Virus record (IMG/VR): IMGVR_UViG_3300044699_000012
Span: 1-31,066 of that record
DNA from: a virus
Length of the DNA stretch: 31,066 nucleotides
Strand: one strand, 5' to 3'
Made by a program: the position numbers and the translations under genes. The notes under the pieces are model-generated. The model was not told the origin of the DNA and ran no database searches. It saw nothing but the letters and a program-made list of their open reading frames with translations. Position 1 is the stretch's first letter; the number at the start of each line of letters is the position of its first letter. Below are positions 1-31,066 of this stretch, piece by piece.

Positions 1-257
1 CGGATATTTCTCCAAAGGTGGCTAAAAAGTTAGGAGAGTATTGCGATCTAGTATGTCGGTTTACTACGGAGTTAGATGCTGAGGGTAACGAATCCTTCAT
101 CATGCAAACTCGCGGAGACTTAAAGGTAATGGCTAAGTCTCGCATCAAGTTACTACCGACGCTTATGAAGGACACTTCCTTCAATTTAGTACACCGCGCA
201 AACATGAAACAAATCCGAGACGCTAAGGCACGAGTTAGGGAGTTAAACAGTGAGTGA
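1..257 (+). CDS. C-terminal part of a RecA/Sak4-like recombination ATPase (partial)
   Basis: The reading frame is open from the window edge (codons from base 3) and ends in TGA at 255-257, so only the last ~84 residues are present. The visible part runs from DISPKVAKKLGEYCDLVCRF through a short beta-rich stretch ending in QTRGD to a helical, basic end. This resembles the C-terminal strand-loop region of phage Sak4/RecA-like ATPases, where a 'PKV...LGEYCD' segment precedes a final beta hairpin. The Walker motifs would lie upstream, outside the window. The next gene, a ssDNA-binding protein, overlaps its end by eight bases, which fits a recombination/replication module. The family call rests on resemblance only, and another P-loop ATPase is possible. 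Confidence 0.45.
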   Translation, partial: DISPKVAKKLGEYCDLVCRFTTELDAEGNESFIMQTRGDLKVMAKSRIKLLPTLMKDTSFNLVHRANMKQIRDAKARVRELNSE

Positions 258-762
258 AAGTAGTGGGTACGTAGAGGTTGAAGGTGGACTTGCAGACTTG
301 GGTCTGGAAAGTTCAGATATTCCCGAGGTTAATGCTCAGACTGGTGTTGGCTATCACAAGGGTTTTCTTGTGGATGCAAAGTTCCTGGCTCACCCTGAGA
401 AGGGTCGGCAACTTGTTCTCACTTACAAGGTTCACCAGGAAGGTAGTAAGTGGAACGGTTCCACAAAGTCTGAGTTCATTGATGCAAACCGCAGCGACCC
501 TGTAGACAAGAAGAAGTGGCTGCGATTCCGTCTTGAGAATCTTGGCATTCCGCGTGAAAGTCAGGGTGCTCTTAACATCAAGGACCTCAAGGGAACTCCA
601 GTTTACTTCCGTATTCGGGAGAAGGCTGGTTACCTGAACATTGTTGAGGTTTCACTTGATACTGATGGTGAGTTTGATGCATCTATGGGAGTTGAGGCTA
701 CCGCTACAAGTGGAGCACATTCCCGTCCCGCAGTAGTTTCTGCCACTGAGGTAGACTACTAA
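250..762 (+). CDS. Phage single-stranded DNA-binding protein (DUF669/OB-fold type)
   Basis: This 170-residue protein starts at GTG 250, overlapping the previous stop. It has a short variable N-terminus, then a beta-rich core of about residues 28-140 with alternating strands and basic residues (GFLVDAKFL, RQLVLTYKVH, GTPVYFRIREK), then a flexible acidic tail ending in VDY. Strand pattern, length and tail match phage ssDNA-binding proteins of the DUF669-like group, which coat single strands during replication and recombination and contact partners through the tail. Its position between a RecA-like ATPase and the primase, glycosylase and polymerase genes supports this. A generic OB-fold protein is the alternative. 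Confidence 0.55.
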   Translation: MSESSGYVEVEGGLADLGLESSDIPEVNAQTGVGYHKGFLVDAKFLAHPEKGRQLVLTYKVHQEGSKWNGSTKSEFIDANRSDPVDKKKWLRFRLENLGIPRESQGALNIKDLKGTPVYFRIREKAGYLNIVEVSLDTDGEFDASMGVEATATSGAHSRPAVVSATEVDY

Positions 763-768
763 AATACC

Positions 769-836
769 CCTACCAAAGATTGGGCGGTCCGGGATTAAGT
801 TACCCACCCTGAACTGACAGGGTAATCTTTGGTAGG
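769..836 (+). ncRNA. Structured RNA element A, three-way junction upstream of tRNA-Leu
   Basis: A perfect 13-base inverted repeat (CCTACCAAAGATT at 769-781, its complement at 824-836) encloses two smaller hairpins. One is a perfect 6-bp stem (ACCCTG 806-811 with CAGGGT 818-823) around a six-base loop. The other can form between GGG (791-793 or 782-784) and CCC (803-805). The element starts six bases after the stop of the preceding gene and ends four bases before tRNA-Leu. There is no U-tract, so it is not an ordinary terminator. Whether it is a stable RNA, a processing signal or an attenuator cannot be told from the sequence. Confidence 0.55.
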
Positions 837-840
837 CTAG

Positions 841-923
841 GCCCCGAGTGGTGAAATAGGCAAACACAGTGGACTTAAAATCCGCCGACGAAAGTCTTAG
901 GGGTTCGATTCCCCTCTCGGGCA
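841..923 (+). tRNA. tRNA-Leu (anticodon TAA), with one extra C in the acceptor strand
   Basis: A class II tRNA with a 5-bp anticodon stem (GTGGA/TCCGC), loop CTTAAAA giving anticodon TAA, a variable arm (GAC-GAAA-GTC), a T arm (AGGGG-TTCGATT-CCCCT) and acceptor 3' strand CTCGGGC plus discriminator A923. No CCA is encoded. The 5' acceptor strand reads GCCCCGAG, one C more than the seven bases needed to pair with CTCGGGC. This is the same C-run expansion that breaks many protein genes here. It reads UUA, an A-ending codon. Confidence 0.9.
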
Positions 924-936
924 CGGAGGTATACTA

Positions 937-1083
937 ATGAGAGCGGAATTTATTCTTACCGTCAATGCTATTACTGAAACTGTGGTTATTCAATGTGCGA
1001 TGTGTACTGTCTCACAAGACCTCGGAAATCCAATGTTAACCGACGCGATTCTTTGGGCGAGAACACATGTCTGCAAGATGTGA
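937..1083 (+). CDS. Small cysteine-containing protein, 48 residues
   Basis: The gene starts at ATG 937 behind a strong ribosome binding site (GGAGG at 925-929), immediately after tRNA-Leu. The protein begins MRAEFILTVNAITETVV and has a CxxC pair (CAMC, about residues 20-23) plus a late cysteine in HVCKM, hinting at metal binding. Its last bases overlap the next small gene, which starts at 1067 in another frame. Two tiny Cys-rich genes ahead of the glycosylase gene are typical of phage early regions. Function is unknown. Confidence 0.55.
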   Translation: MRAEFILTVNAITETVVIQCAMCTVSQDLGNPMLTDAILWARTHVCKM

Positions 1084-1213
1084 ATGGTGTAGATTAGACA
1101 AGACTAGTCACAAGAAATGTACAGGATTCTTTTATGCTAACACTGGCCCCGGACAATTTAAATGGAAGAAATGTGACTGTGATGACGGAGAGCATCCAGC
1201 AAGATACTCTTGA
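1067..1213 (+). CDS. Small zinc-finger-like protein, 48 residues
   Basis: ATG 1067 lies inside the end of the preceding gene and the frame closes with TGA at 1211-1213, inside the start of the glycosylase gene. The protein opens MSARCEWCRLDKTSHKKC and later has KKCDCDDGEH, giving CxxC, a further Cys, then CxC and histidines. This is a plausible zinc-binding knuckle of the kind common in small actinophage proteins. The overlaps on both sides suggest translational coupling. No specific function is claimed. Confidence 0.55.
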   Translation: MSARCEWCRLDKTSHKKCTGFFYANTGPGQFKWKKCDCDDGEHPARYS

Positions 1214-1752
1214 TCGTATTTACATGGAGTACGATTCAGACCCTTCTTTTTTACACTTGCGTAAAGATGCCAAGCAATTAATTAGAGGTAACGGTCCTAG
1301 TGATCCTTTAATTGTATTCATCGGTGAGGCACCTGGTAAACAAGAAGACGAATCTGGCGTTCCTTTTACTGGAAACTCAGGAGAACTTCTAGACGAATTA
1401 CTGCGCGAGATTGGAGTGAATCGCTCCGATGTATTCATCACCAATATTCCTCAAGTACCGACCTAAAGATAATAGAGATCCATCATGGGGTGAAATTACT
1501 GCGAGCAAACCCTATCTCGATAGAGAACTCAGTCTCCTTGACTGCGACATTATATGTACTTTGGGAAGGCACTCTCTATCGGTATTCTTTCCTGAGTTAC
1601 AACTAAACACTACACACGGCAAAGCAATCCACAAGAACGGCAAGTTTTACATTCCTCTTTACCATCCTGCAAGGGCTTTGTACAAACCGTCAGTGAAAGC
1701 CAATTCTCATCCAAGACTTTCCAAGCAATTGGGAGAGTCATTGATTCACTGA
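1182..1752 (+). CDS. Uracil-DNA glycosylase, family 4-like, lacking Fe-S cysteines (frame interrupted)
   Basis: With one base restored the protein is 189 residues and starts MTESIQQDTLDR at ATG 1182. It carries the family 4 signature: motif A GEAPGKQEDESGVPFTG, then RSDVFITNI-LKYRPKDNRDP, LGRHSLSVFFPE and motif B LYHPARALY. Such enzymes flip out and excise uracil from DNA. The frame breaks at the CC of 1449-1450. Removing one C joins ITNI to LKYRP exactly as the family requires. The four cysteines that bind the 4Fe-4S cluster in classical family 4 enzymes are absent: the motif after ITN reads KYRP, not KCRP, and no Cys is seen at the other positions. A family 5-like or divergent phage group is possible. 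Confidence 0.72.
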
Positions 1753-1763
1753 ATACCTAAACT

Positions 1764-1855
1764 CCTACAGGAAAGGACGGCGAGATGCAAGCCGCGAATA
1801 GTAATGCAGTGAGAAAATAGCATGCTCACAGAAGACATTACGCCTTTCCTGTAGG
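1764..1855 (+). ncRNA. Structured RNA element B, three-way junction upstream of tRNA-Gln
   Basis: A perfect 13-base inverted repeat (CCTACAGGAAAGG at 1764-1776, complement at 1843-1855) encloses two arms. The first is hairpin CGGC/GCCG (1778-1781 with 1791-1794). The second is stem GTAATG/CATTAC (1801-1806 with 1836-1841) containing a nested hairpin GTGAG/CTCAC (1809-1813 with 1825-1829). Nearly the whole segment is paired. It follows the glycosylase stop by 11 bases and ends five bases before tRNA-Gln. No ORF or U-tract is present. Each end of the closing stem is a copy of the CCTACAGG octamer repeated across the window. It matches no RNA class I recognise. Confidence 0.65.
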
Positions 1856-1860
1856 TTAAT

Positions 1861-1930
1861 GCCTCATAGTGTAATTGGCAACACATCAGATTTTGGTTCT
1901 GATATTTCAGGTTCGAGTCCTGATGAGGCA
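1861..1930 (+). tRNA. tRNA-Gln (anticodon TTG)
   Basis: The acceptor stem is GCCTCAT (1861-1867) with ATGAGGC (1923-1929). The anticodon stem-loop is ATCAGA-TTTTGGT-TCTGAT with anticodon TTG, the T arm is CAGG-TTCGAGT-CCTG, and the D arm is short. The discriminator is A1930 and CCA is not encoded. It lies five bases after RNA element B and 13 bases before tRNA-Lys. It decodes CAA. Confidence 0.92.
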
Positions 1931-1943
1931 GCGAATAATACAA

Positions 1944-2015
1944 GGGCCTAAAGCATTGGTGGAGATGCAGCGGACTTTTAATCCGCGGAACAGGGTTCGA
2001 CTCCCTGTGGGCCTA
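1944..2015 (+). tRNA. tRNA-Lys (anticodon TTT)
   Basis: The acceptor GGGCCTA (1944-1950) pairs with TGGGCCT (2008-2014) using two G-U pairs. The anticodon arm is GCGGA-CTTTTAA-TCCGC with anticodon TTT, and the T arm is CAGGG-TTCGACT-CCCTG. The discriminator is A2015 and CCA is not encoded. It lies just upstream of the primase-helicase gene and decodes AAA. Confidence 0.9.
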
Positions 2016-2035
2016 CATTAAAGAAAGGGGTATAA

Positions 2036-3807
2036 GTGTTGGAGATTGTGCAGGGATCAGAGAGTGATCTGCTGCAATTCCTAGACTTTATGTATGGGAA
2101 TCAGGAGGGCTATGTTTATACCTCTACTAAGGACATTAACGAGGACGACCCTAAGAAAGCATGGCGACGTCACTTCTATGAGTGGCCTAAAGATAGACCC
2201 GTAATGGTTGAACATATCAAAGCAGCAGGAGAAACCCTTGATATCTATATTGCTCCTGCGATGTTTTCCAATCAAGATAGTTCGAAAGGTTCAGTCAAAG
2301 GCTCTCATGTATTTTGGGTAGACTTAGATGGTAAAATTCCTGATGATCTGGGGGACATTCCTGCGCCTTCTTTAGTTGTTCAATCCTCTAATGAAAACAG
2401 ACAGCACTGGTATTGGCGTGTTGAAGAATTCATTAATGATATCCCTCTAATTGAGAAGGTAAATCGTGGACTTGCTTACGCCTTGGGAGCCGATGTATCT
2501 GGATGGGACGCAAATCAGGTATTGCGTCCCCCTGAGACTTTCAATCACAAAAGGCAGAGGCCCGTCGTATTGCTTGCACTTTCGCCGTGGTCTGTCAATC
2601 CTAGTTCTTTTGGCGCGATACCCGAACCGCCAAAGCCTGAAACTGAGTTCAGTCTTAATGACCTCCTTGACTCAGCGCTTATCATCTCAAAATATGAGTG
2701 GCCCAAACAGGCTTTTAATTTGTATCGCACCCAGGTGCAAAATCTTTCACACAAAGAAGGACGTTCCGGCGCTTTAATGCAGGTTGCCTATTTCTGCTGC
2801 GAAATGGGGATGAATGACCAAGAAGCGTTTACTATCCTATACAACGCAGATGAAAGATGGGGGAAGTTTAAGGACCGTCCAGATAGGGCGAGGCGTCTTA
2901 ACGATATCATTGTTAAGGCTCGAATCAAACACCCGTATAATCTTACGCTTAAAGTCCGCGACCTACCTGTATTTGGGTTTAGTGACTTTCTCAAGACTGA
3001 GGTTAGCATCGAATGGGTAATTCCAGGAATGTTAGAACAGTCAGGTCAAATGTTAATCTCGGCCGCACCAGGAGTGGGGAAATCACGGCTATCTCTAAGC
3101 GCAGGCATAAGATTAGCACTTGGGACGCAACTTTCTTCACTACGATATTACAGAACCAAGGAAGTCGATATACTTCTCCTTGGAAATGGGTTTCGCACAA
3201 CTGCTTTATTTCTTGGAGAAGATGGGGAAATCTTATACCAAGGAAGATATACAACTTTTGCAAGAAAACTTGCTAGTCGTGCCGTTAGGCGAAGCATTAT
3301 ACTTAGACAAGCAAGCCGGCCAAAAATTAGTGGAAGAATCAATTCAAAAACACGAACCCAAGGGTATCATCTTTGATTCTCTTTCTCGTACTACCTACTA
3401 AGAGTGTGAATGATGAAGAAAGCCTTAAGGCTATCATGGACTGGGATGCTACTGTCCGCAATCGTTTTGGAATTTTTAGTTGGTATGTACACCATAATCG
3501 GAAAGCAACCGTGGGTAATAAACGCCCTAAGTCTCTTGACGATCTCCTTGGTGCCACAGTTATTGCTGCTAACTGTACTTCAGCATATACCCTCTGGCGA
3601 GAAAAACCAACAGACACTGAAGTAGAAATGATTAATGTCAAACAACGTATGGGTGAGACTGAACACCCGTACTTTATTACTAGTAGTCCTGATCTTTCAT
3701 GGGTTGAAAGAGGCATCCTTAGTGACGAGATTGAATACGAAACAAACCTGCTAGGTCTTGCCTCTACCACTCCACCTGATCCTAATAACACTACACTAGG
3801 TTTCTAG
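2036..3807 (+). CDS. Replicative primase-helicase: AEP/RepB-like primase fused to RepA-like ATPase (frame interrupted twice)
   Basis: The gene starts at GTG 2036 behind AGAAAGGGG and would encode 589 residues once two bases are corrected. The N-terminal ~200 residues look like an archaeo-eukaryotic primase: HVFWVDLDG supplies metal-binding acidics, followed by SSNENRQHWYWR and VLRPPETFNHK. A helical linker (GRSGALMQVAYF...) leads to a RecA-fold helicase with Walker A SAAPGVGKSRLSL and a Walker B-like GIIFDSLSRT. It would prime and unwind DNA at the fork. The frame breaks at the GGG of 3122-3124 and the CC of 3394-3395. One base less at each gives LALGRNFLHYDIT and DSLSRTTTKSVNDEE, restoring a continuous RepA-like domain. 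The exonuclease gene follows after one base. Confidence 0.7.
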
Positions 3808-3808
3808 T

Positions 3809-4367
3809 ATGGATAGAGATGAATTCGATTTCCATCTAAGAGGGATTGAAGGATTACGATGGGCCAATTGGAGCAGATACGGAGAACTCTGGAACAGTTA
3901 GAGCAGCAGAACTCTGGTCTGGAACACACTATGCTACTGGATTTAGCCTTGCTTATCCAAACAAACACGGTCGCCTTTTATCAGGATACTTTCCGTGGAG
4001 GCACGAGGACGATAACTGTCCGAATGATTGGCTCTACGAAATTTCACCAATTCTTACTGAGCGAAAGTTAATCTTTCACAACGCACACATTGATATGGCG
4101 GCTATGTCTACCCTCGGAATTGAAATTGTAATACCACCCTTTGACACTACTGTCATGGCTCACATGTGTAATGAAGAGTTCCCCAGCAAGAAACTAGACT
4201 GGCTCTCCAAGTTCATTCTTAAAGAAGCCAAAGAAGAGATACCTAAAAAGTGGCTTCAATGGGGATGGGATCAAATCCCTCCTCAAGTAATGGAACCTTA
4301 TGCAAGAAAAGACGCTGAACTAGCATACAAACTATGGAAGATTTTCTACAGGGAGATGCAACCTTAA
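3809..4367 (+). CDS. 3'-5' exonuclease subunit/domain of a split family A DNA polymerase (frame interrupted)
   Basis: This 185-residue DnaQ-like exonuclease has all three motifs. Exo I is GADTE (after DYDGPI), Exo II is FHNAHIDMAAM, and Exo III is YARKDAELAYKLW near the C-terminus. It would proofread for the polymerase encoded at 4540-5760. The likely start is ATG 3809, one base after the previous stop. The frame breaks at GGG 3842-3844, and one G less gives MDRDEFDFHLRGLKDYDGPIGADTE. A TTG at 3846 is an alternative start. The gene ends just after Exo III, where phage polymerases normally continue into the polymerase domain, with TAATG overlapping the next small gene. That stop is not explained by an indel, so the split looks genuine. 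Confidence 0.7.
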
Positions 4368-4540
4368 TGGGACGCTATCAATTGCGCTTTGAAGTTATTG
4401 GTTCCCGGTCTGCTCATAATTCTTTGCAAGATGAGTTAGACAAAGCCAAATGGGATTGGCTTGTAAAAGAGATTAAGCGACTTATGGAGCAGTCAGACTA
4501 TCAATCTTTAGACTTAACTTGGTCTGAATCGAGTCTTTAA
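4367..4540 (+). CDS. Small protein inserted between exonuclease and polymerase genes, 57 residues
   Basis: The gene starts within TAATG at 4365-4369 and ends within TAATG at 4538-4542, so it is coupled to the genes on both sides. The protein begins MGRYQLRFEVIGSRSAHN and continues with a charged, Trp-containing helical stretch (DELDKAKWDWLVKEIKRL) and an acidic end. It has no homing endonuclease motif and no cysteines. An N-terminal strand followed by a long helix suggests a small alpha/beta fold. Its place between the halves of a split polymerase suggests, without proof, a role at the replisome. I do not recognise the family. Confidence 0.6.
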   Translation: MGRYQLRFEVIGSRSAHNSLQDELDKAKWDWLVKEIKRLMEQSDYQSLDLTWSESSL

Positions 4541-5760
4541 TGGGGCAGGATCTTCTCAAACTTCTCCCTGTAGAAGAAGAATTCATGATGTCTCTTTATC
4601 GTATGATGAGACGAGGTATTAAAGTTGACACAGACCGCGCGCAAGGACTGCTTTTGCAGGGCGAAGAACGTATGTCCACTATCGCTGAATCAATCGGGTT
4701 CCGTCCTAGTGAGGTTAGTCAACTGCTCCATTTTTACTTAACGAACTCCAATTGCCGGTACTCAAGCGATCTGCAAAGACGGGTAAACCCTCCTTCGACA
4801 AATCCTGTAATGGAGGAGTACGAACTTTTATTGGAGATGAAGGAAGATGAAGATCCTGTCATCCAACAAATACTGGAATTTCGTGGTTGGCAAAAAGCGT
4901 GTTCGAGTTTTTATAGCCCGTACCTCAGGTTACTCTCACCCGATGGACGACTTCGGTGCAGTTTTAACATGCATGGTACAAAAACCGGACGGCTTAGTAG
5001 TTCGATTCCAAATCTCCAACAGATTCCGCGCAAAGGAACAAAAGCCTGGAATATTTTTACGAAAATTTGCCTCATTGCGGAAGATGGTTGGGACCTTATT
5101 GAGTTCGACTACAAGACACTCGAATTCCGACTCGCGGCTGTTTACGCCAAAGACATTGAACTTATTTCGCGCATCAATGATGGGCAGGACCTCCATCAAG
5201 CCACAGTAGAAATGATTAAGGAAGCGGTGAAGTTACAGTATGAGCGACAGCGCATCAAAACCACCAACTTCCTCAAATTGTACGGTGGAGGTCGTGATAA
5301 ACTTGCACTCCAACTTAAAGTTAAGGCGCACAAAAGACAAGATGATACCTGTGTGTGTGATTCATGTGTCACTAATAAAGCGTGGAATAACACTTTCACT
5401 TCCATGCGCCGAGTAATGTTTGATGTTCAACAGAGAGCCGAAGAAAGACATTTTGTAAAATACTGGACAGGAAGGAAAAAGCATTATGGGACGTATTGGA
5501 ACAAGGGCGAAGAACACAAAGCATTCAACGCTCTTTGTCAAGGGGGTGGGGCTGAAGTCACTAAGAATTCTTTGGTTCGACTTAGAGATTTGGAAAGAGA
5601 AACTGTTGCACGCCCCGTACTCACAGTACACGATTCTCTTGTTTGGGAAATCAGGAAAGATGCTGTGGAGGAGTTCATTCCTCAAATCCGAGAAGTAATG
5701 GAAGACTATTCTTTTTCAGTTAAAATGGAAGTTGACGCTCACAAATGGGGAGAAGGATAA
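4540..5760 (+). CDS. DNA polymerase I-like (family A) polymerase subunit (two compensating frame breaks)
   Basis: A 406-residue polymerase domain without exonuclease. It begins MGQDLLKLLPVEEEFMMSLY and has RGIKVD, the template contact region TGRLSSSIPNLQQIP, motif A EFDYKTLEFR, motif B RQRIKTTNFLKLYGGG and motif C VHDSLVWEI, where Ser replaces the usual Glu. Between B and C lies a small cysteine cluster (CVCDSC), a possible metal knuckle. Bases 4731-4804 read in the wrong frame. Adding a T to the run at 4731-4735 and removing a C at 4804-4805 yields LLNELQLPVLKRSAKTGK and FDKSVMEEYE, which match the family. It is coupled by TAATG to genes on both sides. Confidence 0.85.
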   Translation: MGQDLLKLLPVEEEFMMSLYRMMRRGIKVDTDRAQGLLLQGEERMSTIAESIGFRPSEVSQLLHFYLTNSNCRYSSDLQRRVNPPSTNPVMEEYELLLEMKEDEDPVIQQILEFRGWQKACSSFYSPYLRLLSPDGRLRCSFNMHGTKTGRLSSSIPNLQQIPRKGTKAWNIFTKICLIAEDGWDLIEFDYKTLEFRLAAVYAKDIELISRINDGQDLHQATVEMIKEAVKLQYERQRIKTTNFLKLYGGGRDKLALQLKVKAHKRQDDTCVCDSCVTNKAWNNTFTSMRRVMFDVQQRAEERHFVKYWTGRKKHYGTYWNKGEEHKAFNALCQGGGAEVTKNSLVRLRDLERETVARPVLTVHDSLVWEIRKDAVEEFIPQIREVMEDYSFSVKMEVDAHKWGEG

Positions 5761-5993
5761 TGACAAGTAACGTATCGAAGAATGTTTTCGAGGTAGACAT
5801 TCGATCTGAGCCGTTTAATCCTGATGAGAACTCACTTCCTGATGTTCTCGAAATGATTAATGAGGCACTCGAAGAATTCAAGAAGGAGGTTAACGGGAGG
5901 CGTATTAACTTCCCGTCATTACAGTGTTCAATCATTCCGATTTCAGATGGTGATAAATACTTCTGGATCGGCTGTTCTTTACAGGAGTTCTGA
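5760..5993 (+). CDS. Hypothetical acidic protein, 77 residues
   Basis: It starts at ATG 5760 inside the polymerase stop (TAATG) and ends with TGA overlapping the next ATG. The protein starts MTSNVSKNVFEVDIRSEPF, has a helix of about residues 25-45 rich in Glu and Leu, and ends in a beta-rich part (SIIPISDGDKYFWIGCSL). It is not recognised. Tight coupling to the polymerase suggests an early replication-linked role. Confidence 0.55.
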   Translation: MTSNVSKNVFEVDIRSEPFNPDENSLPDVLEMINEALEEFKKEVNGRRINFPSLQCSIIPISDGDKYFWIGCSLQEF

Positions 5994-6160
5994 TGGGTGC
6001 TCAGCATTATCGAGGTATGATTGTATGGACAGCTTCTAACGGTAAAACCCAAATGTATGCCATAGAACAAGTAAATCCAGAAAAACTGGTTGAAGCCTTA
6101 ATGGGACTATGTTCTCCTGATCAGATTACTTCTTTAGAGATTAAAAAGGTAGGAGCATGA
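5993..6160 (+). CDS. Small hypothetical protein, 55 residues
   Basis: It starts at ATG 5993 (TGATG with the preceding stop) and ends at TGA 6158-6160 overlapping the start of the RuvC-like gene (ATGA). The sequence begins MGAQHYRGMIVWTASNGK, alternating strands with a helix (EKLVEALMGL), and ends in KKVGA. It has no recognised motif. The double coupling supports a real gene. Confidence 0.5.
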   Translation: MGAQHYRGMIVWTASNGKTQMYAIEQVNPEKLVEALMGLCSPDQITSLEIKKVGA

Positions 6161-6577
6161 CCTATCTTTTTCTTGATCCAGGTGGTGATACAGGCTGGGC
6201 TGAGTTTGCAGTCAGCGGTCAATTCTTAGATATGGGGTATGTCAATTGCCGTAAACCTAACCTAACAAACATCACAGAACTTCTAAACGATAAACTGCCA
6301 AGTCACATTATCTGTGAGGATTTTTACCTTCGTCCAAACATGGCTAAGGTATTAATCTGGAATAGTCTCGATACACTAAGACTTATCGGCATGGTTCAAG
6401 GTTGGGCCTACGCTTTACAAAATGATTTCAAACTACAGCAGCCTGCATCAAAAACTATGGGATACAAGTATTGGGGTAAGTCCTCCACTTCCAAAATCTA
6501 ATCCTTTGAACCACGCCTATGATGCAACTGCTCACGGTTTCTACTACTTAGTTAAGAATGGAGTCCGTGTACCGTGA
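6157..6577 (+). CDS. RuvC-like Holliday junction resolvase (frame interrupted)
   Basis: With one base restored this is 139 residues with the RNase H-like fold of phage RuvC-type nucleases. The first strand has the catalytic Asp in LFLDPGGDTGWAEF, the central acidic position is in IICEDFYLRP, and the C-terminal Asp is in NHAYDATAHGFYYL. Such enzymes resolve branched DNA before packaging. The frame is broken at CC 6482-6483. Removing one C joins YKYWGKS to PLPKSNPLNHAYDA and recovers the last catalytic residue. The gene overlaps its neighbours by ATGA (6157) and GTGA (6574). Confidence 0.68.
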
Positions 6578-7113
6578 CTAAAAGAGAAACTCGTCGCGCT
6601 AAACTTCTTGAGTTGTGGGACGATGACGAAGAAGTTTTGGAGGCACTAAAAGAAGAAATCCCCAAGGCTGTTCTTGAGCAATACGACTATGATGAGGCTT
6701 TGCATGAAGCCGAAGCAGTTCTAATTTACTTGGGTTCTAGCCAAGAAACATTCTATGAAAAAACTTGTGTTCAATGTGGCAAGCCATTCTTTGCAAGTTA
6801 CGCAAGAGTGACAACATGCTCAACAAGATGCATCAAAAAGATACTTGAGTCCTACGGTATTGACTTCGATCCTTCTAAATCGCCTGAGGAAAGATGGCGT
6901 CCGAATCAGGATAAATGGAATCCTCGTCCTGTAAAGGGGAAGAAGGAGAGTCAAAAGGATTATGATAATCGTCTGAATCGTTGGAAAGATCAGACTCCAA
7001 AATCATATCCTGTTCCTTTGATTGTTCCTCCAGAGGCGGTGCAAGTTCTTCAAGACTTGGGCTTGGAACAAAACCATCCCGTTTCGCCCGAGCAAGAAGA
7101 GACTGCCTCTTAG
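6574..7113 (+). CDS. Zinc-ribbon protein, 179 residues
   Basis: It starts at GTG 6574, overlapping the stop of the RuvC-like gene. The N-terminal ~60 residues are acidic and helical (LLELWDDDEEVLEALKEE). A zinc ribbon follows at about residues 68-90 with two Cys pairs, TCVQCGKPF and TTCSTRCIKK. The second half is basic and proline-rich (ERWRPNQDKWNPRPVKGK). It probably binds nucleic acid or acts as an adaptor. It is the last rightward gene before the terminator at 7360-7398. Its final ~239 bases are antisense to the C-terminal tail of the WhiB gene. Confidence 0.6.
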   Translation: MTKRETRRAKLLELWDDDEEVLEALKEEIPKAVLEQYDYDEALHEAEAVLIYLGSSQETFYEKTCVQCGKPFFASYARVTTCSTRCIKKILESYGIDFDPSKSPEERWRPNQDKWNPRPVKGKKESQKDYDNRLNRWKDQTPKSYPVPLIVPPEAVQVLQDLGLEQNHPVSPEQEETAS

Positions 7114-7318
7114 ATTTTCTTTCTGTCTCTGTTAACCCGCCCCAAAAACCATCATAACTATTTACTACTGCATCAAATAAGCATGATTGCTGCACTGGAC
7201 AACTTCGACAGAATATTCTAGCACGATCTGCTCTTTGCCCTATTGTTCCAAAAAATAATCGTTCCGATTGTTCCATCGTCAAAGTACGGCACTTTGCTTG
7301 ACGGCGCCAATCGCTCAT
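6875..7318 (-). CDS. whiB-like: WhiB-family iron-sulfur transcriptional regulator
   Basis: The protein starts MSDWRRQAKCRTLT at ATG 7318. It has the four WhiB cysteines: AKC, then IFCRSCPVQQSC (C-x2-C-x5-C). These are followed by the family turn YDGFWGGLTETER and a basic segment KRQSLLARAKRD. WhiB proteins bind a 4Fe-4S cluster and the main sigma factor, and occur only in Actinobacteria and their phages. Core length is normal, but about 65 extra acidic residues follow, encoded antisense to the zinc-ribbon gene. A homopolymer slip near 7060 could have hidden an earlier stop. A near-copy of the late promoter motif lies at 7338-7349, but its -10 would overlap the start codon, so promoter use is unclear. 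Confidence 0.8.
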   Translation of the reverse strand: MSDWRRQAKCRTLTMEQSERLFFGTIGQRADRARIFCRSCPVQQSCLFDAVVNSYDGFWGGLTETERKSKRQSLLARAKRDGFVPSPSLEELAPPLEEQSKEQDMILESDLSNDSDDYHNPFDSPSSPLQDEDSIYPDSDAIFPQAI

Positions 7319-7359
7319 AAGGGCAACAGTAAGGCACGCACAAGGGCTTGGCAAGAGGA

Positions 7360-7398
7360 AACGGCACCCAATTCTAAGATCGGGTGCCGTTCCTTTTT
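7360..7398 (+). terminator. Rho-independent terminator closing the rightward early genes
   Basis: A perfect 10-bp stem, AACGGCACCC (7360-7369) with GGGTGCCGTT (7382-7391), and a 12-base loop are followed by CCTTTTT. The U-tract points to termination of the rightward transcripts. It also lies just after the end of the leftward endolysin gene (7408), where the opposite flank is T-rich (TTTCCTCTT), so it may act in both directions. Confidence 0.75.
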
Positions 7399-7407
7399 GT
7401 CTTACTT

Positions 7408-7969
7408 TTATTTTTGCTGAATCCTCTTAACATACTCTTCTACAGGGAGTCCAGGCTAACTTTGCTAAAGCCCTAGTACGCTTTGTAGAATGGGTTAACC
7501 GCTTGCTGATAAACCTTGCACGAATCTTACTTTGAGTGAACTCAAAATGCATGGGATCGGGGCGCTTGGTGTAATCGTATCCCCACTTTAAGCCCAACAG
7601 TTTGCACACTCGGTGAGTTCGCCAAGTTGGGAAAGTAGTAGCCCGCTCTCCCATAGGATTTTCTGTTGCGTCCAAATCTTCTGCTAAACCCCAAGAGTGG
7701 TAAGACTTTTGACCAGCAAACCCTCGAATGTCCCTGTTGGCAAAACCCCAATCATCAACATGTTGTCCTAATCTCGCACCTGTTTCCTGTAGGACTACAT
7801 TAAGAGCATTAAAAATGAGTACAACTTCTTTGTTCACCCATAAAGTTTTGACAACAGGCACACCTGTAGCCTTAACCAAATTGGCTTCTTTCCATTTGCG
7901 CTCTGTGTCAGACTTAGGTACACCAGGGTTTGTCCAACCCATTAAACGCATAGCACTTACATTAGGCAT
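7408..7969 (-). CDS. Endolysin: M15 family peptidase (VanY/L-Ala-D-Glu type; frame interrupted)
   Basis: A 186-residue zinc peptidase with the M15 signature. The motif SYHSWGLAEDLD gives the HxxxxxxD zinc ligands, and DPMHFEF supplies the second His. It would cut peptide bridges of host peptidoglycan at lysis. The N-terminus MPNVSAMRLMGW starts at ATG 7969 within TAATG, coupled to the holin gene. The last residues are displaced by a frame break at GGG 7445-7447. One base less replaces the tail with PVEEYVKRIQQK, ending at 7408. No separate cell-wall binding domain is visible. It is the last gene of the leftward late arm. Confidence 0.8.
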
Positions 7970-8181
7970 TAGTTTTTCCTATCCTTGACAATGTAGCCAG
8001 CAAGAGCATACCCCAATACAACCATCGCTAACTCTACTGGTCCGGGAATAATGTCACCCATAAAAGTGTTATCAATCCACGCAAGTACCGCAAGAAATGA
8101 ACCAAAAACTGTACCTGCTGTAACTTTATTTGTTGGAATATAACTAGTCTGTGTAACTAAGGGTGGTTTATCACCGGCCAT
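7969..8181 (-). CDS. Putative holin, 70 residues, two membrane segments
   Basis: The protein begins MAGDKPPLVTQTSYIP and has two hydrophobic segments, about residues 20-40 (AGTVFGSFLAVLAWI) and 46-64 (PVELAMVVLGYALAGYIV). A short charged end KDRKN follows, as in small phage holins that permeabilise the membrane for the endolysin. Its start has an AGGAG box upstream. TAATG coupling to the endolysin supports a lysis cassette. No sequence family is certain. Confidence 0.6.
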   Translation of the reverse strand: MAGDKPPLVTQTSYIPTNKVTAGTVFGSFLAVLAWIDNTFMGDIIPGPVELAMVVLGYALAGYIVKDRKN

Positions 8182-8256
8182 AAGTGTTTTCTCCTGTTCC
8201 GAGGCTAGTGGGACACCCTGACGAGGGTTGCGTTTAAATCCGTGGCGGCTGGGGGG

Positions 8257-8620
8257 TCAGAATGGGCACTCTAGCAGGCTGTCATCGTGGCCGATCCAGG
8301 CTCGCCAACCGTTCACTTACGCATTTACGTATCGCCAAGTCCCCATTGAGTTTGTCAGCACAAACTGTATACGCGCCGACGACAGTTGCAAAAGGCCCTG
8401 TAACTAAGTTGAAGCTTCTTTCATTTTGAGCTTTTTGACAATCAGAGTTAGTACGCCTCCTATCAGTACAATTAAGGATAGTCTCTTGAGTTTGACGAGA
8501 ACCAAACTGTAAAGCCACAACAGTAACGCTAGTGAAGCCAGTAATCATAAGATTAATTATGACACACAATACAAGCATTTGACCGTAACGACTACCGGCC
8601 TTAATAATAGTGTCACTCAT
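8257..8620 (-). CDS. Membrane-anchored cysteine-containing protein
   Basis: It starts at ATG 8620 overlapping the previous stop (ATGA). One membrane segment at about residues 14-38 (MLVLCVIINLMITGFTSV) is followed by an exported-looking domain with four to five cysteines (LNCTDRRRTNSDCQK, YTVCADKL, RKCVSE). The frame as written stops at 8282. Removing one base at GG 8289-8290 extends it to 8257 with a tail ending in LLECPF, making 120 residues. Both ends are plausible. Position beside the holin suggests a lysis accessory role, but the family is not recognised. Confidence 0.5.
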
Positions 8621-9039
8621 GTTAGTTTTTTCTCCAAGCGAACTAGCACACTTAGTATTTCTGTGTGCATAGACTTGATATCGGATTGACCGGTAACTAA
8701 CTCTTCGTACCTTTCAGACGCCTCTTCATCGTGCTTTTCATACAACTCTAAAAGTTTTTTAATTTCAGGCGTCTGAGTAGCAACTCCTTTCCACATCTCT
8801 AATTCTCTAGCCTGCCTTTTTAAAGCAGCCTGTGTGCGCTTTTCTTGTTCTTTGTTGGCTTCTTGTTCCCCTTCTAAGGCAGCCTCCAACACCTGCACTT
8901 TTCCAGGCAGTTGTTTGTAGTAGGCGCCCCGAAATACAAAAAGACCCGCAACCGAAGCCGGTAATGCAATAATGATGAACACATAAAGGGCTACGATAAA
9001 ATTGGGGTCTGATACCGTACTACCAGCGGCTCCGACCAT
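8617..9039 (-). CDS. Membrane protein with long coiled coil, 140 residues
   Basis: One N-terminal membrane segment (about residues 12-35, FIVALYVFIIIALPASVAGL) is followed by roughly 90 residues of charged heptad-like helix (EAALEGEQEANKEQEKRT onward) and a second helical stretch to the end. One anchor plus a coiled coil resembles spanin-like or holin-accessory proteins, but actinophages with a single host membrane do not need classical spanins. It is coupled by ATGA to the next gene and lies in the lysis region. Confidence 0.55.
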   Translation of the reverse strand: MVGAAGSTVSDPNFIVALYVFIIIALPASVAGLFVFRGAYYKQLPGKVQVLEAALEGEQEANKEQEKRTQAALKRQARELEMWKGVATQTPEIKKLLELYEKHDEEASERYEELVTGQSDIKSMHTEILSVLVRLEKKLT

Positions 9040-9728
9040 TAGTACCCCGTCGTGCTAAAGTGCATGGGATCTTTCTTGGACTTCCAGGTTCCACCCCAAA
9101 TAAGTCCATGCAACTGTGCTAAACGAGCAATGTTACTTGGCATATTTGTTCGGAAGTTTGCATTGCTCGTCATAGGGTTTTGCGATGGGTTAATGTCAAT
9201 TGCCCGACCGTAAGCATGCTCACTTAACCTATTACTTCCTCGGGCGTTACGATTGGCATAAGATCCTAGAGACGAAACCTTATACCCTTGCGCTGCTAAC
9301 GCGTTCAATAATCCGAGGAAATTTTTCTTAGTACCTTTGGCGGTAGTTAGAGGCATGCCGTGCCAACTGTAACTTACTAAACCTGGAATTGGACCAGTTG
9401 AAGGCCCATGACCAGAAGTATTGGCACCGAGTTTGTTTTGGATTCCTAAGTTTACGGCAGCACTAGAACTAGAACCAACACTTGCACCCCCAGGTGTTCC
9501 TACAGGGTTGTTGGAACCGGCTGCTGCTTGTTGCATTGCAATTGTGTCAACTAAATCTGTAATCATACTTGCGTTATTTCGTTGTCTGGCCTGAGATTCC
9601 TTCTTCCTTTTGAGACTGGCAGACATAGCCTGCTGATAGATTGATTGATTTTGTGGCGCGACACTTGGAGTAGTAGACGCACGAGAATAAAGAGGCAGAA
9701 TACTACTGGATCGAACACTAGTAGTCAT
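9039..9728 (-). CDS. Second M15-type peptidase, probably virion-associated
   Basis: A 229-residue protein with a low-complexity Ser/Gln/Gly-rich first half and a C-terminal M15/extensin-like zinc peptidase domain (about residues 115-229). Ligands are visible in SEHAYGRAIDIN (HxxxxxxD) and DPMHFSTTGY. It starts at ATG 9728 within TAATG of the large internal virion gene, so it is made with structural proteins. Together with a flexible N-terminus that suggests a wall-degrading enzyme carried in the virion for entry, distinct from the endolysin at 7408-7969. Confidence 0.65.
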   Translation of the reverse strand: MTTSVRSSSILPLYSRASTTPSVAPQNQSIYQQAMSASLKRKKESQARQRNNASMITDLVDTIAMQQAAAGSNNPVGTPGGASVGSSSSAAVNLGIQNKLGANTSGHGPSTGPIPGLVSYSWHGMPLTTAKGTKKNFLGLLNALAAQGYKVSSLGSYANRNARGSNRLSEHAYGRAIDINPSQNPMTSNANFRTNMPSNIARLAQLHGLIWGGTWKSKKDPMHFSTTGY

Positions 9729-12700
9729 TACGCACCTCTCTTTGGTTTAGTATATTGACCCTTGGTGTATTCTTGTAAGAAATCCTCCCATTCGGCAACA
9801 GTCTTGGGAGGTTTAATACCTTGAGCCTCTAAGTCTTTTGAAACCTTCTTTTTAAGGTCTGCGTATTCTTTCTGTGCTGCCTTATTTTGCCGGAACATTT
9901 CACCGCGCTGCATAGATGGTGTAAGTTCCTGGGCGTAAATACCTGTGAGTTGCGAAACTAGACCGCCAAGATTTGCCTTGTCTGCATCAGGATTCTGTGC
10001 TCGTGAAATCTGATGAGCATACGGAATCTGATTCATGAAATAATTGGCAAGGTCCTTCTTCTTTGAATCTGACTTATAAACAGGGACTCGCTCATCCCCA
10101 CTCATGAAAGTATTCTCGTTTTGTGTTAACTCGTAAGGGTTTTTAATTAACGGGTTAGACTGCTGCAAAACAGAGTTAAGTGCCTGACGAGGCCCTGACG
10201 TAAATCCCTTTGCAAGTGGTTGAATCGTGTTTGTAATAACATCTTGGAACGGGTTGGGAACAGCAAACATTGAATTATTACCACCGAGTTGTCCACCCGG
10301 CGAATACCCAGCATCAATCATCCACTTAGGAATTAAACCTTGCGCGTCAGGGAATGGATCATTTGCATTCGGGTCTTCATTTCCGAGCAAACGAGAAATA
10401 GCCATTTGTGCTTTATTTGGAGCAATAACCTTGCCAGGGTTTGTAAACATTAACTCCGCCATAAGAGGAACAGCCTTACGCGTCCACTTATAGAACGGGA
10501 TAACGTTAGATGCTACTTGCTTCTCCCACTTTGTGAAGTCAGTGTAGTCGAAGTGCATTTTACGAACTCTAGCAGCGGCGTAAGACATTGCCTCATCTAA
10601 AGTTCCTGCCCCTGTAGGATTCTGTTTCACAAGTTTGATAAAATGAGCAGCCCTGAAATAATTCTCTCGGAAATTCAGAACCAGCATTAATTTACGAACC
10701 GGCCAACTTTGCCCAATCTTACTTCCGAAAGAATCAGGAGTAGAGAACTCAACTCGGGCATAGTTCTGAGTAATACCGTACTTGTTAAGACCAGCGTATA
10801 ATTCAGCGTGGGTTACTGCGCTGGAGTTTAATCCACCTGGTTTCTTTAATGCTTTACGAGTATGGAATAAAACCTCTTGATCCTTGAGTTTGAACGCTTG
10901 CTCAAGAATATCTCCCTCAGCCATAATGAGAGGAGACTCTCCGCCATACTTTTCTGTAGCCTTAGATAGCACTGCCCAAGCCTGAGCGTAGTCTTTAACA
11001 GCAACGCTATCAATTTCATTAATGAGAGAGTCACCAATTGCGTTACGGATATGGAACCCAGGGTTTGGCTGAGTAAGGGTCCATTTAATCGGTGCTGTAA
11101 TTCTGGCTAACTTCCTAGTGAAAGGTCGCCACTGACGTTCCTCATTCATAAGACGCATGATAGTTGTGATACCATCAGCCGTCTCTTTATCGAAGAGAAC
11201 GCCTTCCATTAATCCATGCGTCAAACCCTTGGGTAATTCTCGCCAACCCTTGTTTTTGAGGTCCTGGAAAATTTTCTCGCCACCTGGGAGGGCACCATCG
11301 CCCACCGTCCGAACGCCTAAAGCGTCAGCAGCACTTGTAAAGATGCTCCGACGTGTTACTGCGCGCTCAAAAGCCTGTTGCGCTGTCCATAAAGCCTGAG
11401 GACCATTTTTAGTCCTCCCACTCTTTTAATGAACCACGAACATCAACGTGGCCCTTAACGCTCTTAAATTTCCCCTTGAAACCAGGGGGCATCATAGCGT
11501 TAAGTTCTTTAGCAGAAATAGGCACGTTGCCTGAAGTTGTACCTAAAATACCATGTTCTAAGTGAGCAACCTCATTAGTCCAGAATTGAGCAGCATCAAC
11601 TTCTTTGCCGCCCACATTAATAGTCTGGCCCGAATTTAAATGCCCATTAAGAGCATCGACCCAGGTTGACTCTTGCTCGTCTTTATGCAGTTGTTTTCCA
11701 ACTGATCCAAGACGCTGCATGATAAACTCTGAGCGAGTAAATCCAGCATTGACTGCTTGCTGCCGTAATTCGTGAATTTCAGCAGGAACACCCGCACTTG
11801 CTTGGAATGTTTTCTGGAAAGATTCTACGCCACGTCGAACAGGATCAATTTGATGGATACGTCCAATGGTCGCATTAAACACAGGAGCAGGAATAACAGT
11901 AATCTTCTTACCGTGAGTACCCTGCAAGTCCAATACCTAAACCTCTTGCAAGTTTAGTTTGAACAACTTCTTCGTAATTCTTAAGAGCCTGTGCTTCCCA
12001 CTTGCGCCTGCTTCTTCTCCTGCTTGTTTTGCAGCCTCTTTGTGTAAACCCTTAATCTTTGCAGCGTTATTGGGAACAGCCTCTTTGACAAACTTGTTTA
12101 GTTCAGTATTAACCTTCTTAGCCGCGGTGACCGACTTTGCAGCGTCGAACTTGGCAGCCCATTCATCAGACACACGTAATGAATCACGCAGGGCCGCTCT
12201 CTCTTTTGATACAGAGGTAATTTTATCAGGAATACCGGCATATTTTGGATCGAGTCGTAACTGGGCTTTGATCTCTCCTGTTCGGACATGTTCAATCGAC
12301 TTCTTCATCTCACGAATCGGTTGATAAACATGTGCTTGTTCCGAGAGTTTTAATCCCCGCTTTGCTCGCTCAATATGACGCTTTCCAGAAACTAAATCCT
12401 TTGCTGCTTGATTTAATACGTGCTCTTCTTTACGACCCCGAGAAATAATCTCGGAACCTTGTTCTAAGTGTCGTAATGCATTTGCGGTTTAGCAGTAGCC
12501 CTAGAAGTATCAGCAACTAAACCCATACCTGTATAAGTGGTGGGATCTAAACCAATATCACCAACTAATCCACCACCAACTTCAACAATTTTACCGGCTG
12601 CTTTTCCAGTCTGTCGGCGTAAACCCTCACCAATTGTGTTTGCAGAACCTGAACCTGCTAAAGCGCCACGACCTTTAGCAACATTACCGATAGAAGTAGT

Positions 12701-13415
12701 TCCACCCACTAAATTAGAAACTGCTTCGCCAACACCTAAATCGTGGAGTACGTCGGTATAACTTTTAGGCTTACCCTTTGCACCAGCAAGAGCAGCAGTA
12801 AAAGGATTCTCTTTATTAACTAAAGCATCCGCAGCACCAGCACTTGCATACTGCCCACGACTTAACCAACTAGAGATGTGACCCCAAATAGATGTACCAC
12901 GCTTTTCTTGTCCTACAGGGTGGCCCTTTGTCTTTTTAAGGGGAGCACCTGATTGGTAATTATAGCGGCCAAGAGCACGGATACGTGCATTTTCACGGCC
13001 AAGAGTAACCTGCATATCTTTGGCAGTCTCTTTGCCAGCACGTCGTCTTGCAGCACGCGCAGCACTTGCGCCTGTTCCTCCACCACCAGTACGGTTTAAA
13101 TTACGCTTACTTTTCGGAGGAATATAGCCAGTAGCGTCATAGGGAAATAAAGCACCAGGGACCAGAATTATAGCCATACTTTGCCTTAACCATCATTTCC
13201 CCGCGTGCTTGCTCATACGGGTCAACTCTAGTGGTTAAAGGTGTACCGCGTAATTTTCCACTGGGAGTATAATCGTCATATTCGACGCGAACAGGTGCTT
13301 CCAAAGGCATGTTCTGAAATAATTCTTCATACATGCTTTGGACAGTGGGGTTATTAAATTTGTAGCCCGATAACAACCTATCTACCGGACTACTCTTACC
13401 CTTTTTCTTACCCAT
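9728..13415 (-). CDS. Large internal virion protein (~1,228 residues; several frame breaks)
   Basis: Written as five consecutive open frames, this becomes one protein when five homopolymer slips are corrected: GGG 13158-13160, TTT 12488-12490, CC near 12007, CCC 11920-11922 and CCC 11417-11419. The N-terminus (MGKKKGKSSPVDRLLSGYKF from ATG 13415) is basic and glycine-rich, the middle is helical, and the last ~500 residues contain PNPGFHIRNAIGD, VRKMHFDYTDFTKWEKQ and NVIPFYKWTRKAVPLMAEL. The 'fdYtdft..e...nviPFykW' block is typical of large polyvalent/internal virion proteins of podoviruses, which are ejected with DNA. It lies between the head-tail genes and a virion peptidase. The part 13415-13137 could be a separate gene. 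Confidence 0.62.
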
Positions 13416-14378
13416 TACTTACGCTTGCCCTTTACAACAGTAGGACGCTTACTGTCAACAATCGCCTTTCGTGCGTCAGCCAAAGCCTTAATTGCAGTGG
13501 CAGATTCGGAATCCTGGTACACACCTAACTTGGACTTAGCAATTGCATTCATAAATGCAGTCTGTGAAGCCTCTGCCTTATCCGCTTTAGCCTGGTCACG
13601 TAATTGCGCTGCCAAAGCGTAGACTTTACCCCTGCGACTTGACTTTAAATCCCCTGCTTGTTTGAGAGCCGCAGATTGAGTTACAGCACCTTGAGTTTGA
13701 GCCTGTGTTCCAAGTAAACTCATTAATTGATTATAACTTTGGCCTAAACCTTCCATTCTATCGGCAGAAACTGCACGATTTCCCTCTGCCATAGATGAGG
13801 CATTAGCCTGTAGCTTGGTTTGTTAATTCAGGGTTTGCACCTGCACCAATACCTAACCGGGCTAACTCATCATTAGTGTTTTGCTTACTTTGCTGGAAAG
13901 TGTTGGCAACATTACTGGCTAATTCATTATACCTATTTTGCACACCTGTACGGCCCTTATCAATACCTGCGTCAACTCGTTGGTATTGCTGGGCCTGATG
14001 CTTTTGTAACTCTTCGTAAATCTTTGTTAACGCCCTTTGTGTAATCCTCAGCCTGACGTAATTGAGGATCTAATTCATTGGCTACAGTTAAACCAGCACG
14101 CTTATTAATGGCGTTGTCTGTTGCATCGCCACGTTTAATGGCAGTGTCGTAAAAACCTGCGCCGTGCTTACCTTTTTGAACCTGCCGAGCGTAATACTCC
14201 AGTAAATGCTGGTTTCCTGTAGCACCGCCAAAACGATCCTGCTGCAAACTACGAAGGTGAGAAAGTTTCAGCCTTACCCGCAGCATTAAGCGGAGGCGGA
14301 CCCTTTTTCTTGGTCACCTTTTTTGTTACCAGTACCTTTATTCTGTTTCCTGGCAACTTTTCTAGCGTTTGCAGCCAT
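13415..14378 (-). CDS. Putative internal virion protein (319 residues; four frame breaks)
   Basis: It starts at ATG 14378 behind AGGAACGG. Four one-base G/C-run expansions (GG 14312-14313, GG 14255-14256, CCC 14033-14035, GG 13817-13818) split it. Corrected, it runs from MAANARKVARKQNKGTG through LRSLQQDRFGGATGNQHLLE, KALTKIYEELQKHQAQQYQR and TNKLQANASSMAEGNRA to a lysine-rich end. It is highly helical and rich in Gln and Ala, with no membrane segments. Composition and position directly upstream of the large internal virion gene (TAATG at 13415) suggest another ejected or core protein. No family is recognised. Confidence 0.5.
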
Positions 14379-14387
14379 TACCGTTCC

Positions 14388-14495
14388 TTAGTTGGTAAGA
14401 ACTGAATGGTTCGTAATCACATCGATTAATCCGAGAAGCGCGAAAAGACATACCGCCACAATAACTAAAATGCCGAGAATTCCGTAGTCCCTCAC
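14388..14495 (-). CDS. Small single-pass membrane protein, 35 residues
   Basis: The gene starts at GTG 14495 behind a strong box (GGAGGG) and ends at TAA 14388. The protein is (V)RDYGILGILVIVAVCLFA followed by LLGLIDVITNHSVLTN, one membrane helix with short polar ends. It fills the gap between two basic virion genes. The good ribosome binding site and clean hydrophobic helix support it. Function is unknown. Confidence 0.5.
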   Translation of the reverse strand: MRDYGILGILVIVAVCLFALLGLIDVITNHSVLTN

Positions 14496-14519
14496 TGGTC
14501 CCTCCTGGTCGAGTAGTAC

Positions 14520-15083
14520 TCACTTTTTCTTCGCCACCTTTTTTGCAGGGGTTTTGGTGCTGGTTTCGGAGGCGCTGCTTTCTTAACAACCTTCGGGGCA
14601 GGGGGCTTTGGTTTCGGAGCAGGTTTTGCAGCAGCAACTTTTTTGGCTGCTTTCTTTGCAACAGGTTTTGCTGGCACACCATAAGCAGCCGCAGCCGCTT
14701 GTTGTTCTGCATCATAAGCCGCTTGTTGTGCGTCAAAATCAGCAGAATCATACTCGTAATTAGCGTTTTCGTTACCCTCATCATAATCTAAATCTGCAAA
14801 GTTTGCTGTCGCTCAGCATCTAAATCAGTAAGAGATTGAGCGTAATCATTTTCCACACCTTGAACATTCTGAGCGTGACTGAGGAGTAAATCATCCCTCG
14901 ACTTGCATCAGCGTTACCAACTTGTCGTAAACTCTCCGGTTTCATGTAGTCTAACTTGTTTTTACCAGCAGCGTACGCATTATTAAAACCCAACCGCCTA
15001 TTGGCAATTGAATTAAGAAGATTCTGGTGCTGCGCAAAACGATTACGTCGAGCAGTTGTAATATCAGAATTATACGTAACCAT
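14520..15083 (-). CDS. Protein with Lys/Pro/Ala-rich histone-like tail (188 residues; three frame breaks)
   Basis: It starts MVTYNSDITTARRNRFAQHQ at ATG 15083, right after the previous stop. Three missing bases (runs at 14895-14897, 14802-14804 and 14552-14555) scatter it over other frames. Restored, it has a helical first half (LLLSHAQNVQGVENDYAQ), an acidic Tyr/Ala-rich middle (DYDEGNENANYEYDSADF), and a tail of repeated KPAPKP, AKKAAKK and KVAKKK units ending at TGA 14520. The tail resembles histone H1 or bacterial Hc1/HU-like extensions, suggesting contact with packaged DNA. That role is inference. Confidence 0.5.
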
Positions 15084-15326
15084 TTACTTCAACCACCCGA
15101 GTTTTCCCAGAGGGTTAATATAAATACCGTGAGCGTTTAAAGCCTTCTTTGTAGGAGACGAAGGTTTTTGTCCACCACCGGATCGTCTTTTCATTGCAAC
15201 CGCTGCTAAACCTGACCGCCGCTGCGACTCTCTATTAATATACCCTGTAGGATCAAGTGTTCCACTTTGGGCATTAGGCAGCCCCCCATTATACACCTTC
15301 TTGCCGGTTGCATATTGGTCTATCAT
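15084..15326 (-). CDS. Small basic protein, 80 residues, possibly leaderless
   Basis: It starts MIDQYATGKKVYNGGLPN at ATG 15326. A late-type promoter (TTGCTT-N17-TAGAGT, 15333-15361) places its -10 only six bases before this ATG, with no ribosome binding site between, so the mRNA would start at or near the start codon. The protein is rich in Gly, Ser, Lys and Arg (MKRRSGGGQKPSSPTKK). It is the first gene of the unit that includes the internal virion genes. Family unknown. Confidence 0.55.
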   Translation of the reverse strand: MIDQYATGKKVYNGGLPNAQSGTLDPTGYINRESQRRSGLAAVAMKRRSGGGQKPSSPTKKALNAHGIYINPLGKLGWLK

Positions 15327-15332
15327 GGAATC

Positions 15333-15367
15333 ACTCTACATTCCGAAATAATTAAAAGCAAGGGCTT
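15333..15367 (-). promoter_or_regulatory. Late promoter of the AAGCCC-TTGC family, upstream of the 80-residue protein
   Basis: On the minus strand AAGCCC (15367-15362) runs into TTGCTT (15361-15356), then exactly 17 bases, then TAGAGT (15338-15333). The element overlaps the stop of the adaptor gene. It shares the AAGCCC-TTGC block and the 17-base spacing with three other sites in the window. Confidence 0.65.
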
Positions 15368-16022
15368 AATAATCGTAGTATGATGCATCAACAGGACTTA
15401 CACTGATGAACGGATAAAGTTCCTGTGAATCACCATCTTCACCAGAAGATTTGCTCATGTTCATACTAAATTCTTGAATCTTAACTTGGTACTTTCCCAT
15501 ATCATCATCAAACTCAGCGGCTTTTGCCATTAAGTACTCAAGAATGCGGTTATCGTATCGAGCGGGTAATTCAGGAATATCCGCAGTAGAACTTACCTCA
15601 GTAGGATTACGGTTATAGTAAACTGCTACCGACTTAACAGAATCAGGAGCTGGATAAAATACAATATTATTATTCCAAATCCAATATTGAGCAGGAGTTC
15701 CTACAGGGTAGCCAGCAGAAACGGGACCCTCAGTTACTTCTAGTAATTGCCTAGCCTGTGATAATTCTACCTCACTAATTGGGCTTCCAGCATAAGATAC
15801 ACCGTAAATACGTAATGCATCAGTAGGTAACGCAAGAGTTGCTGTATTTGCAACACTGTTGTTTGTGGCCGTAGTTTGTAAAAGATCAGCCTCTAGCACA
15901 ATTTCACGCATAGCATCATTAATGAAGTCATAGAAAAACTGTGCGTCTAACTGCACACCCGCAGTATCGCCAAATTGCCGACGAACACGGTTCATTATTT
16001 TCTGTACAGTTAGAGCACCCAT
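15366..16022 (-). CDS. Putative head-tail adaptor/connector protein, 218 residues
   Basis: It begins MGALTVQKIMNRVRRQFGD and continues FFYDFINDAMREIVLEAD, a start typical of phage head-tail adaptor proteins that dock beneath the portal. A beta-rich middle (RIYGVSYAGSPISEVEL, YWIWNNNIVFYPAPDSV) and a helical end with an ARYDNRILEYLMAKAAEF stretch follow, as in gp6/TtpA-like connectors. It lies after the capsid and two small genes, and its start is coupled by TAATG to the preceding gene. The exact family is not certain. Confidence 0.55.
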   Translation of the reverse strand: MGALTVQKIMNRVRRQFGDTAGVQLDAQFFYDFINDAMREIVLEADLLQTTATNNSVANTATLALPTDALRIYGVSYAGSPISEVELSQARQLLEVTEGPVSAGYPVGTPAQYWIWNNNIVFYPAPDSVKSVAVYYNRNPTEVSSTADIPELPARYDNRILEYLMAKAAEFDDDMGKYQVKIQEFSMNMSKSSGEDGDSQELYPFISVSPVDASYYDY

Positions 16023-16521
16023 TAGTTAGTCCTATTTCCCCAGTCGCGGATTGTGATATCTTTATCACAACATACTTGTTAAGCGGAGACTTTAACACGT
16101 GCTTAACTACATCATGCGCTTCGTCCATTTTGTCTTTAGCCAACTTCGTTTGTAAAGCCCTAACGGCAGCGTTCTTTGCTTGCATTCGATCGTAGATATT
16201 TTCCTGTGTATTATCAGAGCGAATGAGTCGTTCGAGAACTTCTCCTGTGAAGGATTCTTCATCCTTTACCCAGAAGATAGGAACTTCTCGACCGTCGCTT
16301 AACCTCTCTACGATACAAAATTGCTGGTCCTCTTTCTTGAGAGCCCTAGGAGGAATCCAGTTTACAAATACAATTCCAGGCCACTTATCTTCAATAGTCT
16401 CAATTAAATCTCGAACACGTTGAGAAATAACTGACCCATCGTCCAGACTAACTAAATTAAGATTAGGGTCATTAATATACTCTTTGAGATTCTTGGGAAG
16501 GTGATGAGGATGATTAGACAT
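16022..16521 (-). CDS. Hypothetical protein, 166 residues (frame interrupted near its end)
   Basis: It starts MSNHPHHLPKNLKEYINDPN at ATG 16521 within TAATG. It has mixed alpha/beta composition with WPGIVFVNWIPPRAL and a basic helix near residues 120-150. As written it runs on for 30 Cys-rich residues overlapping the adaptor gene. Adding one A at the run 16061-16063 gives VVIKDITIRDWGNRTN and a stop forming TAATG with the adaptor start, the junction style used throughout this arm. It lies between capsid and adaptor, so it may be a minor head protein. Family not recognised. Confidence 0.5.
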
Positions 16522-16709
16522 TATGGCACCTGTGCAGGATTTAGAGGGTCAGTTACAATTCCACCAGTACGTTTTTGTCGCATCATATCAGCAAGACTTC
16601 CTGTGCCCCCTTTAGAGCGCAGAAAAGCCATCATACGATCGTGAATTGACCCAGTATTAAAACCAAGCCCTGCATACTGAGCCATTAAGTCATCCATTTT
16701 TGAAGCCAC
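16521..16709 (-). CDS. Small hypothetical protein, 62 residues
   Basis: The protein starts MASKMDDLMAQYAGLGFNTG, has a helical Met/Arg-rich middle and ends TDPLNPAQVP. It follows the major capsid gene after a hairpin (16724-16769) and is coupled to the next gene by TAATG at 16521. No family recognised. Position suggests a minor virion or head-completion protein. Confidence 0.5.
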   Translation of the reverse strand: MASKMDDLMAQYAGLGFNTGSIHDRMMAFLRSKGGTGSLADMMRQKRTGGIVTDPLNPAQVP

Positions 16710-16723
16710 TATATACTCCTAGA

Positions 16724-16769
16724 GAAAGAGACGGCCCAAGTACCTCGGAGAACTTGAGCCGCCTCTTTC
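16724..16769 (-). terminator. Long hairpin after the capsid gene (terminator or attenuator)
   Basis: An 18-base inverted repeat (16724-16741 with 16752-16769, two non-Watson-Crick positions) and a 10-base loop lie nine bases after the capsid stop. On the minus strand it is followed by TTTCTCTAGGAG, a weak U-tract that also carries a ribosome binding site for the next gene. Partial termination would lower expression of genes after the capsid gene relative to capsid. Confidence 0.55.
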
Positions 16770-16777
16770 AGACTAGA

Positions 16778-17987
16778 TTAGGACTCGATCAGGTCCCGAA
16801 TTACCCAGTTTGCATTACGCTTCTTGACACCAATCTCCCAGTATTGCTTGAGAAGAGTCTCCCAGGCGTCAAAGTCGTGAACCCACTTCCACATACTTCC
16901 ATCGGGGTCCGGGAAGTACCACTGCTTTTCGCGGTACAGTTTGATGGTCTTTTCATCCAGACCATACTGGGTGTTAAACGGGCAGTCAACATCCTCCACA
17001 ACGGGAATGTCACCCTTGCCCGCAGAAAACGCGAGGCCGTCAAAACCACCATCGAAAGTCTTTGTGCCGGTAAACCGACGCTGACCAACGAGAAGGTTGA
17101 AATACGACCGCGAAACTCCGAGACCATTAAAGATCACCGAAGTAGTGCCGCCAACTGCGCGAACTTTGTGAACATTCGCAATCATTAAGACCTCAGAAAG
17201 AGGCCGGTTAACACCCTGCGTTTGAGTCCACTGTTGCAGCCCAAACAGGCTCAGTAGCCGGGTCAATGTTGTAAAGAGCACCAGTCGAAGTAACGATGCT
17301 CTTTAAACCATTCGGCTCACGCATAACAGTAGAAGACACAGGACCGGAACCCTGGCGAACAATTAAGTCACCAGTAATGTCAGTCGTAATGTCAGCACCG
17401 TCATAAGTGACAGCACCCGTCGAGGTGTTAATTGCGGTGATTGTTCGGTTAGCGCCACGAACAGCACCGGCAGTCGAAACAATATCAATAACTTGTCCGA
17501 CCTCTAAATACTGCGTAGACTGAGCAGTCGCAGTATTTGCGGTAGCATTTGCAGTCAGAACAGCAAGTGCCCCAGTACCATCACCGTAGAAAATACGGTT
17601 ACAGTCCTTAAGAACGTCTGACTTTAAACCCTCAACTTCCTCGTCGAGAGCATTAACAAATGCCTGCTCATTAGTCTCTGCCAGGTCCATTAACTGACCT
17701 GAAACACGCAGACGACCATAACCAAACTTGAGACCAATTTGTGCAGCCGCATAACCCTGCTGCCCACCGGCCTGTAATTGCTCTAACTCTTGCCGATAAC
17801 CAATACCCTGATTACGTCGAACCCTAACAGGGAATCGAACATAACGGCCACCAGTATCAGCAGAAACACCCTCTGAGGTCTTTTCAATACGGCGTAAACC
17901 GACAACCTCAGTATTTAACTGCTCTTGCAGCCCCGGCTCATAGATTTCTTTTAAGAGCGCGGCAGCCGTAGTAAGACTTCCAGGCAC
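16778..17987 (-). CDS. Major capsid protein (402 residues; frame interrupted)
   Basis: It starts MPGSLTTAAALLKEIYEPG at ATG 17987. Family-like features are the N-terminal arm, VSADTGGRYVRFPVRVRRNQ, a loop with GNGT-type small residues (RIFYGDGTGALAVL), and the C-terminal stretch YWEIGVKKRNANWVIRDL near the end. The frame is broken at CCC 17214-17216. Removing one base joins VDSNAG to VNRPLSEVLMIANVHKV, giving a normal capsid length for an HK97-fold protein. It directly follows the scaffold gene and is followed by a strong hairpin, as expected for the most abundant virion protein. Confidence 0.75.
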
Positions 17988-17996
17988 TTTGGGCTC

Positions 17997-18851
17997 CTAG
18001 GTTCGCTGAGCATTACTAGCCCGCAAAGCCGCTAAAGCAAGTGCTTTTCTTTGCTCCGGCGTCGCATGGGCTAAGTCGATGTTATTTGAAGGCATCGAAC
18101 CATTTGCACCGCCACCAACAATAGGAGCAGTTTGCCCTGGCCTATTTAACTGCTGAGCTTGTTGTCCGACACTTTGCTTATACATGTCGAAAGCACCCGG
18201 CAGATCACCAGTTTGAGCCGCAATAGTTAGAATCATCTTTTCGACCTCAACAGGAACTTCCTGCTCGCCGAAATGCTGAGACATTAAGTCGCCAAACTCT
18301 GACTCAACAGATTGTAACTCTTGCTGCATTTGAGCCTGCTCTTGCTGCTGTTGAATTTGCTGTGCAATTGTTCCTAAGCCTTGTTGAAGTTGTTGAAATG
18401 CCGGGTCTTGTGCAAGATTAAATTGCTGCTGCGGCTCATTGTAAGGATCTTGGGGATTCATTTGTTGCTGCTGTTGATCCCCGCCCTCAATATCATAACC
18501 AAGAACTTGTGCTAATTGACGGAAAATTTGCTCAGCCCCTTGCGGGTCATTAAGCATCTCCACTAACTGCGCGGCCTGACTTAAACCTTCGGCCTCGTAG
18601 TTGTCAAAAAGTTCCTGGTACGGCTCATACCCAGAAAGTTGTTCCTGTAAACCTTGGAACCTCTGAGTAGTATCTGTGTCCCACTGCTTGAAAATTGGCT
18701 CAACCATAGGTCGAACTGTTTCAGGCAGGTTATTCAGATATTGAGCATAAGGACTTTGCCCTTGAGCCTGCTGTTGACCCAAATTCCCTGTACCACTTTG
18801 GCCCTGGGAAACTTGCTGGCCACCAGTCTCTACTCCTGCATTCTCACCCAT
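17997..18851 (-). CDS. Capsid scaffold protein, 284 residues
   Basis: The protein starts MGENAGVETGGQQVSQGQSG and is extremely rich in Gln, Gly and Glu, with long helical Gln tracts (IAQQIQQQQEQAQMQQELQS) and a charged helical C-terminus (ATPEQRKALALAALRASN). Composition, size and place directly before the major capsid gene are typical of podovirus scaffold proteins that guide procapsid assembly. It is the first gene after a late promoter (18912-18946). Confidence 0.75.
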   Translation of the reverse strand: MGENAGVETGGQQVSQGQSGTGNLGQQQAQGQSPYAQYLNNLPETVRPMVEPIFKQWDTDTTQRFQGLQEQLSGYEPYQELFDNYEAEGLSQAAQLVEMLNDPQGAEQIFRQLAQVLGYDIEGGDQQQQQMNPQDPYNEPQQQFNLAQDPAFQQLQQGLGTIAQQIQQQQEQAQMQQELQSVESEFGDLMSQHFGEQEVPVEVEKMILTIAAQTGDLPGAFDMYKQSVGQQAQQLNRPGQTAPIVGGGANGSMPSNNIDLAHATPEQRKALALAALRASNAQRT

Positions 18852-18911
18852 TATTTCCCAACCTTTTCCGAGGTATTCGACTGTACCTAGACGGCCCTGG
18901 TCCTTGTGTCG

Positions 18912-18946
18912 ATATTAAGGTACTCCGATTCACCTTGCAAGGGCTT
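18912..18946 (-). promoter_or_regulatory. Late promoter of the AAGCCC-TTGC family, for scaffold and capsid
   Basis: On the minus strand AAGCCC (18946-18941) leads into TTGCAA (18940-18935), a 17-base spacer and TAATAT (18917-18912). It lies just after a strong terminator and 60 bases before the scaffold start. This is the best -10/-35 match of the four family members, consistent with high capsid expression. Confidence 0.78.
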
Positions 18947-18949
18947 GAA

Positions 18950-18986
18950 AAAGCAAAACCCCCTATTCCGAAGAATAAGGGGTTTT
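18950..18986 (-). terminator. Rho-independent terminator upstream of the scaffold promoter
   Basis: A 14-bp stem with a TTCG tetraloop on the minus strand (18955-18968 with 18973-18986, one G-U) is followed by a T-rich run TTTTGCTTTTTC. It ends the unit of small head genes just before the scaffold promoter. The A-rich opposite flank could let it work in both directions. Confidence 0.8.
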
Positions 18987-18995
18987 GGAGTTAAA

Positions 18996-19328
18996 CTAGT
19001 TAACAATTTTTGAAGCTTTTGGAAATCTCTTTGTACGAGACGAAGTCCGCTTCTTTGCCAACTCCTGAATAGCCGCTTTACGCGCCTCAGAACCTCTACC
19101 CACTTGGCGAGCAATGTTAGGACCGCCGGAACCTGATTGCCTAGTTCCCATAAAACCACCGTTCTTGTCTCCAATGCCCTGTAAAGTGGCAGGAGCAAGA
19201 GGCTTCTTCTTTGGAGATACCACTTTACTTCCTCTCGGTTTAGAGCCGTACTCTTTCGTCCAGCGTTTAGCAATCTCAGGGTGTCTAGCCCAAAGATACT
19301 TTCGCTGAGACTCAGACTTGAACGGCAA
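18996..19328 (-). CDS. Small basic phage protein with MPFKSESQRKYLW start, 110 residues
   Basis: The N-terminus MPFKSESQRKYLWARHPEIA followed by KRWTKEYGS matches a widespread small phage protein group ('QRRYLWAKHPEIA'), whose function I cannot name. The rest is basic and Gly/Ser-rich, ending SRTKRFPKASKIVN. It is the last gene of the portal-linked cluster, followed by a strong terminator. Confidence 0.6.
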   Translation of the reverse strand: MPFKSESQRKYLWARHPEIAKRWTKEYGSKPRGSKVVSPKKKPLAPATLQGIGDKNGGFMGTRQSGSGGPNIARQVGRGSEARKAAIQELAKKRTSSRTKRFPKASKIVN

Positions 19329-19547
19329 CTACTTCTTCTTTTTCTTAGGCATGGGGAACATATTAATAGTGCGACGTGCTTCAACTAAGCGCTGCTTTGC
19401 AGCCGGTGAATTATCAGGCTTGCTGGCGCGCTTCTTGGCAACCTCTGCTAGTAAGTTCTGGCGATCAAATTTCTTTTTATTTTTATTCCAAGGATCACCC
19501 CTTACACCATACTTCTTGTAACTAGAACCCTGATTAGATTTTAACAT
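19329..19547 (-). CDS. Small lysine-rich protein, 72 residues
   Basis: It starts MLKSNQGSSYKKYGVRGDPW and ends MFPMPKKKKK. Nearly one third of its residues are Lys or Arg. It is coupled to the preceding gene by TAATG at 19547 and abuts the next one. It is probably a DNA- or head-associated virion protein, but no family is recognised. Confidence 0.5.
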   Translation of the reverse strand: MLKSNQGSSYKKYGVRGDPWNKNKKKFDRQNLLAEVAKKRASKPDNSPAAKQRLVEARRTINMFPMPKKKKK

Positions 19548-19789
19548 TAAAGACTCGCAGCGTCATCAATAGTACGAAGCGCATAAACCATATCCGGCTC
19601 ACTCATTTGATTGAGTTTAGCCGCAGTGTAATACGCACCGTTTGCCGCAGCAAGACGAGTACGTAAAACACTAACCCCACCATAATTTGCAGGAGTCGCT
19701 AAAGTAGAACCATTAGTAGTAGAAGTAGTACGACCAATTACACGTTTGTCAGGAATCCCATTATTGGGATCGACGTCAAAATTCGCCAT
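19547..19789 (-). CDS. Small hypothetical protein after the portal gene, 80 residues
   Basis: The protein starts MANFDVDPNNGIPDKRVIGR, with a Thr/Ser/Asn-rich middle and a helical end (EPDMVYALRTIDDAASL). It begins right after the portal stop. It has no motif I recognise. Position suggests a minor head protein. Confidence 0.5.
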   Translation of the reverse strand: MANFDVDPNNGIPDKRVIGRTTSTTNGSTLATPANYGGVSVLRTRLAAANGAYYTAAKLNQMSEPDMVYALRTIDDAASL

Positions 19790-19791
19790 GA

Positions 19792-21720
19792 CTAACTTCC
19801 TCCTGTACCCGGCGGGGGCTTTAATTGCGGTGTATTTGGATCAGGTTGTCCTACAGGACCGTTAACTTGACCCTGAGCCTGCATTTCCATCATCATTTGT
19901 TGTTGCATAATTGCAGCGTCTGCACCCTTATGTAACTCAACATGCTGCATGAAAATTGCTTGAATTTCAGGGGGCAGAATTTCAAACTGCTGTGTCTTAC
20001 GGTACTTATTGTGAATATCAATGTGAAGTTTGTGATTATCGTAATCGTTAACCTGAATCGGCTGGCCCTGAGACATACGAATATTTTCTCGTTGCGCCTG
20101 TCGAATATCAATTTGCATATCTTCGTAGAGTTTTTCAACTCCGCCGATTTCCATGCGTTGAAGTCCGGCCATAGGATCAATAAGACCGTTCTTCATTAAG
20201 TCCATAATTACGGCCTGTTTGGCCGCTTTGGAGGTCGATAAGGCGGAACCAGATTCAACACGTACATCAGTATTGCCTTTAATCGCCGAACCTTGGAGTT
20301 GTTGGACGTCGAAGTACCCGTCGGTTCCGACAACCTTAATCATTCTTTCAGTGTTCCAATATTGCTCTGCCAGGGACAAATACATCCGGCCTATTTTTCT
20401 AACGGCCTTCTCTTGCGATTCGATTGTAAGAGAAAGAACCGAGTCATCCTGTTCTTGGAGATATGAGATTGCTGTAGCCGCCGTAACTTGAGGCGGCGTA
20501 TTTCCGCGAGAAATCTCGTGCTGACCACTTAAATCATCCAAGTCATTTTGTAACTCGGCTAACTCGTTCATAATGTACGCAGGCATTTGAGGTGCATCTA
20601 AAATTTGAACAGGACCAGTGCCAGGTACTTTCTCAATAACCTGACCGGGCTCGTTACTAATCTTAGACGCAACAATACTACCCTTTTCCGCAATTACTCG
20701 CGGACGACCAATTGTATTTTTATTCTCAACTAACTGTGACCGAGTACGGTTTAACTCCCTCTGCGGCACAATAATGTCAGTAACCGTTGACTCAGGGTAA
20801 AACTTCCCTGTAGGAATATGGTCTAACTTAGCGAACGGATACTCCCAATGTGCATATGGGTATTGATCTAGATTTTGTACAACTTCATCGCCAACAAGAG
20901 TAACTAAACCACCTTGAGGAAAATCAGGATGCTTTTTAATCCAAATCTCCATGATTTGAACTTCTTCATTAGAGGATGTTTTAGCACCTCCCGATAAATC
21001 TAACATTGAATCCTCAAGAATATCATTAATAGAGTTCACACTTCCCTGGGGTTTCTTACTCATATTATAGCGCGCTTGCGCTTCCTCAGGAGGCATACAC
21101 CAAGTGTGAATTACATACGGCTGCTTTTCGATATCCTCTTCCAGCAAATTGGGAACGACAATATTGTAGGGCCTCACGCGCTCTACACAAATGTCACCCA
21201 TTTGTTGGGAAGCACGATCTACCTCTGCACCATCCCACCAAACTTTAATGTATCCTACGCCACAAACTGCACGCCAAAAAGCAGCCTGTTGAAATACTGT
21301 TTGCAACTCTTTTTCTGTGTAAGCAGAATAAAGAATTGCCTCAGCAGCCCTGGCTGCAATTGTATCTTCATCTTCTGTAGTCTTTGGACTTACAGTAAAG
21401 ATTGGTTTGGCGGAAGTGGTCTTGCTGATTTCCTTCCGTACAATTCCTCGTACTTTATTAATAACGAGTCTAACGCGCCAGGGGGGAGCGGGAGGGACAA
21501 ATAGCCTATAGTTCGTTGCGGCAGTAGAACTTTTAATAAACATTGCATTTTGGCGTCCCATAAAGAATGCGTAATTGAGGACCCACTGCCGCTCAACAGT
21601 TGATCGAGCACTTTTTGCTGAGTCATATTGTTTCTTAAAATAGGAGGCTAACTCATTTTCTTGCTTCTTTTGGCGTGCGCCAGCGAGGATCGGCACCCTC
21701 TCTAAAATTGACTGGCTCAC
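19792..21720 (-). CDS. Portal protein (P22-like podovirus type), 642 residues
   Basis: It starts at GTG 21720 (MSQSILERVPILAGARQKKQ). Portal features are the N-terminal helical region with a Tyr/Trp-rich stretch (RQWVLNYAFFMGRQNAMF), WRVRLVINKVRGIVRKEIS, a beta clip region with IEKQPYVIHTWCMPPEEAQ, the stem segment DIIVPQRELNRTRSQLVENK and a long helical C-terminus. Length and order fit P22-like portals that form the dodecameric DNA gate. The Gln/Met/Pro-rich tail contains PVG encoded by an octamer copy (19850). The frame is intact over its full length, unlike many neighbours. Confidence 0.8.
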   Translation of the reverse strand: MSQSILERVPILAGARQKKQENELASYFKKQYDSAKSARSTVERQWVLNYAFFMGRQNAMFIKSSTAATNYRLFVPPAPPWRVRLVINKVRGIVRKEISKTTSAKPIFTVSPKTTEDEDTIAARAAEAILYSAYTEKELQTVFQQAAFWRAVCGVGYIKVWWDGAEVDRASQQMGDICVERVRPYNIVVPNLLEEDIEKQPYVIHTWCMPPEEAQARYNMSKKPQGSVNSINDILEDSMLDLSGGAKTSSNEEVQIMEIWIKKHPDFPQGGLVTLVGDEVVQNLDQYPYAHWEYPFAKLDHIPTGKFYPESTVTDIIVPQRELNRTRSQLVENKNTIGRPRVIAEKGSIVASKISNEPGQVIEKVPGTGPVQILDAPQMPAYIMNELAELQNDLDDLSGQHEISRGNTPPQVTAATAISYLQEQDDSVLSLTIESQEKAVRKIGRMYLSLAEQYWNTERMIKVVGTDGYFDVQQLQGSAIKGNTDVRVESGSALSTSKAAKQAVIMDLMKNGLIDPMAGLQRMEIGGVEKLYEDMQIDIRQAQRENIRMSQGQPIQVNDYDNHKLHIDIHNKYRKTQQFEILPPEIQAIFMQHVELHKGADAAIMQQQMMMEMQAQGQVNGPVGQPDPNTPQLKPPPGTGGS

Positions 21721-21728
21721 TTTATCCC

Positions 21729-22440
21729 TTACTGAGCAATGTCGTGGGGATCAAAACCGGCATCTGCGGGAAACCAAATGTCTCCTGGACCCGCACTATT
21801 AGATAACTGAGTCGAAATCTTTTCCGGGTTCTCTGTTTGAATCTGCTGAAACTGCGGTACGTTTGGCTGAATTCCCATCGTCATTACGATGTTCGTCAGT
21901 CTCCGAACTTCCGCTGTTTCCTGACTCAATCTGTCCCTCAGGTAAACTACTTCCGGTACTGTCTCCACGTTCACTGTCTTCAAAGAGGCTAGGGGTGTCT
22001 TGGAACGGATTAGTCGTAGTGACAACCAAGTCACGACCAATTCCAATAGGAAGATTAACACCAGCAACAGTACGATAACCATCGACAATCTTCTCCATCC
22101 CGAGGTTTTGCTCTTCCAATTGCTTTACGTAGTTGACGAGCCGAGCATTCTCTTCAACTAATTCGCGAGCCTGTTTTTCACCGAGCATTCCGATGACAGT
22201 ACCCATTGCAGTAATACATTCAGTACAAAGATACACAGCCCCAGTAAGTTCCATATCAACTTGGTGAGTATAACCATACTCACAGGAACCAGTATTTTCA
22301 GGCTGGAAATGTGGCTTAATACAAAACTCTGCATCCATACCCGTTTCGACTAGTGGACGTACACCAAATTGAACTCCGCAAGTTCTACATTGTCCAGGTG
22401 CAACAGGAGAATCCACTAGTCGAAACGTGTTGGATGACAT
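21729..22440 (-). CDS. Zinc-ribbon/coiled-coil protein upstream of portal (236 residues; frame interrupted)
   Basis: The N-terminal ~75 residues hold two CxxC pairs (GQCRTCGVQF, YLCTECITAMG) and other Cys/His residues. A helical segment follows (RELVEENARLVNYVKQLEEQ). As written this frame continues to 21799, while another open frame spans 22088-21729. Removing one base at GGGG 21992-21995 joins them through NPFQDTLASLKTV into one protein with a helical C-terminus ending in DAGFDPHDIAQ, the version preferred here. The alternative, a nested membrane protein starting near 22088, cannot be excluded. Role unknown; it sits between the acidic protein and the portal. Confidence 0.5.
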
Positions 22441-22442
22441 TT

Positions 22443-23660
22443 TTACTCCGAGGTTGTATTAGGATCACTTTGTTGTGCAGGGTTATTCTCTACGTCAGGC
22501 TCATCATTGTTGGGATTTTCCGGCTCCGGCTCAGGCTCCGGTTCCTCAACAGTTTGACTATTCTGCTGCTCATTAAAGCGCTCCATCTCCTTTTCAGGAG
22601 AGTTAGGCTCATTAAGCATCTCACGATACTCAATCATTCGCTCACCGCGAAGGCGCTCATCTTCTGCCGCAGCCTCAGCGATTTCATCGCGAATCTTTTG
22701 CACTGCCTCAGTTGCACTATTTTCAATTGGGCGTGCTCCAACTGAATCAGCAGGTCGTCCGCCAATCCCACCATCCATAGTTTCTGGACGCTTTACAGCA
22801 CCCTGGAAAACCTGAGCCTGTGAAATGGGAACATTAAGCGGAGGATCAGTGTCGGCTAATTCCTCATTACTGTCTAAGAACTTCTCACTTACACGACTAG
22901 GATCGCGAGTAGTTCCAGTTTCGTCACCAATAACATGCTCAGGATACGGAACTGAAATTGCAGTGTGAGGAACAGTTTCGATACTGGGGTTCTTCTCCTC
23001 TTCCTCTTCCGAAAGTTGACGCCAATGTTGCATACCACTCTCAGGAACAGGAGGCTCGCCAGTAAGCGGGTTTCCCTGCTGAATAACTAACGGAGGATTA
23101 GTCTCACGGAAACGCTCAGGAGCAGGAACCGCATTCTTTTCATTCTCAAAAATTAAGTCGTCTTTAGTGAACGTAGTCATGTTCCGAGTGAAAATCGGGT
23201 TAACCGAGTCCCCTAAAACCTGGCCGTCTTTCGAAAGATTTGGAATGTTCTGATCCGAACCAAAGTCGTGGAAGTTCTTAGCCGCAAAAGCACCATCAAC
23301 TTGTCGCTCAGCATATGCTTTCTCGTCATCACTTTCGGGCGCAGAATAACGCTCAGGATCGGGAGCCTGATACGGCTGAGTAGTTCCACCATTTAAAGTA
23401 ACACGCTGAGTGTTACCTCGAATTACCTCACGTAAAGTAGCATCCTCTTTAAGAGCATCTTTGCGCTGCTTTAAAAGCGCCTTAGTCTCTTTATCCTGAG
23501 TAGCCTTACTCTTCTCAACTAAATGAGACTCGGCATTACCCAGGTTTTCAGATGCAACAATTCGCGGATCGTGTAAAACGGGCGCTCGATTTTCAGCGTG
23601 AGCGCGCCGCACCTCATTGTCGTACTCTTCCATCTCGTCTAAAGTGACTAACTTTGACAC
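22443..23660 (-). CDS. Acidic, probably disordered protein, 405 residues
   Basis: It starts at GTG 23660 behind AAAGGAG (MSKLVTLDEMEEYDNEVRRA). The sequence is rich in Glu, Asp, Asn and Pro with few hydrophobics. It includes a short helical charged region (ATEAVQKIRDEIAEAAAEDE) and ends in Glu-Pro repeats (EEPEPEPEPENPNNDEP). This composition suggests intrinsic disorder. It has its own late promoter (23691-23725), which overlaps the upstream untranslated region after the terminase gene. I do not recognise it. A scaffold-like or assembly chaperone role is possible, but another gene is the better scaffold candidate. Confidence 0.6.
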   Translation of the reverse strand: MSKLVTLDEMEEYDNEVRRAHAENRAPVLHDPRIVASENLGNAESHLVEKSKATQDKETKALLKQRKDALKEDATLREVIRGNTQRVTLNGGTTQPYQAPDPERYSAPESDDEKAYAERQVDGAFAAKNFHDFGSDQNIPNLSKDGQVLGDSVNPIFTRNMTTFTKDDLIFENEKNAVPAPERFRETNPPLVIQQGNPLTGEPPVPESGMQHWRQLSEEEEEKNPSIETVPHTAISVPYPEHVIGDETGTTRDPSRVSEKFLDSNEELADTDPPLNVPISQAQVFQGAVKRPETMDGGIGGRPADSVGARPIENSATEAVQKIRDEIAEAAAEDERLRGERMIEYREMLNEPNSPEKEMERFNEQQNSQTVEEPEPEPEPENPNNDEPDVENNPAQQSDPNTTSE

Positions 23661-23690
23661 CGCTCACTCCTTTACCGGGCCGGTGAAGCC

Positions 23691-23725
23691 AGATTACGCC
23701 CCAGCAAAGGTGAGTGCAAGGGCTT
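23691..23725 (-). promoter_or_regulatory. Late promoter of the AAGCCC-TTGC family, for the acidic protein and portal unit
   Basis: On the minus strand AAGCCC (23725-23720), TTGCAC (23719-23714), a 17-base spacer and TAATCT (23696-23691) are present. It lies between the large terminase stop and the GTG start of the acidic protein, about 30 bases upstream of that start. Confidence 0.75.
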
Positions 23726-23734
23726 CAAAATGTA

Positions 23735-25423
23735 TTACCAGTCAGCACCGAGACTTTCCTCAATTTGCCAGTCTTGAACTTTTGTATCACCATCTACAAC
23801 CCAACCATTCGGGTCAGAATGACTTACCAATTCTCTATCCAAATTACGACGTGAATCTCCTACAGGATAGACAGGTGTTGCATTAACAAGCCGCTCTGCA
23901 TCTTCCCAAGGATCTTTCTTTTCAATAGTAATTTGTCGCAGATCGACTCGACTCATAAAGAAGTAACGACACTCATCACAAGCATGGTCATCTTTCTTTA
24001 CGGGAAGTTCGGGCGGGTTGTTGTTATCTTCAGAACGGCGGTTAATGAAAGTTCGCCACCTGTATCTTTTAATTTCCCAGATAAGATTGGTACAGTTTCG
24101 CGTAATGAGCCAATACGGTACTTCTGTCCCGTCGAACTCTCGATCCACAGTTCTAAGATACCGAGTGACTCTTTCAACTCCGGGTTTAAAGTCATTGAGA
24201 TAGTCTTGGTGCTGGATAATGATTCCATATTTTACGTACTCCTCAAAAACACTCACACCCGTATTAGGCATACGATTGCGAATACTAGGATCACCAACAT
24301 AATAATCAGGCTCACGACCAAGTTTCTTATTAATTTCGTGAACTTTCGCGGCGTGCTGACTAATAACCCAATTCCGTTGGTAGTGTTCCTCGAACGTATA
24401 AACACGCCCCTCGTAGTTAACTGCGTGCCAGTGCCAAGACGAAGGATTTTTGAGGCCGTGATCCATTGATACTGCCCATAGATAATCTTTCGACGGAATG
24501 TCTGGCTCAATAACGTGGACCGTCTCGGAAAAGTCTGGGTAAATAAGACCCCCTTTACGAACGAACTTACCGTGAATACGAGCGTTAACGTCGTCTGTTC
24601 CTGAACCACCATATAGTGCCGTAAGATTGTCTTTTTCGGCGTCAGAAACAAACGGATTATCATACATATCCACTTCGACGACAAGAATTTGTAGGTCGCC
24701 TTCTAGACCTGGCTCGTAAAGTGTGTCAAACACCCAGGTCATTCCATCCACAGGAGTTTCAGTCATCCAAGCGCAACCACCAGTGTCAACTAAACGAGCA
24801 ATACACTCGTTGTAAATATCCTTGCTACACTCTTCATCAAAGTGTACGAAATGTCGAGACGCACCAGCAAACTTTTCCAGGTCCTGCTCGTGTGTCATAA
24901 TTTCGATGAAGCCACCGTTATCAAAATGCAGTACGTGGGTTTCTTTGTCGTAAGCGGTAGTCCAAGAGGAACCACGTAATTCCGATAAGGGAATCCAACG
25001 CGCAAGTTCCGGTCGGATAATTTTATCCCAGCCATTGATGAAATCGGTTGTAACGATACGGCCACGAATAGGCTCCGGCCATATAGCGTCAATATCAATG
25101 TAAGGGTGCTTTTTAGTAACCCACCAAATATCTTCGATAATACCACCGACGGTCTTTCCACTACGGTTACCACCAATGTACAGTCTAATCTTGGTTAACT
25201 GTTCTTTCAACCAAAGACGACGACCTTCTGGCAATCCCGTTTCTCGAAAAATGCCAGTGTGACCTTTAGGTGGAAGTAATCTACCGTGAGAGTGAAAAGG
25301 GTTTTGCTTATAATGGGGTTCGTAGCCGTGCATGTTTGGGCGAGTTGCAAGATTAGTTACTTGCTCGCCTAATAAACGAAAAGCCTCAGAAACAGTCTGA
25401 GGACCTTTTGGCTTAACTGCCAT
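23735..25423 (-). CDS. terL: Terminase large subunit (TerL), 562 residues
   Basis: The packaging motor. The ATPase domain has Walker A YIGGNRSGKTVGG (about residue 85), Walker B HFVHFDEECSK and a coupling segment CAWMTETPVDGMTW. The C-terminal RNase H-like nuclease has acidic residues in LWAVSMDHGLKN, YYVGDPSIRNRM and VKKDDHACDECRYF. Length is normal. It starts MAVKPKGPQTVSEAFRLLGE at ATG 25423, one base overlapping the previous stop (TAATG). The frame is intact. An octamer copy encodes the PVG near the C-terminus (23859-23866). Confidence 0.93.
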   Translation of the reverse strand: MAVKPKGPQTVSEAFRLLGEQVTNLATRPNMHGYEPHYKQNPFHSHGRLLPPKGHTGIFRETGLPEGRRLWLKEQLTKIRLYIGGNRSGKTVGGIIEDIWWVTKKHPYIDIDAIWPEPIRGRIVTTDFINGWDKIIRPELARWIPLSELRGSSWTTAYDKETHVLHFDNGGFIEIMTHEQDLEKFAGASRHFVHFDEECSKDIYNECIARLVDTGGCAWMTETPVDGMTWVFDTLYEPGLEGDLQILVVEVDMYDNPFVSDAEKDNLTALYGGSGTDDVNARIHGKFVRKGGLIYPDFSETVHVIEPDIPSKDYLWAVSMDHGLKNPSSWHWHAVNYEGRVYTFEEHYQRNWVISQHAAKVHEINKKLGREPDYYVGDPSIRNRMPNTGVSVFEEYVKYGIIIQHQDYLNDFKPGVERVTRYLRTVDREFDGTEVPYWLITRNCTNLIWEIKRYRWRTFINRRSEDNNNPPELPVKKDDHACDECRYFFMSRVDLRQITIEKKDPWEDAERLVNATPVYPVGDSRRNLDRELVSHSDPNGWVVDGDTKVQDWQIEESLGADW

Positions 25424-25704
25424 TAAGGAACGACCGGCTCATAAGTCACGGCAAACTTATCTGCTGACAGTGTAGTAATTCTGTTAGTTTTATTATCACG
25501 AATTATCCAACTACCTACAGGGAGATTAACAACACCACTAAGAGTTGGGACTCTAAGCCCTGAAACCCCGCTATTTAAAGATCCAGTAGTATCTATATAA
25601 ACCTCTCCCCCTATTAAATCAGCAATATCCTGTAGAGGTTCAGTAATTTGAATTGCATCAACTCTTTGTGACGCTTGTAATTTGTATCTTGCAAACGCAG
25701 CCAT
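25423..25704 (-). CDS. Small conserved phage protein, 93 residues
   Basis: It starts MAAFARYKLQASQRVDAIQI. The pattern of an N-terminal 'VDAIQIT', then VPTLSGVVNLPVGSWIIRD and a final FAVTYEPVVP matches a common small phage protein family ('...GDWIIRG...F..TYEPV') whose role is unknown. It lies between the tail spike and TerL and overlaps the TerL start by one base. Confidence 0.6.
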   Translation of the reverse strand: MAAFARYKLQASQRVDAIQITEPLQDIADLIGGEVYIDTTGSLNSGVSGLRVPTLSGVVNLPVGSWIIRDNKTNRITTLSADKFAVTYEPVVP

Positions 25705-25712
25705 TCTGTCTC

Positions 25713-26768
25713 CTAAGCCGTTTTTGCTTCAAGAACAGAAATACGATCAGTTAAAGATTTGATTGTTTTACGTGACTCTTCGATAGTTTCTTGGAGAGCC
25801 TTAATAATAAGGGGGGTTAACTTACCATAATCAATTCCCCACGGTTCCCCGTCTGCGTCGTGTGAAACAGCAGGAGGATAAGTCTCTGCCAACTCTTCTG
25901 CAATTAAACCTGTATGTGTAACGTCAGGGTCAGCCATTTCAGTATAGTTGAAATCCACTACATTGAGTTTCATTAAAGTCTTAATGCCACTGTGTCTAGT
26001 ATTCTTAACATTCTTCTTAAACTTCTTAGATGAAGGACCAGGATAAGAAGAAGCACGGCAGGGAACCCATACCGTCTCAGCAAAGTCTACAATATCAATG
26101 GCACCATTAGCGAATCGCACCGCTGAGTTAGCAACTCCACTAGTAGCAGATTCACCAATTCTATGTAAACCCGCGGCTCCTGTTCCCCATTGTCCGTGAC
26201 CAGCAGTACCTAATACAATTGGGTGCGCTCTAAACCCACCAGTCCCATTTGGATAAGTTGAAGCGTAGCCACCGGAAGCGTGCATACCAACTGCATCTAC
26301 GTTATTGTACCAACCAACGCCAGTAACTAAATTCCTAAGCCAACCATTTGCATGAATCTCACTACGAGAGGCTACAAGAGTTCCCGCTTCATTAATACTT
26401 AATGCAACTTTTTGCTGAGCAGCAAAACTATCTGTAGTAGATAAATACATTCTAGTGCCATAAGCGCCTGATTGTTGAACTTGAATACCTGCTTGTGCTT
26501 TACCATCAGGAAGTAACCATTCAATACCCGTAGCAGCATCAGCAGCCCAAACAGGAGGTGCCAACAGAATTCCTTCTGCAAAAGCACCCGGTGTTGGTAT
26601 TGTAATAGCACCAGCACTTACAGCAAGTTTTTTATGGGGGTGGTTACCAGGGGCCGCTTGATTTGGAAGAGATCCTAAAGTATGGTGAATATCGTCAGGA
26701 CTTGTATCAACACCCACACGCATGTGAGCTTCTCTGCTTAAATCTACAGCACCGCGAAAATCAGGCAT
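25713..26768 (-). CDS. Tail spike/fibre with C-terminal peptidase S74 intramolecular chaperone, 351 residues
   Basis: The N-terminus (MPDFRGAVDLSREAHMRVGV) is short, the middle is Gly/Ala-rich and beta-like, and the last ~110 residues form an S74 domain: SSKKFKKNVKNTRHSGIKTL, VVDFNYTEMADPDVTHTGLI, AEELAETYPPAVSH, DYGKLTPLIIKALQETIEE, then a coiled coil. S74 domains trimerise fibres and then cut themselves off using a Ser/Lys pair near 'S..(K)FKKN', which is present. It is coupled to the propeller-like tail protein and probably provides host recognition. It is short for a spike, so the receptor part is small. Confidence 0.8.
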   Translation of the reverse strand: MPDFRGAVDLSREAHMRVGVDTSPDDIHHTLGSLPNQAAPGNHPHKKLAVSAGAITIPTPGAFAEGILLAPPVWAADAATGIEWLLPDGKAQAGIQVQQSGAYGTRMYLSTTDSFAAQQKVALSINEAGTLVASRSEIHANGWLRNLVTGVGWYNNVDAVGMHASGGYASTYPNGTGGFRAHPIVLGTAGHGQWGTGAAGLHRIGESATSGVANSAVRFANGAIDIVDFAETVWVPCRASSYPGPSSKKFKKNVKNTRHSGIKTLMKLNVVDFNYTEMADPDVTHTGLIAEELAETYPPAVSHDADGEPWGIDYGKLTPLIIKALQETIEESRKTIKSLTDRISVLEAKTA

Positions 26769-28543
26769 TACGGTTTCCTGTTATCTACATCACGTTTCAT
26801 ATCTACATCGAGTTCAATATAAGGAACTGACCACAAAAATGGACCTGTTCCAACTGTACTATTAACCTGTCCTTCTAACCTAAATCGCATCATCTTAAAT
26901 CGTTTCTTGGTAAACGGGAAAAATCCGTTCCAAGAAGAAGCTTCTAAAGCAGTACGTGTTTCAGCCTGAGTAATGTTAACAGCGTAGTTTTCAGTAGTTT
27001 CTCCACTACCGGCGACTGGATTTTGATCGAATGTATACTGTGTCATAGAAAAGTCTACATTACCTGTACCAGCAGCAGGTCTATACGCTTGTCGTGCCCA
27101 TGCCAGTAACTTATGAAATTGCTTCCATTTAAAAGGATCGCCAAAAGCGTAAGTCTTAGTTTCTATTGCAAAATACGGAGGCCCTTTTAAATCCCCTGCG
27201 TCATTATCAGCGTACCCGTTCCAAAAAGCGCTATCTACAGGAATAATGTAAGCGCCGCAACCGTTAGCACTAAATGCGTTATTACCACAGACTAAAACAG
27301 TTCCTACCTCTTCATTGGCACAAACAGGTTTGGAGTAAGAAATCCCAGCATTTTGAGAAGTTCTATCTGCTTTCCAGGCTAACCACCTATCTCGACTTAA
27401 ATCGTACACGAGATTAACGTAGTAAGTTCCTGCGTACCTAAACCTGTCCCAATTTACGTACTGCACGACACCAAAGAAAATATAATCCTTAACACCGCAT
27501 AAAGTAGGCCCTCCAATTTTACTGTTATCCCCAGGAGCGGCAAAAGATGTAATAACAGGTCTATCACCAGGAGCCGCAGCGTACCCTTGACTTCCAGGAG
27601 ACATTACACGGTCAGAAAGATTGACCATGTAACTGTTAAGAAACTCGTAAAATCCGTTTGGCCCCAAGAAGAAAAGACGACCCTTGTAACTTAACCCATC
27701 GTAGAAACCTGATGCGTTTGAAATTTGATCCAACACACCATCTGTCGCAGGATCAGCCGACCAACTTAAACGCCAAATTCCGTCAGGCTTCACAATAATA
27801 AGCGAGTCGTTATGAGAAAAAAGCCGTGTGATAGTAGACCCAGCGAAGTTTGCCCCCACATCAACAAAACCACCATCAGGAGCAGCCCAAATACCGAAGT
27901 TTGCGACTTTGGACCAGTACACTCGGTTAATGGGATAAGTAGTTGGAGATACTCCATCATACTGCCATTTACATAGAAATAACCTATCTTTAATTACAAC
28001 TGCTTGGGATGCAATAGGACTCGCAGGAGTACCAGCACTTAAAGGCCCGTTTTGAGACGCCCAATCTGCCGCTAAAGCAGTACCCGCCTGTAATTTTGTC
28101 AGACTGCAAGAATACACGTTTTTAATGTTTACCGCGTACATAGATTCTTTGTAAACTACAAGCGGCTGGCCGTTAGCCAAATCCATATTTGCGTGAACAC
28201 GGTTTCCCAACCAAGCGCCGTTAACCTGTGACTCAATACTTTTCTTAGTCAACAGTCGTGTGTTACCAACAGGAGAAAACATGAAAGCGTAAAAGTAGCC
28301 GGAACTTTCAATCGCTTGTACGGCTGGCATTGTTGCACCGCCACCGCCAGCCCCGTCAACAAATGCTTGATTTAACCCTTGGTAGTAATACATCGGCCGT
28401 TGACGTAAACCACCCAAGTCGTCAATGTCAACGTTAAGAGCCGTACTTAACTCGTCATCCTTTAAATCCTGAGGGTGATCGCGTAAATTTAACCCACCCA
28501 TCCAAGGACCAATACGAATTCGCTGACGAGACTGCTTAGCCAT
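26768..28543 (-). CDS. Propeller-like tail/stabilisation protein (P22 gp10-like), 591 residues
   Basis: It starts MAKQSRQRIRIGPWMGGLNL, continuing DHPQDLKDDELSTALNVDID and DLGGLRQRP. This 'GGLN...l.d.e...a.NvD...G.lr.RPg' start marks podovirus tail accessory proteins that close the portal. Repeated blades of about 50-60 residues with aromatic strands (YVNLVYDLSRDRWLAWKA; FLGPNGFYEFLNSYMVNL) suggest a beta-propeller. It is coupled by TAATG-like spacing to the spike gene. The gp10-like call is by architecture, not by close identity. Confidence 0.58.
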   Translation of the reverse strand: MAKQSRQRIRIGPWMGGLNLRDHPQDLKDDELSTALNVDIDDLGGLRQRPMYYYQGLNQAFVDGAGGGGATMPAVQAIESSGYFYAFMFSPVGNTRLLTKKSIESQVNGAWLGNRVHANMDLANGQPLVVYKESMYAVNIKNVYSCSLTKLQAGTALAADWASQNGPLSAGTPASPIASQAVVIKDRLFLCKWQYDGVSPTTYPINRVYWSKVANFGIWAAPDGGFVDVGANFAGSTITRLFSHNDSLIIVKPDGIWRLSWSADPATDGVLDQISNASGFYDGLSYKGRLFFLGPNGFYEFLNSYMVNLSDRVMSPGSQGYAAAPGDRPVITSFAAPGDNSKIGGPTLCGVKDYIFFGVVQYVNWDRFRYAGTYYVNLVYDLSRDRWLAWKADRTSQNAGISYSKPVCANEEVGTVLVCGNNAFSANGCGAYIIPVDSAFWNGYADNDAGDLKGPPYFAIETKTYAFGDPFKWKQFHKLLAWARQAYRPAAGTGNVDFSMTQYTFDQNPVAGSGETTENYAVNITQAETRTALEASSWNGFFPFTKKRFKMMRFRLEGQVNSTVGTGPFLWSVPYIELDVDMKRDVDNRKP

Positions 28544-28688
28544 TGATTACCTGACCTTTAGGTGGCTCAATACCTTCACCGAATAAGGTATGGGATTGCT
28601 GTCCTACAGGGAGATTAGAAATACTAGGACCGGAGATATACTCTTGGCCGAGGTAATTTCCAGTATTATTTCCCCGAGGCATTCCCAT
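28536..28688 (-). CDS. Small hypothetical protein, 50 residues
   Basis: It starts MGMPRGNNTGNYLGQEYISG at ATG 28688, a few bases downstream of a late promoter, with GGAAAG before it. It is Gly/Pro-rich, contains NLPVGQQ encoded by an octamer copy (28603-28610), and its stop overlaps the start of the tail protein gene. It is short but well placed as the first gene of this unit. Function unknown. Confidence 0.5.
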   Translation of the reverse strand: MGMPRGNNTGNYLGQEYISGPSISNLPVGQQSHTLFGEGIEPPKGQVING

Positions 28689-28703
28689 TCTTTCCGTGGA
28701 GCC

Positions 28704-28738
28704 AGCATACGTCAGGCCACTTGTATCCGCAAGGGCTT
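28704..28738 (-). promoter_or_regulatory. Late promoter of the AAGCCC-TTGC family, for the tail and TerL genes
   Basis: On the minus strand AAGCCC (28738-28733), TTGCGG (28732-28727), a 17-base spacer and TATGCT (28709-28704) are present. It overlaps the last codons of the small terminase gene and lies 16 bases before the next ATG. Confidence 0.7.
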
Positions 28739-29564
28739 TAAGTTCGTACCTATCGAAGCGAGAAGTTCCTTATCTTTGATGTGCGTCACCAAAATTTCCT
28801 GAATCTTGATGATAATGTGCATCACATCAATAGCAGAGTTTCCAGAACTTTCCCGGTATTGTCCGGTGTAAGCTTTAAGTAACTTGATTGCTCCAATGTC
28901 TCCACTTCTTGCGGCGTCAAAGAGCGCTCGATCAACCTCTCCAATATCTTCGCCGACAATTTTGGAAACTCGTTGATTGTAGTACGCTTGGAAACCTGGG
29001 TCCGACTTCCATCGTTGGTATTGTGTAGTTGTAACACCAACCGACTTGATTTTAACGTGATCTGGACGATTATCATTGTAGTCCAAAAGTGTGTTAATCA
29101 GCAGCATTTGTTTCGGACTTAGTACCTCAGTGTTACCAGCCTCAATTTCGTCGAGGCGCACTCCTTTTTCTTTCAGGTACTTACGGATTTTCTTGTGTGA
29201 AAGGTATTTGGTGTAAATGCTGCGATCCCGAACAACTTCGGGTAGGTTAGACTTGACAGCCTCAAAAGTAGGGCAGGTCCCCCGTAAGTAAAAATACCTG
29301 CTCAATGTATGACGCAAATTGAAGTTGCCGCGGCGTCATATGCCATTTATTATTCCGCATTAACTCGTTCAGCGGAATTTTTTCAACTACTGTAGAAGTA
29401 CGCTCACTTGGGTGCTTTCTACGCTGCGCCAGAAGAGAGTCCAATTCCTCCGCTGTCTCTTCCAGACTTTCCGTCTGAGAGTTTGACTCCGACTCGTTTT
29501 TCAAGATTGCTGAGTCCACTTCGCCAAGAAACGTATGCCTCTTTGATTCGTCGGATGCAGTCAT
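28712..29564 (-). CDS. Terminase small subunit-like DNA-binding protein (283 residues; frame interrupted)
   Basis: From ATG 29564 (MTASDESKRHTFLGEVDSAI) the protein has an acidic Ser/Glu-rich N-terminus, then HMTPRQLQFASYIEQVFLLT and an HTH-bearing region. Its C-terminal half, YQRWKSDPGFQAYYNQRV and ALFDAARSGDIGAIKLLKAY, is typical of phage small terminases (phBC6A51-type), which recognise packaging sites. The frame is broken at GGG 29271-29273. One base less joins TGDLP to TFEAVKSNLPEVV. The start may be later (for example MRNNKW), because the first ~145 bases overlap the HTH gene in another frame. Confidence 0.68.
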
Positions 29565-30053
29565 CAGTTACGCCAATTTCTTTGAGGACAGATTCAATTT
29601 GTAGAGGCATCTGTTGTGCGATCCCAGATTCAAACCTGTAAACTGTACTGTTGTGTAGACAGACCGCTTTACAAAACCTGTGCCGAGAACTCCATTGATT
29701 TTTCTCTCGCCATAATACAAAAGGAGAGATTCCTACAGGGTGGCTAAATGAGTAGAGTTTAATACACTCAAGCGAGCCGTCTTTGTTCCAAACTGTAGCA
29801 CGTTGACGAGCCTGATACTGGCTATACTCGCTAACGATACGAGCACTATCGTACCCAGTGTTATTGACGTGGGGACGAAGATTCCGAAGTACAGTAGGAG
29901 GAACGTTAGCATAAAGGACCACTCAAGAGAAGTTAAAGTAGATACGGAGATGTAAAGAAGTTTGGCAAATTGATGCGAGGTTAAATCTAAAATGAGACGA
30001 ATCTCACGAATTGGATTTTTGTTTTCGTTTCTGCGGGATACTTGGATACTCAT
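29419..30053 (-). CDS. Helix-turn-helix DNA-binding protein with two HTH segments (~211 residues; frame interrupted)
   Basis: It starts MSIQVSRRNENKNPIREIRL at ATG 30053 behind AGGAGGAG. A first XRE-like HTH is LDLTSHQFAKLLYISVSTLT. After VNNTGYDSARIVSEYSQYQ a second, similar segment reads RHRFCKAVCLHNSTVYRFES, where an N-T-V-Y helix faces DNA. The frame is broken near 29919-29921 and a missing base there joins SLEW to LYANVPPTVLRNL. It is the first gene under a strong promoter (30073-30101) and near direct repeats that could be its operators, so it may be a repressor or early-late regulator. The annotated end overlaps the terminase gene and could be too long. Confidence 0.6.
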
Positions 30054-30072
30054 TTTCTCCTCCTGTACTCTG

Positions 30073-30101
30073 AGGGTAGCACAGAACAATAACGATGTCA
30101 A
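30073..30101 (-). promoter_or_regulatory. Sigma70-type promoter for the HTH/terminase operon
   Basis: On the minus strand a consensus TTGACA (30101-30096), a 17-base spacer and TACCCT (30078-30073) precede the HTH start by about 20 bases. The site lacks the AAGCCC block of the late promoters, suggesting use of the unmodified host polymerase and earlier expression. Confidence 0.7.
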
Positions 30102-30249
30102 GTAGGAAAGTGAGAGAGAAACTTTGGTGAGGGAAGAAATCTATTTTGGGCAAAAAATTTCTGGGAACTGTCTCGCTTCGCTCCCCGGCTGTGACAAAAA
30201 GTTCACGCGACGACATTGTTATGTCAACTAAATGGCTGTTCAAGTTCTC

Positions 30250-30320
30250 CACATTTTCGATGGACATACCCACCTCACTGTATTGATGGAGAATAATGTC
30301 CACTTTGTTGATGGATATTA
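30250..30320 (+). repeat. Three ~20-base direct repeats with GATGGA core, spaced 25-26 bases
   Basis: The copies are CACATTTTCGATGGACATA (30250), CACTGTATTGATGGAGAATA (30276) and CACTTTGTTGATGGATATTA (30301). A related TTTCGATGAA sits in inverse orientation near 30335-30346. Regular spacing of about 2.5 helical turns and a conserved core suggest protein binding sites (operators or iterons). Confidence 0.6.
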
Positions 30321-30371
30321 TTAGGCCACCCACCTTCATCGAAATAATAGGCTTACCTTTGTTCTATCATA

Positions 30372-30403
30372 CAGGTTAAAGCTGATCCACAAAGTTTAAC
30401 CTG
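30372..30403. repeat. 9-bp perfect inverted repeat, CAGGTTAAA / TTTAACCTG
   Basis: The arms at 30372-30380 and 30395-30403 are separated by 14 bases, and a further TTTAACC occurs at 30417-30423. There is no U-tract, so an operator is more likely than a terminator. It lies between the direct repeats and the first rightward gene. Confidence 0.5.
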
Positions 30404-30433
30404 CATTTATACATCATTTAACCCACCGACACT

Positions 30434-30663
30434 TGGACTCTGCCATTATTGAGCTGTTGGCAAGGGAAAGTCCCAGCCAGAAAGGATCACCGGCGGTCGG
30501 AAAAGTCGATCTTTCACGCCCGAACACGGAACAAATTACATAGAGAACACACTGCCAAAAACTGCCGATTGCGCACTTTGCGCTGCCCGCAGAAATTGTG
30601 GAAATGGGCTTGTTTGAAAAGGCAAGAATGATAGGTGATAAAGATAACAAGCGTAAACAGTAA
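30434..30663 (+). CDS. Possible small Cys-containing early protein (frame interrupted, uncertain)
   Basis: A candidate of about 76 residues starting at TTG 30434 (MDSAIIELLARESPSQKGSP), if one C is added near 30520 and one G removed in AATGGG near 30604-30607. It would then have TADCALCAARRNCGNGLF (CxxC plus Cys) and a basic end KDNKRKQ. No ribosome binding site precedes it. The coherent zinc-knuckle and end support it, but two corrections are needed within 230 bases. Confidence 0.3.
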
Positions 30664-30700
30664 TTACTCTTCCAAACTCTTTCGAATCGGAGAAAGGAAA

Positions 30701-30865
30701 ATGACGCTTACCTTTGTTACTGACGTTGTTTGGTACACTCTTCCCTCTGTCGGTCACGCAATGTCGAATTGGAATCACGCGCGCAAGGTTAACATTGCTG
30801 CTGAGAATTTCTCTGCTGCTGCGTACTACGCGCAAAAGATGGCGACACCTTTAGGCGCTCGCTGA
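30701..30865 (+). CDS. Small protein with amphipathic helix, 54 residues
   Basis: It starts at ATG 30701 with a good box (GAAAGGA). The protein MTLTFVTDVVWYTLPSVGHA continues MSNWNHARKVNIAAENFSAA and ends KMATPLGAR. It is one of the first rightward genes after the control region. Family unknown. Confidence 0.55.
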   Translation: MTLTFVTDVVWYTLPSVGHAMSNWNHARKVNIAAENFSAAAYYAQKMATPLGAR

Positions 30866-30879
30866 AAGGATCTGAAACA

Positions 30880-31066
30880 ATGTCCTGTCCCGGAAATGAT
30901 TAGCGCTCTTGTTAACGAAGGTGGTTTTACAAAACACTGAGGCGATTTACTTTCTGTATGGACTCGGGACAGATAAGTGAAGATATGTTCCTCTACCTTA
31001 CAGAATTGGGTAAGTGCAAGATCGCATGGAAATTCGGTAGTGGTAATGAAAGCCGTAGTGCTGGGC
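30880..31066 (+). CDS. Partial hypothetical early protein (frame interrupted, runs off the window)
   Basis: It starts at ATG 30880 with AAAGGA upstream. Three homopolymer corrections (CCC near 30889-30891, TTTT near 30926, GGG near 30966) give MSCPEMISALVNEGGLQNTE, AIYFLYGLGQISEDMFLYLT and ELGKCKIAWKFGSGNESRS up to the window edge. The joined protein is coherent, with helical and aromatic patterns, but I do not recognise it. Confidence 0.38.

Follow-up and report, generated by a model that had tools for sequence, protein, structure and literature searches.

The segment directly ahead of the tRNA-Gln gene in the viral record IMGVR_UViG_3300044699_000012 raises the question of whether it encodes an RNA of its own or belongs to the tRNA that follows it. 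The window analysed here is the whole stretch of 31,066 nucleotides (positions 1 to 31,066 of that record). An earlier note on this DNA had interpreted positions 1764..1855 (+ strand, 92 nt) as an unrecognised three-way-junction RNA, and all the helices it described were recovered on the + strand where it had placed them: a perfect 13-bp closing stem (5' arm CCTACAGGAAAGG, 1764..1776, and 3' arm CCTTTCCTGTAGG, 1843..1855, both + strand), an internal 4-bp hairpin (1778..1794, arms 1778-1781/1791-1794, + strand), and an internal 6-bp stem (1801..1841, arms 1801-1806/1836-1841, + strand) with a nested 5-bp hairpin (1809-1813/1825-1829, + strand). The closing helix ends 4 nt before tRNA-Gln (TTG; 1860..1932, + strand). 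When leader and tRNA are folded together, these four nucleotides (TTAA, 1856..1859, + strand) form an unpaired linker, which would constitute the RNase P leader. The minimum free energy of the segment is -35.8 kcal/mol, compared to a mean of -19.5 for shuffled sequences (z = -5.52; 0 of 200 shuffles as good), whereas the 66-nt interior alone is within chance (z = -1.73; 13 of 200 shuffles as good). The significance of the fold is thus due to the closing stem, and the claim of pairing beyond chance holds for these 13 bp but not clearly for the junction interior, where both the 4-bp hairpin and the 6-bp stem are within expectation.

That the segment belongs to no known RNA family was borne out by searches with the Rfam 15 covariance models, which at gathering score matched only the three tRNAs in the window and not the stem element; a permissive Rfam scan of the element yielded only chance-level matches (at most 12.1 bits). 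Neither ARAGORN nor Rfam detected a tRNA or tmRNA cloverleaf at 1764-1855. The features of an intrinsic terminator (GC stem, short loop, U-tract) are likewise missing, as the stem encloses a 66-nt loop and is followed by TTAA and then directly by the tRNA, in agreement with the reported absence of a U-tract, and a terminator scan did not have the closing stem (1764-1776/1843-1855) among its reports.

A second element of the same kind is present in the window ahead of tRNA-Leu (TAA; 842..924, + strand). Here, 769-781 pairs perfectly with 824-836, giving a 13-bp stem with a span of 68 nt (769..836, + strand) that ends 5 nt upstream of the tRNA, with CTAGG (837..841, + strand) as the linker. Both stems start with CCTAC and finish with GTAGG, while their interiors share neither length nor sequence; that of the stem before tRNA-Leu is ordinary (z = 0.08). 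The gene upstream of this stem (250..762, + strand) has its stop codon 6 nt before it, and the 3' part of a uracil-DNA-glycosylase gene (1429..1752, + strand) stops 11 nt before the stem at 1764-1855. The third tRNA, tRNA-Lys (TTT; 1944..2016, + strand), lies only 11 nt downstream of tRNA-Gln, a space too small for a stem of its own. Since the flanking genes are on the same strand and tightly packed, the tRNAs probably lie within a long transcript. With the span limited to 130 nt, the window contains three perfect stems of at least 11 bp (769-836, 1764-1855, and 22342-22427), against a shuffle expectation of 0.61 at this length and 0.05 for stems of at least 13 bp, and two of the three adjoin the window's two tRNA groups.

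Folding the leaders of unrelated phages revealed the same layout with different sequences. Closing stems precede tRNA-Leu (16 bp, 3 nt from the tRNA) and tRNA-Lys (12 bp, 1 nt) in ctEqG8, tRNA-Leu in DS1 (13 bp, 4 nt), tRNA-Gln (12 bp, 3 nt) and tRNA-Lys (11 bp, 5 nt) in Cuke, and tRNA-Gln in Madruga (16 bp, 3 nt). Many more were found in IMG/VR contigs, with stems of up to 22 bp and element spans of 27-105 nt in unrelated sequences, and some tRNA-tRNA spacers are taken up by a single closed element (L046 Tyr, span 95 in a gap of 99; L056 Val, span 90 in a gap of 94). What recurs across phages is the closing stem alone, together with its distance of 1-6 nt to the tRNA. The interiors differ among them as they do between the two stems of the window, which speaks against a three-way-junction family. 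The structure that the earlier note pointed out ahead of the tRNAs is real, apparently selected, and without an Rfam match, but the view of the junction as a distinct structured RNA is not supported; the segment was probably misread as such and would be one example of a leader stem that is general among phage tRNAs.

Further leaders show variations. The T4 tRNA-Gln leader (L077, 4458-4531) has a weaker 9-bp stem (ATTATTAAC/GTTAATAAT) that ends directly at the tRNA, and the leader of a tRNA-Arg (L063, upstream of the tRNA at 5472-5546, - strand) contains nested repeats of the GGGTAGGACA/TGTCCTACCC type that differ from the other leaders. In Streptomyces phages (L076, ~19015-19057, and its relatives L441-L444), a tRNA-Ala leader hairpin is combined with a sigma70-like promoter (TTGACA, 17 nt, TATGAT or TAGTAT), and the -10 box is located inside the hairpin loop, so that the stem may act in one transcript and the promoter drive another.

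To quantify the arrangement, helices with at most one G-T pair that end 1-6 nt upstream of a tRNA were counted, a definition that includes the 13-bp helix at 1764-1855. Near-identical leaders were removed beforehand; the remaining phages are still interrelated, and the counts are thus not independent events. In the leaders of Streptomyces and Mycobacterium phages, 29 of 150 had a helix of at least 8 bp (4.5 in shuffles), and helices of at least 11 bp were found in 23 of 775 IMG/VR leaders (1.2 in shuffles) and in 11 of 204 tRNA-tRNA spacers of 40-129 nt (0.1 in shuffles). Maximal stems of at least 11 bp peak 2-5 nt from the tRNA and fall to background level by ~12 nt. About 96% of the phage tRNAs in the mixed set have no stem of this length, and the leader stem is thus not obligatory. 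The mean pairing-probability profile is clear for Faust and Bongo and weak for the mixed set, because the stems occur in a subset only. Forced-pair folding energy had no discriminating power as a stem measure.

The enrichment ahead of phage tRNAs is not found ahead of the host tRNAs tested. The mean helix length in Streptomyces phage leaders is 5.97 bp compared to 5.07 in shuffled sequences, a difference of about seven standard deviations, whereas there was no helix excess in 42 tRNA leaders of Streptomyces chromosomes (5.45 vs. 5.38 shuffled) or in 133 other bacterial tRNA leaders, mostly of Bacteroidota (5.54 vs. 5.49 shuffled). As far as tested, the trait therefore belongs to phages. Helices starting 1-6 nt downstream of phage tRNAs are also somewhat enriched (at least 12 bp in 16 of 816, vs. 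4-8 in the next windows), and part of the signal may thus reflect a general tendency of spacers to fold; these downstream helices could be terminators, or else the 5' arms of stems that close a spacer.

The searched collections yielded no homologue of the 1764-1855 stem itself. DNA matches of the element in phages were limited to the tRNA part, and scans with neighbouring proteins recovered none or one distant locus each (one for the portal scan); the two relatives obtained by protein scans are both without tRNAs. A distant relative without tRNAs (L002) encodes a perfect 13-bp hairpin with a 6-nt loop and no U-tract (4386-4417) between the primase gene and the gene upstream of it, the site that the tRNAs occupy in the window. 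Compensatory change could be followed in other phages. In the tRNA-Asn leaders of Faust, TunaTartare, MeganTheeKilla, and Patelgo, two double changes are seen while 7 of 7 pairs are kept, and there are none in slid controls; with four sequences, and with 24 of 500 shuffles reaching the same number, this covariation is modest evidence. The tRNA-Gln leaders of Cuke (arms TTTGGTGGAT/ATCCACCAAA) and Fowlmouth (arms ATTGGCTAGG/CCTAGCCAAT), both with the tRNA downstream of an integrase gene, differ on both sides in 6 of 10 pairs, all of which are still paired in an alignment made by hand from the outer end, because MAFFT inserts gaps.

We consider it probable, at roughly 60%, that 1764-1855 acts as a leader-closing stem for the tRNA, sequestering the spacer, leaving RNase P a short single-stranded linker, insulating the tRNA, and capping the upstream mRNA. 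It would thus probably be a tRNA-processing or insulating element and not a new riboswitch or ribozyme. The feature itself is supported computationally: the stem is paired, lies at a set place, recurs ahead of phage tRNAs with no enrichment ahead of the tested host tRNAs, and shows compensatory changes in other phages. For its mechanism we infer the following steps. By pairing with each other, the ends of the spacer that separates the upstream gene from the tRNA would fold away all of it, leaving a single-stranded linker of 4-5 nt as the sole join between the closed spacer and the tRNA. As phage tRNAs appear to be embedded in long mRNA-like transcripts, the stem may stop the tRNA from pairing with spacer or mRNA. 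It would also present a short, defined single-stranded leader to RNase P for the 5' cut, and the released upstream RNA would end in a hairpin with a tail of 4-5 nt, which may resist 3' exonucleases. The stem interior with its three-way junction would be filler. A stable structure near the cleavage site alters the kcat/Km of RNase P (PMC10731613), which means that the stem need not help RNase P and could instead slow cleavage.

The capping step might by itself account for the stem: after the RNase P cut, the helix with its overhang of 4-5 nt would block 3' exonucleases on the upstream mRNA, with no gain for the tRNA. The short overhang fits this idea, with the window stems beginning 6 and 11 nt past stop codons and ending 4-5 nt before the cut, as does the hairpin at 4386-4417 of the distant relative, which lies behind the gene upstream of the primase although there is no tRNA. 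However, tRNA-tRNA spacers, which offer no mRNA in need of protection, have such stems no less often (11 of 204 vs. 23 of 775), and mRNA protection is therefore unlikely to be the whole reason for their presence. Still less probable is that the three-way junction is functional and the segment a structured RNA in its own right, be it a small RNA, a ribozyme, or a riboswitch. The strong fold of a non-coding segment without an Rfam match would agree with such an RNA, and T4 has two small stable RNAs, C and D (rnaC, rnaD), annotated within its cluster of tRNAs, likewise structured non-coding RNAs beside phage tRNAs. Yet the interior that should carry the function is within chance (z = -1.73) and is common neither to both window stems nor to other phages. 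The T4 RNAs are annotated as stable products, whereas the phage stem is probably a discarded leader.

An RNase III processing site separating the tRNA from the mRNA is about equally improbable, if not slightly more so. The perfect helix of 13 bp here and stems of up to 22 bp elsewhere would be suitable, but Streptomyces phages have stems of 6-10 bp at the same position, and stems of this length are too short to be usual RNase III substrates. The proximity of the stem to the stop codon could also indicate that the upstream gene ends in an intrinsic terminator, or in one lacking a U-tract. This is very unlikely given the missing U-tract, the 66-nt loop, and the silence of the terminator scan on the closing stem, and the gap of 4-5 nt between stem and tRNA is too small to hold a promoter for the tRNA. 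Chance pairing, or an inverted repeat acting at the DNA level without a role in RNA, would be in line with the lack of a direct homologue, but we regard it as scarcely credible in view of the z-score of -5.5, the second stem at the same spot before tRNA-Leu, and the enrichment and double changes in other phages.

As a leader-closing stem, the element resembles several known systems. Bacterial pre-tRNAs can have structured 5' leaders, which are also located immediately 5' of the tRNA and, by the reading preferred here, would share their removal by RNase P with the phage stem. The phage stem differs from them in being long, perfect, and closing the whole spacer, and the tested host leaders had no such excess. 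In pre-rRNA processing stems, a long helix is likewise formed from spacer ends beside a stable RNA, but that helix encloses the RNA, while the phage helix closes the spacer next to it and may not require RNase III. The 3' stabiliser hairpins of bacterial mRNAs (REP-like) are also placed near a processed 3' end; in contrast to these, the phage leader stems are not repeated in sequence and are tied to tRNAs.

On a broader scale, we tentatively suggest, at somewhat less than even odds, that phages widely use a sequence-free RNA punctuation, in which a stem closing the spacer 1-6 nt before a tRNA allows clean excision of the tRNA from protein operons and caps the upstream mRNA. Host tRNAs are transcribed from units of their own, which would explain why their leaders are without the stem. 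No earlier description of phage tRNA leader stems or hairpins was found in the open-access papers searched, a scope that makes this weak evidence of absence. The excision of phage tRNAs from polycistronic transcripts has apparently been little studied, and a mark visible from sequence alone makes it testable. Leader stems may also help in annotating phage intergenic regions that resemble new RNA families, where caution is needed so that such folds are not each named a riboswitch or ribozyme.

Other features of the window were also inspected. The ends of the closing stem had been linked to a repeated octamer, CCTGTAGG, which occurs 14 times in the window. In nearly all cases, the late-gene copies are in frame, reading CCT GTA GG (Pro-Val-Gly) or, on the other strand, CCT ACA GG (Pro-Thr-Gly). 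As these copies are explained by in-frame codons, the occurrence in the stem is unconnected to them, and the octamer was rejected as a signal tied to the stem; the link is a coincidence of chance and codon habit. The genes for uracil-DNA glycosylase, primase/helicase, and DNA polymerase A (1134-1752, 2036-3807, and 3846-5760) each appear split into two or three frames, which suggests that the contig contains frameshift errors or that the frameshifts are genuine. At 22342-22427, a perfect 16-bp inverted repeat with a span of 86 nt, longer than any other perfect stem in the window, has no tRNA nearby; it lies within a 213-aa reading frame of the - strand, very close to its start.
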